DNA of 64,000 nt from Bosea sp. BIWAKO-01 (GTDB lineage Bacteria > Pseudomonadota > Alphaproteobacteria > Rhizobiales > Beijerinckiaceae): positions 1,981,501 through 2,045,500 of the forward strand of contig NZ_BCQA01000001.1 in assembly GCF_001748145.1 (NCBI RefSeq), given 5' to 3'. Below the pieces are notes generated by a model that was not told the DNA's origin, ran no database searches, and saw nothing but the letters and a program-made list of their open reading frames with translations. Below, piece by piece: positions 1 through 64,000 of this stretch. The translations under genes and the position numbers were made by a program. How positions within the stretch are numbered: position 1 is the first letter of the stretch; the number at the start of each line of letters is the position of its first letter.

Positions 1-1001
1 AGCAGCGCAAGTATGACGGGCGCTATTCCTCGGTCCAGACCGGCAATTCGCACACCTACCAGGCCGATTTCCTCGGCGAGGCCGTCACGGTCGCGCCGGG
101 CGCCAGCGCGACCTCCAATGCCCGGCTCTTCGCCGGCGCCAAGGAAGTCGCGGCCATCGACGGCTATGAGAAGAATCTCGGCATCAAGCGCTTCGAGCTG
201 ATGATCGACTGGGGCTGGTTCTATTTCATCACCAAGCCGCTCTTCTTCGTGATGGACTGGGTCTACAAGCACGTCGGCAATTTCGGCGTCTCGATCCTGA
301 TCGTCACCGTGCTGCTCAAGGCCCTGTTCTTCCCGCTCGCCAACAAGTCCTACGCCTCGATGGCGAAGATGAAAGCGGTGCAGCCGGAGATGCTCGCCAT
401 TCGCGAGCGCTACGCCGACGACAAGATGAAGCAGCAGCAGGCTCTGATGGAGCTGTACAAGACCCAGAAGATCAACCCGCTCGCCGGCTGCTGGCCGGTG
501 CTGGTGCAGATCCCGGTCTTCTTTGCGCTCTACAAGATCCTGTTCATCACCATCGAGATGCGGCACGCGCCGTTCTTCGGCTGGATCAAGGACCTTGCCG
601 CGCCCGATCCGACCTCGGTCTTCAACCTGTTCGGGCTGCTGCCCTTCGCGGTCCCCGCCATGCTGATGATCGGCGCTTGGCCGATCTTCATGGGCATCAC
701 CATGTTCGTCCAGATGAAGATGAACCCGGAGCCGCCGGACCCGGTGCAGAAGATGATGTTCACCTGGATGCCGGTGTTCTTCACCTTCCTGCTCGGCTCG
801 TTCCCGGCCGGTCTGGTGATCTACTGGAGCTGGAACAACCTGCTCTCGATCGTCCAGCAGGGCTTCATCATGCGCAAGCACGGTGTGAAGATCGAACTGT
901 TCGACAATCTGAAGAGCATGTTCGGCAAGAAGCCGGCTGCGGCGGCAGCAACGGCCACGCCATCGCCCGGAAAGCCGGCGAACAGCAACAAGGCGAAGTA
1001 A
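1..1001 (+). CDS. yidC: Membrane protein insertase YidC (5'-truncated by window edge)
   Basis: The frame is open from base 3 and encodes the last 332 residues of YidC/Oxa1, which inserts and folds inner-membrane proteins with or without SecYEG. The visible part holds the end of the periplasmic domain, then the conserved insertase core beginning near the [10 protein letters not shown] segment, with the family signature [18 protein letters not shown] and about five membrane spans. It ends in a lysine- and alanine-rich cytoplasmic tail, as in other alphaproteobacterial YidC proteins. The start codon lies outside the window. A terminator-like hairpin follows, so it is probably the last gene of its transcript, which in this group usually includes rnpA and yidC, although engB just downstream is also a common neighbour. 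Confidence 0.96.
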
Positions 1002-1022
1002 GCCTCCGGGCTGCGACGCGAC

Positions 1023-1050
1023 GCCCCTCTCCCTCGGGAGGGGGGCTTTT
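1023..1050 (+). terminator. Rho-independent terminator after yidC
   Basis: A CCCCTC/GAGGGG stem with a short loop is followed by a run of T interrupted by GC. It lies 22 bases after the yidC stop codon, before the acetyltransferase gene. Confidence 0.6.
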
Positions 1051-1095
1051 GCTTTTTATGGACCTCGTTCTCGCTGCCTTCGAAAGGGAGCCTCC

Positions 1096-1728
1096 ATGCC
1101 GCTTCCCGATCCGCGGACCCTTCACCCGATCCCGGGCTGGAAGGGCACGGCCTTCCTGAAGGCCGTCGTCGACCACCCGCTGATCGAGGTCGGCGACTAC
1201 AGCTATTATGACGACTCGCGCGGGCCGGAGCATTTCGTCGGCCGCTGCGTGCGCTATCACTTCGACTTCATCGGCGACCGGCTGATCATCGGCAAATTCG
1301 TCGCCATCGCCCAGGCGGCACAGTTCATCATGAACGGCGCGAACCACCCGATGGGCGGCTTCTCGACCTATCCATTCCAGATGTTCGGATTCGAGGGCGC
1401 TCCCGAGATGACGCCGGACAGGCTTGGCCTGCGTGGCGACACGGTGATCGGCAATGATGTCTGGATCGGCCGCGAGGCGGTGATCATGCCCGGCGTGACG
1501 ATTGGCGACGGCGCCATCATCGGGACGCGGGCCCAGGTCTCGCGCGATGTGCCACCCTATGCGGTGGTCGTCGGCAATCCCGGCCAGATCGTAAAGATGC
1601 GCTTCCCGGCCGAGACGATCGCGGAACTCCTCGCCATTCGCTGGTGGGATTGGGATGCAGAGACAATCTCCCGCAACCTCAGTGCAATCGCTGGCGCCAA
1701 CATCGACGCCTTGCGCGCCGCCGTGTAG
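1096..1728 (+). CDS. CatB/Vat-type acetyltransferase (left-handed beta-helix)
   Basis: A 210-residue protein of the hexapeptide-repeat xenobiotic acetyltransferase family (CatB chloramphenicol and Vat streptogramin acetyltransferases), which use acetyl-CoA to O-acetylate a small molecule. The N-terminal block with YSYYDD and the motif GANHPM carrying the expected catalytic His are present. Hexapeptide repeats run through DTVIGNDVWIGREAVIMPGV, followed by the C-terminal helices. A ribosome site (GGGAG) lies 7 bases before the ATG. It sits between yidC and engB, 9 bases before the latter, so the two are probably co-transcribed. The natural substrate cannot be told from sequence, and chromosomal members are often not resistance genes. 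Confidence 0.88.
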   Translation: MPLPDPRTLHPIPGWKGTAFLKAVVDHPLIEVGDYSYYDDSRGPEHFVGRCVRYHFDFIGDRLIIGKFVAIAQAAQFIMNGANHPMGGFSTYPFQMFGFEGAPEMTPDRLGLRGDTVIGNDVWIGREAVIMPGVTIGDGAIIGTRAQVSRDVPPYAVVVGNPGQIVKMRFPAETIAELLAIRWWDWDAETISRNLSAIAGANIDALRAAV

Positions 1729-1737
1729 GCAGGACCC

Positions 1738-2403
1738 ATGACAACAAGCACGACAGCCCCCTTCACTCCGGACGAGATCGAGAGCGCTCGCAAGCTCTTC
1801 GAAGGTCCCTGGGATTTCGTCTGGGCCTCGACCAAGATCAATGACCTGCCCCCCATGGTCGGCCAGGAGATCGCCTTTGCCGGGCGCTCCAATGTCGGCA
1901 AGTCGAGCCTGATCAATGCTCTGACGCGGCGCAATGCGCTGGCGCGGACCTCGCACACGCCCGGCCGCACCCAGCAGCTCAATTTCTTCCGCCAGGTCGG
2001 GCATGATGAGCGCCTGACCATCGTCGACATGCCCGGCTACGGCTATGCCGCCGTCGGGCGCGACAAGGTCGCGGCCTGGACCAATCTGATCCACGAATAT
2101 CTGCGCGGCCGCTCCAACCTGATGCGGGTCTATGTGCTGATCGACGCCCGCCATGGCATCAAGGATGTCGACGGCGCAGTGCTGGAGACGCTCGACAAGG
2201 CCGCCGTCTCCTATCAGGTCGTGCTGACCAAGGGCGACGCGATCAAGAAGGCCGACCAGCAGTTCATGCAGGAAGCGACCTTCGACGAGATCAAGCGTCG
2301 ACCGGCCGCCTTCCCCGAAGTGCTGCTGACCTCGAGCGAAAAGGGCCTCGGCATTCCGGAGCTGCGCGCCGCGATCGCGCGCGTATTGGCAGAGCGGGCA
2401 TAA
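1738..2403 (+). CDS. engB: Ribosome biogenesis GTPase EngB (YihA/YsxC)
   Basis: A 221-residue TRAFAC GTPase needed for assembly of the large ribosomal subunit. G1 is GRSNVGKSS (residues 49-57), G2 lies in TPGRT (74-78), G3 is DMPGYG (97-102) and G4 is TKGD (164-167). The length is usual for the family. It starts nine bases after the acetyltransferase stop, suggesting one transcript. In many Alphaproteobacteria engB lies close to yidC and argB, as here. Confidence 0.95.
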   Translation: MTTSTTAPFTPDEIESARKLFEGPWDFVWASTKINDLPPMVGQEIAFAGRSNVGKSSLINALTRRNALARTSHTPGRTQQLNFFRQVGHDERLTIVDMPGYGYAAVGRDKVAAWTNLIHEYLRGRSNLMRVYVLIDARHGIKDVDGAVLETLDKAAVSYQVVLTKGDAIKKADQQFMQEATFDEIKRRPAAFPEVLLTSSEKGLGIPELRAAIARVLAERA

Positions 2404-2426
2404 GCCCGACGGCTGCCGTGATCGCG

Positions 2427-2458
2427 AAGGAGGCGAGGCAATCCGGCCAGGCCTCCTT
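2427..2458. repeat. Hairpin between engB and the DUF423 gene
   Basis: Perfect inverted repeat AAGGAGGC/GCCTCCTT with a 16-base loop. There is no T-run, so it is a weak terminator candidate. It could also sequester an AGGAGG-like ribosome site. Confidence 0.35.
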
Positions 2459-2511
2459 GCGAGGACGCGCATGCCGGCATTTCTGTCCGGTCTGGAGAAG
2501 GTGACCCTGCC

Positions 2512-2880
2512 ATGAGCGCCGCGAAGATTCATCTCACGCTGGCCGCGCTGATGGGCCTTGCGGGCGTGACGCTCCTGGCCGCGGCGGCGCATGGACCGGG
2601 CACGAGCGGCCTCCAGACCGCCGGCCAGATGCTGCTGACCCACGCTCCCGTGATCCTGGGCGCGACGGCGGCGCGCAGGGCCGGCCTGCTCTCCGACCTG
2701 CTGGCGCGTATCGCGCTCTCCGTCATCATCCTCGGCGTCGCGCTCTTTGCCGCCGATCTGACCCGGCGTGGCTTCTATGAGGAGCGTCTCTTCGCGGGCG
2801 CCGCGCCTGCCGGCGGCTTCCTGATGCTGGCCGGCTGGCTCGCGCTGGCCTTCTCTGCCCTGTTCGGGCGGCGTAGCTGA
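2512..2880 (+). CDS. DUF423 family small membrane protein
   Basis: A 122-residue hydrophobic protein with about four predicted membrane spans. The pattern fits DUF423 (YgdD-like): an AAAAHG motif after the first span, a central HAPVILG helix, and the terminal [19 protein letters not shown] helix. The function of the family is unknown. It stands between engB and argB, in the same direction, with 108 bases before it and 82 after. Confidence 0.7.
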
Positions 2881-2962
2881 ACCGCGCCCGCCGGCTTCCG
2901 CCCCGGCCATTCTTCGGCTAGAAGGCCCGGCGCGCGATCCTCGCGTCCCGCGGAGCCTGCCG

Positions 2963-3862
2963 ATGATCAATCCCGCCGTCCACCTGACGCCGTCGCAATC
3001 GGCAGAACTGCTGGTTCAGGCGCTGCCGCATATGCAGCGCTACGACCAGGAAATCATCGTGATCAAATATGGCGGCAACGCCATGGGCGATGCCGCGACC
3101 GCCGAGGATTTTGCCGAGGATATCGTCCTGCTCGAGCAGTCCGGCCTGAAGCCGGTCGTCTGCCATGGCGGCGGGCCGCAGATCGCCCGCATGCTCGACA
3201 AGCTCGGCATCAAGTCGGAGTTCAAGCAGGGCCTGCGGGTCACCGACCGCGCAACCGTCGATGTCGTCGAGATGGTTCTGGCCGGTTCGGTCAACAAGGA
3301 GATCGTCGGCTACATCTCGCGCGAGGGCGGCAAGGCGATTGGGCTCTGCGGCAAGGACGGCAATATGGTGACCGCCCGCAAGGTGACGCGCACCGTCGTC
3401 GATCCCGATTCGAAGATCGAGCAGGTGCTCGATCTCGGCTTTGTCGGCGAGCCCGAAGCGGTGAATATCAGCGTGCTGGAGGCCGTATTGAAGGCCGAGC
3501 TGATCCCCGTACTGGCGCCGGTCTGCGCCGCCGCCGACGGCCAGACCTACAACGTCAATGCCGATACCTTTGCGGGCGCGATCGCCGGTGCGCTCAACGC
3601 CAAGCGCCTGCTGCTGCTGACCGATGTGCCCGGCGTGCTCGACAAGGACAAGAACCTGATTCCGGAGCTCACGGTGGAACAATGCCGCCGACTGATCGCA
3701 GACGGCACCATCTCCGGCGGCATGATCCCGAAGATCGAGACCTGCATCTACGCGCTCGAAAAGGGCGTCGAGGCGGTTGTCATCCTTGACGGGAAGATCC
3801 CGCACGCGGCGCTGATCGAGCTTTTCACCGATACCGGCTCGGGCACCATCATCAGAAGGTGA
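2963..3862 (+). CDS. argB: Acetylglutamate kinase
   Basis: A 299-residue amino-acid kinase that phosphorylates N-acetyl-L-glutamate with ATP, the second step of arginine synthesis in the cytoplasm. The N-terminal lysine-glycine loop KYGGNAM is at 35-41 and the substrate loop HGGGPQI at 68-74. The nucleotide-binding C-terminal half contains [14 protein letters not shown] and [10 protein letters not shown]. It has the N-terminal extension typical of arginine-inhibited hexameric enzymes, so feedback control is likely. Other arginine genes in this window (argD, argF, argE) are not adjacent. Confidence 0.97.
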
Positions 3863-3907
3863 TCCACCTTTGCCGGTGATGCGTGCCGGCAACAACAGGT
3901 TCATCAT

Positions 3908-3934
3908 CCTCCCGGGGGACGCGTTCTCGGGAGG
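3908..3934. repeat. Hairpin after argB, covering the next gene's leader
   Basis: Inverted repeat CCTCCCG/CGGGAGG with a 13-base loop. The right arm contains the GGGAGGAG ribosome site of the 48-residue gene that starts at 3942, so folding would hide that site. Confidence 0.45.
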
Positions 3935-3941
3935 AGCCGTC

Positions 3942-4088
3942 ATGGATTACTCGATCACCATCGCGCTCGGCCTCGGCCTCTCGCTGGCCATGGTCGGTCT
4001 TGCACTTGCCCGCACCACGTCACGACGGCGAGAGGATGTCGCGCGCGTCCCGGCGCGAAGCGGCAGGTCATTTCGGGAAGAAGGGTAG
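3942..4088 (+). CDS. Small single-span membrane protein (48 aa), unknown
   Basis: A 48-residue frame with one hydrophobic N-terminal helix (ITIALGLGLSLAMVGLAL) followed by a basic, arginine-rich cytoplasmic tail. The start is chosen because GGGAGGAG lies 7 bases before this ATG; a longer frame upstream has no such site. I recognise no family. Its ribosome site is part of a hairpin arm, so translation may be conditional. It could still be a chance frame. Confidence 0.45.
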   Translation: MDYSITIALGLGLSLAMVGLALARTTSRRREDVARVPARSGRSFREEG

Positions 4089-4275
4089 GGAGACGGTCCG
4101 CATGAGTCTCATGCGCGACCCGTTCACCCCTCATGCCGCGCTTGAGAGAACGGCCTGATAATTGCTTTGATCGTGGGCCAGCAGCCTGACCGTCGATCGG
4201 CCAATTTCGTCGCGCGTCGGTAAACCTTTGCGGAAGACTTGCATGCGACGCTGACGTCGCCACATGACATAGCCC

Positions 4276-5019
4276 ATGAATCAGAAACCGATCATATCCG
4301 CCGCTACGCCGCTCCTGCCGAATGCGGACGCGTTTGCGCATGTCGAGCACTGGGTTTTCGATCTCGACAACACGCTCTATTCGCACGAGGCAAAAGTCTG
4401 GCCGCAGGTCGATGAGCGCATCACGCTGTTCCTCGGCGAGCTGTTCGGGCTCGACGGGCTGTCGTCGCGGGCACTGCAGAAATACTATTACCAGCGCTAC
4501 GGCACGACCCTGAAGGGATTGATGGAGGAGCACGGCGTCGATCCCGGCGACTTCCTCGATTTCGCGCACCAGATCGATCTGTCCCTGCTCGATCCCAACC
4601 CAGCGCTTGGCGACGCCATCGCCGCCCTGCCGGGGCGCAAGCTCATCCTCACCAACGGCTCGCGCGGACATGCCGAGAATGTCGCGGGCAAGCTCGGTAT
4701 CCTCCACCATTTCGAGGACATCTTCGACATCGTCGAGGCGGGCTTCCTGCCCAAGCCCGAGCGTGCGACCTATGAGCATTTCCTGGCGAAACATGCGGTC
4801 GATCCCAGCCGCGCCGCCATGTTCGAGGACATCGAGAGGAACCTGCTTGTCCCCAACGCACTCGGCATGAAGACCGTGCTGATCCTGCCGCAGACTCCGG
4901 ACCCGTTCCGCGAAGCCTGGGAGCAGGCCGCGATCGAAGCCGGCCATGTCCACCATGTCACGACCGATCTCACCGGCTTCCTCACCCCGCTCGGGCGCCC
5001 ACCGAAACTGTCCCGCTAA
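4276..5019 (+). CDS. HAD-superfamily pyrimidine 5'-nucleotidase-like hydrolase
   Basis: A 247-residue HAD phosphatase of the Sdt1/PhoG-like pyrimidine 5'-nucleotidase group. Motif I is VFDLDNTLY, with the nucleophile and acid aspartates (about residues 30-32). Motif II is LILTNGSRGHA, and motifs III/IV are KPERATY and MFEDIERN. The alpha-helical cap lies between motifs I and II and contains YYQRYGTTLKGL. It probably dephosphorylates UMP/CMP-like nucleotides, but HAD substrate ranges are broad. It stands alone, with 187 bases before it and 108 after. Confidence 0.85.
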   Translation: MNQKPIISAATPLLPNADAFAHVEHWVFDLDNTLYSHEAKVWPQVDERITLFLGELFGLDGLSSRALQKYYYQRYGTTLKGLMEEHGVDPGDFLDFAHQIDLSLLDPNPALGDAIAALPGRKLILTNGSRGHAENVAGKLGILHHFEDIFDIVEAGFLPKPERATYEHFLAKHAVDPSRAAMFEDIERNLLVPNALGMKTVLILPQTPDPFREAWEQAAIEAGHVHHVTTDLTGFLTPLGRPPKLSR

Positions 5020-5055
5020 GGCGCAGATCGCAGGCGTTCCTTCCGGAGAATTTTT

Positions 5056-5113
5056 GTCCGTCTTTACGAACGATTGCTGAGCTGTTATTCCCCGTGTCCG
5101 TTATAACGAACGG
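5056..5113. promoter_or_regulatory. Paired operator-like repeats upstream of metZ
   Basis: Two 17-base direct repeats, GTCCGTCTTTACGAACG (5056-5072) and GTCCGTTATAACGAACG (5096-5112), start 40 bases apart, close to four helical turns. Each is an imperfect palindrome, and the second contains the perfect palindrome CGTTATAACG. The second ends 15 bases before the metZ ATG. This suggests repression by a dimeric regulator; in this group methionine genes are often controlled by ArsR-type SahR/SamR proteins or SAM riboswitches, and no riboswitch is seen here. Confidence 0.6.
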
Positions 5114-5127
5114 TCGGAGTTCAGTTC

Positions 5128-6324
5128 ATGTCAGGTCCAGACGCTGGCGCAAAGGCGCTGCATCCCGAAACGCGGCTGGTCCATGCCGGCACCCTGCGCT
5201 CTCAGTTCGGCGAGACGTCGGAAGCGCTCTTCCTGACGCAGGGCCATGTCTATGACAGCGCCGAGCAATGCGAAGCACGCTTCCTGAACAAGGATCCGGG
5301 CTTCCAATATGCCCGCTTCTCGAACCCGACCGTGACCATGCTGGAACAGCGCATGGCCGCCTTCGAGGGGGCCGAAGCCTGCCGCGCGACGGCGACCGGC
5401 ATGGCCGCCGTGACCGCGGCGGTGATGAGCCTGGTGCGTGCCGGCGATCATGTCGTCGCGGCGCAGGCCCTGTTCGGCTCCTGTCGCTATGTCGTCGAGG
5501 ATCATCTGCCGCGCTACGGCGTGGAATCGACGCTGGTGAACGGCCCCGATATCGCGGCATGGCGCAAGGCCGTACGGCCCAACACCAAGGTCTTCTTCCT
5601 GGAAAGCCCGGCGAACCCGACGCTCGAGGTCATCGATATCGCGGCCGTCGCCGCGCTGGCGAAGGAGGTCGGCGCCAAGCTGGTGGTCGACAACGTCTTC
5701 GCGACCCCGCTATTCCAGCGTCCGCTCGAACTCGGCGCCGACTGCGTCGTCTACTCCGCAACGAAACATATCGACGGGCAGGGCCGCTGCCTCGGCGGAC
5801 TGGTCCTCGCCTCGGAGGAATTGATCCAGAGCGAGATCCAGACCTTTCTGCGCCAGACCGGGCCGGCGATGTCGCCCTTCAACGCCTGGGTGATGCTGAA
5901 GGCCCTGGAGACGCTGCCGCTGCGCGTCAACCGGCAGGCGCAGAGCGCCGCGATCCTTGCCACCTGGCTGGCCAAGCAGCCCAAGCTGCCGAAGGTGATC
6001 TTCCCTGGCGACCCCAATCACCCGCAGGCCGAGATCATTGCGCGCCAGATGAGCGGTCCCTCGACCCTGATCGCCTTCGAGGTCAGTGGGGGCAAGGAGG
6101 CCGTCTACCGCTTGCTCAATGCGCTCAAGCTGATCCGCATCTCCAACAATCTCGGCGATGCCAAGAGCCTGATCGTGCACCCCGCCACGACGACCCATCA
6201 GCGCTTCACGCCGGAGGTTCGCGCCAGCATGGGCGTCACCGACGGGCTGGTGCGCTTCTCGGTCGGGCTCGAACATCCCGACGACCTGATCGCCGATTTC
6301 GAGCGCGCGTTGGCAGCGGCCTGA
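5128..6324 (+). CDS. metZ: O-succinylhomoserine sulfhydrylase
   Basis: A 398-residue PLP enzyme of the Cys/Met-metabolism family that makes homocysteine from O-succinylhomoserine and sulfide. The PLP lysine is in YSATKHIDGQGR (K213), the phosphate-binding ATGMAAV is at 90-96, and VVDNVFATP at 187-195. The VYDSAEQCEARF region with the QYARFSNPT block fits MetZ rather than cystathionine gamma-synthase, although these paralogues are hard to separate by eye. It is preceded by the paired operator-like repeats and followed by convergent hemA. Confidence 0.92.
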   Translation: MSGPDAGAKALHPETRLVHAGTLRSQFGETSEALFLTQGHVYDSAEQCEARFLNKDPGFQYARFSNPTVTMLEQRMAAFEGAEACRATATGMAAVTAAVMSLVRAGDHVVAAQALFGSCRYVVEDHLPRYGVESTLVNGPDIAAWRKAVRPNTKVFFLESPANPTLEVIDIAAVAALAKEVGAKLVVDNVFATPLFQRPLELGADCVVYSATKHIDGQGRCLGGLVLASEELIQSEIQTFLRQTGPAMSPFNAWVMLKALETLPLRVNRQAQSAAILATWLAKQPKLPKVIFPGDPNHPQAEIIARQMSGPSTLIAFEVSGGKEAVYRLLNALKLIRISNNLGDAKSLIVHPATTTHQRFTPEVRASMGVTDGLVRFSVGLEHPDDLIADFERALAAA

Positions 6325-6349
6325 GGGTCGCCCCGCGGCGGGCGCAACG

Positions 6350-6382
6350 CCGGGATCCAGAGCACTCCGGACTGGGTCCCGG
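6350..6382. terminator. Hairpin between convergent metZ and hemA
   Basis: Inverted repeat CCGGGATCCAG/CTGGGTCCCGG (10 of 11 paired) with an 11-base loop, lying between the two stop codons. It could terminate in both directions. There is no clear T-run. Confidence 0.4.
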
Positions 6383-6411
6383 ATCTCCCGTTCGGGCGGG
6401 GTTTTGCGCGG

Positions 6412-7623
6412 CTATGCCGCGCGCTTCAGTCCCACTCTGCTCCAGATCTCCGTCAGCGCCGCCACGAGCTGGTCGATATCAGCATCGCTGTGCAGCGGCG
6501 ACGGCGTGATGCGCAGCCGCTCGGTGCCGCGCGGCACCGTCGGATAGTTGATGGGCTGGACATAGATGTCGAAGCGCGCCAGCAGCTCGTCGCTGATCGC
6601 CTTGCACAGCACCGCGTCGCCGACCATCACCGGGACGATATGGCTCGGATTGGCGAGATGGGCGATGCCGACCGCGTCGAGCCGGTTCCTCAGCGCCATG
6701 ACCCGATCGCTCTGGCGCTCGCGCTCGACGGAACTCGTCTTGAGATGACGGATCGCGGCGAGCGCCCCTGCCGCGAGGTTCGGCGGCAGGGAGCTCGAGA
6801 AGATGAAGCCCGAGGCAAAGCTGCGGACATAGTCACAGAGTGCGGCCGAGCCGGCGATATAGCCGCCCATCACGCCGAAGGATTTGGCCAGCGTGCCCTC
6901 GATCAGGGTCAGGCGGTCGCTCAGGCCGTCGCGCTCGCTGATGCCGCCGCCACGCGGCCCATAGAGGCCGACGGCGTGGACCTCGTCGATATAGGTCATG
7001 GCGCCGAACTCGTCGGCGATGTCGCAGAAGGCCGCGACCGGGGCGATGTCCCCGTCCATCGAATAGACCGACTCGAAGGCGATCACCTTGGGCCGGGCAG
7101 GATCGATGCTCTGCAGCTTGCGGCGCAGATCATCGGGATCATTATGGGCGAAGATCAGCTTCTCGGCGCGCGAATGCCGGATGCCCTCGATCATCGAGGC
7201 ATGGTTCAGCGCATCGGTCAGGACGACGCAGCCCGGGAGCCGGGAGGCCAGTGTCGAGAGCGAGGCCCAGTTCGACATGTAACCGGAGTTGAAGAGAAGC
7301 GCCGCCTCCTTGCCGTGCAGGTCGGCCAGTTCCCGCTCGAGCAGCACATGGTAGTGGTTGGTGCCGCTGATATTGCGAGTGCCACCGGCGCCAGCGCCGC
7401 AACCGGCAAGAGCCTCCTGCATCGCGGCCAGCACGTCGGGATGCTGGCCCATGCCGAGATAGTCGTTGGAACACCAGACCGTGATCTCGCGGGGCCCGTC
7501 CGCGCCATGGTAGCGCGCACGGGGAAAGCGCCCGACGATGCGCTCCAGATCGGCGAAGACCCGGTAGCGTCCCTCCTTGCGAAGCGCGTCGAGCTCCGTG
7601 CGGAAGAAGTGTTCGTAGTCCAT
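6412..7623 (-). CDS. hemA: 5-aminolevulinate synthase
   Basis: A 403-residue alpha-oxoamine synthase that condenses glycine with succinyl-CoA to 5-aminolevulinate, the first step of tetrapyrrole synthesis by the C4 route used by Alphaproteobacteria. It shows [12 protein letters not shown] (51-62), [13 protein letters not shown] (76-88), the PLP-contacting YIDEVHAVG (211-219) and the Schiff-base lysine in TLAKSFG (K247). The start at MDYEHFF is set by AGGAGG 6 bases upstream; the frame extends further upstream without homology. Heme output matters here because the window also encodes bd oxidase and Nor. Confidence 0.97.
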
Positions 7624-7712
7624 CGGCGGCCTCCTGCGACGGGCCTCTCCTACGAGAGAGGAGCCTAACGCGAAATGGTGCGCGGTGTCGCGGGGGCCGT
7701 TACGGAAGGAGG

Positions 7713-8513
7713 TTACGGCATGTACTGGCCGCCATTGACCTCGAGAATCTGGCCGGTGACGAAGCTGCCGAGTGTCTCGGAGGCGAGATAGAGGAACGCG
7801 CCGACGCATTCATCCGCCGTGCCGAGCCGGTCCATCGGGATGCCGGCCTGCATCGCGGCGAGTTGCTCGGGGGTCGAGTAGCGCTCGTGGAACGGTGTCA
7901 TGATCACGCCTGGCGAAACGGCGTTGACCCGGATCCTGTGCTTGACCAGTTCGCGAGCCCAGCCGCGGGTCGCCGTCGAGATGAACCCCTTTGAGGCGGC
8001 GTAGAGCACGGAGCCCGGGCCGCCACCAATGCGCGCCGCGACCGAGCTGACATTGACGATGCTGCCGCCCGTGCCCTGCGCAATCAGGGTCCTGGCCGCC
8101 TCGCGCATGAAATGCGCGACCTGGCGGATGTTGAGATCGATGATGTCGTCGATGATGCCATCATCATAATCGGTGACCGGCACGCGTTTCACCAACCCGC
8201 CGGCATTGTTGATCAGCACGTCGAGCCCCCCGAGGCCCGAAAGCGCCTCGGTCATGATGCGCGGAATCTCAGCACTCTTCGTTACGTCGCCGCCAATCAG
8301 CACAGCCTTGCCACCGGCCGCCTCGATCTCGCGGGCCACTGCTTCCGCCTTGTCACGACTGGCATTGTAGTGAACGCCGACGTGAGCGCCATTGGCACCG
8401 AAGGCCCGGGCAGCCGCCGCGCCAATGCCGGTGCTGGCGCCGGTGATCAGTATTCTCTTGCCCCTGAGATCAGCCAATTGCGGCCAGTTCGATGTCGAAT
8501 GATCCTGTGTCAT
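7713..8513 (-). CDS. SDR-family NAD(P)-dependent oxidoreductase
   Basis: A 266-residue classical short-chain dehydrogenase/reductase. The cofactor loop is TGASTGIG (about 24-31), followed by NNAGG. The catalytic residues are Ser in VNVSSVAAR and Tyr-Lys in YAASK. The C-terminal GGQYMP is typical of 3-oxoacyl-ACP-reductase-like members. The start at MTQDHS is preferred because AAGGGAG lies upstream. The substrate is unknown. It is 89 bases upstream of hemA on the same strand, without a clear link in function. Confidence 0.88.
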
Positions 8514-8601
8514 CGCGCTCAGCGCTCCCTTAATCGATTGAATTCTTGAGCGCGCCCAAGTGGCGCTCCTGAACCATATCGCGTGGGGCACGGCATACCA
8601 G

Positions 8602-8660
8602 CGCCTCGGGCGCAGGGCACCCGAGGCGTCGCGTCAGATCAGCCCTGCGAGAGGCTGATC
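8602..8660. terminator. Two consecutive hairpins after the isomerase gene
   Basis: CGCCTCGGG/CCCGAGGCG (8602-8628) and GATCAGCC/GGCTGATC (8637-8660) are perfect inverted repeats downstream of the minus-strand isomerase. The second overlaps its stop codon. They probably end that transcript before the SDR gene. Confidence 0.45.
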
Positions 8661-9282
8661 AGGCTTGAGGGAGATAGGCAGCCCGCCCGCTCGTCAGAGC
8701 GGAGTCGAGCAGCTCGATACGGTCCTGGCCCCAGAAGACCTCGCCATCGAGCACATAGGAGGGCGCCCCGAAGACACCGGCGGCGATCGCGCCAACGCGA
8801 TTGGCCTCGTAGCGTTCGGAACTCGCTGGGCTCTCGGCCGTCGTCAGCAGGGCCTCGGCCGGAAGACCCTCCGCGGTCGCCAGCCCGGCGATCACCGAGC
8901 GATCGCCCATGTCCCGCTCGTCCGACCAGATGGTGTGGAAGGCGCGCCGCAGGAACGCATCCGGATCATGACCAGCCGCCACCATTGCGGTGACGAAGCG
9001 ATCCGCCAGGGACGGATCGAACGGCACATGCTTCGGCTGCAACACCAGCGGCAGGCCACGCCGTTCGCGCCAGCGCTGCAGCTCGACCAGACGATAGCGC
9101 TGGCGCGAGGGGTGGCGCTTCGGCAAGGGCAGCCCGCCCGTCTCGTCGAAAACCGCCCGCACCGGCATCGGCCGGTAGGTCACCGTCACGCCATGGCGCT
9201 TGGCTGTCTCGAGGAAAGCCGCATGGCCGAGATAGGCCCAGGGCGAGGACAGCGTGAAAAAATAGTCGATCATGCGAGGCAT
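8659..9282 (-). CDS. 2-hydroxychromene-2-carboxylate isomerase / kappa-GST (DsbA fold)
   Basis: A 207-residue thioredoxin-fold protein of the DsbA/kappa-class GST family. The N-terminal IDYFFTLSSPWAYLG contains the catalytic Ser used with glutathione in place of the DsbA CxxC pair. The C-terminal GVFGAPSYVLDGEVFWGQDR contains the cis-Pro loop and family signature. Relatives isomerise 2-hydroxychromene-2-carboxylate in naphthalene breakdown, but most genomic copies have unknown substrates, and no other aromatic-degradation genes are adjacent. Confidence 0.87.
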   Translation of the reverse strand: MPRMIDYFFTLSSPWAYLGHAAFLETAKRHGVTVTYRPMPVRAVFDETGGLPLPKRHPSRQRYRLVELQRWRERRGLPLVLQPKHVPFDPSLADRFVTAMVAAGHDPDAFLRRAFHTIWSDERDMGDRSVIAGLATAEGLPAEALLTTAESPASSERYEANRVGAIAAGVFGAPSYVLDGEVFWGQDRIELLDSALTSGRAAYLPQA

Positions 9283-9589
9283 TGGCAGGCGAGTCCGTTG
9301 TCAGGAGCGCTCACGATGAGGCGTTCGGCGCACCATGCGCTGACGGGGCCTGAGCCACCAATTCCAAATCTTGACCTCGCCCATCAGTGCACGGCCATTC
9401 TCGATGCTGCAGCCACGCCGCAAACACCGGCCGATTATTCACGAAACGGCAAAGCTGCTTGGTTTGAAACCTGAATCCGTCTTCGATCAAGGAGTTAGGG
9501 CGAAAAAACAGCGGGAAGGCCGGTTTCCCCTTTCGGATGCCATGCTCTAGACCAGAGGAAACAGAACGGACCACGCGGAAGGAACGAGC
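9283..9589. other. Divergent intergenic region
   Basis: 307 bases between the minus-strand isomerase and the plus-strand ammonia-lyase gene. It must hold both promoters. I see no convincing reading frame, strong palindrome or consensus promoter. A GGAAGGAACG ribosome site precedes the lyase ATG. Confidence 0.5.
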
Positions 9590-11221
9590 ATGGCGGTTTC
9601 GATCGACGGGCGCACGCTCAAGGGCAAGCAGGTTCTCAAGGTCGCAAGGCCGGGCCCCTCCGGTCGTTACGAGAAGGCCGGCCTCGCCAAGGCGGCCCGC
9701 GAGCGCATTGCGGCGACGCGCGCCCATATCGATGCGCATTTCATGACCGACGATGCGCCGTTCATGTATTCCTTCAACACCGGTGTCGGCCTATTCAAGG
9801 ACCAGCGCGTGCTGATGTCCGAGATGACCGAATATCAGCGCAAGAGCGTCTACGCGCATGCCACCGGTATCGGCGAGCCCTTCCCCGAAGACGTGACGCG
9901 CGCCACCATGCTGCTGCGCGCCAATGCCTTTGCTTCGAACTATTCCGGCCCCCAGGTCGAGCTCGTCGAGCGCCTGCTCGCCTGCCTCAATGCCGGCGTG
10001 CACCCGGTGATCCCGCAGAAGGGCTCGGTCGGAGCCTCCGGCGATCTGGCGCCGCTCGCCCATATGTCGGCGGCCGTCTGCGGCTTCGCCGAGGCCGAAG
10101 CGATCTACAAGGGCAAGCGCATGCCGGCGCGCGACGCCCTGGCGAAGGCGGGCCTCACGCCCGATTTCCCGCTCGGCGCCAAGGATGCCTCTGCCCTGAT
10201 CAACGGCTCGACGGTCTCGCTCGCGCTCGGCGTGCTGGCGAGCGAGGATGCCAAGCGGCTGGTCAAAGCGGCCGATATCGGGCTCGCGCTCTCGCTCGAA
10301 GCGATGCGCGGCGAGCTTGCGGCCTTCGATCCGCGCGTCCACGCGGCGCGTCCCCATCCCGGCCAGGGGTTGGTCGCGCGCAATATCCTGAAACTGACGC
10401 AGGGCTCGAGGCGCTGCTCGGCTTCGGCCCGCGAGACGATCTACCCTGACGAGATCGGCCGCACCCCCGGCAAACCGCCGTCACCCCGCGTGCAGGATGT
10501 CTATTCGCTGCGCTGCGGTCCGCAGGTGCATGGTCCGGCCCGCGAGGCGCTCGACTACGTGCTGCGCGTCATCGGCACCGAGACCAACTCGGCCACGGAC
10601 AACCCGCTGATCTTCGAGGAAAGCGGCAGCTACACCGTGATCTCCGGCGGTCATTTCCATGGTCAATACGTCGCACAGGCGATGGACCTGCTCGCCATGG
10701 CCATGACCGATCTCGGCTCGATCTGCGAACGCCGTCTCGCCCGGCTGATCGACCCGACGCTCAGCTATGGCCTGCCGCGCAACCTGCTTGCCGGCAAGCG
10801 TGGCCTGAATACCGGCTTCGCCACGGTGCAGTGCTCGATGTCGGCGCTGGTGATGGAGAACCGGACGCTGTCGGCGCCGGGATCCGTCGATTCGATCCCC
10901 GGCAAGTCGAATGCCGAGGACCATGTCTCGAACTCGACCTGGTGTGGCCGAAAGGCGCGCACCGTGGTCGAGAATGTCGAGATGATCATCGCCATGGAAA
11001 TCCTGATGGCCTGCCAGGCGCTGACCCTGATCGCGGAGACGGCCAAGGACCATCCGCTCGGCCGGGGCACGCAGGCCGCGCTCGACGCATTGCGCGAGAC
11101 GATCCCGCCCGCGCTCGACGGCGACCGCTGGTACGCCGCCGAGATGAATCAGGCGACGGCGCTTGTGCGCTCGGGCGCGATCGTCGAGGCGGTCGAGGCG
11201 GTGGTGGGGGCGCTGGAGTAA
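9590..11221 (+). CDS. Histidine/phenylalanine ammonia-lyase family enzyme (HutH-like)
   Basis: A 543-residue member of the MIO-dependent aromatic amino-acid lyase family, which removes ammonia from His, Phe or Tyr. The self-cyclising Ala-Ser-Gly that forms the MIO group is in GSVGASGDLAPLAHM (149-151). The catalytic Tyr is in YSFNTGVG (Y60), and the substrate-binding blocks VQDVYSLRCGPQVHG, TDNPLIF and NAEDHVS are present. It is somewhat longer than typical HutH (about 510), with an insertion around 285-305. No hutU, hutI or hutG is nearby, so the substrate is uncertain and a role outside histidine use is possible. Confidence 0.88.
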   Translation: MAVSIDGRTLKGKQVLKVARPGPSGRYEKAGLAKAARERIAATRAHIDAHFMTDDAPFMYSFNTGVGLFKDQRVLMSEMTEYQRKSVYAHATGIGEPFPEDVTRATMLLRANAFASNYSGPQVELVERLLACLNAGVHPVIPQKGSVGASGDLAPLAHMSAAVCGFAEAEAIYKGKRMPARDALAKAGLTPDFPLGAKDASALINGSTVSLALGVLASEDAKRLVKAADIGLALSLEAMRGELAAFDPRVHAARPHPGQGLVARNILKLTQGSRRCSASARETIYPDEIGRTPGKPPSPRVQDVYSLRCGPQVHGPAREALDYVLRVIGTETNSATDNPLIFEESGSYTVISGGHFHGQYVAQAMDLLAMAMTDLGSICERRLARLIDPTLSYGLPRNLLAGKRGLNTGFATVQCSMSALVMENRTLSAPGSVDSIPGKSNAEDHVSNSTWCGRKARTVVENVEMIIAMEILMACQALTLIAETAKDHPLGRGTQAALDALRETIPPALDGDRWYAAEMNQATALVRSGAIVEAVEAVVGALE

Positions 11222-11256
11222 GGCCAGCCGTCACGCGGTTTTTGCACGAAGAATAG

Positions 11257-11281
11257 CTGCTCGGCGCCTACTGCCGAGCAG
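11257..11281. terminator. Bidirectional hairpin between lyase and amidohydrolase
   Basis: Perfect 9-bp inverted repeat CTGCTCGGC/GCCGAGCAG with a 7-base loop between two convergent genes. There is no long T-run. Confidence 0.5.
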
Positions 11282-11290
11282 GACTGGGAA

Positions 11291-12568
11291 TCACCCCTCC
11301 TGTCGCGCCAATTCGAGGACTGTCTCGAGCAGCACCCGGATCGCGATGCCGGCGTCGAGTTCGGTCATGTTCTCCAGCGGGGAATGGCTGATGCCCTTCT
11401 CGCAGCGGACAAAGAGCATGGCTGCCGGACAGAGCCGTGCCATCGCCATGGCGTCATGGCCGGCGCCGGAGGGCAGACGGCGCGCGCTGAGATTTGCGCC
11501 CGTACGGGCGATCCCCGTCGCAAAAGCCTCCTGCAGCCTTTCGGCCATCGGCGTCGCATCTTCCTGCGAATAGGGCGCGATCTCCAGCCCGACACCGCGC
11601 CGTGCGGCGATCGCCGCGAAGCGCTCGGCGATGGTCTTGTCCATGCTCGCCAGCGTCTCGTTGCGCGGCGAACGGAAATCGACAGTGAAATCGACCGCGC
11701 CGGGCACGACATTGGTGGCGCCCGGATCGGGCCTGAACACGCCGACCGTGCCGACCGCCTGCTCATGCGCAGCCGCGATGTCCTCGAGCGCCAGCGCCAT
11801 CTCCGCGGCAGCCGCAAGCGCATCCTTGCGCAGCTTCATCGGGACCGTCCCGGCATGGCCGGCCTCGCCGGTGACGCGGACCCGGGCTCGCTTCTGGGCG
11901 TTGATGGCCGTGACGATGCCGACGGCCTCGTTTTCGCTCTCCAGCACCGGACCCTGCTCGATATGGACTTCGAGATAGGCCATTACAGTGCCGGGCTTGC
12001 GCTTCAGCGCAGCAATTCCGGATGGATCGCCACCGAAGGCGACGAGGGCGTCGCGCAGCACCACGCCATCCTCATCGCGCGAATTGAGCCAGGCCGGATC
12101 ATAATGCCCGATCAGTGCCGACGAGGTCGAAAGGGAGGTCGGAAAGCGCACCGTCTCCTCGTCCCCGAAGCCGACGACCTCCAGCGCGAAGGGCAGGACG
12201 ATGCCGGCATCGCGAAGGGCCTGCGCTGCAAGGATACCGGCGATGACGCCGAGATTGCCGTCAAACCGGCCGCCATCCTTCACCGTATCGATATGCGAGC
12301 CGATCAGCACGGCGGGAAGACCAGGCTTTGCGCCCTCGCGTCGGCCCTGGACCGATCCGGCAGCATCGATGAAGGCGTCGAGCCCCGCCACCTCCATCGC
12401 GCCCTTCGTCCACTCGGCAGCCTGCCGATGCGAAGGGGACAGGTAGAGGCGGGTGATCTTGCCCGGCTCGTCGGTGAAGCGGTTCAGTCCATCGAGTGCG
12501 GCAAAGGCGCGGGCACCAAGGACGGCGGCAGAGGGAAGCGAGGCGGTCATGGCCAAACCATAGCGCAT
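11291..12568 (-). CDS. M20-family Zn-dependent amidohydrolase (allantoate / N-carbamoyl amino acid type)
   Basis: A 425-residue metallopeptidase-like hydrolase of the AllC/HyuC group, which cleaves N-carbamoyl or ureido bonds such as those of allantoate or N-carbamoyl-L-amino acids. Di-metal ligands are visible: His in GSHIDTV (H92), bridging Asp in DGNLG (D103), Glu in GDEE (136-138), His in VHIEQGP (H202) and a C-terminal SHSPLE. The small dimerisation domain begins near GEAGHAGTVPM. An alternative start six codons later (MTASLPS) is possible. It converges on the ammonia-lyase gene; both act on nitrogen compounds, but a shared pathway is not shown. Confidence 0.88.
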   Translation of the reverse strand: MRYGLAMTASLPSAAVLGARAFAALDGLNRFTDEPGKITRLYLSPSHRQAAEWTKGAMEVAGLDAFIDAAGSVQGRREGAKPGLPAVLIGSHIDTVKDGGRFDGNLGVIAGILAAQALRDAGIVLPFALEVVGFGDEETVRFPTSLSTSSALIGHYDPAWLNSRDEDGVVLRDALVAFGGDPSGIAALKRKPGTVMAYLEVHIEQGPVLESENEAVGIVTAINAQKRARVRVTGEAGHAGTVPMKLRKDALAAAAEMALALEDIAAAHEQAVGTVGVFRPDPGATNVVPGAVDFTVDFRSPRNETLASMDKTIAERFAAIAARRGVGLEIAPYSQEDATPMAERLQEAFATGIARTGANLSARRLPSGAGHDAMAMARLCPAAMLFVRCEKGISHSPLENMTELDAGIAIRVLLETVLELARQEG

Positions 12569-12749
12569 CGGCCCTGCGGGGGAAGCAGCCAGAGGCGTCC
12601 CCCGGTCGAATTTCCATGACTGGCGCGACGGCCCATCCGCCTGCTAATCATCCAGCCGGAGCACCGTCTCTCTTCACCCCCTGGAAAGCACTCGTCCGCG
12701 CCGCACCGCCGGTACCGGATGAAGCGGCTCCCCATCGCGAGACGTTGCC

Positions 12750-13127
12750 ATGACCGACCCAACCGACCACGGAATCCGCTTCGGACGGATTGCCGCCATG
12801 TTGCCCGTACGCGACATGGAGAAAGCCCACGACTTCTACACGCGGGTACTCGGCTTCAGAAAGACCTTCGAGAATGGTTCACCTGTCGGCTTCATGATCC
12901 TGAAGCGCGATGAGGCCGAACTGCATCTCACCCTGCAGAAGACGCATCCCGCCGCGCCATTCAACATCGCCCATCTGATGGTCGGCGATGCCGAGGCCCT
13001 GCACGCGATTTGCCAACGCGAAGGGCTGCGCATCATCAAGGGGTTGCGCGACCAGGACTACGGGCTGCGGTCCTTCGTCTTCGCCGATCCGGACGGCAAC
13101 CGGATCGATGTCGGCCAGCGCCTCTGA
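12750..13127 (+). CDS. VOC-family (glyoxalase/bleomycin-resistance fold) protein
   Basis: A 125-residue vicinal-oxygen-chelate protein. It has the first beta-alpha-beta unit with MLPVRDMEKAHDFYTRVLGF and the closing module with RSFVFADPDGNRIDVGQ. The Glu in AELHLTL sits where VOC metal ligands normally occur. Short single-domain members bind hydrophobic antibiotics or act as metal-dependent lyases; the substrate here is unknown. It is a single gene, ending at a strong bidirectional hairpin. Confidence 0.85.
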   Translation: MTDPTDHGIRFGRIAAMLPVRDMEKAHDFYTRVLGFRKTFENGSPVGFMILKRDEAELHLTLQKTHPAAPFNIAHLMVGDAEALHAICQREGLRIIKGLRDQDYGLRSFVFADPDGNRIDVGQRL

Positions 13128-13140
13128 CCGAAAAGGGAAT

Positions 13141-13168
13141 CCGCGCCGCGCAGAACCGCGCGGCGCGG
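13141..13168. terminator. Strong hairpin between convergent VOC and SDR genes
   Basis: Perfect 11-bp GC stem CCGCGCCGCGC/GCGCGGCGCGG with a 6-base loop, placed between the two stop codons. Confidence 0.55.
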
Positions 13169-13175
13169 ATCGGGA

Positions 13176-13922
13176 TCAATAAGTCGCGCGCCCGCCCGAC
13201 AGATCGAACACCGCGCCTGTGGTGAAGCTGTTCTCGGCGGAAGCCAGGAAACCGACCATCGAGGCAACCTCGTCAGGCTGCAGGAAACGGCCGCGCGGGA
13301 TCTTGGCCAGCATGTAGCCGATATGCTCCTCGCTCATCTGGTCGAAGATGCGAGTCCGCGCCGCCGCGGGCGTGATGCAGTTGACCGCGATATCCTTGTC
13401 GGCGAGCTCCTTGCCGAGCGATTTGGTCAAGGCGATCACCGCCGCCTTCGAGGCCGAATAGGCCGATGCGTTGGGGTTGCCTTCCTTGCCGGCGATCGAC
13501 GCGACCAGCACCAGCCGGCCGTAATTGCGCTTCAGCATTCCGGGTATCACCGCCTGGCAGCAATGCAGCGTGCCATCGACATTCAGGCGCATGATCTTCG
13601 CCCATTCGTCGAGCGGGTATTCCCAGGTCTTGAGGTTGGGGCCCGCGATGCCGGCGCTGGTGACGAGGATATCGACACTGCCGAGGCGGGCCTCGAGCGC
13701 GTCGGCCGCCCGCTTCACGGCCGCCGCATCGGTGACATCGATGGCGATCCCGGTCGCCCCCTTGCCGATCTCGCCCGCCGCCTTCGCTGCGAGCGCGCCA
13801 TCGAGGTCCCAGATCTCGACCTTGGCGCCACTCGCCGCGAAGCGCTCGGCAACCGCACGGCCAATCCCTTGCGCTCCACCGGTCACAATGGCGACGCGGC
13901 CGTCTAAATCGATTTGGTTCAT
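13176..13922 (-). CDS. SDR-family oxidoreductase (FabG-like)
   Basis: A 248-residue classical SDR with TGGAQGIG (15-22), the catalytic Ser in VLVASIAGKEG, the YSASK pair and the C-terminal FDLSGGRATY. The acidic WDLDG after the second strand suggests NAD rather than NADP preference. Close relatives include sugar-acid and 3-hydroxyacyl dehydrogenases. No operon partner is seen. It is a different subgroup from the SDR at 7713-8513. Confidence 0.88.
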   Translation of the reverse strand: MNQIDLDGRVAIVTGGAQGIGRAVAERFAASGAKVEIWDLDGALAAKAAGEIGKGATGIAIDVTDAAAVKRAADALEARLGSVDILVTSAGIAGPNLKTWEYPLDEWAKIMRLNVDGTLHCCQAVIPGMLKRNYGRLVLVASIAGKEGNPNASAYSASKAAVIALTKSLGKELADKDIAVNCITPAAARTRIFDQMSEEHIGYMLAKIPRGRFLQPDEVASMVGFLASAENSFTTGAVFDLSGGRATY

Positions 13923-14034
13923 GGCGAGCCCCCGGCTGAGAAGTTGGACTGCACGGTAGCGGCCTGATTTCCGCTAGGCTAGCGCGCTCGGTGCCATGCC
14001 GCTCTGCGCGAATCGGGGCAGATCAGCGGGCCGA

Positions 14035-15489
14035 CTATTGGGCGTTGAGATAGGCCCGCGCGCTGAACACGGTGCGCAGGAGAATGCCGAGATCGAGCCA
14101 GAACGACCAATTGTCGATGTACCAGTGATCGAATGCGACCCGCCTGGCCATTTTCTCGTCCGTGTCGGTCTCACCGCGCAGGCCGTTGACCTGAGCCCAG
14201 CCGGTGATGCCCGGCTTCACATTATGACGCCGAGCATAGAGGGCGATCTTGCGTTGGAACGCGTGATCATGGGCGAGCGCATGTGGGCGCGGCCCAACCA
14301 GGGACATATGACCGGCGATGACGTTCATGAGCTGCGGCAGCTCATCGAGATTGAAGCGGCGCAGCAAGCGGCCGATGCGCGTGATGCGCGGGTCGTTACG
14401 CGTCGCCTGACGAATGACGTCGCCGTCATCTGTGGTCGTCATCGTTCGGAACTTGAAGATCCTGAAGGGCTGCTGGTTGAAGCCGTAGCGTCGCTGCAGG
14501 AAGAACACCGGCCCGCGCGAGTCGAGCTTGATCAACCCTGCAATGATCAGCAGAACCGGCAACGCCAGAAGCAGGATGGTCGAAGCGGCGACGATGTCGA
14601 AGCCACGCTTCGCGATGATCGCAGCGGTGGAGAGCGCCGGGCGCGTCAGCCGCAGGCTGGCGAACGAGCCGATGCGCACGATATGGGGGCTGTCGAACCG
14701 ATCCATGATCCGCTCGGGCGCGAGGTGGATCGCGACTGGCAGGTTCATGAAGGCATCGATGCAGGCATCGATCGTCTCCTGATCCGACCAGGGCAAGGCG
14801 ATGAACACCGCGTCCGGTCGCATCTGCCGGCAGCGCCCTGCAGCGGTGACCAGATCGGCCTTGAGCGCGGCCATCGGATCATTGATGCGGCGCGCGTCGT
14901 TGCTGTGCAGAAATGCGACGTCGACGATGGCGAAGCCCATGTTCCAGGGTTGATGGCGCGAGACGAAGGACATCACGTCGGGTTCACGGCCGATCAGGAA
15001 CACCCGCTCCGTGGTGATGCGGCCGGTCTTGCTGGCGACTGAAATGATGCGGGCAATGCCGGCACGCGCCAGAGTGATCAGCGGAATGCCGGCCAGGTAG
15101 GTCACGAGCACGACGGCGCGTGAATAATGATCGACGATCTTGGCGAGGAACGCGACGGCTATGAAGGCCACCATCGTAATGTTCCAGACCGTGAAGGCCG
15201 AGGCCATCTGCCCCTTGGCAGAGAGATAATGGCTGAGCTGGTAGCGACCGCGCATCACATTGGTGAAGACGAAGATTGCCGCGATCATCACCGCCAGCTC
15301 GCGTGTGATCCTGACATCGCCGAAATGGCCGTAGGCCTGGAGGTGGTAGACCACGGAGGCGAGGGACACGATCGTCAGCACCACGACTGCGTCCGTCAGC
15401 GCCGTGACGAGACCGATCCAGTGCCGCCAGGCATTGGCGCGTTCGTCGGCGGCCGCCGCCGCATAGTTCAGATCGTTGACGCTCATCAT
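14035..15489 (-). CDS. Undecaprenyl-phosphate sugar-1-phosphate transferase (WcaJ/ExoY type)
   Basis: A 484-residue membrane enzyme that starts exopolysaccharide repeat-unit assembly by moving a hexose-1-phosphate from its nucleotide sugar to undecaprenyl phosphate. It has four N-terminal membrane spans and a CoA-binding-like central domain (VFLIGREPDVM). A fifth hydrophobic segment is followed by the catalytic domain with PVFFLQRRYGFN, FKFRTM, RRFNLDELPQLMNV and SLVGPRPHA. The start at MMSVNDLNY is supported by GGAGAG upstream; a longer frame adds only low-complexity sequence. It lies at the left edge of the polysaccharide locus, divergent from the next glycosyltransferase. Confidence 0.93.
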   Translation of the reverse strand: MMSVNDLNYAAAAADERANAWRHWIGLVTALTDAVVVLTIVSLASVVYHLQAYGHFGDVRITRELAVMIAAIFVFTNVMRGRYQLSHYLSAKGQMASAFTVWNITMVAFIAVAFLAKIVDHYSRAVVLVTYLAGIPLITLARAGIARIISVASKTGRITTERVFLIGREPDVMSFVSRHQPWNMGFAIVDVAFLHSNDARRINDPMAALKADLVTAAGRCRQMRPDAVFIALPWSDQETIDACIDAFMNLPVAIHLAPERIMDRFDSPHIVRIGSFASLRLTRPALSTAAIIAKRGFDIVAASTILLLALPVLLIIAGLIKLDSRGPVFFLQRRYGFNQQPFRIFKFRTMTTTDDGDVIRQATRNDPRITRIGRLLRRFNLDELPQLMNVIAGHMSLVGPRPHALAHDHAFQRKIALYARRHNVKPGITGWAQVNGLRGETDTDEKMARRVAFDHWYIDNWSFWLDLGILLRTVFSARAYLNAQ

Positions 15490-15811
15490 CGCGGTAGGCT
15501 CTCCGGAGCCACAACGGCCTGACGGCCGGCGGCGAGCGCTCCGGAACGGAACAGGACGCTCCCTTCCAACTGCGCTTACGGCTGCGAGCGGCAAGCGCCA
15601 TGCCGCTCGGTCACGCGCCGGAATGAGACGCTGAACGCGGCGTTCAGCCGCGACGCGAAGGGGCCAGGGAATTCGGCCGCAACGACCGACATGTCGGCGT
15701 CCCGTTATGAGACAGCGCCAATCCCGTTCCGCAACTCCTCGGCAGCCGGTCTAATGGTAGTCAGGGTCAAGGGCTGTTCACCGTCCATCGGGCTTGGCGT
15801 GATCCACTGAC

Positions 15812-16666
15812 GTGAGCGGCCAAGACAGGAACCGAAAACGCCTCGAAATGAACGAGATCGTGACTGCCATTTCATTCTTCGACATGTCATCGCACACGCA
15901 GCCAGCCGACCATCCCGACCATGCCCGCCGCGATATCGGCGGCATCGAAGTGGCTGTGCTCGATAGCGCGCAGGCGCTCGCCGCGCTCGACACGGCACTT
16001 GCCCGTCACCGCCACGTGAAGCTCGCCTTCTGCAATGCGAACCTCGTCAACCTGGCCGCCGTGGACGCAAGGCTGCAGGAACAGCTCAAGGACTTCCTGG
16101 TGCTTGCCGACGGAATCGGCGTCGATATCGGCTCCCGGCTTCTCTATGGCGCGTCCTTCCCCGCAAATCTCAATGGCACCGACTTCATTCCGGCCCTGCT
16201 CGCCGCACAGAACCGCCCGCTCCGCGTGACGTTGCTGGGCGGGCAGCCAGGCGTGGCCGAGCGCGCTGCGGCCCGCCTGACCCAGGATTACCCGCGACAC
16301 CGCTTCACCGTGCTGAGCCACGGTTACTTTGCTCAGAGCGAAGAGGCCGGGCTTCTGGCGCAGCTGGCCGAAAACCCGCCCGATCTCCTGCTCGTGGCTT
16401 TCGGTAATCCGCTTCAGGAACGCTGGATCGCAGAGAAGATCACGCTCCAGCACGCGACGATCGCTGCAGGTATTGGTGCGCTGTTCGATTTCCTGGCAGG
16501 CGAGGTCGAGCGCGCACCGGACGTCCTGCGGCGTCTGCGGCTGGAGTGGCTCTACCGCCTCCTGCTGGAGCCCCGCCGGCTGTGGCGGCGCTATGTGCTC
16601 GGCAACCCCGCGTTCCTGCTGCGGATGCTGCGCATCAGGTTCCAGCCCCGCGGTCCGGCGCAATGA
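15812..16666 (+). CDS. WecG/TagA/CpsF family glycosyltransferase
   Basis: A 284-residue GT26 enzyme. Family members add the second sugar to an undecaprenyl-pyrophosphate-linked acceptor. Signature blocks are FCNANLVNLA, LADGIGVDIGSRLLYG, NGTDFIPALL, TLLGGQPGVAERAA and LLVAFGNPLQERWI, and the basic C-terminal helices mediate membrane attachment. The start is uncertain: GTG at 15812 or ATG at 15848 (MNEIVTA); neither has a strong ribosome site. It overlaps the next gene by four bases (ATGA), so they are translationally coupled. Confidence 0.9.
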   Translation: MSGQDRNRKRLEMNEIVTAISFFDMSSHTQPADHPDHARRDIGGIEVAVLDSAQALAALDTALARHRHVKLAFCNANLVNLAAVDARLQEQLKDFLVLADGIGVDIGSRLLYGASFPANLNGTDFIPALLAAQNRPLRVTLLGGQPGVAERAAARLTQDYPRHRFTVLSHGYFAQSEEAGLLAQLAENPPDLLLVAFGNPLQERWIAEKITLQHATIAAGIGALFDFLAGEVERAPDVLRRLRLEWLYRLLLEPRRLWRRYVLGNPAFLLRMLRIRFQPRGPAQ

Positions 16667-17556
16667 GCCTTAGCTACGCCATCGCGACGCCGAGCTATGC
16701 CGGGGACTTCGAACGTTGCCGGCTGCTCTGCGCCAGCATCGACCGTTTCGTCGCCGGCCATACGGCCCATTACCTTTTGGTCGAGGATCGGGACGTCGCG
16801 CTGTTCAGGCAGCTGGAAGGTCCGCGACGGCGGGTGATCGCGGAAGCGGAGCTTCTGCCCTCCTGGCTGAAACCCCGGCCCGATCTCCTGAGCCTCGGAC
16901 GCCGCCGGGTCTGGACGGGCCTGGGCGCCCTGCGGCGCGGTCTGCCGCCGCTGCGCGGCTGGCACGCACAACAGCTGCGGAAGTTCGCCTTTCCGATGAC
17001 GAGCCACGAGGACGTCGTGATCTTCGCCGATTCCGACATGATGTTCCTGCGGCCGTTCGACGTGGCGTGCCTCGCTCAGAACGACAAGGTGCGGCTCTAC
17101 CGCAAACCGGACGGCATTACGGGTGGGATGGCCCAGCATGCCGACTGGTGCGTGATGGCCGCCGGCCTGCTCGGGCTGCCGGAGCCAACGTTTCCCAGCG
17201 CCGACTACATCAACAATCTCGTCAGCTGGCGGCGAGACGCCGTGCGGGCAATGATGACGCGTATCGAAGAGAGAGCCGGGCGGAGCTGGGTCGAGGCAAT
17301 TGCGACGCACAGGCAATTCTCGGAATACATGATCTACGGCTATTTCGTTGAACGCGTGCTCGGGCTCGACGCCGCCGGCCACTGGCCGGACGGGCACGAA
17401 CTCTGCAAGGTCTACTGGTTTCCCGAAGATGTCGGAGAGCTGGCAACGCTGCGCAGTTTCGAGGAGATACTGGAACCGGGGCAGGTCGCGGTCGGCGTGC
17501 AATCGTTCATCGGGCAGCCGGTCGAGCGCCTGAAGGCGCTGTTCGAGGCGCAGTAA
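16663..17556 (+). CDS. DUF6492-type putative glycosyltransferase
   Basis: A 297-residue GT-A-fold-like protein. YAIATPSYAGDFERC forms the N-terminal nucleotide-sugar strand, and VVIFADSDMMFLRP contains a DxD-like motif (DSD). It matches the pattern of the DUF6492 group found in polysaccharide loci. The start at MSLSYAI is fixed by the ATGA overlap with the upstream glycosyltransferase. Its stop is only seven bases from the stop of the convergent flippase gene. The donor and acceptor are unknown. Confidence 0.75.
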   Translation: MSLSYAIATPSYAGDFERCRLLCASIDRFVAGHTAHYLLVEDRDVALFRQLEGPRRRVIAEAELLPSWLKPRPDLLSLGRRRVWTGLGALRRGLPPLRGWHAQQLRKFAFPMTSHEDVVIFADSDMMFLRPFDVACLAQNDKVRLYRKPDGITGGMAQHADWCVMAAGLLGLPEPTFPSADYINNLVSWRRDAVRAMMTRIEERAGRSWVEAIATHRQFSEYMIYGYFVERVLGLDAAGHWPDGHELCKVYWFPEDVGELATLRSFEEILEPGQVAVGVQSFIGQPVERLKALFEAQ

Positions 17557-17563
17557 CCCCTGC

Positions 17564-18802
17564 TCAGCGCGTCCGGCCGAGCAATCGATAGGTGACCGTC
17601 GCGGAGAGCAGATAGACTGCGCCGAAGACGGCGTTGAACCAGGGCGCCCAGGCTTCGTCCTGGCCGAAGCGTATCATGACCCAGGCGATCAGTGCCGCCT
17701 TGAGCGCGGTGATGGCGCAGAGCAGGGTGATACGCGAGCCGGTGCGCTCCCGCGCATAGAGCAACTCGGCGTGATACTCGACGAGATTGCGGAAGGCAGG
17801 CACCGCGAGCATCGGCAGGAAGAGATAGGCGGCCTCGGAGACATTGCGGCCGAGTGCGCCCGGAAACGGCAACAGCAGGATGACGATGGCGACGAGGCCG
17901 CCGATCGAGACCAGCGCGATCGCGAGCTCGACCAGCATCTTGCGTCGCCAGCCGCCGCCGAGGCCGCGATCCTTCATGATCTTCTGGACCAGCATCTGGT
18001 TGAAGCTGCGTACCGGCATCGCAGTGAGATCAATGACGCGCATGGCGATGGCATAGAGCCCCGCTGTGCGTTCTCCCGCGAGCGCCAGCATCAGCAGCTT
18101 GTCGAGTTCGGATTGGACGTAGAACACGATGTCGGCCGCGCCCGCGAATACGGCATCGGCCATGCGGCGGGGATAGAGCGCCCTGACGAAACGCAGGCGC
18201 AGCGGCGGCAGAAACAGCGTCAGCGCGATCACCGCGGACAGGATCGTGGTGCCGAGATAGGCCCAGACCCAGGTTTCCAGGCTCGCATGGCCCAGACCAT
18301 AGAAGGCAACTGCAGCAAGCGTGCGCAGCGAGGAGCCGATGATGACGAGCAGAGCCGACTGCCTGAAACGCCTCAGGCCGTTATTGATGATGGCAACGAC
18401 CTCGACGAGGCGCCAGCCGAGCACCTCGGCGATGATGATCAGGGCGAAGGGCAGGAGATCCAGCCGCTCCCTGAACAAGGCGACATAGGCCAGGGCTGCG
18501 ACTGCGGCGATCAGCGGAAGCGACAGGACGGCAAGACCGCCGAAGCCGGCGAGATAGGCGCCGAGGAGACGCGGCTTGACCGTGGCGACGCGATAGACCG
18601 GCGAGACGAAACCGAAGGCCAGCAACCGCGAGAGAATGAGTCCTGTCGAGGAGGCGGTCGCGAACAGGCCAAACTCACCAAGGGTCAACGTATTCGCAAC
18701 GATGAGGAAATATACAAGAGAGATAATGAGACGACCGGCTGAGCCGCTCAGGATCGTAAGGTAGGCGGATATGGTGGCACGATCTGGCGACATGGAGTCC
18801 AT
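17564..18802 (-). CDS. Polysaccharide flippase (Wzx/MATE-like)
   Basis: A 412-residue integral membrane protein with about 12 hydrophobic helices, of the polysaccharide-transport (MOP) superfamily. It begins TISAYLTILSGSAGRLIIS and carries a central YVQSELDKLLMLALAG segment typical of lipid-linked oligosaccharide flippases. It would move the finished repeat unit to the periplasmic face. It is encoded opposite to its neighbours. Confidence 0.85.
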   Translation of the reverse strand: MDSMSPDRATISAYLTILSGSAGRLIISLVYFLIVANTLTLGEFGLFATASSTGLILSRLLAFGFVSPVYRVATVKPRLLGAYLAGFGGLAVLSLPLIAAVAALAYVALFRERLDLLPFALIIIAEVLGWRLVEVVAIINNGLRRFRQSALLVIIGSSLRTLAAVAFYGLGHASLETWVWAYLGTTILSAVIALTLFLPPLRLRFVRALYPRRMADAVFAGAADIVFYVQSELDKLLMLALAGERTAGLYAIAMRVIDLTAMPVRSFNQMLVQKIMKDRGLGGGWRRKMLVELAIALVSIGGLVAIVILLLPFPGALGRNVSEAAYLFLPMLAVPAFRNLVEYHAELLYARERTGSRITLLCAITALKAALIAWVMIRFGQDEAWAPWFNAVFGAVYLLSATVTYRLLGRTR

Positions 18803-18942
18803 TGCGGCGGCGGCGAGAGCTGGCGCGGGCCCTGCTCACGCCAAAATTGAGCCCGAACCTCGCTTAGCGCAAAGGCATTGAGCGACCCTAAACGAAGCAC
18901 GGGAAGCGCTGCCCCGCGCAGCTGCCTGAATCGGAACGGAAC

Positions 18943-20004
18943 ATGAGCCGCATCACCAGGCGCGACGCCCTGGCCGGAACTGCCAGCATCGCCCTGGCCT
19001 GGCCGGGCGCCGGTCTTGCGCAGGTCGGTCGACCGGCCATTCCATTCGGCTCGGCCGCGCAGATCGAGCCCTTCCGCGCCGACCCGCGCTACCGCGAGGC
19101 TTTGAAGACCTATTGCAACGTCATCGTCCCGATGAACGACCTCAAATGGGAAGCGCTCCGGCATGACCGCTCCCGGTTCGACTTCTCCGGAGCCGACGAA
19201 CTGGTCGCCTTCGCACGCGGCAACAAGCAGGCCCTGCGCGGCCACGCGTTGCTCTGGGGCATGGCCTTGCCGCCCTGGGCCAAGGAGATGAGCACGAAGG
19301 CGGAAGCCGAGCGCGAGCTGATCAGCCATATCGAGACCGTCGTGGACCGCTACAAGGGCGTCATCGCGACCTGGGATGTGGTCAACGAGGTGATCGCTCA
19401 CGATCCGACCCTCGAGGAGCCCTATCGCGACACGATCTGGCAGCGCCTGCTTGGCCCCGAACATATCGAGATCGCTTTCCGGACCGCGGCCCAAATCGAT
19501 CCGGAGGCGCGGCTGGTGATCAACGACTATGATTTCGAGGATACCGATCCGCGCATCGCGAGGCGCCGCGCCGCGGCTCTCTCGATCATCCGGGATCTGC
19601 GCGACAAGGGCATCCCGGTCCATGGGCTCGGCATGCAGGCCCATCTGTACGGCGAACGCGCCATCGATACGTCCGGCTTGCAGCATTTCATGCAGGATCT
19701 CGGCACGCTCGGCGTCGAAGTCGAGATTACCGAACTCGACGTGATCGATTGGAAGCTGCCGGCCGTTTCGCAGGAGCGCGACAGCACTGCGGCAAACCTG
19801 GTTTCGACCTTCCTGAATGCAGTGGTCTCCGCGCGCCAACCCAAGGCGATCGTCACCTGGGGCCTCAGCGACCGCTATTCATGGATCGGAGAGACCTTCG
19901 CGCGTAAGGATTCTGCCAAGGCCCGGCCACTCCCCCTCGATGAGGACTACAGGCCGAAGCCGATGATGAAGGTACTTGACCGTTATCGGCTGGGGACGAG
20001 CTGA
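18943..20004 (+). CDS. Tat-exported GH10 endo-beta-xylanase-like glycosidase
   Basis: A 353-residue glycoside hydrolase family 10 enzyme. The N-terminus SRITRRDALAG with a hydrophobic stretch and ALAQ is a twin-arginine signal. The acid/base Glu is in WDVVNEV (E149) and the nucleophile in ITELDV (E264); HALLWG (101-106) and WGLSDRYSW near the C-terminus form the expected substrate cleft. GH10 enzymes cut beta-1,4-xylan-like chains. Inside an exopolysaccharide locus it more likely trims or releases the cell's own polymer than degrades plant xylan, but that is inference. Confidence 0.92.
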   Translation: MSRITRRDALAGTASIALAWPGAGLAQVGRPAIPFGSAAQIEPFRADPRYREALKTYCNVIVPMNDLKWEALRHDRSRFDFSGADELVAFARGNKQALRGHALLWGMALPPWAKEMSTKAEAERELISHIETVVDRYKGVIATWDVVNEVIAHDPTLEEPYRDTIWQRLLGPEHIEIAFRTAAQIDPEARLVINDYDFEDTDPRIARRRAAALSIIRDLRDKGIPVHGLGMQAHLYGERAIDTSGLQHFMQDLGTLGVEVEITELDVIDWKLPAVSQERDSTAANLVSTFLNAVVSARQPKAIVTWGLSDRYSWIGETFARKDSAKARPLPLDEDYRPKPMMKVLDRYRLGTS

Positions 20005-20086
20005 GCGGTGTTGGTGAGTTCGATGTCCGCCGGGGTGACGACCATCATCATCCCGGGCCGGGCGGATTTGAGTGAAGCGTAGCGTC

Positions 20087-22459
20087 ATGTTCACGACCGA
20101 GACCGCCGATGGCGAGCTCAGCAGAACCGAACAGGCCGGAAGCCGCACGGAGCCGGCGGCCGGCGGAGCCGTGCCGTCGGCATTGGCGCGCCTGACCAAC
20201 CCGGCCTGGCTCTTTCAGACGCTGTGGAGCCGAAAGGGACTGATCCTAGCGGCAGCGCTGGCGGGCGCCCTCCTTGCCGCTCTGGCAAGCCTGTTCATTC
20301 CGCCGAAATACGTCTCGACCGCCCAGCTTTTCATCGATCCGCGCGATCTGCGCGTGCTGCAGAACGAAGTCTCGCCCAATGCAGTCGGCAGCGACCCGAC
20401 CTCGCTTACAGCCTATCTCGAAAGCCAGGCGCGCATCATCGCCTCGGACAGCATCAAGGCGCGCGTAGTCAAGAGCGAGGGCCTCGACAAGGATCCCGAA
20501 TTCGGCGGCGAGGCTGCGAAAAGCGGTCTGGCCCGGCTTCTCTCCGGCAGCAGCACCTCTTCCCGCGATGGACTACTCTATGCGCTCGCGGCCCTCGACA
20601 AGAACGTCACGGTCCGGCGTGGCGAGCGGACTTTCGTCATCGACATCTCGGTGACCTCGCGCGATCCCGAGAAGGCGGCGCGGATCGCCAATGCGCTTGC
20701 CACCGCCTATCTCGACGACCAGGCTTCCGTCCGAGCCGAGGCCGCGCAACGCGCCACCGGCGCGCTGACCGGGCGCCTGGAGGAATTGCGCAACCGCCTG
20801 CGCATCGCCGAGGAGAAGGCCGAGAAATACAAGGAAGCCAACAGCCTCGTCGGTGCAGGCGGCAAGTCGCTCGGTGAAGAACAGCTTGCGCTGAACAATG
20901 CCCAGCTCGTCGCCCTGCGCACCAGGGTCAGCGAAGCCAAGGCGAAATACGACCAGACGCTTGCGACGCGCGCCTCGAGCATCGAGGCCGGTGCCATACC
21001 CGAGGCGGTCGCCTCGAACACCATGACTGCGCTCCGGTCCCAGCTGGGCGCGGCGCTCAGCAAGGAAGCCGATCTGCTGGCCTCGCTCGGCTCGCGTCAC
21101 CCGGCGCTCGCCGCGGCGCAGGCTCAGGTGCGCGATGCGCGCCGGCAGATCAACGAGGAACTTGCCCGGATCGCGCGCGCCGCCAAGATCGAATACGACC
21201 GCGCTGTCGACGCCGAGAGGCAGATCGCCCGGCGCGTCGAGGAATTGACCAGGCAGCAATACAGCGCCGGGCGCGCTTCGGTGCAGTTGCGCGAGCTCGA
21301 ACGCGAGATCGAATCCTCGCGCGCCGTCTATGACGCTTTCCTGCGCCGGGCACGCGAGACCGGGGAACAATCCGGCATCGACACGACGAATGCGCGCGTC
21401 ATCAGCATGGCCATGCCGGCGCTCGAGAAGAGCGGCGTCAGCCGGCGCACGGTCGTCATGCTCGGAGGCATCGCCGGCGGTGGGCTGGGCGCGATCGCTG
21501 CGCTCGGACTGGCGCTATTGGGCGGGTCCCTGCCTGCGCCACCTCCCGCGCTGCGCCGCTGGCCATTCCGCAACCGCCGCGAACCTGCCGCCGCTCAGGC
21601 ATCGCCCCCACCCGCTCCTGCTAGACCCGTCCCCTCGGCCGCTGCGGCCACGGAGCCACCTTCCCCTGGCGCGGCCCCGGCCAGGACCGGATGGCGGCGT
21701 TTCATGACGATTCAAGGCGGTCAACCGGCCCGCACTCCGGAGGTCGTGCAAGCCCCCGCGCCTCCCCCCTTGGCCTTGCTGGCAAAACTGCCGGCCGTGA
21801 GGCATCGACGCTGGCGACGGACGGATGGCGAAGTGCGCTCGGTCTTTCAGGCCAAGGCTCATCTCGTCGACGTCATCGACAAGCCGAATGCCTCCTTCGC
21901 CCGGGCGATCCGTGGCATCCGAACCGAGCTCGCCAGCCAGGACAGCCCCAGTCGGCGGGTTCTCGTCATCGGATTGCGCCGCAATGCCGGCGCCTCGACG
22001 CTGGCGCTCAACCTCGCGCTCGATGCCGCGCAAGCGGGTTTGCCGGCCATGCTGGTCGATGCCGGCCTCGGCACAAACAGCCTGACATCGGTCTTCGCGC
22101 CGGATGCGCAGGCAGGCATGCACGAGATCGTCTCCGGCAGCGCCAGCCTGATCCGTGCGGCGCTGCAGGACGAGGGCACCGGCCTGTTCTTCGTCCCGCG
22201 CAAGGGGCATCCGGAACTCGTCACAGCCGAACAGATCAGCCACGACTTCTTCGGCGCGGCCCGCCGCTTCGGGCCGGTCTTCATCGATGGTGCCTCGTTG
22301 GGATCCGACGCTTTCACGGAGCGTTTCGCAGATGCGGTCGACGACATCGTGCTGGTCGTTCGCGCGGGGGAGGTCGGCGCGGGCGAACTCCAACAGGCAA
22401 GTACGGCGCTGGGCAGGAACGCAGCCAAGATCCGCGGCTTGGTCAGCAACGAAGCCTGA
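20087..22459 (+). CDS. Wzc/ExoP-like polysaccharide co-polymerase with degenerate kinase domain
   Basis: A 790-residue inner-membrane protein. The N-terminal Wzz region has a first span near residues 45-70 (GLILAAALAGALLAALASLF) and a long periplasmic coiled coil. The GNVR-type block ends at a second span near 450-478. After a proline-rich linker comes a BY-kinase-like cytoplasmic domain. Its Walker A position reads RRNAGAST (about 631-638), without the glycine-lysine pair, and Walker A' reads MLVDAG. The C-terminus lacks the tyrosine cluster. It probably sets chain length or export without kinase activity. GTG at 20072 is an alternative start. Confidence 0.88.
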   Translation: MFTTETADGELSRTEQAGSRTEPAAGGAVPSALARLTNPAWLFQTLWSRKGLILAAALAGALLAALASLFIPPKYVSTAQLFIDPRDLRVLQNEVSPNAVGSDPTSLTAYLESQARIIASDSIKARVVKSEGLDKDPEFGGEAAKSGLARLLSGSSTSSRDGLLYALAALDKNVTVRRGERTFVIDISVTSRDPEKAARIANALATAYLDDQASVRAEAAQRATGALTGRLEELRNRLRIAEEKAEKYKEANSLVGAGGKSLGEEQLALNNAQLVALRTRVSEAKAKYDQTLATRASSIEAGAIPEAVASNTMTALRSQLGAALSKEADLLASLGSRHPALAAAQAQVRDARRQINEELARIARAAKIEYDRAVDAERQIARRVEELTRQQYSAGRASVQLRELEREIESSRAVYDAFLRRARETGEQSGIDTTNARVISMAMPALEKSGVSRRTVVMLGGIAGGGLGAIAALGLALLGGSLPAPPPALRRWPFRNRREPAAAQASPPPAPARPVPSAAAATEPPSPGAAPARTGWRRFMTIQGGQPARTPEVVQAPAPPPLALLAKLPAVRHRRWRRTDGEVRSVFQAKAHLVDVIDKPNASFARAIRGIRTELASQDSPSRRVLVIGLRRNAGASTLALNLALDAAQAGLPAMLVDAGLGTNSLTSVFAPDAQAGMHEIVSGSASLIRAALQDEGTGLFFVPRKGHPELVTAEQISHDFFGAARRFGPVFIDGASLGSDAFTERFADAVDDIVLVVRAGEVGAGELQQASTALGRNAAKIRGLVSNEA

Positions 22460-22498
22460 GCGCCGCCGTCGCTCCCGATCGCCAGACAGGACACCGTG

Positions 22499-23644
22499 AT
22501 GCAGATCGCGCTTATCGGCACAGGATTCGTGGCCGATTACTACATGACCACGCTGGCCAACCATCCCGGGCTTCAGCTTGCCGGCGTCTATGATCGCTCG
22601 CCGGACCGTCTCCGGGCGTTCTGCGCCTTTCACGGCACGAGGCCTTATCAGAGCCTGGAGTCCGTGCTCGCCGAGCCGCAGGTCGACATCGTCGTCAACC
22701 TGACGACGCCCGAAAGCCATTACGAGATCACCAGGCTGGCTCTCGCCGCAGGCAAGCATGTCTATTGTGAAAAGCCGCTGGCCATGCAGCTCGAGCAGGC
22801 CAGCGAGCTCGTCGCCCTGGCGGAAGCCGCTGGATTGACGTTGGCCACCGCACCGGCGAACGGCCTCAGCGATGCCCATCGGCTGGTGAGCGATGCGCTC
22901 TCGCAGGGGGCCATCGGAACGCCGCGGCTGATCTATGCCGCCATGGAAGACGGCCCGGTCTTCCGGGGCAATTGGGCGACCTGGCGGTCCCGTTCCGGCG
23001 CGCCATGGCCTGGCCTGCATGAGTTCGAGATCGGCTGCACGCTGGAACATGCGGGCTATGCATTGTCCTGGCTCGTCTCGCTCTTCGGCGCTGTCGAAGC
23101 CCTGACGGCATTCTCAGCCGTGACATTCCCGGACAAGGGGCCCGGCACTGAGACCATCACCATGGCCCCGGATTTCTCGGTCGGCTGCCTCACCTTTCGC
23201 TCCGGCGCCGTCGCTCGGTTGAGTTGCGGCCTGGCGGCCCCCAAGGACCGTTCGCTGCTGATCCTCGGAGACGAGGGAACGATCACTGTCCGCGACCTCT
23301 GGGACAATCGATCCGCGGTCTATCTCGAGCGCACGGATGCACCGCGCAACCTCCCCCGCCTGCTCGCGAACCGTGTCGAGGCGCGGCTCGGCCGCTTCCT
23401 GCCCTGGAAGCCGGAGCCCGGCCGCAAACTCGCCTACCCCGCCGCCACGGGCCGGTCCGCGCTGCCAGCTTTCCCCTCGCAAATCGATTTCGCGCGCGGC
23501 ATCGCCGACCAGGCAATCGCGATTGCGGCGAAGCAGAAGCCCGTCTTCTCGGGCGCGCTCGCACTCCACATCACCGAGCTTGCGCTGGCGTTGAACAATG
23601 CCCGCGACCTGCCGCAGCCCTATCGGATACAGAGCCGTTTCTGA
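22499..23644 (+). CDS. Gfo/Idh/MocA family oxidoreductase
   Basis: A 381-residue NAD(P)-dependent sugar or cyclitol dehydrogenase-like protein. It has the Rossmann loop IALIGTGFVADYY at the N-terminus, TTPESHYE and the signature HVYCEKPLA with the catalytic-pair Lys. It follows the Wzc-like gene by 39 bases on the same strand and probably makes a modified nucleotide sugar or sugar acid for the polymer. GTG three bases upstream is an alternative start. Its stop codon directly abuts the stop of the convergent paralogue. Confidence 0.85.
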   Translation: MQIALIGTGFVADYYMTTLANHPGLQLAGVYDRSPDRLRAFCAFHGTRPYQSLESVLAEPQVDIVVNLTTPESHYEITRLALAAGKHVYCEKPLAMQLEQASELVALAEAAGLTLATAPANGLSDAHRLVSDALSQGAIGTPRLIYAAMEDGPVFRGNWATWRSRSGAPWPGLHEFEIGCTLEHAGYALSWLVSLFGAVEALTAFSAVTFPDKGPGTETITMAPDFSVGCLTFRSGAVARLSCGLAAPKDRSLLILGDEGTITVRDLWDNRSAVYLERTDAPRNLPRLLANRVEARLGRFLPWKPEPGRKLAYPAATGRSALPAFPSQIDFARGIADQAIAIAAKQKPVFSGALALHITELALALNNARDLPQPYRIQSRF

Positions 23645-24721
23645 TCAGAAGGTTTTGACTGGCGGCTGCGCCAGAACCGTCTCGATGATCTTCAATACGG
23701 CCGCGCTTTCGGTGAGCGGCATGGTTGCGCAGCCAGTCTCGCCGCTCCGAACGGCGTCCATCGCGGCACGGGCCTGGAACTGCAGTCCATTGCCGGCAAA
23801 GCTGTAGGTCTCCCGGATGCGTCCCGGCATCGGCAGGCGGTCGAGCAGCTTTCCGGCCAGCCCATTCCGGAGCCGCGGCCCTCGCCACGAGCTCCCAAGT
23901 GCTGGGGCGGTATAATGGGTCAGACGCTGCGCCTTGAGGAAGGGCGCATCCAGACGGATCGCGCCTGAGGCCCCCTCGATCAAGAACTGGTTTCCTCCGT
24001 TGCGATCAAAGCCGCAGGAGAGCTCCGCCACCGCCTCCGGATAATGCAGGACGATCTCGCAACGCAGGTCGACTCCACTGCGCGCCGCCAACCAGCGACC
24101 GGTCACGCGTTTGGGACTGCCAAGCCAATGCAAGGCGAGCGAGACCGGATAAACCCCGAGATCGAAGGCCGAGCCCCCGCCCAGCGCAGGGTCGAAGAAG
24201 CGGCTGCCGGGGCTTTCCTCGCGGACATAGGAGAGATCCGCCCGAATGCGCCGAACCTTGCCGATCCTGCCCGCCGCCACCTGCTCGCGCGCCGCCATTA
24301 CGGCCGGCAGGAAGCGCGTCCACATCGCCTCCATCGCAAAGACGCGATGCGCCCGGCCCGCCTCGATCACGCTGTGAACATCGGCGGCGGTGAGGGCGAT
24401 CGGCTTTTCGATCAGGACCGGCTTGCCGGCAGCGATCGCCCGAAGGCCTTGCGCGACATGCAGGGAATTCGGCGTCGCGATGTAGAGCGCATCGATGGCC
24501 GGATCGGCGAGAAGGGTCTCGGGATCGCCATAGGCGGCCGCAGCACCGAACTCGGCAGCAAAGGCTTGCGCCTTGTCCAACGCACGGGACTGGACCGCGC
24601 CAATCCGCGCGTCCGGCAGCAAGGCGAGATCGGCCGCAAACTGCCGCGCGATCACGCCGGTTCCGATAATGCCCCAGCAAAAGCACCCCGCTCCGCTCGG
24701 AGCTGCATCACCGCTCGCCAT
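23645..24721 (-). CDS. Gfo/Idh/MocA family oxidoreductase (second paralogue)
   Basis: A 358-residue relative of the preceding gene, more like trans-1,2-dihydrobenzene-diol/glucose-fructose oxidoreductase members. It has WGIIGTGVIARQFAADL, YIATPNSLH and the signature PVLIEKPIAL. It lies 10 bases downstream of the GT2 gene on the same strand, with AGGACGT before the ATG, so the two form an operon. The two Gfo/Idh genes face each other with no intergenic base between stops. Confidence 0.87.
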   Translation of the reverse strand: MASGDAAPSGAGCFCWGIIGTGVIARQFAADLALLPDARIGAVQSRALDKAQAFAAEFGAAAAYGDPETLLADPAIDALYIATPNSLHVAQGLRAIAAGKPVLIEKPIALTAADVHSVIEAGRAHRVFAMEAMWTRFLPAVMAAREQVAAGRIGKVRRIRADLSYVREESPGSRFFDPALGGGSAFDLGVYPVSLALHWLGSPKRVTGRWLAARSGVDLRCEIVLHYPEAVAELSCGFDRNGGNQFLIEGASGAIRLDAPFLKAQRLTHYTAPALGSSWRGPRLRNGLAGKLLDRLPMPGRIRETYSFAGNGLQFQARAAMDAVRSGETGCATMPLTESAAVLKIIETVLAQPPVKTF

Positions 24722-24731
24722 GCCGCACGTC

Positions 24732-25787
24732 CTAGTTCTTGTCCGGCTTGCGGTACTGCTCGTTGCTGACGCCGAACTCCGACATCAGGCGACCGAGCGC
24801 CACCTGTGCGTGATAGAGCCCGATCGTAGCCGAACCGGTGCGCAGGCCGAGCGCGAGCCCGCGAAAGGGCGAGGCTGCGAGCAGCGCGAGGCTCTTCGCC
24901 AGAACCTTGAGCCGCCCCCGCGCCGATGGATCAAGGCGCCGTTCGATCGTGGCCGAGATCGCGCCGTTGCGCAGGCTGCGGGCCGCGATCCAGCTGAATT
25001 CCGTGCGGCGCCTCGGCATGGTCTCGCGCATCGCGGCGTCCTGGACCCACCAGAAACGGAAGCCGGCTTCCTTGCTGCGCCGGAAGAAGTCACTGTCGCC
25101 GCCGCCGGTGAAATCGAAGCTCTCGTCGAGAAAGGGGAAGCCAAGTGCCTCCAGCACCTCGCGCCGGATCAGATAGTTGGCGCTCGAGAACAGGATCGGC
25201 ACTTCGCCCGAGACAGCATAATGCGATCGGAAGACCGGGTGTGCGCTCAGCCAGGCGCGCGATTGATCCTCGAAGACGGGCGTGACCGAGCCGCCGAAGA
25301 GCTGGGCCGGCGCAGTCGCCGCCACACGCAGAAAAGCGTCGAGCCACAGCGGCAGCGCCTCCTCGTCGTCATCGATGCCGAGGACCTGCTTCAGCGCGGG
25401 AAGACGGGTCAGTCCGCAGCGCCAGGCGGCGTTATAGGCCTTGCAGTTGCCCTGTCGCGGCTCGACGATGACGTATCCCTTGAACAGCCCCGCAGCGTGA
25501 AGGGCACTCGCCCGCTCCGCGCCGGCGCGTTCGACGCCTTCGTTCTCGACGACGATGATCGCAAAATCATGCCCGCCCTGCTGCGCTGCCAGGGAGCGCA
25601 AGGTACGCTCCAGCAGCTCCGGTCGCTTGAAGGTCGGCACGCAGATGACGCTTTCGACGCCTCGCAGCGCCGTCTCGGGCGAAGCCGCGACGATCTCGAA
25701 GGTCTCGGGCGCATCGAAGCCGGGAATGACGGGGCGTCGCAAGGCGCCTTCCAGATTGCCGGCGGAATGATGGAGGGGGTTAGCCAT
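24732..25787 (-). CDS. Family 2 glycosyltransferase
   Basis: A 351-residue GT-A enzyme. VICVPTFKRPELLERTL is the first strand, IIVVENEG and LGIDDDEE give the DxD metal site, and SFDFTGGGDSDFFRR is the acceptor-side acidic motif. The start at MANPLHH is favoured by GGGG just upstream over a longer frame of low similarity. It would add one sugar in the repeat unit, and precedes a Gfo/Idh gene in a two-gene operon. Confidence 0.88.
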   Translation of the reverse strand: MANPLHHSAGNLEGALRRPVIPGFDAPETFEIVAASPETALRGVESVICVPTFKRPELLERTLRSLAAQQGGHDFAIIVVENEGVERAGAERASALHAAGLFKGYVIVEPRQGNCKAYNAAWRCGLTRLPALKQVLGIDDDEEALPLWLDAFLRVAATAPAQLFGGSVTPVFEDQSRAWLSAHPVFRSHYAVSGEVPILFSSANYLIRREVLEALGFPFLDESFDFTGGGDSDFFRRSKEAGFRFWWVQDAAMRETMPRRRTEFSWIAARSLRNGAISATIERRLDPSARGRLKVLAKSLALLAASPFRGLALGLRTGSATIGLYHAQVALGRLMSEFGVSNEQYRKPDKN

Positions 25788-25952
25788 GGTGCCCCAGCAT
25801 GCGACGTCTCCGCTTAAGGTTCGGTGTCGGCTATCCCATGCCCGCACATACACTCTCACATCTGATGTTCAGGATAGTTCGTTGCCGAACTTGACCCGAC
25901 CGAACATCTGACGCCTCTCTCACAGCCATCCCTATCGTCAGGATCGGCCCAG

Positions 25953-27122
25953 TTGCGTCTTGCCTTCATCACCTCGCTGATCCCGGTTGCAAAGCCCGAT
26001 ACCGGCTTCGAGATCGCCAATGCCGCAATCCTCGATGCGCTGCGCTCCGCAGGGCACGAGGTCACCGCCTTCGGTTTCCTGCGCCCGGGCGAAGCGCCGG
26101 CCGACCCCTCTCAGGCCGTCGTGATCGGCGCCGTCGATATCGAGAACGCAGTCGCGCCCGCCAGCCGCAAGCTGCAATGGCTTGGATATGCGCTCATCCA
26201 CGGCCTGCCTGTCGCCTGCGCCAAGCTGCGGCTCGCCGGAGCTGGCAAACTGGTCGAGACGGTAAGGGCGCGCGGCCCGTTCGACGCGCTGATCCTCAAC
26301 TCGGTGATGCTGCCTGGCGCCTTTCCGGAGCTGACCACGCTCGGGCCCTGCGTGCTGGTCGAACACAATATCGAGCATATTTCCGCCCGGCAGAATGCAG
26401 CGCATGCCGGCACCGGGCTGATGAGCTGGCTCTATGCCCGCGAGGCCAGGTTGCTGGAAGCCGTCGAGACGCGCCTCTGGAACGAGGTGGGCTATATCTG
26501 GACGCTGGCCGAGGAAGACCGACGCGCGCTCGGCCCAGCCGCAGCGAAGGCGGCGGTCCTGCCGCTCGTCTCGGGCAGTGGCCCGCAGCCGGCGGCCATG
26601 GCGGAGCCGGTCGCACCGGCCTTCGACGTCGGCATGATCGGAACCTGGACCTGGCAGCCGAACTTCATCGGCCTCGACTGGTTCTTGCGCGAGATCGCTC
26701 CGCTCCTTCCGACCGATATCTCGATTGCCGTCGCCGGACGCCTTCCGGCGGAGATGCCACCGGTCCCGGCCCAGGTGCGGCTGATCGGGCGCGTCGCTGA
26801 TGCGAATGCCTTCCTCCAATCCTGCCATGTGCTGGCCTTGTCGAGCCGCGCCGGAACCGGCGTGCAGCTGAAGACGATCGAGGCGATGCAGCTCGGCATG
26901 CCAGCCGTGGCGACGACACTCTCCTGTCGCGGCTTCACAACGCTGCCGGCGAATTTCTCGCTCGCGGACGAGCCGGAGGCTTTTGCCCAGGCTCTGACCG
27001 AACGGGTGCGAAGCGCGCGCGAGGGAAACCCTCAGCGCATCGACGGAGCGGCGTTCATGGCCATCCAGAGAGCCGCCCTGGCGAGCGCGCTGGCCGCCGG
27101 GCTCGAGGCCGCGCGCCGCTAG
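25953..27122 (+). CDS. Family 4-like (GT-B) glycosyltransferase
   Basis: A 389-residue GT-B retaining-type glycosyltransferase beginning at a TTG codon (RLAFITSLIPVAKPDTGFE). The N-terminal acceptor domain contains VEHNIEHISAR. The C-terminal donor domain contains FDVGMIGTWTWQPN, LIGRVADANAFL and the E-x7-E type motif KTIEAMQLGMPAVAT. It is divergent from the GT2 gene and ends the recognised polysaccharide locus. Confidence 0.85.
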   Translation: MRLAFITSLIPVAKPDTGFEIANAAILDALRSAGHEVTAFGFLRPGEAPADPSQAVVIGAVDIENAVAPASRKLQWLGYALIHGLPVACAKLRLAGAGKLVETVRARGPFDALILNSVMLPGAFPELTTLGPCVLVEHNIEHISARQNAAHAGTGLMSWLYAREARLLEAVETRLWNEVGYIWTLAEEDRRALGPAAAKAAVLPLVSGSGPQPAAMAEPVAPAFDVGMIGTWTWQPNFIGLDWFLREIAPLLPTDISIAVAGRLPAEMPPVPAQVRLIGRVADANAFLQSCHVLALSSRAGTGVQLKTIEAMQLGMPAVATTLSCRGFTTLPANFSLADEPEAFAQALTERVRSAREGNPQRIDGAAFMAIQRAALASALAAGLEAARR

Positions 27123-27131
27123 TCCAACGGA

Positions 27132-27148
27132 CCCGATATCGTATCGGG
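27132..27148 (+). terminator. Hairpin after the GT4 gene
   Basis: Perfect CCCGATA/TATCGGG stem with a TCG loop, extended by outer GG/CC pairs. It lies ten bases after the stop, with only a weak T-rich tail. Confidence 0.45.
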
Positions 27149-27221
27149 CCCATTGAGCTTCTGTGTTTGCATCGGCTGGCCCAAGATCCGCAATCCACCT
27201 TTCGGGCCGATGCCTCAGGCG

Positions 27222-28340
27222 TTACTCCGCCGGCGCGGTCTCGGTCTTGCGCTTGTCGCCGAGGATCAGGCCGAAGACCGGCCCGGCACCGACCATGACC
27301 AGGAAGACGCGAATGATGTGATGGGCTGCGACGAAGGCGACCTCGGTGTGGAGCGCCAACGCAATCAGGCTCATCTCGGCAAGCCCCCCCGGCGAATAGG
27401 CCAGGATCAGCGGCACATGACCGTAGATCGAGACCTTCGAGACGCCCCAGGCGAAGGCGATCGTCAGGGCGAGCAGCACCGCCGTCGAACCGACCGAGAG
27501 CAGCAGGACACGCAGGATGACGCTCGGCGAGGTGCCGACAAAGCGGCAGCCGACCGTGACGCCGAGCACGAGCTGGGCTGCGTTGACGACCTGGAAGGGC
27601 GGGGCGGAATCGCTCCAGCCGAGGAAATGGACCAGCGCACTGACCACCATCGGGCCGAGCAGGTGCTTGGCCGGCAGCCGCAGCAGATGTCCGAGAATGA
27701 CCCCGAAGACGCCACAGCCTATGAGCCAGAGCTCGGCGAAAAGCGGTGTCTGCGCCAGCGAGGGGCCGGCATTGCGCGTCGCCGACAGCGAGACACCCTC
27801 GATCGACTGAACGATGAACGGCAGGGTCATCACCACGAGCAGAACGCGCGCCGAATGGATCAGCGCGATGATCCGGGCATCGCCGCCCTTCTCCTCACCG
27901 AGGAGAACCATCTCCATCAATCCACCCGGCATGCCGGCGAAAAAGGCGGTCACCCGGTCGAAGCCGGCGACGCGGCGGAAATAGGTGACGCAGCACAGGC
28001 CGCAGGCGGTCATGAAGAAAACGAGGCCGATCAGCGTCGGCAGCCAGTTCGGCAATTGCGCCACGAGATCGGGGCGAAAGCCCGCGCCGAGCATCACGCC
28101 AATCACAGCGCTCATCGGAGGGCGAATGACGCCGGGCGCGGAGACCGGCGCCTTGAGCAGCGCGGCGACCGTGCAGAACACCATGGAACCCAGCATCCAG
28201 GGCAGTGGCAACTTCGCCTGCACGAAGAGCCAGCCGCCGAAGCCGCCGAGCGCAAGGGCGAGGCCAAAACGGCGATAGGGGAAGCGCCGGGGAGAGAGCG
28301 AACGCAGGCCGCTCACGAAATCGGACAGCAGTTCCCGCAT
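27222..28340 (-). CDS. AbrB-family membrane protein (putative transporter)
   Basis: A 372-residue protein with about ten membrane spans in two repeated halves. Each half contains the AbrB-duplication pattern (LPLPWMLGSM and PAKHLLGPMVVSALVHFLGW) and GMPGGLMEMVLLGEE / SPGGLAEMSLIALAL. Older annotations call this family 'ammonia monooxygenase' or AbrB regulators; it is now regarded as a membrane transporter family of unknown substrate. It is transcribed away from the DMT transporter gene. Confidence 0.85.
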   Translation of the reverse strand: MRELLSDFVSGLRSLSPRRFPYRRFGLALALGGFGGWLFVQAKLPLPWMLGSMVFCTVAALLKAPVSAPGVIRPPMSAVIGVMLGAGFRPDLVAQLPNWLPTLIGLVFFMTACGLCCVTYFRRVAGFDRVTAFFAGMPGGLMEMVLLGEEKGGDARIIALIHSARVLLVVMTLPFIVQSIEGVSLSATRNAGPSLAQTPLFAELWLIGCGVFGVILGHLLRLPAKHLLGPMVVSALVHFLGWSDSAPPFQVVNAAQLVLGVTVGCRFVGTSPSVILRVLLLSVGSTAVLLALTIAFAWGVSKVSIYGHVPLILAYSPGGLAEMSLIALALHTEVAFVAAHHIIRVFLVMVGAGPVFGLILGDKRKTETAPAE

Positions 28341-28471
28341 ACGTCTGTCGTGCCCTTCAACCCGGCGACGGCCGGAAACGCGTCGATGGTGGCACGGCTC
28401 CTACACCGCTTCGGCCGGCGTATACAGTACGCCGGTGGAATGTCGGCTCCGCGGTCCGAACGGGTCGGCGC

Positions 28472-28567
28472 ATGACGACCGCCTTCCATCACAACCCCGC
28501 CATGCCCCCTGACCATCTGGTCAGGGGGCCGAAGATCATCAATGGTTTCAGGGCATTTGCGATGTGA
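28472..28567 (+). promoter_or_regulatory. Possible upstream ORF with strong hairpin before the DMT gene
   Basis: A 31-codon frame starts with ATG at 28472. Its stop codon overlaps a GTG that is in frame with the DMT gene. Within it lies a perfect 11-bp hairpin GCCCCCTGACC/GGTCAGGGGGC with a 4-base loop (28504-28529). This could be an attenuation leader, or a terminator followed by a chance frame. Confidence 0.3.
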
Positions 28568-28608
28568 CGAGCCGGGCGCGCGATCGCGCTCGGCCAATGG
28601 TTCGGGCG

Positions 28609-29703
28609 ATGAGCGAAGACCGGCTTTCCGAGCAGCGGCGCGGCTCGGGTTCTGACGACGGTGTCGGCGAGCTGTCGACGCCGTTACGGCACGCATCGCC
28701 GGAGGATTCCGAACCTCCAGAATCAAGACGCAATGAGGCTCCGCCGATCGTGCTGGCCGCCATTCCCGGCGTGATCGGACCCGGCCCTTCCGGCTGGCTC
28801 GCCGGCCGCCGGCATCGGCTGACACATTGGTGGCGCGGCTCGACACCAAACCTGCGCGGTTCGGTCTACATGCTGTCGTCGCTGCTGGTCTATGCGGTGA
28901 TGGTCGGGCTGATCAAACATATCGGCTCAGCCATTCCGCTGGTCCAGACGCTGCTGATCCGACAGGTGATCATGAGCGTCATCATCATCGCCTTCGCGGC
29001 CAACCAGTTGCCAGCCATGATGCGGACCTCGCGTCTGGGACTGCAGGTCTTTCGCGGGTTGATCACGCTCGCCTCGATGCTCTGCGGCTTCAGCGCCATC
29101 ATCTACATTCCGCTGGCCCAGGCGACCGCGATCGGATTCAGCCAGGTTCTGTTCGTCACCATCGCCGCCGTCCTGCTGCTGAAGGAGAAGGTCGATGCCC
29201 GCCGATGGGTCGCGACCATCATCGGCTTCATCGGCGTCATCATCATGCTCAATCCATCGGCGCAGGGGCTGAATATCTACGCGCTGATGTCCGTCGCCGG
29301 CGCCTTTCTCGGGGCGGGCATCACCATCAGCGTGCGCAAGCTGGCGGCAACGGAGCGGACCGACACGATCCTGATCTACCAGGGCATCGTGCTGATCATC
29401 GTGCTCGCCGTGCCGACCTGGATCTTCTGGGTCCAGCCGACCGCCGAGCAATGGCTCTCGCTGATCCTGCTCAGCCTGTTCGGAACGGCGGGCCAATGGC
29501 TGATCACGCGCGCCTATCAGGTCGGGGAGGCAGCCGCGCTCGCTCCGCTGGATTTCACGCGCCTGCTGCTGGCGAGCTTCACCGGCTTCGTCTTCTTCTC
29601 CGAGATTCCGGCGCTCACCACCTGGATCGGCGCGACTTTCGTGATCGGGGCAACGCTCTACACGATGCGCAAGAACGCCCGGCCGCTTGCCCCTCCCGCC
29701 TGA
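28609..29703 (+). CDS. DMT-superfamily (EamA) transporter
   Basis: A 364-residue transporter with ten predicted spans forming two EamA repeats, after a long polar N-terminal tail of about 70 residues. The first repeat ends near QATAIGFSQVLFVTIAAVLLLKEK-type sequence and the second contains LAPLDFTRLLLASFTGF. Family members export metabolites or amino acids. The start is uncertain: ATG 28609 is chosen, but ATG 28597 or GTG 28564 are in frame. Confidence 0.85.
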   Translation: MSEDRLSEQRRGSGSDDGVGELSTPLRHASPEDSEPPESRRNEAPPIVLAAIPGVIGPGPSGWLAGRRHRLTHWWRGSTPNLRGSVYMLSSLLVYAVMVGLIKHIGSAIPLVQTLLIRQVIMSVIIIAFAANQLPAMMRTSRLGLQVFRGLITLASMLCGFSAIIYIPLAQATAIGFSQVLFVTIAAVLLLKEKVDARRWVATIIGFIGVIIMLNPSAQGLNIYALMSVAGAFLGAGITISVRKLAATERTDTILIYQGIVLIIVLAVPTWIFWVQPTAEQWLSLILLSLFGTAGQWLITRAYQVGEAAALAPLDFTRLLLASFTGFVFFSEIPALTTWIGATFVIGATLYTMRKNARPLAPPA

Positions 29704-29730
29704 TCTTCGCGCCCGCTACAGGATGCCCTC

Positions 29731-30666
29731 GTGACCCATCACCAGCTCGATGCCGGACCGAAGACCTGCCACTGGGGTTTCTTCGATGCTGCCTTGCCGC
29801 CGGTTCTGACAATCGCGAGCGGCGACAACGTCACCATCCGCACGATCAACGGCGGCACGGGGGAGCAGCCGAAATCGGGTTTCCATGTTCTGCCCGAAAC
29901 TCACGAGATTCACGCCAAGGTCGAGCGCCCGATGCCCGGCCACATCCTCACCGGTCCGGTCGCGGTGAGAGGAGCAAGGCCCGGCCATGTCCTCGAAGTG
30001 CGCATCCGCGAGGTCAAACTCCGAACCGATTGGGGCTACACGTTCATCAGGCCTCTCGCCGGCACCCTACCGGAAGAGTTCGACACGTATAAGCTCGTCC
30101 ATATCGGGCTCGATCCCGAAAGGAATCTTGCGCATCTGCCCTGGGGCATGGAATTGCCGCTCGCACCGTTCTTCGGCGTCATGGGCGTGGCTCCGCCGGC
30201 GCATTGGGGCAGGCAGACCTCGCTGGTGCCGCGCGCCTTCGGCGGCAATCTCGACAACAAGGAACTGGGTCCGGGGTCGACGCTCTATCTGCCCGTCTTC
30301 GTCGAAGGTGGGCTGTTCTCCTGCGGCGACGGCCATGGCGCCCAGGGCGACGGCGAGGTTTGCGTCACCGCTATCGAGACCGCCCTGGAAGGCACCTTCG
30401 AGTTCATCCTGCGCGAAGACCTGAGCTTCACCACGCCGCGCGCGGAGACGCCGACGCATCACATCACCATGGGCATCGACCCGGATCTCGACATCTGCGC
30501 ACAGAAGGCGCTGCGCGAGATGATCGGCCTGATCTGCGAACGCACCAAACTGACGCGAGAGGAGGCTTACATGCTGTGCAGCGTTGCTGCCGACCTGCGC
30601 GTGACCCAGACCGTCAACGGATCCAAGGGCGTGCACTGCATGCTGGCGAAGAGCCTGGTGGCCTGA
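29731..30666 (+). CDS. Acetamidase/formamidase family amidohydrolase
   Basis: A 311-residue FmdA/AmdA family enzyme that releases ammonia from short amides such as formamide or acetamide. Characteristic blocks are GHILTGPVAVRGARPGH, LFSCGDGHGAQGDGEVC and MLCSVAADLRVTQTVNG near the C-terminus. It begins with GTG 27 bases after the transporter gene, on the same strand, so the pair may be co-transcribed and the transporter could move the amide or its product. Confidence 0.9.
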   Translation: MTHHQLDAGPKTCHWGFFDAALPPVLTIASGDNVTIRTINGGTGEQPKSGFHVLPETHEIHAKVERPMPGHILTGPVAVRGARPGHVLEVRIREVKLRTDWGYTFIRPLAGTLPEEFDTYKLVHIGLDPERNLAHLPWGMELPLAPFFGVMGVAPPAHWGRQTSLVPRAFGGNLDNKELGPGSTLYLPVFVEGGLFSCGDGHGAQGDGEVCVTAIETALEGTFEFILREDLSFTTPRAETPTHHITMGIDPDLDICAQKALREMIGLICERTKLTREEAYMLCSVAADLRVTQTVNGSKGVHCMLAKSLVA

Positions 30667-30684
30667 GCCCGGCCGAAGCACTGG

Positions 30685-30705
30685 GAGGAGGAGTTGCGCC
30701 TCCTC
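30685..30705. terminator. Hairpin between convergent formamidase and SRPBCC genes
   Basis: Perfect GAGGAGG/CCTCCTC inverted repeat with a 7-base loop between the two stop codons. Confidence 0.4.
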
Positions 30706-30731
30706 TCCAGGCTTTCAACCCGGCACCAGGA

Positions 30732-31205
30732 TCAGCCCGCCACCGCGGTACGCTCGAGCTCCTGAGCCAAACTCTCAAGCAACTCGCGGGAGCCGGCCTC
30801 GCGCGTTGACACCTCATCCTTGCCATCGAGGAAAGCGGCCTGCTCGGTATAGACGAGGCGGGTGCCCGATCCGACCGGAATGAGCTCGACCGTCGCCAGC
30901 GACGCGGAAATCGGCTCGCCCGCGATCGTCATGGTGTAGGCGGAGACGATACGGCGATCGGGCACGATGTTCTGATAGGTCGTGTCGTTGCTGATTGGCG
31001 GCCCGCCCTGATAGCGGAAGCTGCTGTGCTCGGAACCACCGATCCGGAAATCGACATCGAAGCGCTCGATGCTCCAGCCTTCGCCCTCGGCAAACCAGCG
31101 GCGCTTCTGTGCCGGGTCGGCAAAGGCTGCGAAGACCCGGGAGGGGGGAGCGGCATAATCGCGTTCAATGACGAAGCTCGCGTGCGTGACGGTGCGGTCA
31201 GACAT
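30732..31205 (-). CDS. SRPBCC (AHSA1-like) family protein 1
   Basis: A 157-residue START-fold protein of the AHSA1/polyketide-cyclase type. HASFVIERDYAAPPSRVFAA is the N-terminal strand-helix, followed by DPAQKRRWF, FRIGGSEHSSF and the C-terminal LVYTEQAAFLDG. The start is fixed by GGAGG 7 bases before the ATG; the upstream extension of the frame is antisense to the HxlR gene. Such proteins are often paired with a small regulator and bind an unknown hydrophobic ligand. It is a paralogue of the protein at 32583-33056 with the same length, and is divergent from the HxlR regulator. Confidence 0.85.
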   Translation of the reverse strand: MSDRTVTHASFVIERDYAAPPSRVFAAFADPAQKRRWFAEGEGWSIERFDVDFRIGGSEHSSFRYQGGPPISNDTTYQNIVPDRRIVSAYTMTIAGEPISASLATVELIPVGSGTRLVYTEQAAFLDGKDEVSTREAGSRELLESLAQELERTAVAG

Positions 31206-31227
31206 AGTCGCCTCCAAATCAAAACCA

Positions 31228-31249
31228 GTTGCCAAATGCAACCGGTTGC
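31228..31249. promoter_or_regulatory. Overlapping palindromes in the SRPBCC1/HxlR divergent promoter
   Basis: GTTGCCAAATGCAAC (31228-31242) and the perfect palindrome GCAACCGGTTGC (31238-31249) overlap, giving three GCAA/TTGC half-sites. A further TGCAAG lies near 31274. The position between the divergent starts suits autoregulation by the HxlR protein. Confidence 0.6.
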
Positions 31250-31313
31250 AAGCTAGGAAAACTGATCTCATAATGCAAGCGGTAATTGAAGGCCGGTTTT
31301 CGGGAGACTGCGT

Positions 31314-31847
31314 ATGACCGACGATCCTCGCTCGGGCTGTCCGATCAACCTCACGCTCGAGGTGGTCGGCGACAAATGGAGCCTGCTCATCATTCGCGAC
31401 ATGATGTTCGGCAACCGCCGGCATTTCCGGGAATTGCTGCTGCACTCCAAGGAGGGCATCTCGTCGAACATCCTGGCCGACCGGCTGAAAACCCTGCTCG
31501 ACCAGGGCATCATCACCAGAAGCGACGACCCGAGCCACAAGCAGAAGGTGACCTACAGCCTGACCGAGAAGGGCATCGGGCTCCTGCCGGCTCTGGCCCA
31601 AATGTCGTGCTGGGGGCTGAAATTCCTGCCGGTCAGCGAAGAACTCTCGATCCGGGCCGAACTGCTGGCCGAGGGCGGGCCCGCCATGTGGGAAGAGTTC
31701 ATGGACGAGCTGCGCGAAAACCATCTCGGCCAGCCCAATCCGCGACGCGCAAATCCCGGCTGGCTGAGCGTCGGCACGCGCCTGCGGGCGGCCTATGACG
31801 CCGTGGTCGCGCGCAAGGCAGCAGAGGCGCTCGCCGACGCAGGCTGA
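31314..31847 (+). CDS. HxlR-family winged-helix regulator
   Basis: A 177-residue transcription factor. The HxlR domain begins GCPINLTLEVVGDKWSLLII, with the conserved Cys that can sense redox or electrophiles in some members. It has RRHFRELLL, the recognition helix region ISSNILADRLKTL and the wing with KVTYSLTEKGIGLLPAL. A C-terminal extension of about 70 residues follows. It is divergent from SRPBCC 1 and probably controls it through the palindromes between them. Confidence 0.9.
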   Translation: MTDDPRSGCPINLTLEVVGDKWSLLIIRDMMFGNRRHFRELLLHSKEGISSNILADRLKTLLDQGIITRSDDPSHKQKVTYSLTEKGIGLLPALAQMSCWGLKFLPVSEELSIRAELLAEGGPAMWEEFMDELRENHLGQPNPRRANPGWLSVGTRLRAAYDAVVARKAAEALADAG

Positions 31848-31911
31848 AAGCACGTTTCATCCCGAGCGGTACCGTGTGCAGTCATGATGCAGGGGATGAT
31901 CACGAGGGTCA

Positions 31912-32562
31912 CTAGCCGCGTGGGAACATATGCAGGTAGGGCGCCGCCTCTTGCAGCACACGCTTATAGGACGGGCGCTCCAGCAGCCGGTCGAAATAGG
32001 CGGCGACGGCCTTATGCGTGTCGCGGAACGGCAGCACGAGCTCGGAATAATAGAGCGCCGGCGCGGCAGCGCAGTCGGCCATCGTGAAGACATCCCCCGC
32101 GGCCCAGCGCCGTCCCGCCAGCGTGTGCTCCAGCACATCATAGGCCGTCTGGAGCCGTTTCCTTGCCTGTTCGACGCCGGTCGGATCCTTGCCACCGGCC
32201 GGCCTTATGCGATCACCGACGATCTTCTGCATGGTCTCATTGAGATAAATGTCGAAGAAGCGGTCCTGCAGCCGGGTTTCGAGCGCGAGACCGAGGTCGT
32301 CGGGGATCAGCCGGTGCGCGCCGGGATAGGTCTGGTCGAGATAGTCGATGATGATGCTGGACTCAGGCACGATGCGGCCCCGCGCGTCATCCTGCAGCAC
32401 CGGGAATCGGCCCATCGGCCAGAGCTTCAGCAGCGCCATGCGCTGTTCGGGATCGCCGAGGTCGACCAGCTTTGGCGTGAAGGGCGTACCGTTCTCATAG
32501 AGCGCGACCACCACCTTCTGGCAGAAGGAGGACAGCGGATGGAAATGCAGCGTCAGGGACAT
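31912..32562 (-). CDS. Glutathione S-transferase family protein
   Basis: A 216-residue GST with a thioredoxin-like N-terminal domain (LHFHPLSSFCQKVVVALYE, GRFPVLQDD, ESSIIIDYLD) and an all-helical C-terminal domain (FTMADCAAAPALYY). SFCQKV holds the position of the active-site Ser/Cys found in beta/theta-like enzymes. It is the third gene of an operon with ArsR and SRPBCC 2, 20 bases after the latter, which suggests a role in detoxifying an electrophile. Confidence 0.9.
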   Translation of the reverse strand: MSLTLHFHPLSSFCQKVVVALYENGTPFTPKLVDLGDPEQRMALLKLWPMGRFPVLQDDARGRIVPESSIIIDYLDQTYPGAHRLIPDDLGLALETRLQDRFFDIYLNETMQKIVGDRIRPAGGKDPTGVEQARKRLQTAYDVLEHTLAGRRWAAGDVFTMADCAAAPALYYSELVLPFRDTHKAVAAYFDRLLERPSYKRVLQEAAPYLHMFPRG

Positions 32563-32582
32563 GGTCGAGCCTCCGTGTGAGG

Positions 32583-33056
32583 TCAGGCAGCAGCAGACTG
32601 GCGCTGCAATTCGCGGGCGAGATTGTCGAGGCCGATGCGGGTGCCGTGTTCCCGTTCCTCCGGACGGTCGTAACCGTCAAGGAATGCAGCCTGCTCGGTG
32701 AAGACGAGCCGTGTTCGCGCGCCTTCCGACCTGAATAGGACGGTTGCCAGCGACACCGAAATGCGCCGCTCGGCCAGGCGCATCGCATAGGCGTAGACGA
32801 TGCGGCTGCCGGGCAGGATGTCCTGGTAGACCGCATCGTAGACATGGTCGACGCCGTCGGACTCCCGTGTCGTCAGATGTTCCCGGCCACCAACCGAGAA
32901 GTCGAACCGGTGTTCGCCGGCCTCCCAGTCGTCGTGGCAGGCGAACCAGCGCCGCTTGATCGCCGGATCGGCCCAGGCCGCGAAGACACGGACCGCAGAG
33001 GCGTCATAGACGCGCTCGATGGTGAAGGTGGCATGCGTGACACTATGTTCCGTCAT
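32583..33056 (-). CDS. SRPBCC (AHSA1-like) family protein 2
   Basis: A 157-residue paralogue of SRPBCC 1, with matching blocks HATFTIERVYDASAVRVFAA, DPAIKRRWF, FSVGGREH and LVFTEQAAFLDG. Its ATG overlaps the stop of the ArsR gene (ATGA), so the two are translationally coupled, the usual arrangement for ArsR-SRPBCC pairs. Confidence 0.87.
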   Translation of the reverse strand: MTEHSVTHATFTIERVYDASAVRVFAAWADPAIKRRWFACHDDWEAGEHRFDFSVGGREHLTTRESDGVDHVYDAVYQDILPGSRIVYAYAMRLAERRISVSLATVLFRSEGARTRLVFTEQAAFLDGYDRPEEREHGTRIGLDNLARELQRQSAAA

Positions 33057-33406
33057 CTCGGGCTTCCTTCGTCCGGTTCTTCCGGGTTCTCTGCGAGATA
33101 GGCGCCCAGGCGATCGAAGCGCCGCTCCCACAGCATCCGGCGCTCGTTGATCCAGCGCTCGGCGGCGCGCAGGGCCTGCGTCTCGACATGGCAGGTCCGC
33201 ACCCGGCCCTGCTTCTGCGAGCGGACGAGGCCGCTTTCCTCGAGCACCGCGAGATGCTGCACCACCGCCGACAATGTCATCGCCAGCGGCGCGGCAAGCT
33301 CGCTCACCGAGGCCGGGCCATCGCACAGGCGCTCCACCATCAGCCGGCGGGTCGGATCCGCCAGGGCCTGGAACATCAAGTCGAGTTGCGCCGGTTGGTG
33401 AAGCAT
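33053..33406 (-). CDS. ArsR-family repressor
   Basis: A 117-residue winged-helix repressor (LDLMFQALADPTRRLMVERL, SVSELAAPLAMTLSAVVQHL, SGLVRSQKQGRVRTCHV). It has none of the metal-binding Cys clusters of ArsR/SmtB sensors and belongs to the non-metal subgroup found with SRPBCC proteins. It heads the operon ArsR-SRPBCC2-GST and lies 42 bases from a candidate operator. Confidence 0.9.
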   Translation of the reverse strand: MLHQPAQLDLMFQALADPTRRLMVERLCDGPASVSELAAPLAMTLSAVVQHLAVLEESGLVRSQKQGRVRTCHVETQALRAAERWINERRMLWERRFDRLGAYLAENPEEPDEGSPR

Positions 33407-33447
33407 ACGCTTAAGTATCGTGAGGCCGCGAAGCCGTCCAGAATTAT

Positions 33448-33463
33448 TTTAGCAACTGCTAAA
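33448..33463. promoter_or_regulatory. ArsR-type operator candidate
   Basis: TTTAGCAACTGCTAAA is a perfect 7-bp inverted repeat (TTTAGCA/TGCTAAA) with a 2-base centre, in an AT-rich patch between arsR and guaC. Its size and symmetry are typical of ArsR sites. Confidence 0.7.
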
Positions 33464-33585
33464 GTGTTGCGACGACCGACTGCGCACGCCATTTGCCTCA
33501 GGGGCCCCGAACCGGCTATGAGTCCCGGCACGCCTCCTCAGCGCGTGCGCCCGAATTCCGCGCCAAAGCAGCCGAGGCTTCCATC

Positions 33586-34629
33586 ATGCGCATCGAGAAC
33601 GATCCCAAGCTCGACTTCCGGGACGTGCTGATCCGGCCCAAGCGGTCGACGCTGGGCAGCCGCGCCCATGTCGACGTCAACCGCACCTTCCGCTTCGCCC
33701 ATACCGGCAAGGACTGGACCGGCTTTCCGCTGATCGCCGCCAACATGGATGTGGTCGGCACCATGGGCATGGCGCGCGCATTGCTGAAGCACGGCGCGAT
33801 GGTGGCCCTGCACAAGCATTACGATGCCGACGATCTGATCGCCTTCTTCAAGGAGAAGGAATCGGCCAATGCCTTCTACTCGCTCGGCACCACCGAGACC
33901 GATCACGAGAAGCTGAAGCACGTCCATTCCAAGGCGCCGATCAGCAAGATCTGCCTCGATGTCGCCAATGGTTACACCGAGAAATTCGTCGACACCGTGA
34001 AGGCGACCCGCGAAGCCTTCCCGCATGCGGCGATCATGGCCGGCAATGTCGTGACCGGCGACATGACGGAAGCGCTGCTTCTTGCAGGCGCCGACATCGT
34101 CAAGGTCGGCATCGGCCCCGGCTCGGTCTGCACCACCCGCAAGATGACCGGCGTCGGCTATCCGCAGCTCTCCGCCATCATCGAATGTTCCGACGCGGCG
34201 CATGGCCTGAAGGGCCTGGTCTGCGGGGATGGCGGCTGCACTGTGCCCGGCGATCTGGCCAAGGCTTATGGTGGCGGCGCCGACTTCGTCATGCTGGGCG
34301 GCATGCTCGCCGGCCATGACGAATGCGAGGGCAAGATCCGCTACGAGGAGCGCGACGGCAAGAAGGTCCCGGTCGCGATGACCTTCTACGGCATGTCCTC
34401 GGACACGGCGATGAAGCGCTATTCCGGGGGCGTCGCGAAATACCGCGCCTCCGAGGGCAAGACCGTCGAAGTGCCCTATCGCGGCCCGGTCGAGGGTACG
34501 ATGCAGGAGCTGATGGGCGGCGTGCGCTCGGCGATGACCTATATCGGTGCCGTGCGGCTGAAGGAGATGCCCAAGCGCACCACCTTCATCATGGTCGGCA
34601 GCCAGCTGAACACGGTGTTCGGCACCTGA
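33586..34629 (+). CDS. guaC: GMP reductase
   Basis: A 347-residue TIM-barrel enzyme that reduces GMP to IMP with NADPH and release of ammonia (purine salvage). It has [17 protein letters not shown] at the N-terminus, the catalytic Cys in [11 protein letters not shown] (C182) and the GGMLAGHDE phosphate loop. It lacks the CBS insert of IMP dehydrogenase. The length equals that of the E. coli GuaC type, and the C-terminal [18 protein letters not shown] is also GuaC-like. The start at MRIENDP is chosen by homology; an upstream extension overlaps the arsR promoter. Confidence 0.95.
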
Positions 34630-34659
34630 GGCGCTCGCGCGGGGCGGCTGCTCAGCCTC

Positions 34660-35090
34660 CCCCTGCAGGGTTTCGTCCTCGGTCACCCGGCCGTCGACGA
34701 GATGGATGCGACAACTGGTCAAGGCAGCCATCTCCAGACAGTGAGTGACGGCAATCACGGTCTTGCCGCGCTCACGCACCAGCGCGCCCGGAATCACGAA
34801 GACCTGTTCCGGGTTCTTGCTGTCGAGGCTGCCCGTCGGCCCGCCGGCAAGGACGAACGTCGGATCGTTGGCTAGCGCTCGCGCCACGGCGACACGCTGG
34901 CGCTGCCCGCCGGAGGGCAGCTCTGGCCGCTTGTAGAGATGCGCCGGCTCAGGATCTCGACGGTCTCGCGCACGGTGAATTCCGGCAGCAGGAAATGGCA
35001 CTGGAAGACGAAGCCGCGTGTCTCCAGTCTGATCCGCACCCTCTCCCGTTCGCCGAGCCCTGCGGCGTCGCGGACGAGTAGGTCGCAGCA
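34660..35090 (-). pseudogene. Broken LolD/MacB-type ABC transporter ATPase
   Basis: Two minus-strand pieces in different frames match the lipoprotein-export ATPase family. One (about 35087-34941) has RGFVFQCHFLLPEFTVRETV, which contains the Q-loop. The other (about 34950-34666) has SGGQRQRVAVARALANDP, a Walker B-like LAGGPTGSLD and VIAVTHCLEMA. About 35-40 residues between Q-loop and signature are missing at the frame change. The Walker A part is absent, and the Walker B acidic pair reads Gly-Gly. It lies between guaC and aapJ, opposite to both, and is clearly non-functional. Confidence 0.75.
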
Positions 35091-35337
35091 ACTGCGCTTC
35101 CAGGGCATCGCCATCGACCGCATCCTCGGACTGCCGGACGGCAACGTCACCTATGTCGAGGACGGATTCGTGCAGGCGGTCATGACCGCGCAGTGATGCA
35201 CCGATGACGGCGCCGCCAGCTGTCTTCCGCTCGACATCGCATCCGGGATTCGAAATCCCCCCACTCCCCTTCGCGGCTCAGCTGTTGCATAGTCATGCCA
35301 CCATGCAGAGAGCCGCCCAGGCTTCGGGGGAATGACG

Positions 35338-36372
35338 ATGACGAAGATGATGTTTCTGGGGGCCGCAGCCGCCCTTGCAGCCGCGGCCACCGCCGCCAAT
35401 GCGCAACAGCTGGCGCCAAGCCCGACCCTGGATGCCATAAAGGCCCGCGGGCATCTCGAATGCGGCGTGCATCTTGGCCTGCCAGGCTTCTCCTTCGCCA
35501 ATGACAAGGGCGAGTGGACCGGGCTCGATGTCGATTACTGCAAGGCGCTGGCGGCAGCCGTGCTGGGCGATGCCACCAAGGTGAAGTTCACGCCGACCTC
35601 GGTTCAGCAGCGCTGGCCGATCCTGCAATCGGGCCAGGTCGACCTGCTCTCGCGCAACTCGACCATCACCTTCTCGCGCAACGCGACCTTGGGCCTGAAC
35701 TTCCAGGGCATCAATTTCTACGAAGGCCAGACCTTCATCGTCCGCAAGTCGACCAATGCCAAGACGGCGGCCGATCTCGACGGCGCCTCGGTCTGCGTCG
35801 CCGCCGGCTCGACCGAGGAGAAGAACGCCGCCGATTGGTTCCGCGAGCGCAACCTCAAGGTCACGATCACCAATTTCCAGAAGAACGACGACGCCATCGC
35901 CGCTTATGATGCCGGCCGCTGCGACGCCTATACCGCCGGCGTCGGCGCGCTCGCAGGTCAGCGCGCCAAGCTCAAGGTCCCGGGCGATCACGTCATCCTG
36001 ACCCAGCCGATCTCGAACGATCCCCAGGGGCCGGTGACGCGCTATGGCGACGAGCGCTGGCAGCTGATCGTGCGCTGGGTATTGAATGGCACCATCGCCG
36101 CCGAGATGCTCGGCGTCACCTCGGCCAATGTCGATGAGATTAAGGCCAATTCCAAGAACTCGGAAGTCCGCCGCCTGCTCGGCGTCGAAGGCGGTTTCGG
36201 CGCGATGATGGGCCTGCCGGACGACTGGATGTACAAGGCCATCAAGCAGGTCGGCAATTATGGCGAGAGCTATGAGCGTTCGGTCGGCATGGGCTCGCCA
36301 CTGAAGCTCGAGCGTGGCCAGAACCAGCTCTGGACCAAGGGTGGCTTGCTGTTCACGCCGCCCTTCCAGTGA
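35338..36372 (+). CDS. aapJ: General L-amino-acid ABC transporter, periplasmic binding protein
   Basis: A 344-residue family-3 solute-binding protein. The signal peptide runs to about residue 22 (ATAANAQQ), followed by LDAIKARGHLECGVHLGLPG, the VDYCKALAAAVLGD lobe and the closing ELERGQN-like region ending in LLFTPPFQ, all characteristic of AapJ. GGGGGA lies 6 bases before this ATG; an ATG two codons earlier is too close to it. It binds broad-range L-amino acids for the AapQM permease. A hairpin follows the stop. Confidence 0.93.
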   Translation: MTKMMFLGAAAALAAAATAANAQQLAPSPTLDAIKARGHLECGVHLGLPGFSFANDKGEWTGLDVDYCKALAAAVLGDATKVKFTPTSVQQRWPILQSGQVDLLSRNSTITFSRNATLGLNFQGINFYEGQTFIVRKSTNAKTAADLDGASVCVAAGSTEEKNAADWFRERNLKVTITNFQKNDDAIAAYDAGRCDAYTAGVGALAGQRAKLKVPGDHVILTQPISNDPQGPVTRYGDERWQLIVRWVLNGTIAAEMLGVTSANVDEIKANSKNSEVRRLLGVEGGFGAMMGLPDDWMYKAIKQVGNYGESYERSVGMGSPLKLERGQNQLWTKGGLLFTPPFQ

Positions 36373-36374
36373 GA

Positions 36375-36395
36375 GGCGCCCCGGTATCGGGCGCC
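36375..36395 (+). terminator. Hairpin between aapJ and aapQ
   Basis: Perfect GGCGCCC/GGGCGCC stem with a 7-base loop, two bases after the aapJ stop. Such hairpins commonly protect binding-protein mRNA or reduce read-through, giving more AapJ than permease. Confidence 0.5.
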
Positions 36396-36557
36396 TGACG
36401 GTGCTTCTAGAAACCGGGCGTCATTCCAGGTAGGCGGCAAGGCCGGCAGCTCGGGACACCATCGCAGGGCGCAACGCTTTTCGATGGTTTCCGGGCCTGC
36501 ATCTCGCTCCGCTGGGAATGGCGCATCTCCTTCGCCACTCGTCTAAGAGGCGGCACC

Positions 36558-37721
36558 GTGGCCAGCGTTCTGTCCTTCATCAACGACAAGCGGGTGCGCG
36601 ACCTGTTCTATCAGGTCGCGCTCGTGCTTGGTCTCGTCGGCGCGACCGTCTGGTTCGTGCGCAACGCCTCGGAGAACATGGTCAAGGCCGGCATCGCGTC
36701 GGGCTTCGACTTTCTCTGGCGCACATCGGGGATCGAAGTTCCCTTCGTCCTGACCGGCTACACCCAGCAGGACAACATCCTCGCGCTGTTCTGGGTCGGC
36801 ATCGCCAACACGATGCTGGTCACGGTGATCGCGATCGCCCTTGCCACCCTGCTCGGCTTCGTCATCGGCATCGCACGGCTGTCTTCGCACTGGCTGCTCT
36901 CGACGATCGCCGGCGCCTATATCGAGTTCGTCCGCAATATCCCGCTGCTGTTCTTCGTCCTGTTCTGGTACTTTGGCGTGATCGCGGCCCTGCCGGCGCC
37001 ACGCGCCTCATTGAGCCTGTTCGGCGTCGCCTTCCTCAATAATCGCGGCCTGACCATTCCGCTGCCCGACTCGCCGGCGAATTTCCGCTGGGCCTTGGCG
37101 ATCATGCTCCTGTCCTGGCTGGTGCAGTGGCTGGTGATGCGCTGGGCACGTCGGCGGAAGGAGGAGACCGGCCGTGACGCGCCCGTCCTCATGCTCGGCA
37201 TCCTGTTCGTCCTGATCGTGCCCGCGCTGGCCTTCGCCTGGGCCGGGCTCTCCGTAAGCTGGGACGTGCCGGTGCTGCGCGGCTTCAATTACCGCGGCGG
37301 CTTCGTCGTGATCCCCGAATTCGTCGCGCTGCTGGCGGCGCTCGTGACCTACACGGCCGGCTTCATCGCCGAGATCGTGCGCGGCGGCATCCAGGCCGTG
37401 CCGCATGGCCAGAGCGAGGCATCTGCCGCGCTCGGCCTGCGTCCCCGGCAAATCCTGCGGCTCGTCGTCATCCCGCAGGCGCTGCGTGTGATCGTGCCGC
37501 CGATGACCAACCAATATCTCAACGTCCTGAAGAACTCGTCCTTCGGTGCCGCCATTGCGTATCCCGACATCGTGAGCCTGTTCATGGGCTCGGCTCTGAA
37601 CAATACCGGGCAGGCGATCGAGATCATCGCCATGACGCTTGCGGTCTATCTGGTGATCGGGCTTGCCGTCTCGGCCTTCATGAACTGGTACAATGCCAGG
37701 ATCGCGCTGGTGACACGATGA
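36558..37721 (+). CDS. aapQ: General L-amino-acid ABC transporter permease AapQ
   Basis: A 387-residue HisM-type permease with about eight spans, starting at GTG. It has the long central cytoplasmic insertion of AapQ/BztB (RRRKEETGRD). The ATPase-contact EAA loop EAALGLRPRQILRLVVIPQA-like sequence begins EASAALGL, and ends with NNTGQAIEIIAMTLAVYL. It overlaps aapM by four bases (ATGA). Confidence 0.93.
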   Translation: MASVLSFINDKRVRDLFYQVALVLGLVGATVWFVRNASENMVKAGIASGFDFLWRTSGIEVPFVLTGYTQQDNILALFWVGIANTMLVTVIAIALATLLGFVIGIARLSSHWLLSTIAGAYIEFVRNIPLLFFVLFWYFGVIAALPAPRASLSLFGVAFLNNRGLTIPLPDSPANFRWALAIMLLSWLVQWLVMRWARRRKEETGRDAPVLMLGILFVLIVPALAFAWAGLSVSWDVPVLRGFNYRGGFVVIPEFVALLAALVTYTAGFIAEIVRGGIQAVPHGQSEASAALGLRPRQILRLVVIPQALRVIVPPMTNQYLNVLKNSSFGAAIAYPDIVSLFMGSALNNTGQAIEIIAMTLAVYLVIGLAVSAFMNWYNARIALVTR

Positions 37722-38758
37722 GCGCAGCAACCTTACCGCTCTGGCGCCAGAGGCTGTTCGGCACGCCGGCGACCGCCGCCCTTACCGTCATCCTCGCACT
37801 CGGCATCGCCTGGGTCGCGGTCCCGCTGATCCGCTGGGCGCTGATCGACGCAACCTGGTCCGGCACCACCCGCAATGACTGCACCGGCAGCGGTGCCTGC
37901 TGGGTCTTCATCCGGGCCCGCTTCGGCCAGTTCATGTACGGGCTCTATCCGGTCGACGAACGTTGGCGGGCAGATCTCGCCGGGGCGATCTTCGCACTGT
38001 CTGGACTTGGCCTCTATCTCTCGCCGAAATCCATGCGGATCCGGCTCGCGATCCTGGCGCTGGTCATCCTGCCGCCGCTCGGCGTCTGGCTGCTGGCCGG
38101 CGGGTTCGGCCTGCGCCCGGTCGAGACGCGCGAGTGGGGCGGGCTGATGCTGACGCTCTTCATCTCGGTCTATTCCAGCCTGATCGCGATCCCGCTCGGC
38201 ATCCTGCTGGCGCTGGGACGCCAGTCGCAGCTCAAGGTGGTGCGGCTGATCAGCGTGCTGTTCATCGAGTTCTGGCGCGGCGTGCCGATCATCGCTGTGA
38301 TCTTCCTCGCCTCGCTGCTGCTGCCGCTGATCCTGCCGAGCGGCACGGGCATCGACCGCCTGGCACGCGCCGTGATCGGGCTTGGCCTCGTCATCGCCGC
38401 CTATATGGCCGAAGCCGTCCGCGGCGGATTGCAGGCGCTTCCCTCCGGCCAGCGCGAGGCTGCGACGGCGCTGGGACTGACCTATTGGAAGGCGACCGGG
38501 CTGATCGTCCTGCCGCAGGCCTTGCGGATTTCGCTGCCGGCGATGACCAATGAATTCATCGCGCTGATCAAGAACACGACGCTCGTGCTCGTCGTCTCGA
38601 TCCTCGACCTGCTCGGCATCGCGCAGGCGTCGCTTGCCGACCCCAACTGGGTCGGGATGAACATGGAGGCCTATGCCTTCGCCGGGGCGATCTATTGGCT
38701 GATCTGCTACGCGCTCTCACGCTGGAGCAAGCGCCTCGAGCGACGCAAACTGGGTTAG
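37718..38758 (+). CDS. aapM: General L-amino-acid ABC transporter permease AapM
   Basis: A 346-residue partner permease that forms the heterodimeric channel with AapQ. It has the extended N-terminal part with TRNDCTGSGACWVFIRARFG, typical of AapM/BztC, and the EAA loop REAATALGLTYWKATGLIVL. In other rhizobia the ATPase aapP follows directly; here a bidirectional terminator and gcrA follow, so the ATPase must come from elsewhere. Confidence 0.93.
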   Translation: MSAATLPLWRQRLFGTPATAALTVILALGIAWVAVPLIRWALIDATWSGTTRNDCTGSGACWVFIRARFGQFMYGLYPVDERWRADLAGAIFALSGLGLYLSPKSMRIRLAILALVILPPLGVWLLAGGFGLRPVETREWGGLMLTLFISVYSSLIAIPLGILLALGRQSQLKVVRLISVLFIEFWRGVPIIAVIFLASLLLPLILPSGTGIDRLARAVIGLGLVIAAYMAEAVRGGLQALPSGQREAATALGLTYWKATGLIVLPQALRISLPAMTNEFIALIKNTTLVLVVSILDLLGIAQASLADPNWVGMNMEAYAFAGAIYWLICYALSRWSKRLERRKLG

Positions 38759-38805
38759 GTGGCCAGCGGACCAGAACGCCCCGCCCGGTTCCGACGGGCC
38801 TCATG

Positions 38806-38833
38806 AAAAAGCCGGCCTTGCGGGCCGGCTTTT
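38806..38833. terminator. Bidirectional terminator between aapM and gcrA
   Basis: Stem AAAAAGCCGGCC/GGCCGGCTTTT with a 5-base loop. It has A-run and T-run on opposite sides, so it can act as a Rho-independent terminator for both convergent genes. Confidence 0.85.
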
Positions 38834-38858
38834 CTCTATCGATCGAAACAGACCTGGC

Positions 38859-39395
38859 TCAGGCGCGCACGATCTTGCGGTCGCGACGGCGATCGGCCGC
38901 GGGCTGATAGGCAATCCGAGCGTGGTAGCTGCAATAGGGCATGCCGGTCTGCGAGCGGCCGCCGCAGAAGCGGAATTCCGCCGTGGTCGGGTCGCCCATC
39001 GGCCAGCGGCACATATATTCGCGCAGGTCCATGATCGTGACCCGATCGGAGAACGGCACCACGACGTCCTCAGGCAAAGCCGGCGCCTGCTCGACCTCGA
39101 CCTCGGCCTCCGGCTCATATTGCGGCGCGAGCGCATTGGCGCCACGGGTCATGCCGGCATTGCCGCCGACAGGATGGCTCGGCGCGCGGGTCGGCGCCTT
39201 CCGGGGGCGCGGCGTCGACGACGCGGCCGGGCTCTTGGCGCGGCCGGAAAGACCAAGCCGATGCACCTTGCCGATCACGGCGTTACGCGTGACGTTGCCG
39301 AGCTCGCCGGCGATCTGGCTGGCGCTCAGTCCGTCGCTCCAGAGCTTCTTGAGAAGCTCGACGCGTTCGTCCGTCCATGCTCCGACGTCGTTCAT
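38859..39395 (-). CDS. gcrA: Cell-cycle regulator GcrA
   Basis: A 178-residue alphaproteobacterial regulator that binds sigma70-RNA polymerase and methylated GANTC promoters to control cell-cycle genes. The N-terminal helix-turn-helix WTDERVELLKKLWSDGLSAS is followed by NAVIGKVHRLGLSGR, then a low-complexity linker. The conserved C-terminal sigma-interacting domain has CRWPMGDP and FCGG...YCSYH. The length and both conserved ends match the family. Confidence 0.95.
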   Translation of the reverse strand: MNDVGAWTDERVELLKKLWSDGLSASQIAGELGNVTRNAVIGKVHRLGLSGRAKSPAASSTPRPRKAPTRAPSHPVGGNAGMTRGANALAPQYEPEAEVEVEQAPALPEDVVVPFSDRVTIMDLREYMCRWPMGDPTTAEFRFCGGRSQTGMPYCSYHARIAYQPAADRRRDRKIVRA

Positions 39396-39930
39396 GGCTT
39401 CACCTGTCTCATCCGGCCAGCTCCTTCACGGAACCGGCCTATGGGCCGATCATGGGCGGAATCCGAAACCGGCAGCTCCCGTTGCTAGACGGAGGCCGTT
39501 ACACCCGGAATTGACGGTACAGGAGACGCCGCACGAGATGTCGTATCTGACAAAACGGACCATACAAGATGCCGGGACTCGGCCACAAGAGTCCCCGAAT
39601 CGGAAATTGGTTTTTCCCCAGCCATTCGCGGATCGCGGGTCAAGCCCCCGGCTGCGGAAGATCTGACGTTACGGCGCGGAATTGACAGCGGGTAACCGGT
39701 TTTGCATAGTCGCGGCTACCCAGCCGCCCCTTCCACGGGCGGCGCTTATGTTTTGACGGATCAAGGTCTTCTTGGCGATGCGGATGACGGCGCGACGAGA
39801 CGTCGGGAACTGGCTGCGACGATAATGTCGCCGGCGGGTCGCAGAGGGCTGCCAAATTTTGCCCCGCGACGCCGTTCTTCCATCCAGCGCCCACCCGTTC
39901 TCATTCGCCCTTCCGCGAGGATCGCCTGTC
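39396..39930. other. Long intergenic region and argD leader
   Basis: 535 bases between divergent gcrA and argD. No convincing gene is seen. It contains a sigma70-type promoter at 39682-39710. After it, a predicted leader of about 210 bases begins with a hairpin GCCGCCC/GGGCGGC (39723-39743). No known riboswitch fold was recognised. TTGACGG sequences near 39509 and 39751 are further possible -35 elements. Confidence 0.5.
39682..39710 (+). promoter_or_regulatory. Sigma70-type promoter for argD-argF-hslO
   Basis: TTGACA (39682-39687) is a perfect -35 hexamer, 17 bases before CATAGT (39705-39710), a 4/6 match to TATAAT. It points to a start near 39717 and a long untranslated leader. Confidence 0.65.
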
Positions 39931-41151
39931 ATGACCCCTGCCCCCGTTAACCCTTCCCAGTCCGTGCTGCTGCCGACCTATGCCCGCGCGCCGATCGCGC
40001 TCGAGCGCGGCGAGGGCGCCTGGGTGGTCGCGTCGGATGGCCAGCGCTATCTCGATTTCGGAGCCGGCATCGCCGTCAATGCGCTCGGCCATGCGCATCC
40101 GCATCTGGTCCAGGCGCTGACCGAGCAGGCCTCGCGTATCTGGCACACCTCAAACCTCTACAGCATGCCGGAAGGCGAGCGTCTGGCCCGGCGGCTCTGC
40201 GAGGCGACCTTCGCGGAACGGGTGTTCTTCACCAATTCCGGCGCCGAGGCCAATGAGTGCGCCATCAAGATGGCGCGCAAGCACCATGCAGCGAAGGGTC
40301 ATCCCGAGCGCTATCGCATCATTACCTTCGAAGGCGCCTTCCACGGTCGTACGCTTGCGACCATCGCCGCTGGCGGCCAGCAGAAATACATCGACGGTTT
40401 CGGCCCGAAGGTCGACGGCTTCGACCAGGTGCCCTTCGACGACGAGGCCGCGCTGAAGGCCGCGATCGGGCCCGAGACGGCTGCGCTGATGATCGAACCG
40501 ATCCAGGGCGAAGGCGGCCTGCGCTCGGTGCCGGTACGCTTCCTCAAGCTGATCCGCGAGCTTTGCGACACGCATGGCCTGATGCTGATCTTCGACGAGA
40601 TCCAGACCGGTGTCGGGCGCACCGGCAAGTTCTTCTCCTATGAGCTCTCGGGCATCGCGCCCGACATCATGGCGATCGCCAAGGGCATTGGCGGCGGCTT
40701 CCCGATGGGCGCCTGCCTCGCCACCGAGGACGCAGCCTCGGGCATGACGCTCGGCACGCATGGCACGACGTTCGGCGGCAACCCGCTCGCCATGGCGGTC
40801 GGCAATGCGGTGCTGGATGTCGTGCTGGCGCCGGGCTTCCTCGATCATGTGCAGCAGATGAGCCTGCGTCTGCGGCAGTCGCTGGCCCAGCTCAGGGATC
40901 ACCATCCCGACGTGATCGCGGAGATCCGCGGCGAGGGGCTGATGATCGGCCTGAAGCTCAACACGCCGAACACCGACTTCGTGGTCGAGGCACGTGCGGC
41001 CGGGCTCCTGGTCGTCGCGGCCGGCGACAATGTCGTGCGCCTGCTTCCGCCGCTGATCATCACCGAAGCAGACGCCGCCGAGGCGATCGTGCGGCTCGAA
41101 AGGGCTGCGCAGGCGGTCGAGGCCACCCTGACGCGACCGGCGGCCGAATAA
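39931..41151 (+). CDS. argD: Acetylornithine aminotransferase
   Basis: A 406-residue class-III PLP aminotransferase that converts N-acetylglutamate-semialdehyde to acetylornithine. It has [58 protein letters not shown] and the PLP lysine in [16 protein letters not shown]. It may also act in lysine synthesis as succinyl-DAP aminotransferase. The start at MTPAPVN has GAGG upstream. It is followed 45 bases later by argF, forming an arginine operon with hslO. Confidence 0.96.
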
Positions 41152-41196
41152 CGAACCCTCCGCCCACGGCACGTTTTTTTGAAGGAAGCGCCGACG

Positions 41197-42114
41197 ATGC
41201 GCCATTTCCTCGATCTCTCCGATTTCTCCAGCGACCAGCTCCGCGCCATCCTGCGCGCAGGCGAGGAGATGAAGGCCCGCCGTCGCACGCCCGCGGCAGC
41301 CTCCGACCGCCTGCTCGAAGGCAAGGTCATCGCCATGATCTTCGAACAGCCTTCCTTGCGAACCCGCGTCTCCTTCGATGTCGGGATCCGTGAGCTTGGC
41401 GGCTCGCCGATGATGGTGACAGGGCAGGAGATCGAGCTCGGTGAGCGCGAGACCATTGCCGATACCGCCCGTGTGCTGTCGCGCTATGTCGACGCCATCA
41501 TGATCCGCATGCTCGACCATGATTCCGTGGTCGAGATGGCGAAATATGCCACCGTGCCGGTCATCAACGGGCTGACCAAGCGCCAGCATCCCTGTCAGGT
41601 CATGGCCGATGTCATGACCTTCGAGGAGCGCAGGGGGCCGATCGCCGGCAAGCGCATCGCCTGGACCGGCGACACGAACAATGTCCTGACCTCCTGGGTG
41701 CATGCGGCCGGACGGCTCGATTTCGAGCTCGCGATCGCGACGCCCGAAGAGCTTGCTCCGCCGCCGGCACTGATCGACTGGGCTCGCAAGCAGGGCGCCA
41801 AGATCCGGCTGACCAGCCGGCCCGAAGCCGCGGTCGAGGGCGCTGATTGCGTCATCACCGATTGCTGGGTCTCGATGGGCGACGAGGAAGGCACGCGCCA
41901 CAACCTGCTGCGCCCCTATCAGGTCGACGAGCGCCTGCTCGGCCGCGCCGAAAAGGATGCGATCTTCATGCACTGCCTGCCGGCGAGCCGCGGCGAGGAA
42001 GTCACCGATGCGGTCATGGACGGCCCGCAATCGGCCGTCTTCGACGAGGCCGAGAACCGGCTGCATGCGCAGAAGGGCATCCTGGCCTGGTGCTTTGGCG
42101 GCGTCGCAGCCTGA
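41197..42114 (+). CDS. argF: Ornithine carbamoyltransferase
   Basis: A 305-residue transcarbamylase that makes citrulline from ornithine and carbamoyl phosphate. The carbamoyl-phosphate loop is [12 protein letters not shown] (the SxRTR motif with Leu at x), followed by HPCQ. It also has the DCWVSMGDE ornithine loop and the catalytic [16 protein letters not shown] precedes the ATG; a TTG six codons upstream is less likely. The stop overlaps the hslO ATG by one base. Confidence 0.96.
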
Positions 42115-43121
42115 TGGCCGTCGCTGACACCCCCTCGGAGACGGCCGCACTCGACGATCGGGTCGTGCCGTTCACGGTCCCGGACCTCGACATTCGCGGC
42201 CGGGTCGTGCGGCTCGGCGCCTCGATCGACACGGTCCTCGAACGTCACAACTATCCGGAGCCGGTCTCCCGCGTCCTCGGCGAAGCGGCCGCGCTCACCG
42301 TTCTGCTCGGCACCGCACTGAAGTTCGAAGGCCGTTTCCAGCTCCAGACCAAGAGCGATGGGCCGATCTCCATGCTGGTGGTCGATTTCAACGCGCCCGA
42401 CAATTACCGCGCCGTCGCACATTACGATGAGGCGCGGCTGCAGCAGGCGGTGGCTGAGGGCACGTTGAGCACCGGCGAACTGCTCGGCAAGGGCCATCTC
42501 GGCCTGACGGTCGATCAGGGTTCGCAATCGACGCGCTATCAGGGCGTGGTCACGCTCGAGCATCAGAGCCTTGAGGACGCCGCGCACCAGTATTTCAAGC
42601 AGTCCGAACAGATTCCAAGCCGGGTGCGGCTCGGCGTCGGCAGCGTCGTCACGGGCGCGGGGCGGCAATGGCGAGCCGGCGGGCTGATCGTGCAGTTCAT
42701 GCCGACCTCTCCCGACCGGCTGCGCGCGGCCGACATCCATCCGGGTGATGCTCCGCAGGGGCACGAGATCCTGGCCAGCGAGCACCCCGACGGGATCGCC
42801 GACGATGCCTGGGCCGAGGCCCGCTCGCTGGTCGAGACGGTCGAGGACCACGAACTGCTCGACCCGATGCTGGAAAGCGAGCGGCTGCTCTATCGCCTGT
42901 TCCACGAGCGTGGCGCGCGCGTCTTCGAGCCGGTGATCGTTCATGAGTCCTGCCGCTGCTCACGTGAGCGCGTGCTCGGCATGCTGCGCGGTTTTTCCGC
43001 CGAGGACCGCCGGGCCATGGTCGCCGATGACGGCACGCTCGCCGTCACCTGCGAATTCTGCTCGCGGCGCTATGATTTCGACCCGACCGAGGTCGAGGCG
43101 GGGCTGAACACCTCACCCTGA
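42114..43121 (+). CDS. hslO: Redox-regulated chaperone Hsp33
   Basis: A 335-residue holdase activated by oxidative unfolding. The N-terminal domain has VLGEAAALTVLLGTALKFEGRF-type sequence beginning SRVLGEAAAL. The C-terminal redox switch has the four zinc-binding cysteines as CRC and CEFC (SCRCSRERV...TCEFCSRRYDF). The TGATG overlap with argF indicates translational coupling, an arrangement common in Alphaproteobacteria. Confidence 0.95.
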   Translation: MAVADTPSETAALDDRVVPFTVPDLDIRGRVVRLGASIDTVLERHNYPEPVSRVLGEAAALTVLLGTALKFEGRFQLQTKSDGPISMLVVDFNAPDNYRAVAHYDEARLQQAVAEGTLSTGELLGKGHLGLTVDQGSQSTRYQGVVTLEHQSLEDAAHQYFKQSEQIPSRVRLGVGSVVTGAGRQWRAGGLIVQFMPTSPDRLRAADIHPGDAPQGHEILASEHPDGIADDAWAEARSLVETVEDHELLDPMLESERLLYRLFHERGARVFEPVIVHESCRCSRERVLGMLRGFSAEDRRAMVADDGTLAVTCEFCSRRYDFDPTEVEAGLNTSP

Positions 43122-43124
43122 CGG

Positions 43125-43148
43125 CGCGGAGGCTCTCGCGCCTCCGCG
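43125..43148. terminator. Bidirectional hairpin between hslO and the bd-oxidase operon
   Basis: Perfect CGCGGAGG/CCTCCGCG stem with an 8-base loop, between convergent genes. Confidence 0.55.
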
Positions 43149-43154
43149 GCTCTC

Positions 43155-43298
43155 TCAGAGCGACAGCCCGGCGGCTTTCATCAGAAGACGGAAGCCGAGG
43201 GCAACGATGCCGAGCGTGAGGACGCTTGCGCCCCAGATCAGGACGAGCCAGCCGAAGCGGTTGAGCCAGGGCTTGCGAGGGGAAGTGACCGGCGCCAT
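43155..43298 (-). CDS. DUF2474 small subunit of cytochrome bd (CydX-like)
   Basis: A 47-residue protein with one membrane helix (FGWLVLIWGASVLTLGIVAL) after a basic N-terminus. It matches the DUF2474 type encoded after cyanide-insensitive cydAB, where it takes the place of CydX and probably stabilises the oxidase. Its ATG overlaps the cydB stop (TGATG). A longer frame upstream is antisense noise. Confidence 0.75.
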   Translation of the reverse strand: MAPVTSPRKPWLNRFGWLVLIWGASVLTLGIVALGFRLLMKAAGLSL

Positions 43299-44314
43299 CA
43301 GTGATAGCCCTCCCCCGCCCTGACCTTGCCGCGAAACACGTAATAGGACCACGCGGTATAGGCGAGGATGATCGGGATGATGAAGAGCGCCCCGACCAGC
43401 GTGAAGCCCAGGCTCTGCGGCGGAGCCGCTGCCGCGCGGATCGAGATGTCGGGCGGGATGATGTTGGGCCAGAGGCTGATCGCAAGGCCGCTATAGCCGA
43501 GGAAGAGCAGCACCAGCGACAGCAGGAACGGGGCTGCATGCGGCGACCGCTTCAGCACCGACAGGATCAGGGCGGCCGTGGCGAAGACCAGGATCGGGAC
43601 GGGCGCGAAGAAGAACAGGTTCGGCAGCGTGAACCAGCGCTCCGCCACGCGCTGATGCAGCCATGGCGTCCACAGGCTGACAAGCACGATGGCGACGAGC
43701 AGGGCGATGACGATCGGGCGAGCGAGCGCGATCATGCGCTGCTGCAGCTGTTCGTCCGTCTTCATGATCAGCCAGGTGCTGCCCAGCAGCGCGTAGGCGA
43801 CAAGGAGACCCAGGCCGGTGAACAGGCTGAACGGTGTCAGCCAGTCGAGCGCGCCGCCGGCAAAGGCGCCGTCGCGGACTACAAAACCGTTGATGAAGGC
43901 GCCGAGCGACACGCCCTGGAAATAGGTGGCGACGTAGGACCCCCAGGCAAAGGCCTTGTCCCAGAACGGCTTGTGCGCCTCATCGGCCTTGAAGCGGAAC
44001 TCGAAGGCGACGCCGCGCCAGATCAGCCCCGCCAGCATCAGGACGAGCGGGAGATAGAGCGCACTGAGGATCACGGCATAGGCGAGCGGGAAGGCGGCCA
44101 TCAGCGCTGCGCCGCCCAGCACCAGCCAGGTTTCATTTCCGTCCCAGACCGGCGCCACCGTGTTGACCATCGTGTCGCGATCCTCCCTCCCCTTCACGAA
44201 GGGGAACAGGATCCCGATGCCGAGGTCGAAACCGTCCATGATCACATACATCATCAGGCCGAAGCCGATGATCAGCGCCCAGATGATCGGAAGATCGATG
44301 CCCATTTCGCTCAC
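43298..44314 (-). CDS. cydB: Cytochrome bd ubiquinol oxidase subunit II
   Basis: A 338-residue membrane protein with about nine spans. The N-terminus is IIWALIIGFGLMMYVIMDGF, which includes the conserved MDGFDLG motif of CydB/CioB. It starts with GTG overlapping the cydA stop (GTGA). It pairs with CydA to reduce oxygen to water from quinol without proton pumping. Confidence 0.95.
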   Translation of the reverse strand: MSEMGIDLPIIWALIIGFGLMMYVIMDGFDLGIGILFPFVKGREDRDTMVNTVAPVWDGNETWLVLGGAALMAAFPLAYAVILSALYLPLVLMLAGLIWRGVAFEFRFKADEAHKPFWDKAFAWGSYVATYFQGVSLGAFINGFVVRDGAFAGGALDWLTPFSLFTGLGLLVAYALLGSTWLIMKTDEQLQQRMIALARPIVIALLVAIVLVSLWTPWLHQRVAERWFTLPNLFFFAPVPILVFATAALILSVLKRSPHAAPFLLSLVLLFLGYSGLAISLWPNIIPPDISIRAAAAPPQSLGFTLVGALFIIPIILAYTAWSYYVFRGKVRAGEGYH

Positions 44315-45744
44315 GCTCCCTTGCCGGCGCCGCTGGGGGCATCGAGGTGATCCGGCGCCGCCGAGAGCGGCCGGGCCGGGCGTTGATTCAAGAGTTCTTC
44401 GCCATGGGCTTCCGGCTCAGGACCGTGGCTCTCCGGACCATGTCCCACCAGCTTCAGCATGTAGCTGACACCTGTTCCGAAGACGGCGATGTACATGACG
44501 ATGAAGACGATCAGCGTCGCCGACAGCGCCAGCGCCGAGTGGTTGGAGACCGCGTCCTTCGTTCGCATCACGCCATAGACGATCCAGGGCTGACGACCGA
44601 TCTCCGTCGTGAACCAGCCGGCGAGGATGGCGACCAGCCCCGACGGCCCCATCAGCAGGGCAAAACGCAGGAACAGCTTGGATTCGAACAATCCTCCGCG
44701 CCAGCGCAGCCACAGGCCCCAGAAGCCGAGCGCCAGCATCAGGAAGCCGAGGCCGACCATGATCCGGAAGCTCCAGAACACGATGGTCGAGTTGGGCCGG
44801 TCCTCGGGGGCGAACTCCTTCAGGCCCTGAATCTGTCCATTCCAGTCATGGGTCAGGATCAGGCTACCCAGGCGGGGGATCTCGATCTTGTAGCGTGTCG
44901 TCTCCGCCGCCATGTCGGGCCAGCCGAACAGAACCAGCGGCACCCCCTCACCGGGCTTGTTCTCCCAGTGTCCCTCGACCGCGGCAATCTTGGCCGGCTG
45001 ATACTTGAGCGTATTCAGACCATGCGCGTCACCGACGGCAACCTGCAGCGGCGCGACGACCAGCAGCATCCACATCGCCATCGACAGCATCGTCCTGATC
45101 GCCGGCGTGTCGCGGCCGCGCAGCAGATGCCAGGCGCCGGAGGCGGCGACGAACAGAGCCGTCGCGAGAAAGGCGGCGATGGTCATGTGCACGAGACGAT
45201 AGGGGAAGGACGGGTTGAAGATGACCTTCAGCCAGTCGACCGGTATGACCCGGCCATCTATGATCTCGAATCCCTGCGGCGTCTGCATCCAGCTGTTGGA
45301 GGCAAGGATCCAGGTCGCCGAGACGAGCGTGCCCAGCGCGACCATGATCGTCGCGAAGAAGTGCAGGCCCGGTCCGACCTTGTTCCATCCGAACAGCATG
45401 ACGCCGAGGAAGCCGGCCTCGAGGAAGAACGCGGTCAGCACCTCATAGGTGAGGAGCGGCCCGGTCACGCTGCCGGCAAAGGAGGAGAAATAGCTCCAGT
45501 TCGTGCCGAACTGGTAGGCCATGACCAGCCCGGAGACGACGCCCATGGCAAAGTTCACGGCAAAGATCGTCGACCAGAAATGGTAGAGATCGCGATAGAC
45601 GGTGTCGCGCTTCCATAGCCACAGGCCTTCCAGCACCGCGAGATAGCTCGCGAGCCCGATCGTGATCGCCGGGAAGACGATGTGGAACGAGATGGTGAAG
45701 CCGAACTGGATGCGGGCCAGCTCGAGTGCGGTCAGACCGAACAT
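44311..45744 (-). CDS. cydA: Cytochrome bd ubiquinol oxidase subunit I (CIO type)
   Basis: A 477-residue heme-bearing subunit. The b595-ligand His is H21 in FTISFHIVFPA, the second His lies in RLVHMTIAAFLA, and GRQPWIVYGVMRT with the KDAVS turn is conserved. The quinol (Q) loop is short, and the protein is 477 rather than about 520 residues, as in cyanide-insensitive (Cio) oxidases; the DUF2474 gene supports that class. It heads the operon cydA-cydB-DUF2474. The upstream region carries two inverted repeats but no FNR box I can defend. Confidence 0.95.
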   Translation of the reverse strand: MFGLTALELARIQFGFTISFHIVFPAITIGLASYLAVLEGLWLWKRDTVYRDLYHFWSTIFAVNFAMGVVSGLVMAYQFGTNWSYFSSFAGSVTGPLLTYEVLTAFFLEAGFLGVMLFGWNKVGPGLHFFATIMVALGTLVSATWILASNSWMQTPQGFEIIDGRVIPVDWLKVIFNPSFPYRLVHMTIAAFLATALFVAASGAWHLLRGRDTPAIRTMLSMAMWMLLVVAPLQVAVGDAHGLNTLKYQPAKIAAVEGHWENKPGEGVPLVLFGWPDMAAETTRYKIEIPRLGSLILTHDWNGQIQGLKEFAPEDRPNSTIVFWSFRIMVGLGFLMLALGFWGLWLRWRGGLFESKLFLRFALLMGPSGLVAILAGWFTTEIGRQPWIVYGVMRTKDAVSNHSALALSATLIVFIVMYIAVFGTGVSYMLKLVGHGPESHGPEPEAHGEELLNQRPARPLSAAPDHLDAPSGAGKGA

Positions 45745-45838
45745 CTCAGCTCCTCACCCATGCCGCTGCCGAGGCAGGTTTCCCGCAGGCGAGCGCCGAG
45801 TTTGACGCGTTTTCCATCGCTTCACCAGAGTTCGGCGC

Positions 45839-45900
45839 GCAATGGATCATTGCCGCCATATCCAATCAATGTCTGCATACATTATTACTAAGCGTATGCA
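45839..45900. promoter_or_regulatory. Two inverted repeats upstream of cydA
   Basis: GCAATGGATCATTGC (45839-45853) is a perfect 6-bp inverted repeat with a 3-base centre. TGCATAC/GTATGCA (45874-45900) is a perfect 7-bp inverted repeat spaced by 13 AT-rich bases, giving half-sites two helical turns apart. Both are within 160 bases of the cydA start and are candidate operators. Confidence 0.5.
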
Positions 45901-46152
45901 TTTTCCAGTGAAGCGTGCCGCGCGCAAGCGAGGCAAGACAGCGCAGGGATCCCTGCACGGGCACCCGCGCTGCGACGTGTACGGCGTTATGCGAGCAAGT
46001 TCAGCACGGGCAAGACGACGCACCTCGCACGGTGTGCGCGTGGCGCGCCGAACGGCAGAAGATCGGGATGGCTGGACAGACCTCGCTCCCAACCCGCCGA
46101 GGCGACATTCGCCTCAACAGCCTGCCGTCATCGATGCGGGGCTCAGTGCCCC
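45901..46152. other. Intergenic region between argE and cydA operons
   Basis: About 250 bases with no convincing gene. A perfect GAGGCGA/TCGCCTC hairpin with a 3-base loop (46099-46115) lies downstream of argE and may end its transcript. Confidence 0.4.
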
Positions 46153-47328
46153 TCAGCTCCGGCAGCTCTGCATCAGGTCGCGCATGAATGCCTCGCCGGC
46201 GGCGAGCTGCTCGAGTGTGATGTACTCGTCCGGCTGATGCGCCTGATCGATTGAGCCCGGGCCGCAGACGACGGTCGGCAGGCCGGCGCGCTGGAAATGT
46301 CCGGCCTCGGTCGCATAGGGTACGGCAATCGTGCTGTTGCGGCCGGCAAGGCGCATGGTGAGGGCCTCGGCCATCGAGCCGGCATCAGGCGCCAGACCCG
46401 GCACATCCGATGTCATCACGGTCGTGATCGTCGAGGAGGGCGCGGTCTTGCGCATGCGCGCGAGAACCGTCTCGGCATAGGCGGAGAAGCGGTGCGGTAC
46501 TTCGTCCGGATCCGAGCCCGGCAACGTGCGCACCTCCCAGCCCAGTTCGCAGCGATCGGCCAGGATGTTGCGGGCGATGCCGCCATGGAGCTTGCCGACA
46601 TGGACCGTGTCGTAGGGCGGATCGAAGCGGTCGGCGGGATCGGCCCGCTCCATCAGCTCCTGCGCCATCCGGTCGAGCTCTGCGGCGAGCAACGCCCCGG
46701 CATGGACGGCGCTGGCGCCGAGATGCGGCTTCGAGGAATGGGCGGCGAAGCCGGTGACGACGGTATTGAAGGTGCGGATGCCCTTATGGGCGTCGGCAAT
46801 CTCGAGCGAGGTCGGCTCGCCGACGATGACGGCGCGCGGCAGCGGCAGATCGCGGCCCATGCGGGCAATGCCGTCCACGACGCCGAGGCAGGTGAGCTCC
46901 TCGTCATAGGACAGGAAGAGATGGATCGGCGTCGTCAGCCCGGCGGCCAGGAAATCCGGAACCAGGGCAAGCCCCAGCGCCACGAAGCCCTTCATGTCCA
47001 CGGCGCCCCGGCCATAGGCCCTGCCATCGGCAATGCGCAGGGTGAAGGGATCGCTCGACCAGGCCTGGCCGGCGACGGGCACGACATCGGTATGGCCGGA
47101 GAGGACGATGCCGCCGCGATCGGCCGGGCCGATCGTGGCAAAGAGCGCCGCCTTGTCACCCTCCGCATTCGGAATCCGGATCGAGGACACGCCCCAGCTC
47201 TCGAGATAATCCGCAACGAAGGCGATCAGATCGAGATTGGACTTGGCGCTCACCGTGTCGAAGGCGACGAGGCGCGACAGCATTTCGAGCGGCGTGTAGC
47301 GCCGCGCGGCCGTGGTCGGAATGGTCAA
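46153..47328 (-). CDS. argE: Acetylornithine deacetylase
   Basis: A 391-residue M20 metallopeptidase that releases ornithine from N-acetylornithine. Metal ligands are His in VLSGHTDVVP, Asp in RGAVDMKGF, Glu-Glu in SYDEELTC and Glu in GEPTS, with the C-terminal CGPGSIDQAHQPDE block. It starts with TTG, overlapping the apaG stop by three bases, so the two genes are coupled. Some such enzymes act on other N-acyl amino acids. Confidence 0.92.
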   Translation of the reverse strand: MTIPTTAARRYTPLEMLSRLVAFDTVSAKSNLDLIAFVADYLESWGVSSIRIPNAEGDKAALFATIGPADRGGIVLSGHTDVVPVAGQAWSSDPFTLRIADGRAYGRGAVDMKGFVALGLALVPDFLAAGLTTPIHLFLSYDEELTCLGVVDGIARMGRDLPLPRAVIVGEPTSLEIADAHKGIRTFNTVVTGFAAHSSKPHLGASAVHAGALLAAELDRMAQELMERADPADRFDPPYDTVHVGKLHGGIARNILADRCELGWEVRTLPGSDPDEVPHRFSAYAETVLARMRKTAPSSTITTVMTSDVPGLAPDAGSMAEALTMRLAGRNSTIAVPYATEAGHFQRAGLPTVVCGPGSIDQAHQPDEYITLEQLAAGEAFMRDLMQSCRS

Positions 47329-47717
47329 TGCAGAACCTTCTTCACATAGGGGGAATCGAGCGGGAACAGCGGCACCTCGACATCGAAGACCACGCCATCC
47401 TCTCCCAGCATGGCGTAATAGCCGCGCATCGAGCCGTCGGGCGTCATCAGCGGGCAGCCCGAGGTATAGCTGAAGCTCTCGCCGGGCCGCAGCACCGGCT
47501 GCTTGCCGACCACACCATCGCCGCGCACTTCGTGGACCTCGCCGCGGCCATCCGTGATGAACCAGTGCCGCGTCATCAGCTGCACGGTCTGGCGCGACTG
47601 GTTCACGATCTCGATCGTATAGGCCCAGAAATAGCGGCCCTGCTCATGGGCGGATTCCCGTTCCATGAACTCGGGAACGGCGGTCACGCGCACGCCTCGG
47701 GTTTGCGCCTGATACAT
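47325..47717 (-). CDS. apaG: ApaG (Co2+/Mg2+ efflux-associated) protein
   Basis: A 130-residue FN3-like protein of the ApaG family. Signature blocks are YFWAYTIEIVNQS, TRHWFITDG, GVVGKQPVLRPGESFSYTSG and MRGYYAM. Its biochemical role is unclear. It is the first gene of an operon with argE. Confidence 0.95.
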   Translation of the reverse strand: MYQAQTRGVRVTAVPEFMERESAHEQGRYFWAYTIEIVNQSRQTVQLMTRHWFITDGRGEVHEVRGDGVVGKQPVLRPGESFSYTSGCPLMTPDGSMRGYYAMLGEDGVVFDVEVPLFPLDSPYVKKVLH

Positions 47718-47967
47718 GCTCAGCGGCTCCGTGCCGTTGCGGGTTCGCCGGCGGACGGAAATGGGCCGGGAACAACGCCCCTGTTATGGACCGGCCGGCG
47801 GCAGCGTCAATCCCGAAGCAGCGCTGGCCAGTCCTGCATTTGGCCCGGCGCGGCGGCGGACAGAGTGATTCTCGCGTGGACAACCGCCCCGAAAACGGGC
47901 GATAGGACTGGCCCGCCTGGCCCTTGTGTCAGGCTTCGCTAGCTCAGGCTGAACAGGTCCGACGCTC

Positions 47968-49056
47968 ATGCTGCCCTTCCTGCCCGGCATCCAGCCCGAC
48001 AGCCGCATCCGTGCCTTCATCGAAGAGGGTGTGATCAAGCTTGCGCGGCCGCCCGCGGAAGGCCAGATCCAGCCGGCCAGCCTCGACCTCAGGCTCGGCG
48101 ACAAGGCCTATCGCGTCCGCGCCAGCTTCCTGCCCGGCCCCGGATCGACCGTCGCGCGGCGGCTCGACCAGCTCGCCCTGCATGAGATCGACCTGACCAG
48201 GGGCGCCGTGCTCGAGACCGGCTGCGTCTATGTCGCGGAGCTGATGGAAGGGCTGGCGCTGCCCCAGGGCCTGCGCGCCGCCGCCAACCCGAAGAGCTCG
48301 ACGGGACGGCTCGACGTCTTCACCCGCGTCATCACCGACCGGGCGCGCGAATTCGATCTGGTCGAGGAAGGCTATGAGGGCCCGCTCTTCATCGAGATCT
48401 CGCCACGCACCTTCCCGGTTCTGGTGCGCTCCGGCTCGCGGCTCTCGCAGATCCGCTTCCGCGCTGGCGATGCCCGGCTCGACGACCGCTCGTTGGGCGA
48501 ATTGCACGAACGGGAGACGCTGGTCAGCGCAGCCACTCCCTCCTTCCAGAGCGGCGTCGCCGTCAGCGTCGATCTCGCCGGCTTCGACGGTCTCGTAGGC
48601 TATCGGGGCAAGCGCCATACCGCACTCGTCGATGTCGACCGGGTCGGCGCCTATCGTGTCGCGGATTTCTGGGAGCCGATCCAGGCGGACGCCTCGCGCT
48701 CCCTGATCCTCGATCCGGACCAGTTTTATATCCTGGCCTCGAAGGAGGCCGTGCATGTGCCCCCCGATTATGCCGTCGAGATGACGCCATTCGATGCGCT
48801 CGTCGGCGAGTTCCGCGTCCATTATGCCGGCTTCTTCGACCCCGGCTTCGGCCATGGCGGCGCCGGCGGCAAGGGAGCGCGTGCCGTTCTCGAGGTCCGC
48901 TCGCGCGACGTGCCCTTCATCATCGAGGACGGCCAGATCGTCGGTCGGCTGGTCTATGAGCACATGGCGGCACGCCCGGACGCCCTCTACGGCGCCGACC
49001 TGAAATCGAACTACCAGGGCCAGGCGCTCAAGCTCTCGAAGCATTTTCGCGACTGA
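47968..49056 (+). CDS. dcd: 2'-Deoxycytidine 5'-triphosphate deaminase (long form)
   Basis: A 362-residue protein of the dUTPase/dCTP-deaminase superfamily, about twice the length of E. coli Dcd (193). The first half has QIQPASLDLRLGD and AANPKSSTGRLDVFTRVITD, the substrate-binding block. The second half repeats the fold (ILDPDQFYILASKEAV, EMTPFDALVGEFRVHYAGFF). This double-domain form is widespread in Alphaproteobacteria and would supply dUTP for dTMP synthesis. Confidence 0.9.
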   Translation: MLPFLPGIQPDSRIRAFIEEGVIKLARPPAEGQIQPASLDLRLGDKAYRVRASFLPGPGSTVARRLDQLALHEIDLTRGAVLETGCVYVAELMEGLALPQGLRAAANPKSSTGRLDVFTRVITDRAREFDLVEEGYEGPLFIEISPRTFPVLVRSGSRLSQIRFRAGDARLDDRSLGELHERETLVSAATPSFQSGVAVSVDLAGFDGLVGYRGKRHTALVDVDRVGAYRVADFWEPIQADASRSLILDPDQFYILASKEAVHVPPDYAVEMTPFDALVGEFRVHYAGFFDPGFGHGGAGGKGARAVLEVRSRDVPFIIEDGQIVGRLVYEHMAARPDALYGADLKSNYQGQALKLSKHFRD

Positions 49057-49162
49057 GCGAACCAGCGCCCAAAATCCCGCGCGATTGCCGGATGACACCT
49101 GCGCAGGAAGCCGCTATGAGATTCGTGTCCTCGCCGTTGATCTGCGGTCGCTGCGAGCGCAT

Positions 49163-49237
49163 GCGGGCGTAGTTCAGTGGTAGAACGTCAGCTTCCCAAG
49201 CTGAATGTCGTCGGTTCGATCCCGATCGCCCGCTCCA
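49163..49237 (+). tRNA. tRNA-Gly (anticodon CCC)
   Basis: A complete 75-nt cloverleaf including encoded CCA. The acceptor stem is GCGGGCG/CGCCCGC, the D arm contains AGTTCAGTGGTAGA, the anticodon stem is TCAGC/GCTGA with loop TTCCCAA, and the T loop is GGTTCGATCC. It reads GGG codons. Its 3' half is repeated four times downstream and it is the attachment site of the island array. Confidence 0.95.
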
Positions 49238-49370
49238 AATTCACTTTGATTTCAACGGCTTGCCCGAATTTGGCTTTGCGGACTGTCAAAATCTGACGGG
49301 AACAGGGCCGAGTGATTTCAATGTGTTACCGCAGTCCAACCCTCTCGCACGGTTAGTGTCTGCGTACGAC
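49238..49370. repeat. Left-end repeat of segment A
   Basis: The roughly 130 bases after the tRNA CCA are about 90 percent identical to 50793-50926. Both contain CAAAATCTGACGGGAACAGG, GTGATTTCAATGTGTTA and CTCTCGCACGGTTAGTGT. They mark the left ends of two closely related elements. Confidence 0.75.
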
Positions 49371-49946
49371 CCGTCCGAGACATTCGTGGTCAGGCAAGAG
49401 AGGGGCGAGATTTGGCCCATAGCCGACGTGGCAAAGGTCAGCTTCGGGCATTCTGATTGGCCAGCCGGCCAAGGGGCACAGAGTTGGGGCTGGAGCGCTG
49501 CCTGGAAGCGATGCTGGGGTGGTGCCGAAGTCGCGATTGGGGGCAGCATCCGTTCTCGGCAGGCGACCGCTTCTGCTCACGGACCCTGCCGACCCGCGCG
49601 AAAGTTGTGAACCTCGCCGCCGCAGATCAACGCCCGCGCCTTGATGCGGGCATCGAGGACAATGCCGGCGGCATCACAGCTGCAGCAGCAACTCGCGCAG
49701 CCCGGCGACAAACTTGTTCTGATGGCCGTTGCCCGGAAACGGCAGGTGATGCAGCTCGGCCTCGACCCCGGACAGGACCAGGGCAGCCTCGACATGGGCG
49801 CGAACGCAGCCGGCGACGCTGACGATCCGCTCTGGCCGGTACTCTTGGCTGCGAACGCCGCCACGCCGCAAGCGGCATCGTCTCGGTAATGGATTGACGG
49901 TCAGGGGGCATTACTACAGTTGTAGGTCGCTACCGTAGAGATAGGA
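49371..49946. other. Segment A interior with possible gene remnant
   Basis: About 575 bases without an intact gene. A minus-strand stretch near 49871-49674 reads like coding sequence (VEAELHHLPFPGNGHQ, FVAGLRELLLQL) and may be the C-terminal remnant of a lost gene; I cannot name the family. Confidence 0.3.
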
Positions 49947-50375
49947 TCATTGGCGCAAGTAAGCGGCATCAAGAGCCGCATTGCATCGCGCGGAAACCAC
50001 GCGCCTTGCCGTTGTAAGGCATGCGAGAATATTGCCCTGACCCGCCACGATTCCTTTACAACGTCGATTGGCATCCGCGTTGCAGCTCTTCAAAACATTA
50101 GCCGCGCGTGCCGCACATTTTTTTGCTAACTTGTCTTTTTCTTGGGAAAGGCAACTAAGGAGGTCTGTTTTGACCCACCCAGCCGCGTCTGTTTGTACCG
50201 GCACTCCTTTGCCACTGCACCGCTCTTGTAGTTCTTTGCCGCAAGCAAGATCCTCCGCCCGCGCCTTCTGTGCCTCAGCAACGTTGAAGTGGGCATCAGA
50301 GATAAACATTGCAGCAGAGAACGCGATAGCTGTGATGACACCACAACGGCGGAAAGCACCTCGCAGCATTTTCAT
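49947..50375 (-). CDS. Exported cysteine-rich protein
   Basis: A 142-residue protein with a signal peptide (about residues 1-35, ending near NVAEAQ) and a mature part with eight cysteines in spaced groups (LACGKELQERC, LLSCLSQEKDKLAKKC, VLKSCNADANRRC, ILACLTTARRVVSARC). The pattern resembles cysteine-rich GLG1-type repeats found in rhizobial secreted proteins. GGGAGAAGGAAA precedes the ATG. It is the only intact gene in segment A. Function unknown. Confidence 0.7.
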   Translation of the reverse strand: MKMLRGAFRRCGVITAIAFSAAMFISDAHFNVAEAQKARAEDLACGKELQERCSGKGVPVQTDAAGWVKTDLLSCLSQEKDKLAKKCAARAANVLKSCNADANRRCKGIVAGQGNILACLTTARRVVSARCNAALDAAYLRQ

Positions 50376-50745
50376 TTTCCTTCTCCCGCTTTTGGGAGCG
50401 TAGCACGTATCGGCGCACTGCGCATCTCGTCGCCCGCCGTCAGCGCCGGACCACCTCTCGAAAAGCCGATCAAATCAGCAGATTTGACCCAATCCGGATT
50501 CAAGGGCGGCGAGGCCTCACGGCCCGCTCAATCCCGGAACCACCGATCGCATCGCTCGTGGAGCGAAGCAGATCCTGGCAAGGGATTCAAACTCCAGAAG
50601 GGCCAGGCCTTGCCGGGGCCCACATGTCCGCTTCCCACTCTGGCACGCAGATGCCGTCGGGGGGCGTCCACCCCATCACCCATTTAAGAAGCTGCCGGTT
50701 TATGTGCTGGGGAACGCAGGTGAGGGAATTCAATGACTTAGCTCC
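50376..50745. other. Segment A right end
   Basis: 370 bases with no supported gene. The last 45 bases before the tRNA fragment (from about 50701) match the right ends of the other segments: GGGGAACGCAGGTG, then AATTCAATGACTTAGCTCCG. Confidence 0.5.
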
Positions 50746-50792
50746 GCTTCCCAAGCTGAATGTCGTCGGTTCGATCCCGATCGCCCGCTCCA
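50746..50792 (+). repeat. Truncated tRNA-Gly copy 1 (attachment core)
   Basis: 47 bases identical to the tRNA from the anticodon loop (GCTTCCCAAGCTGAATG) to CCA. It lacks the 5' half and so cannot be a tRNA. It forms the A/B junction. Confidence 0.9.
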
Positions 50793-50926
50793 AAACCCCC
50801 TTGATTTCAACGGCCTGACCGAATTTGGCTTTGCTGACCGTCAAAATCTGACGGGAACAGGGTCGAGTGATTTCAATGTGTTACAGCAGTCCACCCCTCT
50901 CGCACGGTTAGTGTCCGCGTACGACC
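50793..50926. repeat. Left-end repeat of segment B, interrupted by an IS
   Basis: It matches the left end of segment A up to GTACGACC, where the IS1182-type element has inserted. The sequence resumes after the IS with GACCCG, as in the uninterrupted copy at 49367-49372. Confidence 0.75.
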
Positions 50927-52475
50927 GAGGCTGTGTGGAAACGGGCTGATCTGGTAGGCTTTCTGGAGCGATCCGAGGGCTTGCATGGCGCGCTACATCG
51001 AAGGCGAGACCCGGCTGCAGAGACTGCTCCTGCCCGACTGTCTTGAGGACTACGTCAGCGAAGATAATCCGGTCCGGGTGGTGGATGTCTTCATCGACGA
51101 ACTCGATCTGGGAACGATGGGCTTTGCCGGCCCGGCCTCGACGGGGCGGCCTGGATACCACCCCGCTACCCTTCTCAAGCTGTACCTCTACGGCTACCTC
51201 AACCAGGTTCAGTCGAGCCGCCGGCTGGAGCGCGAGGCCGGCCGCAACGTCGAGGTGATGTGGCTGACGGGCAAGCTTGCGCCCGACTTCAAGACCATCG
51301 CCGACTTTCGCCGTGACAATGGGGCTGCGATCCGGGCTGCCTGCGCGCAGTTCGTCGTGCTGTGCCGCCAACTCGGCCTTCTGGCAGGCGGCACCGTGGC
51401 CGTGGACGGCAGCCGGTTCAAGGCCGTCAACACGCGCGACAAGAACTTCACGCCCGGCGCGATCCGTCGCCGGATGGAGCAGGTGGAGGCAAGCATCGCA
51501 CGCTATCTGTCGCTGCTCGATACGGCCGACCGGCAGGAGGATGACGTCGCGCAGATGCGCAGCATCCGCCTCAAGGACCGGCTTGATCGCCTGCGTCAGC
51601 AGATGCGTGACCTCCAGGCGATGGACCACGTCGTCGCGGTGGCGCCAGACCGTCAGGTCTCGCTGACCGATCCCGACGCCCGCGCCATGGCCACCAACGG
51701 CAAGGGCACTGGCCTCGTCGGCTACAACGTTCAGGCGGCGGTCGACGCCAAACATCATCTGATCGTGGCTCATGAGGTCACCAACATCGGCCACGACCGC
51801 AGCCAGCTCCGCCAGCATGGGGCGTCAGGCAAAGGATGCGACAGGAGCCGGTGCGCTGACTGTGCTGGCCGATCGCGGCTACTTCTCAGGCGAGGAGGTC
51901 CTGGCCTGCGACGAGATCGGCATCTCCGCCATCGTCCCCAAGCCCCTGACATCAGGGGCCAAAGCCGACGGGCGCTGGGGCAAGCAGGACTTCACCTACG
52001 ATGCTCCGAGCGACACCTATCGCTGTCCCGCCGGCGAGACGCTCACATGGCGCTTCTCATCGGTCGAGAAGGATCTGACACTCCATACCTACTGGGCCGA
52101 CGGCTGCGGAGCCTGCCTGGTCAAAGACCAATGCACCACCGGCAAGCAGCGCCGCATCAAGCGCTGGGAGCACGAGGTGGTGATCGAGGCCATGCAGCGC
52201 CGGCTCGATCGCATGCCCGACGCCATGCGGATCCGAAGGCGCACGGTCGAGCACGTCTTCGGCACGATCAAGGACTGGATGGGCCGAAGTCACTTCCTGA
52301 CCCGCCACCTCCCCAATGTCGGAACCGAGATGAGCCTCCATGTGCTGGCCTACAATCTCAAGCGGGCCATCGCCATCCTCGGCGCGGCGACGTTGATGAA
52401 GGCCATGAGAGCCTGACCCTCAGACCCTGTCGCATCGTCAGAGCACGACCCTGAAAGACGTTTCCACACGGCCTC
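50927..52475 (+). mobile_element. IS1182-family insertion sequence (about 1.55 kb)
   Basis: Terminal inverted repeats GAGGCTGTGTGGAAACG (50927-50943) and its complement at 52459-52475 match in 16 of 17 positions. A 4-base duplication GACC flanks it (50923-50926 and 52476-52479). The equivalent uninterrupted site in segment A reads GTACGACCCG, which confirms the boundaries. It carries one transposase gene, which is frameshifted. Confidence 0.85.
50985..52416 (+). pseudogene. IS1182-family transposase, frameshifted
   Basis: The first part (50985 to about 51815) has the IS1182 N-terminal helix-turn-helix region (GRPGYHPATLLKLYLYGYLN, SSRRLEREAGRNVEVMWLTG) and the first DDE aspartate in VAVDGSRFKAVN. 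The second part is in the next frame (to 52416) and has LADRGYFSGEE with the second aspartate, the Cys-rich CGACLVKDQCTTGKQRR and the glutamate in TVEHVFGTIKDWMG. A single inserted base near 51810, in CAGCTCCGCCAGC, separates them. It is probably inactive; programmed frameshifting is not typical of this family and no slippery sequence is seen. Confidence 0.85.
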
Positions 52476-52548
52476 GACCCGTTGCGGACTTCGCGCGTCG
52501 CTGCAACGATACATAACAATCCGATTGCCCTCGTTTGGATGGTTTGTG

Positions 52549-52878
52549 ATGCTCGGTTGGTTCAAGCAGACTCTATCAAGATCAGAAGGGCTGAATGCCT
52601 CCTTGGGAGACGTTGTATTCGAATCAAATCCGGTTTGGGGTCGATACAGCGGTAGATCATTCATGGTATGGAGGATAAAGAAAGCGCTAGACGGGCGATT
52701 TTTTCTAGGCGCTAAACTTCTTCCAGATTCTTATGCCGGCCCCGAAGGAGCGGTCGAGAATTTTATCAACTTTGATTTGCAATCAGCCGAACAGCTGAGG
52801 TCTGATCTAGATTACTGCATTGCAGAGTTAAAACGGCGAATTCAACAAAACGCCGCGACTCAACCAATCCGCACCTGA
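52549..52878 (+). CDS. Hypothetical protein in segment B
   Basis: A 109-residue soluble protein (MLGWFKQTLS...), with FMVWRIKKALDGRFFLGAKL and a C-terminal helix LRSDLDYCIAELKRRIQQ. I recognise no family. Base composition is clearly AT-richer than in neighbouring core genes, pointing to foreign origin. TTG at 52525 is an alternative start. With the IS removed it is the only gene of a segment of about 0.7 kb. Confidence 0.55.
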   Translation: MLGWFKQTLSRSEGLNASLGDVVFESNPVWGRYSGRSFMVWRIKKALDGRFFLGAKLLPDSYAGPEGAVENFINFDLQSAEQLRSDLDYCIAELKRRIQQNAATQPIRT

Positions 52879-53014
52879 GCAGCCTGGAGAAACCAGCGAG
52901 GTCCAGTCTCCACCGATAACCGACTTTGGCAATGACAGCCCTAATCTCGCTTGCGGCTGCTTTGTCGCTGTCCTATTGGGGGACGCAGGCGCGCAAAATC
53001 AACGACTTAGCTCC

Positions 53015-53060
53015 GCTTCCCAAGCTGAAGTCGTCGGTTCGATCCCGATCGCCCGCTCCA
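53015..53060 (+). repeat. Truncated tRNA-Gly copy 2 (attachment core)
   Basis: 46 bases matching the tRNA 3' half, with one T missing after CTGAA. Preceded by GGGGGACGCAGG and ATCAACGACTTAGCTCC, related to copies 1 and 3. It forms the B/C junction. Confidence 0.88.
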
Positions 53061-53324
53061 AAAATCTATTTTATTACAGTACGTTAGCGCAAACTTGCAT
53101 CGAGCGATGCCAGTAAGTCGAACTCTGTGGCAGGGCTTGGCAGGGAACGTGAGCGTGTAATTTCAATGGGTTAAGTAGGCGCCGCGCAAGGGGCTGGTCG
53201 CCTTGACCGACTCCGAAACGCGGCAATCGGTTGCAGTCTCTTTCGTCGGGCGGGTCCGCTTACGACCCATAACAGCCATTCGCTTCCCGCGTTCGCGACG
53301 GCGTTGATCGCGGTCAGCGCTCAT
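53061..53324. repeat. Left end of segment C
   Basis: Contains the arm-like direct repeat GGCAGGG...GGCAGGGAAC and AATTTCAATGGGTTAAG about 100 bases after the tRNA CCA. It matches the left end of segment D (56532-56640) in spacing and sequence. No gene seen. Confidence 0.6.
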
Positions 53325-53615
53325 TCATCGAATGCTGGCGAACAGAAAATAGCCAATGCTGGCAACAATCAACAACGCTGCCGTCACGGCGAGAAATCTG
53401 AGCAGGGATCGGCGTTCAATGTCCGATACCGATCTATTATCGCCGCTGCGAGGGAGGAACTTTACGAGAACGAAGATCAGCAAGAAAAAGAGCGCATAAA
53501 GCGCCAACGCCCATCCGGCGCCCCAAGCGGCCATCACGCATAGCATAACGATAAACCAGAAAACCTTGAAAAGCCTTTCGCCGATAGACCGGCTTGCTCT
53601 CCCGCTCCCTAGCAT
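53325..53615 (-). CDS. Small membrane protein in segment C
   Basis: A 96-residue protein with two to three hydrophobic helices (LFKVFWFIVMLCVMAAWG, LALYALFFLLIFVLV, LLRFLAVTAALLIVASIGYF) and a basic linker. No family recognised. ATG at 53660 would give a longer form. Its right boundary overlaps AT-richer DNA typical of the array. Confidence 0.45.
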   Translation of the reverse strand: MLGSGRASRSIGERLFKVFWFIVMLCVMAAWGAGWALALYALFFLLIFVLVKFLPRSGDNRSVSDIERRSLLRFLAVTAALLIVASIGYFLFASIR

Positions 53616-53660
53616 CAGGCTCTTCCATTCACGCGCAGCACTGCAACCGCAGTTGCGCAC

Positions 53661-53970
53661 GCCCCTGACAACTCGACAAGGTCCGCTTTCGACCCAACTG
53701 CGACATTCGCGGCGAGCCGCTGAACGGTCAAAGGTGGCCCTTTTGTATGGACCGGCTGCGTTTCACAACGGTTGGGCGCGATAACGGAAGTCGCTCATAT
53801 GTATCCGGCCTACTGATCGGCTCGCGGGCCGTGGCCTCGTTGGGAATACGCGCGCACCTTTGGCCTCATTACCAGATCGGCCGTTCAGCGGCCAAAAGGG
53901 CCACCAGGCTCTGGGTGCGCATATTGAATCCGTTCCATGCCTGCTCCGTCGCGAACTCCTTGGGAGGCTG
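53661..53970. other. Region between membrane protein gene and IS110 transposase
   Basis: 310 bases with no supported gene. Part is probably the downstream non-coding end of the IS110 element, whose boundary I cannot place because this family lacks standard inverted repeats. Confidence 0.35.
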
Positions 53971-55032
53971 CTAGATGGCGAGCGCCTCCTCGTGTGTGTC
54001 GAACGACCGTCCGTTGCGCAAAACGCTCCAGCTGATGCGAGCGAGCTTGTTGGCAAGGGCTGTCGCAAGCTTGTTGCGGTGAAGCCGCGGAGCCGCCTCC
54101 TTCAACCAGGTTCCGAAGCTGAACTTCTCCCAGTTCTGCGGTCTCATGATGATGACCTTCGCGGCTTGGATGAACAGCATTCTCAGATAGGTGTTGCCCT
54201 GTTTCGAGATGCGCCCGAGCACGGTTCTCCCGCCGGTGCTGTATTGCCGCGGGACGAGACCGAGCCAGGCGCCAAAATCGCGGCCTCGGTCGAAGGCTTC
54301 ACCGTCGCCGATCGCGGCGACCAGCGCCGTCGAGATGATTGGCCCGACACCTGGAACGCTCATGAGCCGTGTGCAAGCAGCCTGCTCGGCCGCGATCTTC
54401 TCGATCTCGGCGGTGATCGTCTCGATCCGCTCGTCGAGCCACAGCCAGTCCTCGTAGAGGCCGACGATCAGATCGCTCATACGAGGCGAGATCTCATCGG
54501 CACGGTTCTTCAGGATGTCGAAGAGCGAGGTGCGCAGGGCCCGCAACCCCGGCCGAATGGCGATACCCTGCTCGATCAGGAACGCCCGGATCTGGTTGAC
54601 CGTTGCGGTTCGGCGCGAGACCAGCCGCGACCGGATGCGGTGGTAGGCCTGCAAGTCGAGTTCGTCCTGCGTCTTCTCCCGCACCACCCGCAGGTTCGGT
54701 CGCAGCGCGGCCTCCGCGATGGCCTCGGCATCGTTGTAGTCGTTCTTCTGCCCCTTCGCGAAAGGCTTGGCGTACTTCGCCGGAATGATGCGGGGCTCAT
54801 GGCCGAGCCTGCGCAGCGTACGGGCAACGAAATGCGCACTTAGGCACGCCTCCATTCCGACGATGCAGGCAGGAAGGATCTTGAAGGTCTCTTCGAGCGC
54901 CAAGCGTCGGATCTTGCGCCGGAAGGCGATCTTGCCGTTCGCGTCGAAGCCGACGAGGTGAAAGACGTCCTTGCCGATATCGATGCCGATAACGGTGAGT
55001 TCTGCTTCAGTGTTCGAAGTCGTCCTGGTCAT
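53971..55032 (-). CDS. IS110-family transposase (DEDD recombinase)
   Basis: A 353-residue intact transposase. The N-terminal RuvC-like domain has the first acidic residue in VIGIDIGKDVFHLVGFD (D18), a Glu in IVGMEACLS and the DYNDAEAIAEAAL pair. A coiled coil leads to the Tnp_20 domain with MSVPGVGPIISTALVAAIGD and FGAWLGLVPRQYSTGG, which carries the serine region. It is full-length and may be active. IS110 elements are guided by a non-coding bridge RNA made from their own ends. Confidence 0.93.
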   Translation of the reverse strand: MTRTTSNTEAELTVIGIDIGKDVFHLVGFDANGKIAFRRKIRRLALEETFKILPACIVGMEACLSAHFVARTLRRLGHEPRIIPAKYAKPFAKGQKNDYNDAEAIAEAALRPNLRVVREKTQDELDLQAYHRIRSRLVSRRTATVNQIRAFLIEQGIAIRPGLRALRTSLFDILKNRADEISPRMSDLIVGLYEDWLWLDERIETITAEIEKIAAEQAACTRLMSVPGVGPIISTALVAAIGDGEAFDRGRDFGAWLGLVPRQYSTGGRTVLGRISKQGNTYLRMLFIQAAKVIIMRPQNWEKFSFGTWLKEAAPRLHRNKLATALANKLARISWSVLRNGRSFDTHEEALAI

Positions 55033-55034
55033 GG

Positions 55035-55087
55035 GGCTGCTCCGGCTTGACGGTAAGGCCGCAGCTTACGCGGCCGCGGGAGCAGCC
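55035..55087. ncRNA. Structured non-coding end of IS110 element, candidate bridge-RNA region
   Basis: Just upstream of the transposase ATG a 9-bp perfect pair GGCTGCTCC/GGAGCAGCC encloses a second perfect hairpin GGCCGC/GCGGCC (55057-55075). In the IS110 group the bridge RNA is encoded upstream of the gene (left end). This is position and structure evidence only; the guide loops and the full extent are not assigned. Confidence 0.35.
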
Positions 55088-55639
55088 GGTCCATCCCATT
55101 ACCCGACGTTTGGGATGTCTCCTTTCGGGCAGCCTGGCTGGCGCAGCGCGATACATTTCTTGCAGCGAACAATGCACCTAACCGGCCACCCAAGTCTCTT
55201 GCGGGCGGCCGGCTGGTCGGTCTCCGCGAGGGGGGCGGAGAAACGGTTCCTCCGAGCCTGAGATTCCAGCCTCTGGGGGCTCGCGAGGGCGTTCCGGACA
55301 GCACCGGCAAGATGCAGACGACGACGCCCACGAACGCCATCAGCGGGCCTCCTGTGGCCAGTCATGCGGCCTGCCTCGATCCGGTACGACCACTGCGAGC
55401 GGCGGACGACGCCACTCGCGTGGCTGGCGCTGGGACCTGCCTTCCTCTATCATCACGGGTGATTGAGCGCCTGGCCGTTTTTATGCTGGACTTAGTCGAG
55501 ACGCGCGTCGGCACGCCCATCAGTGCGTGGTCATCGCGTGACATCAAACCAAACCGCTACAGCCTGATCCTCCGAGCCGTCACCGAGATGCGGTGAGGAC
55601 CCTGACGCATGCAGGCGTTTTTCAAGAGGAGGAACACTC
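55088..55639. other. Segment C central non-coding stretch
   Basis: About 550 bases without a convincing gene. The left part probably belongs to the IS110 element. GAGGAGGAAC immediately before the Cache-domain gene is a strong ribosome site. Confidence 0.4.
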
Positions 55640-56161
55640 ATGAAACTCAAGCAAATTGCTATCGGCATCTCGACAGTCATGTACCTCATCGGGGCGGCGA
55701 TGTTTCTACCGAACGTTGGCCAAGCTCAGGATGCGAAGGTGAAGACGGCGATGGAGCTCTTGGAGTCGATGGCGAACAAGCTCGGTCCGCCAAGGATCGA
55801 AGGGACCGATGCTGTCGCTGGTAAGGCGGTGCCTGCCATTTATTTCGGTTCAACCAAGATGAACAACAGTTTCGACTTGGTTGATGAAGTCGTGAAGCAA
55901 GCTCAGGGGACGGCCACGATCTTCGTAAAGAGCGGTGACGAGTATGTTCGCGTCGCCACCAACGTGAAAAAGGATGATGGCTCGCGAGCGATCGGAACGA
56001 TTCTGGATCCCAAAGGCAAAGCCATCGAGTTCATCAGGAAAGACGAAGCGTTCTATGGAGAGGTGGACATCCTCGGCAAACCCTACGTCGCAGGGTACAA
56101 GCCGATACGGGATTCGTCGAAAAACGTGATCGGTATCTACTACGTAGGCTATTTGAAGTAG
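55640..56161 (+). CDS. Secreted stand-alone Cache-domain protein
   Basis: A 173-residue protein with a signal peptide (about 1-30, ending VGQAQ) and a single Cache-type sensor fold: AIYFGSTKMNNSFDLVDEV, TATIFVKSGDEYVRVATNV, GTILDPKGKAIEFIRKDEAF and YGEVDILGKPYVAGYKPIRD. These match the Cache3/Cache2 ligand domains of chemoreceptors, but no transmembrane or signalling domain follows. It is therefore a free periplasmic ligand-binding protein. It is preceded by GAGGAGGAAC and has AT-richer codon use than core genes. Confidence 0.82.
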   Translation: MKLKQIAIGISTVMYLIGAAMFLPNVGQAQDAKVKTAMELLESMANKLGPPRIEGTDAVAGKAVPAIYFGSTKMNNSFDLVDEVVKQAQGTATIFVKSGDEYVRVATNVKKDDGSRAIGTILDPKGKAIEFIRKDEAFYGEVDILGKPYVAGYKPIRDSSKNVIGIYYVGYLK

Positions 56162-56484
56162 CCCCGTCCGCTGCCCGAACGTGAAGCTGGGGCCGAGTTC
56201 CCGAACGGGACGATGGGTCATCGCGGCGTCGCGAATGGTGAAGCGTGAGCATCACCGAAGATCGGCTCAGGCCGGCATAGCGAGGCGGACCGTTCGACCG
56301 AACGTACCTTGCGCTCGGCTTCGTCAGCAGCAGCATCAGACGGATCACCCGAGCCAATGACACATAGCGGCGAGGATCATTTCGGAGCAGGCTAAGCCCG
56401 TAAGCCGCGCGGTCCAATGAGCTGCGCGGCTGCCGGTTTTTACGTTTGGGGAACACAGGTGCGGTAATTCAACGACTTAGCTCC
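56162..56484. other. Segment C right end
   Basis: About 320 bases without a convincing gene. The last part carries the shared right-end sequence: GCTGCCGGTTT, then GGGGAACACAGGTGCGG and AATTCAACGACTTAGCTCCG, very close to the right end of segment A. Confidence 0.5.
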
Positions 56485-56531
56485 GCTTCCCAAGCTGAAT
56501 GTCGTCGGTTCGATCTCGATCGCCCGCTCCA
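56485..56531 (+). repeat. Truncated tRNA-Gly copy 3 (attachment core)
   Basis: 47 bases matching the tRNA 3' half with one change (GATCTCGAT for GATCCCGAT). It forms the C/D junction. The left end of segment D that follows has GGCATGG...GGCAGGGAAC and TTTTCAATTGTTTAAG. Confidence 0.88.
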
Positions 56532-56666
56532 AAACTTTTTGATTACAGAACGTTAGAGTTTTTTCGGGCGGCGTCGGTCATTCGAACTCGCCGGCATGGT
56601 CTGGCAGGGAACGCCGGCGGGCATTTTCAATTGTTTAAGAATTGGCCCTCGTATCGCGCAGGCCTC

Positions 56667-57878
56667 TCAGCCGGTGCGTTCGGCGATGGCGGTCCCTGCG
56701 GCCCAGCCTGATGACCACGCCCATTGGAAGTTGTAGCCACCAAGCCAGCCCGTGACGTCGACCACTTCACCGATGAAGTACAGGCCCTCGACGGTCCTTG
56801 TTTCCATCGTCCGTGAGTTCAGACCGGACGTATCGACGCCACCGAGCGTCACCTCCGCGGTCCGGTATCCTTCCGATCCGATGGGCATGACCTCCCAGCC
56901 GTGAATGGTGGAAGCGATCGCGGCGAGCTTCTTGTCGCTTGCGTCGCCGATGGGCCCCGTCCAACCATGGGCATCTGCGAGATAAGCGGCCAATCGCTTC
57001 GGCAGAAGGTCACCAAGCGTATTTGCGATGCTTCTGCGGCCGTTTTCCTGTCTGGACGCGCGCAAGTCGGCGAACACGTCCTGCGTGGGCAGGAACGCGA
57101 TCCTGATCGGCTCCTTCTCGCGCCAATAGGACGAAGTCTGCAGAATCGCGGGACCGGAAAGACCGCGATGCGTGAACAGCAGCGCCTCATCGAATGTTGT
57201 CTTGCCGCACGAGACCCGTACATCTGCGGCGACGCCGGCAAGGTCGCGAAACCCGGCAAGAACGTCTTCACCGAATGTCAGCGGTACCAGGGCTGGGCGC
57301 GTTTCCGTGACCGCCAGACCAAACTGGCCGGCGATCTGGTAGCCAAGGCTGGATGCCCCCATTTTCGGGATGGATTTCCCCCCGGACGCTACGACAAAAT
57401 GCCGGCACTGGATTTTTGCAGCCCCATCGCCACCAAGCGCGATTGCAAAGCCGTCATCGATCCGCTCGAGGCTTTCCAGTGTGGTTCTGAGGCGCAGTTC
57501 GCATGCCGCGCGCGCCATCTCATCCAACAGCATTGCGATAATTTGCTTGGCGGAATCATCGCAGAAGAGCTGCCCGAGCGTCTTTTCGTGATAGGCAATG
57601 CGGTGCTTTTCGACCAACGCAACGAAATCATGCTGCGTGTATCGGCCAAGCGCAGATTTCGCGAAATGGGGATTGTTCGAGAGAAAATTGCGCGCGCCTG
57701 TTCCGATATTGGTGAAGTTGCAGCGGCCTCCGCCGGAAATACGGATTTTTTCCCCGGGTGCTTTGGCATGATCGACAATGAGAACACGCCCGCCGCGCGC
57801 TGCGGCATGGATGGCGCACATCATTCCAGCAGCACCGGCGCCCAGAATGACAGTGTCGAAACGCTCAATCGGCATCAA
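56667..57878 (-). CDS. NAD(P)/FAD-dependent oxidoreductase, HI0933/BaiN family
   Basis: A 403-residue flavoprotein. The N-terminal FAD loop is VILGAGAAGMMCAIHAA, followed by KIRISGGGRCNFTN, the family hallmark. It also has FVVASGGKSIPKMGASSLGY, FTHRGLSGPAILQ, and the C-terminal GLYFIGEVVDVTGWLGGYN with WAWSSGW. The family includes BaiN, a bile-acid dehydroxylation reductase, but most members have no known substrate. It is intact and is the only gene of segment D. Confidence 0.9.
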   Translation of the reverse strand: MMPIERFDTVILGAGAAGMMCAIHAAARGGRVLIVDHAKAPGEKIRISGGGRCNFTNIGTGARNFLSNNPHFAKSALGRYTQHDFVALVEKHRIAYHEKTLGQLFCDDSAKQIIAMLLDEMARAACELRLRTTLESLERIDDGFAIALGGDGAAKIQCRHFVVASGGKSIPKMGASSLGYQIAGQFGLAVTETRPALVPLTFGEDVLAGFRDLAGVAADVRVSCGKTTFDEALLFTHRGLSGPAILQTSSYWREKEPIRIAFLPTQDVFADLRASRQENGRRSIANTLGDLLPKRLAAYLADAHGWTGPIGDASDKKLAAIASTIHGWEVMPIGSEGYRTAEVTLGGVDTSGLNSRTMETRTVEGLYFIGEVVDVTGWLGGYNFQWAWSSGWAAGTAIAERTG

Positions 57879-58077
57879 ATGCTGCTAGCCTCAGAACAGC
57901 CCTGACGGGCGCTGCGCAGCGTTCCCGATGACATCGCGCAACGCTCCGCCTCGGGTAGATGATCCGCGACCGTCCATCAACAGATGACACTACGATCGCG
58001 CGGTTTATCGCGCCCCGGCAATCCATTCGGCCTTTCCGTTAGGGAGTGCGAAGGACGACATTCAACGTCCTGGCACC
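57879..58077. other. Segment D right end
   Basis: 200 bases with no gene. The stretch before the tRNA fragment (GGGAGTGCGAAGGACGACATTC, given here as GGGAGTGCGAAG then GACATTCAACG) is a diverged form of the shared right end. Confidence 0.4.
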
Positions 58078-58125
58078 GCTTCCAAACGCTGAATGTCGTC
58101 GGTTCGATCCCGATCGCCCGCTCCA
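58078..58125 (+). repeat. Truncated tRNA-Gly copy 4 (outermost attachment core)
   Basis: 48 bases matching the tRNA 3' half, with changes in the anticodon region (TTCCAAACGC for TTCCCAAGC) and an exact match from GCTGAATG to CCA. It is the rightmost junction; the DNA beyond it should be the original chromosome. Confidence 0.88.
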
Positions 58126-58640
58126 AAAATCCCTTGGAACTCAGCTCGCTTAACGACCTCCCGCTGAGCTCGCGTGCCGCCGGCCCTGTTCAGGATGTTT
58201 CCCCGCAGCCCGTGTCAGCAGCGCACTTGAACGCCACAGCTCGGCCTCTTCCGGTGGCGCCGCGAGACTGGCGTGCCGGCCTTCGTGGCCACGTCCGAAA
58301 ATGACAAGGTCGCAGCCTGAGCGCGCGTCACCGAACCCGGTGGCTTAGTCGGCGCCGATCCAGAGGCCGTCGCGTGAGCTCGATCGTTGCGCGCATGGCG
58401 GCGAGAGCCGCGTGCGTGTCGTTCCCCTGATCCCACGGAGGCCGCGAAGCCATTCCCGGTGGGTTTCGAGACCGGCCTTCCGCACACGTGATCGTTCTTG
58501 CTTGCCAAATCGCAAAGAAGGCCGCGGCGAACGGCAGTAGGAGCGCCTTGGTTCCCGATGCATCGCGACAAGGGGGCCGGCAGCGTGGCCCGGCAGTTCC
58601 GGCACCTGTCCATCTTCGCTTGCAGAAGAAGGGTGAACGC
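58126..58640. other. norC upstream region
   Basis: 515 bases between the end of the array and norC. No supported gene. It contains an NnrR-like box at 58502-58515; the rest shows no feature I can name. Confidence 0.5.
58502..58515. promoter_or_regulatory. NnrR-like binding site upstream of norC
   Basis: TTGCCAAATCGCAA matches the palindromic NnrR consensus TTGCG-N4-CGCAA at 9 of 10 positions. It lies 126 bases before the norC ATG. NnrR is the CRP/FNR-family nitric-oxide regulator that activates nor and nir genes in Alphaproteobacteria. Confidence 0.65.
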
Positions 58641-59093
58641 ATGGCCGAACGTCTGACAAAGGCGGGAGCCCGAAATGTCTTCTACGGCGGATCGATTTTC
58701 TTCTTCGCCATCTTCGTCGGGCTCACCGCACACAGCCACTGGTTCATGCGGACGAAGTCCACCGATGAGTCGACCCTGACCCCCGCGGTCGCCCGCGGCA
58801 AGCATGTCTGGGAGCGCAATTCCTGCATCAACTGCCACACGCTTCTCGGCGAAGGCGCCTATTTCGCGCCCGAACTCGGCAATGTCTGGAAGCGCTACGG
58901 CGGCGACAAGGACGCGGCCGGCGCGCGCGAGAGTCTGAAGGCCTGGATGCAGGCTCAGCCGACCGGGATCGAGGGGCGGCGCCAGATGCCGCAATTCAAC
59001 CTGACCGAGCAGGAACTCAAGGATCTGGCCGATTTCCTCGAATGGACGAGCCGGATCAAGACCCAGAACTGGCCGCCCAACGATGCCGGCTGA
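58641..59093 (+). CDS. norC: Nitric oxide reductase subunit C (cytochrome c)
   Basis: A 150-residue membrane-anchored c-type cytochrome that delivers electrons to NorB. An N-terminal span lies at 13-31. The heme-binding motif is CINCH (C62, C65, H66), and the distal Met ligand lies in RRQMPQF (M116). The start at MAERLTK is chosen by homology and GAAGGGTG upstream; an open extension covers the regulatory region. It is the first gene of norCBQD. Confidence 0.96.
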   Translation: MAERLTKAGARNVFYGGSIFFFAIFVGLTAHSHWFMRTKSTDESTLTPAVARGKHVWERNSCINCHTLLGEGAYFAPELGNVWKRYGGDKDAAGARESLKAWMQAQPTGIEGRRQMPQFNLTEQELKDLADFLEWTSRIKTQNWPPNDAG

Positions 59094-59115
59094 GACGTCG
59101 CGACAGGAGAAAGCC

Positions 59116-60480
59116 ATGCCAGGCTACAACACGACGAGATACGAGACCCAGAATGTCGCGATGCTCTATTTCTACGGGGCGCTCGCCCTGTTCATCGCGC
59201 AGGTCGCCTTCGGGGTCGTGGCGGGACTGATCTATGTCCTGCCCAACACGCTTTCGGTCGTCCTGCCCTTCAACATCGTGCGCATGATCCACACCAACGC
59301 GCTGGTTGTGTGGCTGCTGCTCGGCTTCATGGGCGCGACCTATTACCTGCTGCCCGAGGAGGCGCAGACAGAATTGTACAGCCGCAAGATCGCCGTCATT
59401 CAGTTCTGGCTGTTCTTCGTGGCGGCCGCGGTCGCCGTGGTCGGCTATCTCTTCCGCATCCACGAGGGGCGCGAATTCCTCGAGCAGCCCTTCGCGATCA
59501 AGATCGGCATCGTCGTCGTCGTGCTGATGTTCCTGTTCAACATCACCATGACTTCACTGAAGGGCCGCAAGACCACCGTCACCAATATCCTGCTCTTCGG
59601 CATGTGGGGCCTGGCGATCTTCTTCCTCTTCGCCTTCTACAACCCCGCCAATCTTGCGCTCGACAAGATGTATTGGTGGTACGTCATCCATCTCTGGGTG
59701 GAGGGCGTCTGGGAGCTGATCATGGCCTCGGTGCTGGCCTTCCTGATGATCAAGCTCAATGGCGTCGACCGCGAAGTGGTCGAGAAGTGGCTCTACGTCA
59801 TCGTCGGTCTCGCCCTGTTTTCCGGCATCCTCGGCACCGGCCATCACTATTACTGGATTGGAGCGCCGGGATACTGGCAGTGGATCGGCTCGCTGTTCTC
59901 CACGCTGGAGGTCGCGCCCTTCTTCACGATGGTGATCTTCACCTTCCAGATGACCTGGAAGGCCGGCCGCAATCACCCCAACAGGGCAGCGCTCCTGTGG
60001 TCGATCGGCTGCTCGGTGATGGCCTTCTTCGGCGCTGGCGTCTGGGGCTTCCTGCACACGCTGTCCTCGGTCAACTACTACACCCACGGCACGCAGGTCA
60101 CGGCCGCCCACGGCCACCTCGCCTTCTTCGGCGCCTATGTGATGCTGAACCTCGCGGTGATGGCTTACGCCATTCCGGAGCTGAAGGGCCGCGCGCCCTA
60201 CAACCAGTGGCTCTCGATCGTGAGCTTCTGGATGATGTGCACGGCCATGTCGGTCATGACCTTCGCGCTGACCTTTGCCGGCGTGGTGCAGGTCCATCTG
60301 CAGCGCGTCCTGGGCCAGTCCTTCATGGAGGTCCAGGACCAGATGGCCCTGTTCTACTGGATCCGGCTCGGCTCCGGCGTGGTGGTGGTGATCTCGGCGC
60401 TGATGTTCGTCTGGGCCGTACTGGTGCCCGGCCGTGAGCGCAGCCGCGCGCCGGTCGCGCTCGCCCAGCCGGCGGAATGA
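59116..60480 (+). CDS. norB: Nitric oxide reductase subunit B
   Basis: A 454-residue heme-copper-oxidase-superfamily protein with 12 spans that reduces two NO to N2O at a heme b3/non-heme iron centre in the inner membrane. Heme and FeB ligands are visible: His in IVRMIHTN (H59), the HH pair in GTGHHYYW (H243-H244), and HGTQVTAAHGH with the proximal histidines. The Glu residues expected near FeB are in the EGVWELIMA segment. It lies 22 bases after norC, with AGGAG before the ATG. It is the short NorCB (cNor) type, not the quinol-dependent qNor. Confidence 0.97.
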   Translation: MPGYNTTRYETQNVAMLYFYGALALFIAQVAFGVVAGLIYVLPNTLSVVLPFNIVRMIHTNALVVWLLLGFMGATYYLLPEEAQTELYSRKIAVIQFWLFFVAAAVAVVGYLFRIHEGREFLEQPFAIKIGIVVVVLMFLFNITMTSLKGRKTTVTNILLFGMWGLAIFFLFAFYNPANLALDKMYWWYVIHLWVEGVWELIMASVLAFLMIKLNGVDREVVEKWLYVIVGLALFSGILGTGHHYYWIGAPGYWQWIGSLFSTLEVAPFFTMVIFTFQMTWKAGRNHPNRAALLWSIGCSVMAFFGAGVWGFLHTLSSVNYYTHGTQVTAAHGHLAFFGAYVMLNLAVMAYAIPELKGRAPYNQWLSIVSFWMMCTAMSVMTFALTFAGVVQVHLQRVLGQSFMEVQDQMALFYWIRLGSGVVVVISALMFVWAVLVPGRERSRAPVALAQPAE

Positions 60481-60487
60481 TGCCGGG

Positions 60488-60514
60488 GCCCACCGGCCTT
60501 CCGGGCCGGTGGGC
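60488..60514 (+). terminator. Hairpin between norB and norQ
   Basis: Perfect 11-bp stem GCCCACCGGCC/GGCCGGTGGGC with a 5-base loop and no T-run. It probably stabilises norCB mRNA or partly blocks read-through, lowering norQD expression. Confidence 0.5.
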
Positions 60515-60544
60515 GGCTGCCTCCCTGTTCCAAGGATTTCTGCG

Positions 60545-61369
60545 ATGAACATGATCCCGCGCCCGCCCGTCCCGGCTTCCGCCGCCGAGGTGCACGACAT
60601 CGCCGCCTATACCGCTTCCGGCAACGAGCGCTTCCTGTTCGAGAAGGCCTGGGAGCGGCGTCTGCCGCTGCTGCTCAAAGGGCCGACGGGCTCGGGCAAG
60701 ACACGCTTCGTCGCCCATATGGCCGCGAAACTCGGCCTGCCGCTGTTCACGGTGTCGTGCCATGACGATCTCTCCGCCGCCGACCTGACCGGTCGCTATC
60801 TGCTCAAGGGCGGCGAGACGGTGTGGACGGACGGACCGCTGACCCGGGCCGTGCGCGAGGGAGGGCTGTGCTATCTCGACGAGATCGTCGAGGCTCGCAA
60901 GGACGTAGCGGTCGTGCTGCATCCGCTCACCGACGACCGGCGTCTCCTGCCGCTGGAGCGCACCGGTGAGCTGCTGGCCGCTCCGCCCTCCTTCATGATC
61001 GTGGTGTCCTACAACCCCGGCTACCAGAACCTGCTCAAGAACCTGAAGCCCTCGACCCGCCAGCGCTTCGTCTCGATCAGCTTCGACTTCCTGCCGCGCG
61101 AGCAGGAGATCGGCGTCGTGGCGAAGGAAAGCGGGCTCGCCGAAGGCTCTGTCGCGCCGCTGGTCGACCTCGCCCGGCGCCTGCGCAGGCTGAAGGGGCA
61201 GGACATCGAGGAAGGTGTCTCGACCCGCCTTGTCGTCTATGCCGCCACCCTGCTCGCCGCCGGCCTGCCGCTCTCCGAGGCGGTGATGGCCGCCATCATA
61301 GAGCCACTGACCGACGAGCCAGAGGTCAAGGCCGGGCTCGTCGAGATTGCCCGCGCGGTTCTCGTCTAG
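60545..61369 (+). CDS. norQ: NorQ, MoxR-type AAA+ ATPase for NO reductase maturation
   Basis: A 274-residue AAA+ protein. Walker A is GPTGSGKT (46-53), Walker B is LCYLDE (108-113), and sensor and arginine-finger regions lie around VVSYNPGYQNL and KPSTRQRF. With NorD it inserts the non-heme iron of NorB. The start at MNMIPRPP is set by homology. It lies 10 bases before norD. Confidence 0.95.
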   Translation: MNMIPRPPVPASAAEVHDIAAYTASGNERFLFEKAWERRLPLLLKGPTGSGKTRFVAHMAAKLGLPLFTVSCHDDLSAADLTGRYLLKGGETVWTDGPLTRAVREGGLCYLDEIVEARKDVAVVLHPLTDDRRLLPLERTGELLAAPPSFMIVVSYNPGYQNLLKNLKPSTRQRFVSISFDFLPREQEIGVVAKESGLAEGSVAPLVDLARRLRRLKGQDIEEGVSTRLVVYAATLLAAGLPLSEAVMAAIIEPLTDEPEVKAGLVEIARAVLV

Positions 61370-61379
61370 GAGCTTTCCG

Positions 61380-63272
61380 ATGCTGGATTTCCTCGAGCTG
61401 GAGGAGACGGTCGGGCGCTTCTGGCACAAGCTGGTCGGCGAGACCGCGAGCTTGCCGCATCATCCGCAGGCGGCGGTGACGCTGGCGAGCATGGCGCCGA
61501 CACTGGCCGTCTGCTTTCGCGGATTTGGCGGCGAGCCCGGGGTCCGGATCGTGCCAGCCCGCGAGCGCGTTGCCGGTCATCGGCTCAATCTGCGCCAGCG
61601 CGTCGGCCTCGGTGAGGAACGGCTGGCACAGGCGCTGCGCACGCCGGACAGCCTGCAGCTTCCGGCCCGGATCGCACTGTTCCCCGAGCCCGAACTGAAC
61701 CGCGACCTCTATGTCTGGCTCGCGGCCTGCATGGCCGTCATGGCGCCCGCAACCCTACCGGAGGGCGACCCGCTTCATCGCGACATCGCGCTCATCGCGG
61801 CGGCAAGCCGTCTGGTGGCCAAGGTCCTGACGCGTTTCCCCGGCCTCGCCCCGACCTATCGGCGCCTCGCCGCGATGCTTCTCGCAACCCGGAGCCGAAA
61901 GGGTCTGCCGGCGACCGAGGAGCGGATCGAGGCAGTGATCCGCGCGCTCCTGCGTGGTGAGGACATCGACCTCGACGCCGGGAGTTGGCCGGCCAGGGCG
62001 CCGGCCGGCTATCTGCCGGCGCTGGGAGTGCCGCTCTGGCCGCTGGCAAGCGCGGCCGCCCCGGCGCGCGCGCGGCGGCGCGACGAGGAGCAGTCGGGAC
62101 CTGCCACTGCCCGCTCCGAAGCGCAGGAGAAGGCCTGCGCCGCCAGCCGCGACGAGACCGCCGAGGAGTGGCGCGAGCGCAGCCCCTTCATCCTCAACCG
62201 CTTCGAGAAGATCCTGGCGATGTCCGAGATGGTCGCCGTCGATCGCCCGTCCGACGACAGCGAGGAGCACGAGCCCGAGGCCGCGGACGAACTCGACGAC
62301 ATGGTGCTGAGCGAGCGCAAGGGCCGCCCGGCCTCACGCTTCCGCTTCGATCTCGACCTGCCGCCGGAGGCGATCGACGAGGCCGCCCTCACCGGGACCC
62401 TGACCTACCCGGAATGGGACTTCCGGAGCGCCTCCTATCGCGAGGACTACTGCCGGGTCCTTGCCGCGACGGCCCGGCAGGAGCTGGAACCGCCCGAGCA
62501 GGACGCGGCGACACGCGCGCTGGTGCGCCAGGTGCGCCGTCAGTTCGAGGCGCTGCGCCCCTTGCGTGTCCCGCAACGTGGGCAGATCGACGGCCCCGAT
62601 CTCGATCTGGACGCCGTCGTGCGCCGGCAGGCCGAGCTCGCCGCCGGCGGGCCCGGCAGTGAGCGGATCCATCTGGCGACACGGCCGCAGGCGCATGACC
62701 TTGCCGTGACGACGCTGATGGATATCTCGCTCTCCACCGATTCCTGGTTCGACGACCTGCGCGTGCTCGACGTCGAGAAGCAGGCCCTCACTGTCTTCGC
62801 CCATGGCCTGGCCGCCTGCGGCGACCGGCACGAGATCCTGACATTCACCTCGCGCCGCCGCGACTGGGTCCGGATCGAAACGCTGAAGCGCTTCGACGAG
62901 GCCATGGGACCGGCTGTCGAGGCGCGCATCGCCGCGCTGCGGCCCGGATACTACACCCGCATCGGCACGGCGATCCGCCATGCCGCCGCCGGGCTCAGGG
63001 CGCGGCCCGACCGGCGAAAGCTGCTGCTCGTCCTTACCGACGGCAAGCCCAACGATATCGACCACTACGAGGGCCGTTTCGCCATGGAGGACACGCGCAT
63101 GGCGGTGATCGAGGCGCGCCGCGCCGGCATCTGCGTCTTTGCCGTGACGGTGGACCGCGAGTCGCGCGCCTATATCCCGCATCTCTTCGGCCGCAACGGC
63201 CACGCCGTGGTCTCGAAGCTCGACCGCCTGCCGGCGGCCCTGCCGGCGATCTATCGCGCACTCGCAGCCTGA
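61380..63272 (+). CDS. norD: NorD, von Willebrand A domain activation protein
   Basis: A 630-residue partner of NorQ. The N-terminal half is helical and variable, with an acidic linker (about 280-315). The C-terminal vWA domain starts near residue 440. Its metal-ion-dependent adhesion site reads DISLSTDS, and LLLVLTDGKPNDIDHYEG supplies the second metal ligand. NorQD act as a chelatase-like pair on NorCB. The length is typical for the family. Confidence 0.94.
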   Translation: MLDFLELEETVGRFWHKLVGETASLPHHPQAAVTLASMAPTLAVCFRGFGGEPGVRIVPARERVAGHRLNLRQRVGLGEERLAQALRTPDSLQLPARIALFPEPELNRDLYVWLAACMAVMAPATLPEGDPLHRDIALIAAASRLVAKVLTRFPGLAPTYRRLAAMLLATRSRKGLPATEERIEAVIRALLRGEDIDLDAGSWPARAPAGYLPALGVPLWPLASAAAPARARRRDEEQSGPATARSEAQEKACAASRDETAEEWRERSPFILNRFEKILAMSEMVAVDRPSDDSEEHEPEAADELDDMVLSERKGRPASRFRFDLDLPPEAIDEAALTGTLTYPEWDFRSASYREDYCRVLAATARQELEPPEQDAATRALVRQVRRQFEALRPLRVPQRGQIDGPDLDLDAVVRRQAELAAGGPGSERIHLATRPQAHDLAVTTLMDISLSTDSWFDDLRVLDVEKQALTVFAHGLAACGDRHEILTFTSRRRDWVRIETLKRFDEAMGPAVEARIAALRPGYYTRIGTAIRHAAAGLRARPDRRKLLLVLTDGKPNDIDHYEGRFAMEDTRMAVIEARRAGICVFAVTVDRESRAYIPHLFGRNGHAVVSKLDRLPAALPAIYRALAA

Positions 63273-63275
63273 GCT

Positions 63276-63305
63276 TGATCCCGAAAAGCGGGAACCGGTT
63301 TCCGG
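63276..63305. repeat. Rhizobial-type palindromic repeat
   Basis: TCCCG-AAAAG-CGGGA followed by AACCGGTTTCCGG forms two adjacent palindromes just after norD. A closely similar unit is scattered through many Hyphomicrobiales genomes (from memory). It may act as a transcript end. Confidence 0.5.
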
Positions 63306-63342
63306 AGAAGGTCACGCGACATCACGCTCTGAGGAGAACGCC

Positions 63343-63498
63343 ATGACAGACGCCCAGATGGGCCTTGCCATCGCCACGCCGGCCATCATCGCGATGGCCG
63401 CAATGCTCTATCGCATGGGCGTGTTGCAGAAGGGCGGCGTCGCGGCAGCCGTGCTGATGTCGCTCGCCATTGCCGCCATGCTCTTCCTCGAACAGTGA
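63343..63498 (+). CDS. Small two-span membrane protein in nor cluster (51 aa)
   Basis: A 51-residue frame with two hydrophobic segments (GLAIATPAIIAMAAMLYRMG and AAVLMSLAIAAMLFLEQ) joined by a short LQKGG turn. GAGGAGAACGCC gives a strong ribosome site 7 bases before the ATG. It follows norD by 70 bases and has core-like codon use. No family is recognised; it may be an accessory subunit or stabiliser of a membrane complex. Confidence 0.65.
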   Translation: MTDAQMGLAIATPAIIAMAAMLYRMGVLQKGGVAAAVLMSLAIAAMLFLEQ

Positions 63499-63601
63499 GG
63501 CAGCCAAGCGCGCGCTGTTTGAGCCTCGACAAATTGCCACGGGCACGACCCGGCTAGTCTTCATGATACCCCGCATTCGGGGCCGAAACGGAGCCGGGAC
63601 C

Positions 63602-63904
63602 ATGACCACCCCACCCCTCGAACCCCTGGACGTGCACGCAATCCCGCACTCCATCCGCCATGCCACGATCTTCGGGATCCTGGAGCGTCTGGCCCCCGGC
63701 GAAGCCTTCAGGATCGTCAACGACCACGACCCCGCACCACTGCGACGGCAGATCGAGGCTCGCTATCCCGGCGCCTATTCCTGGGCCTATATCGTACCGG
63801 GGCCGGAGCTGTGGCAGGTCGAGATCGGCCGCAACGAAGCCGATGTCGGCACCGCCGATTGTGGCGGCCATGATGAAGGCCATTCCTGCACCTGCGGCCA
63901 CTGA
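63602..63904 (+). CDS. DUF2249 domain protein with Cys/His tail
   Basis: A 100-residue protein. The DUF2249 fold (LDVHAIPHSIRHATIFGILE, EAFRIVNDHDPAPLRRQIEA, WQVEIGRN) resembles TusA-like small domains and often occurs near denitrification and respiratory genes. The C-terminal tail ADCGGHDEGHSCTCGH has three Cys and three His and probably binds a metal. The start at MTTPPLE is chosen by homology. A role in Nor or heme assembly is only suggested by location. Confidence 0.8.
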   Translation: MTTPPLEPLDVHAIPHSIRHATIFGILERLAPGEAFRIVNDHDPAPLRRQIEARYPGAYSWAYIVPGPELWQVEIGRNEADVGTADCGGHDEGHSCTCGH

Positions 63905-63930
63905 AGCCGCCCGACCGGGAGACCACAGCC

Positions 63931-64000
63931 ATGCCGATGGCATCGCTGTCGCGCTGGACGATGAGCTATTTCGCAGCCGCGCTCGCCTTCCTGCTCGCGG
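63931..64000 (+). CDS. Membrane protein, 3'-truncated by window edge
   Basis: An open frame starts with ATG at 63931 after GGGAG and runs off the window. The visible 23 residues (MPMASLSRWTMSYFAAALAF then LLA) begin a membrane helix. It follows the DUF2249 gene by 26 bases in the same direction and probably belongs to the same operon. Too short to name. Confidence 0.55.
   Translation, partial: MPMASLSRWTMSYFAAALAFLLA

Follow-up and report, generated by a model that had tools for sequence, protein, structure and literature searches.

In the present study, we examined a window of 64,000 nucleotides (the whole stretch of DNA analysed) from Bosea sp. BIWAKO-01, in which small elements stand in a row behind a tRNA-Gly(CCC) gene. 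The elements E1 to E4 are best explained as CIME-like cassettes without an integrase, which would have been recombined in trans by the integrases of phages using the same tRNA-Gly and which now appear to be stranded; we give this reading a probability of roughly 0.56. A cassette in this sense would be a small amount of cargo enclosed by two attachment ends, of which the right one includes a 3' copy of the tRNA-Gly.

The intact tRNA-Gly(CCC), the integration target, was found by ARAGORN at 49163..49237 (plus strand), and a direct-repeat search of the window gave five tRNA-Gly copies in register, namely the intact gene and four partial copies of its 3' part. The partial copies, delimited by this search and by reading, all lie on the plus strand: copy 1 at 50746..50792 (anticodon arm to CCA), copy 2 at 53015..53060 (one base shorter), copy 3 at 56485..56531 (one mismatch) and copy 4 at 58078..58125. 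The two methods agree with the sequence-only reading on the intact gene and on these four copies. With three mismatches or fewer, the 25-base 3' end of the tRNA has six matches in the 7.33-Mb genome, five of them within the window. The sixth (C1:2058538-2058562, about window position 77038-77062) is outside it and, under a 31-base pattern, is weaker than the others (77032-77062 on the window scale, 2 mismatches). This further partial copy stands about 19 kb past copy 4, and the chromosomal flank with the SCO gene begins only after it. Thus, the array includes one or more additional elements, and copy 4 does not mark the outer boundary for which it had been taken.

The units E1 to E4 are 1.6-3.5 kb in size (E2 comes to 0.7 kb when its insertion sequence is left out) and hold few genes each, mostly one or two; all were recorded on the plus strand. 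E1 (49238..50792, 1555 bp) has a left end of type A and a right end of type B and therefore looks like a fusion of two units; it holds a Cys-rich gene of 142 aa (49947-50375, minus strand). E2 (50793..53060, 2268 bp, or 719 bp without an IS1182-like insertion) has type A ends and an ORF of 117 aa (52525-52878, plus strand), for which a homolog search found none, a result that counts against the cassette reading. In E3 (53061..56531, 3471 bp, type B ends) there are an ORF of 111 aa (53325-53660, minus strand), an IS110-family transposase (53971-55032, minus strand, coordinates of the transposase gene and not of the IS ends) and a single-Cache protein (55640-56161, plus strand). E4 (56532..58125, 1594 bp, type C ends) carries an HI0933-like flavoprotein gene (56667-57878, minus strand). 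Ten ORFs were scanned by Pfam, and the eight in E1 to E4 comprise transposases, the Cys-rich, Cache-domain and flavoprotein genes, and two without a family; no integrase was found among these eight. E5, delimited by ORF scan and flank comparison, starts at 58126 on the plus strand, fills the window to 64000 and runs on to about 77062. It encodes a cytochrome c (58488-59093), a heme-copper-oxidase-like protein (59083-60480), an AAA-ATPase-like protein (60434-61369) and an ORF of 641 aa (61347-63272), which we read as a nor-like cluster. Over its first 53 bases it is 81% similar to the left end of an island that carries an integrase, and the match ends there; E5 looks like a decayed island.

The ends of the small units carry a recurrent arm. 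The pattern GGGAAC-N8..20-TTCAAYGNNTTA has five exact matches in the window against none in 100 shuffles, so that this count is not due to chance, and these are the only exact matches in the whole genome. By pattern match on the plus strand, the left-end arms lie at 49298..49328 in E1 (GGGAAC-N13-TTCAATGTGTTA), 50853..50883 in E2, 53143..53173 in E3 and 56607..56637 in E4 (1 mismatch), and the right-end arms at 50710..50740 in E1 (its start is 52 bp ahead of the 31-base core pattern), 52979..53009 in E2 (2 mismatches) and 56449..56479 in E3. Elements of the same type have conserved ends (126-213 bp on the left, 100-154 bp on the right) and mostly different cargo. Of 24 distinct partial-core right ends, 17 have a GGGAAC (at most one mismatch) that starts 50-54 bp ahead of the core, compared with 2 of 47 intact tRNA contexts and 2.4% of shuffled ends, and the right ends bearing it include those of prophage-like islands at the same tRNA-Gly. 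It has to be set against our reading that the right ends of E4 itself and of G063 lack this motif, and that 3 of 11 cassettes have it with one mismatch. In addition, GTCCGCTTNCGACCCR repeats were considered as a second recombination site or point of cargo exchange and were dropped, the cases being too few.

Relatives were compared in 67 genomes of the genus. Of the 15 genomes that matched the pattern at least twice, all but G040 were fetched; for the 50 with one match, wide stretches were taken for 18 and some more and about 1.5 kb on each side for some, and the remaining ones were covered by the arm, IntG, HI0933 and left-end searches alone. Eleven cassette elements without an integrase were found in 5 of the 67 genomes. 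The SCO-gene flank follows the last core in the genome studied here (after 77062) and in G054, G048, G051, G063, G006 and G021, and it stands directly beside the intact tRNA, as an empty site, in G038 and G066 (about 20 extra bases) and G018 (145). Since empty, single and multiple occupancy are all observed, the locus is not carried unchanged by all relatives, which the sequence-only reading had named as the sign of an old duplication. Tandem duplication of tRNA fragments without integration agrees with the copies being direct repeats at one locus, but it is contradicted by segments between them that are mostly unrelated except at their ends and that are absent at empty sites, and we consider it highly improbable. 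The sequence-only reading is thus supported in part: repeated site-specific insertion at one tRNA is upheld, and the count of elements needs correction, there being at least one more element and E1 looking like a fusion.

Within a close group of relatives (SCO gene 95.8-96.7% identical), G048 carries a B-C-A array, G051 an A and G063 a C element, the differences falling at the core borders. G006 of the same group has another island of 13.7 kb at the site and neither an A or B left end nor an HI0933 ortholog. E3 and the B element of G054, whose sequence contains a gap, are 97% identical over the first 188 bp, with no further match at E 1e-4. The third element of G048 and the first of G051 have 130-134 bp on the left and 151-152 bp on the right in common with E2 and nothing between; the left edge in E2 is also the edge of its IS. 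Whole A left ends occur in 3 of 67 genomes and whole B left ends likewise in 3 of 67, all at tRNA-Gly copies in core-independent searches, and plasmid records searched with both gave no match. Conserved ends with different cargo lead us to favor non-autonomous cassettes over decay for the array units. Of the two origins that the sequence-only reading had left side by side, E1 to E4 therefore lean to the non-autonomous one, and E5 to the decayed island.

The main rival explanation, which we regard as rather unlikely, is that the elements are leftovers of integrase-bearing prophages or islands after internal deletion, an old graveyard of CIMEs formed by deletion. Decay is real at this site. In 5 of 67 genomes, IntG, our label for the tyrosine integrase of the prophage-like islands at tRNA-Gly, is encoded at a distance of 87-93 bp from the tRNA (the copy in G011 is cut by the contig end), and fragments of it lie 74-103 bp from the tRNA or a core in 7 further genomes. 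Islands with the IntG gene at tRNA-Gly are seen, for example, in G046 and G064. The 53-bp island match of E5 also speaks for decay, as does the fact that type-specific left and right ends are mostly found together, as if each type had one complete ancestor. However, Pfam found no integrase piece in E1 to E4 and the IntG search none in the surroundings of cassettes, unlike in decayed islands. Furthermore, where independent cassettes of the same type are compared, their similarity breaks off at roughly one position close to either end, as random deletions would not give, in a small sample of 4 A and 3 B left ends.

The claim that the array lacks an integrase holds for E1 to E4, and the ten Phage_integrase matches of the genome (nine over the cut-off) all lie elsewhere, the nearest about 0.47-0.49 Mb away. 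No IntG match was found in this genome or in the four other cassette genomes. Action of IntG on the cassettes is what we infer from the shared tRNA and arms, and several results count against it: none of the 67 genomes combines a two-ended cassette with an IntG match, the IntG-positive ones are all without a whole A or B left end, and our searches found neither a cassette circle nor a cassette attP. The nearest to co-residence are IntG fragments upstream of the HI0933 gene in G029, G023 and G062, and a locus (L130) where a phage right end lies next to what is left of a C left end. One IMG/VR contig has the right arm, core, triple GTTCCC and IntG consecutively, an order as would be expected of an attP or of a junction of two tandem islands.

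The left ends also differ, cassettes having one GGGAAC in direct orientation and the phage three GTTCCC, which argues against IntG. Together with the 31-bp arm, which was seen in one orientation at either end in cassettes only, this favors mobilization in trans by a different integrase, such as one carried by a plasmid or an ICE, whose arms GGGAAC-N13-TTCAATGNNTTA would stand at either end; Arm-DNA-bind_3 integrases also use the same tRNA-Gly in G014 and G062. We judge this alternative improbable, because the cassette right arms are those of IntG islands, whereas the right ends in G014 and G062 are without GGGAAC. Moreover, 3 of the 67 genomes contain the exact arm pattern, and its sole place beyond the arrays (G063 C1:492767, L094) was rejected as an arm site, having neither a core nor an ORF like the ten integrases of the genome studied here. 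In IMG/VR, the left-arm search gave two chance-like contigs (L133 and L134, one stretch on opposite strands, no tRNA-Gly core), which were set aside, and the stricter right-arm search gave none.

The flavoprotein gene of E4 may be a captured resident gene, because HI0933 stands beside the intact tRNA without such ends in other genomes; six genomes in all have it next to the intact tRNA. No trace of a C left end was seen near it in G009, G031, G047 and G055, and G003 has a 10-base match to only one of four C left ends, weak support for a remnant. The L130 remnant was equalled by 0 of 500 shuffles in three of four comparisons and by 10 of 500 in the fourth. HI0933 was read at first as an ordinary delivered cassette and then as one with eroded ends; with the remnant supported only in L130 and weakly in G003, capture has to be weighed beside delivery. 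Exchange between lineages was tested against a single background gene, SCO: at four-fold sites, identity to G048 is 79.4% for HI0933 and 59.4% for SCO, in favor of exchange, and the pair G048-G063 runs opposite (84.7% and 90.1%). The gene dcd was rejected as a second background, because the homolog found in the G048 group shares 50% identity with it.

Among known systems, the closest precedent appears to be the ssrA islands of Dehalococcoides. There, units bordered by the 3' end of a single RNA gene stand in tandem; 15 units lack an integration module and, according to the authors, might be cis-mobilizable elements (PMC3146451). The recombinase is there of the serine type, the RNA gene is that of the tmRNA and the cargo is rdhA (PMC3146451); the Bosea array differs in its tRNA-Gly site, the tyrosine-integrase islands of relatives, its smaller units and the lack of any integrase-bearing unit. 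CIMEs of ICEs are described as keeping attL and attR and missing integration and transfer genes (PMC3146451). They undergo accretion with neighbours. The cores and arms at both ends of our units are likewise attL- and attR-like, and the eight ORFs of E1 to E4 include no integration or transfer gene by Pfam, IS transposases apart; the likely partner, however, is a phage and not an ICE, and each unit has few genes. As to an ICE or IME origin, no conjugation gene was seen in the scanned ORFs, the right ends resemble those of phage-like islands, and the Pfam scan of E1 to E4 gave no integrase or relaxase, integrases lying only elsewhere in the genome. CALINs are also arrays of small gene units that need an outside integrase (PMC11389934), but they are bounded by attC sites and ours by tRNA 3' fragments. 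Phage satellites (PICI, Tycheposons) are integrated and depend on a helper phage (PMC11389934), whereas no integrase, packaging or capsid gene was found by Pfam in the eight ORFs of E1 to E4. An intact tRNA, its 3' part at the far end and the existence of empty sites are as in elements of tRNA-targeting integrases.

Overall, we propose that a tyrosine integrase, most likely from temperate phages sharing the tRNA and the GGGAAC arms, would be supplied in trans and would insert circular cassettes at the tRNA or at one of its partial copies. Each joining would rebuild a core, so that units would stack up, and gain and loss at core borders would give the differing arrays of close relatives. The cargo could change between constant ends, since nothing but these ends would be required in cis. 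Since no IntG homolog was detected in its own genome, the array seems to be stranded and would have to wait for such a phage. A bolder and quite tentative view is that the Bosea tRNA-Gly(CCC) gene behaves as an integron would that had no integron integrase. Any tRNA-Gly phage that brings an integrase would allow small cassettes, with interchangeable cargo between fixed att ends, to be acquired, fused and lost and to pass from one species to another; resident genes such as HI0933 would perhaps be captured, and the attachment chemistry of prophages would become a platform for gene capture. Islands that lack a recombinase are often dismissed as decay. Here, small units with conserved ends and varied cargo, together with the empty sites and the candidate helper found in sister species, allow a direct test of whether phage integrases still act on islands that lack an integrase. 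If so, tRNA hotspots would hold a cassette-like gene exchange that is invisible to annotation by integrase genes.

In the present study, the array behind the tRNA-Gly gene was analyzed in the 7.33-Mb genome of Bosea sp. BIWAKO-01, which consists of two contigs and holds the window at C1:1981501-2045500. The intact tRNA-Gly(CCC) was called by ARAGORN at window positions 49163-49237, and the four partial 3' copies (cores) described by the sequence-only reading were present where it had placed them. Its proposal that copy 4 is the outer boundary did not hold, since a genome-wide pattern search found a sixth tRNA-Gly copy at C1:2058538-2058562, about 19 kb further out. The stacked units are E1 (1555 bp), E2 (2268 bp, or 719 bp after subtracting an IS1182-like element), E3 (3471 bp), E4 (1594 bp) and E5, which runs from 58126 to about 77062, past the window end. 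That the array arose via site-specific integration is well supported. Elsewhere in the window, ARAGORN called a tRNA-Ala(CGC) on the minus strand at 15531-15621, which at 91 bases is unusually long and possibly a false positive.

The right ends of the units carry GGGAAC-N13-TTCAAYGNNTTA, or a degenerate version of it, just ahead of the core, and the left ends have a 31-bp sequence resembling it, located some 60-115 bp past the core. All five exact copies of this arm in the genome lie in the array. The ends were sorted into type A (E2 and elements e3 of the relative G048 and e1 of G051), type B (E3, G048 e1 and the first G054 element) and type C (E4, G048 e2, the second G054 element and G063 e1); E1 is mixed, with an A left end and a B right end. 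Type A elements have 126-138 bp in common at the left end and 151-154 bp at the right, type B elements 188-213 bp and 100-103 bp, and 113 bp of the B left end is also 70% similar to the C left end. Because a contig break lies inside the G054 B element, its two B ends may belong to separate units. Within types A and B the element middles are unrelated at E 1e-4, except for G048 e3 and G051 e1 (95% over 1295 bp), and all four type C elements carry one and the same gene.

A Pfam scan covering eight ORFs of E1-E4 found a Cys-rich protein of 142 aa in E1, an IS1182-type transposase in two pieces in E2, with a 117-aa ORF lacking a family (one large search found no homolog), and in E3 a 111-aa ORF without a family, an IS110-type transposase and a single-Cache protein. 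The cargo of E4 is an HI0933-like flavoprotein (NCBIfam TIGR00275). Integrase, relaxase and packaging genes were not seen among these eight ORFs, in agreement with the absence of an integrase claimed earlier, and the ten Phage_integrase matches in the whole genome all lie far from the array. The E2 transposase (50985-52454) is spread over two overlapping frames, and its IS starts at E2 base 135, close to the point at which conservation of the A left end stops. In E3, two intergenic blocks at 53179-53268 and 53682-53743, each containing TCCGYTT(A/T)CGACCC, bracket a small ORF; their counterparts on contig C2 (L245, 9485-9574 and 10222-10277; 93% and 82% alike) lie around a different sequence that also has a small ORF, where tRNA cores are absent. 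The paired blocks form a second, nested repeat arrangement. Both exact occurrences of GTCYGCTTNCGACCCA in the genome are within E3. Inside the window, E5 encodes a cytochrome c (Pfam), proteins matching cytochrome-oxidase subunit I and AAA-ATPase models with scores below the cut-offs, and a 641-aa protein for which no NCBIfam match was found. FGE-sulfatase-like, NnrS, UbiD and flavoprotein genes follow past the window end, and by our reading the E5 genes include a nitric oxide reductase cluster.

When up to three mismatches were allowed, the 31-base 3' pattern was present in 65 of the 67 genus genomes (BIWAKO-01 counted) and occurred at least twice in 15 of 67. The comparison drew on 40 stretches, 15 further ones and one stretch adjoining the window. 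Eleven A-C elements were found in five genomes (BIWAKO-01 four, G048 three, G054 two, G051 and G063 one each). Searching with the left ends themselves gave whole A left ends in BIWAKO-01 (two), G048 and G051, whole B left ends in BIWAKO-01, G054 and G048, and shorter pieces on contig C2, in the E4 left end and in G005. One and the same chromosomal flank, the region of the SCO gene, follows the last core in BIWAKO-01 (past the sixth tRNA copy), G054, G048, G051, G063, G006 and G021. In G038, G066 and G018, which have empty sites, this region adjoins the intact tRNA, the additional bases numbering about 20 to 145. The comparison of occupancy proposed from the sequence thus gave empty (these three genomes), single (G051) and triple (G048) sites. 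Despite SCO identities of 95.8-96.7%, the occupants differ between G048 (B-C-A), G051 (A), G063 (C) and G006 (an unrelated 13.7-kb island). In G021, an island of 7 kb occupies the same tRNA (L061, G021:C1:4263368-4270461); it encodes an RTX-repeat protein of 1203 aa and an FG-GAP protein of 705 aa, and its integrase fragments adjoin the tRNA.

The candidate helper is IntG, the tyrosine integrase of phage-like islands at this tRNA, whose gene lies 87-93 bp from the tRNA in G046, G064, G027, G065 and G011 (interrupted by a contig end in the last). The G046 protein matched PHROG 1 (integrase) at 7.8e-17 and Pfam Phage_integrase at 1.2e-5, slightly under the cut-off. Fragments lie 74-103 bp from the tRNA or a core in G021, G029, G023, G057, G062, G026 and G013; any match was found in 18 of 67 genomes, and four full-length relatives located elsewhere have 38-46% identity. 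At the island right ends, GGGAAC is spaced from the core as it is in the cassettes. Allowing at most one mismatch, we found GGGAAC at -54 to -50 in 17 of the 24 distinct right ends that have a partial core, but in 2 of 47 contexts of an intact tRNA and in 2.4% of ends after shuffling. Of the 11 right ends of cassettes, six match exactly and three with one mismatch, whereas those of E4 and G063 fail. Since target and right arms are in common with the islands, the phage integrase is favored as the enzyme, and we give a probability of roughly 0.56 to the units being cassettes moved in trans by IntG. In most of the loci inspected, the island left ends contain three GTTCCC copies with constant spacing, and the cassette left arms are unlike them; no IntG match was found in BIWAKO-01 or the other four cassette genomes, and a two-ended cassette together with the phage integrase was not seen in any of the 67 genomes. 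Trans-mobilization by some other integrase, which the differing left arms would favor and the common right arms speak against, is quite improbable. The units could also be decayed prophages, but different cargo between like ends, small unit size and the absence of the integrase traces that relics here retain argue for cassettes moved in trans and make shrunken prophages less likely. Among tandem ssrA islands of Dehalococcoides, PMC3146451 describes 15 without integration modules, which its authors thought might be cis-mobilizable elements, and the helper-dependent elements named in the review PMC11389934 include CALINs, satellites and MITEs. None of the literature matches listed concerned this array or integrase-less tRNA-Gly units in Bosea.

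In IMG/VR, three contigs match the right-arm pattern. One (L130) carries, in order, phage genes (terminase, primase-like), a right end, a core, a C left-end remnant and HI0933. In a second (L131/L149), a right arm and core are followed in turn by left arms and the integrase, which would be either attP or a two-island junction; in the third (L132) the sequence departs from the tRNA shortly afterwards. We retained 80 of 124 IMG/VR integrase relatives and inspected the stretch past the gene in 38, several of which, as an uncounted impression, have other tRNA ends with other repeats. A roughly 16.8-kb element at the same tRNA in G027 (L065 and L066, G027:C1:222145-238976) has an IntG-type integrase and proteins similar, by eye, to the terminase and primase-like proteins of L130; small for a phage, it is perhaps a satellite.

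HI0933 orthologs of at least 84% identity were found in 16 of 67 genomes: four between cores, six adjoining the intact tRNA at 35-167 bp, three farther downstream on the same contig, one after a partial core (G062) and two on another contig. In G003 the gene is placed between the tRNA and the SCO flank and a distal core is missing, and in G031, G047 and G009 an additional 1.5-1.8 kb separates it from SCO. A C left-end trace was present in L130, weak in G003 and not found near HI0933 in G009, G031, G047 and G055; either such ends have been lost in these genomes, or the cassettes captured what was a resident gene. The G054 cassette copy (L058, G054:C99:581-1785) is broken across two frames. At four-fold sites, HI0933 versus SCO identity was 79.4% (214 sites) versus 59.4% (101) for BIWAKO-01 and G048, 78.6% versus 60.2% for BIWAKO-01 and G063, 75.3% versus 57.8% for G048 and G054 and 68.2% versus 56.3% for BIWAKO-01 and G003. 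By contrast, the two were close for BIWAKO-01 and G054 (78.7% versus 77.7%), and the direction was reversed for G048 and G003 (72.2% versus 74.4%) and for G048 and G063 (84.7% versus 90.1%). Compared with SCO as a single background gene, these identities suggest that HI0933 may have been exchanged between lineages.
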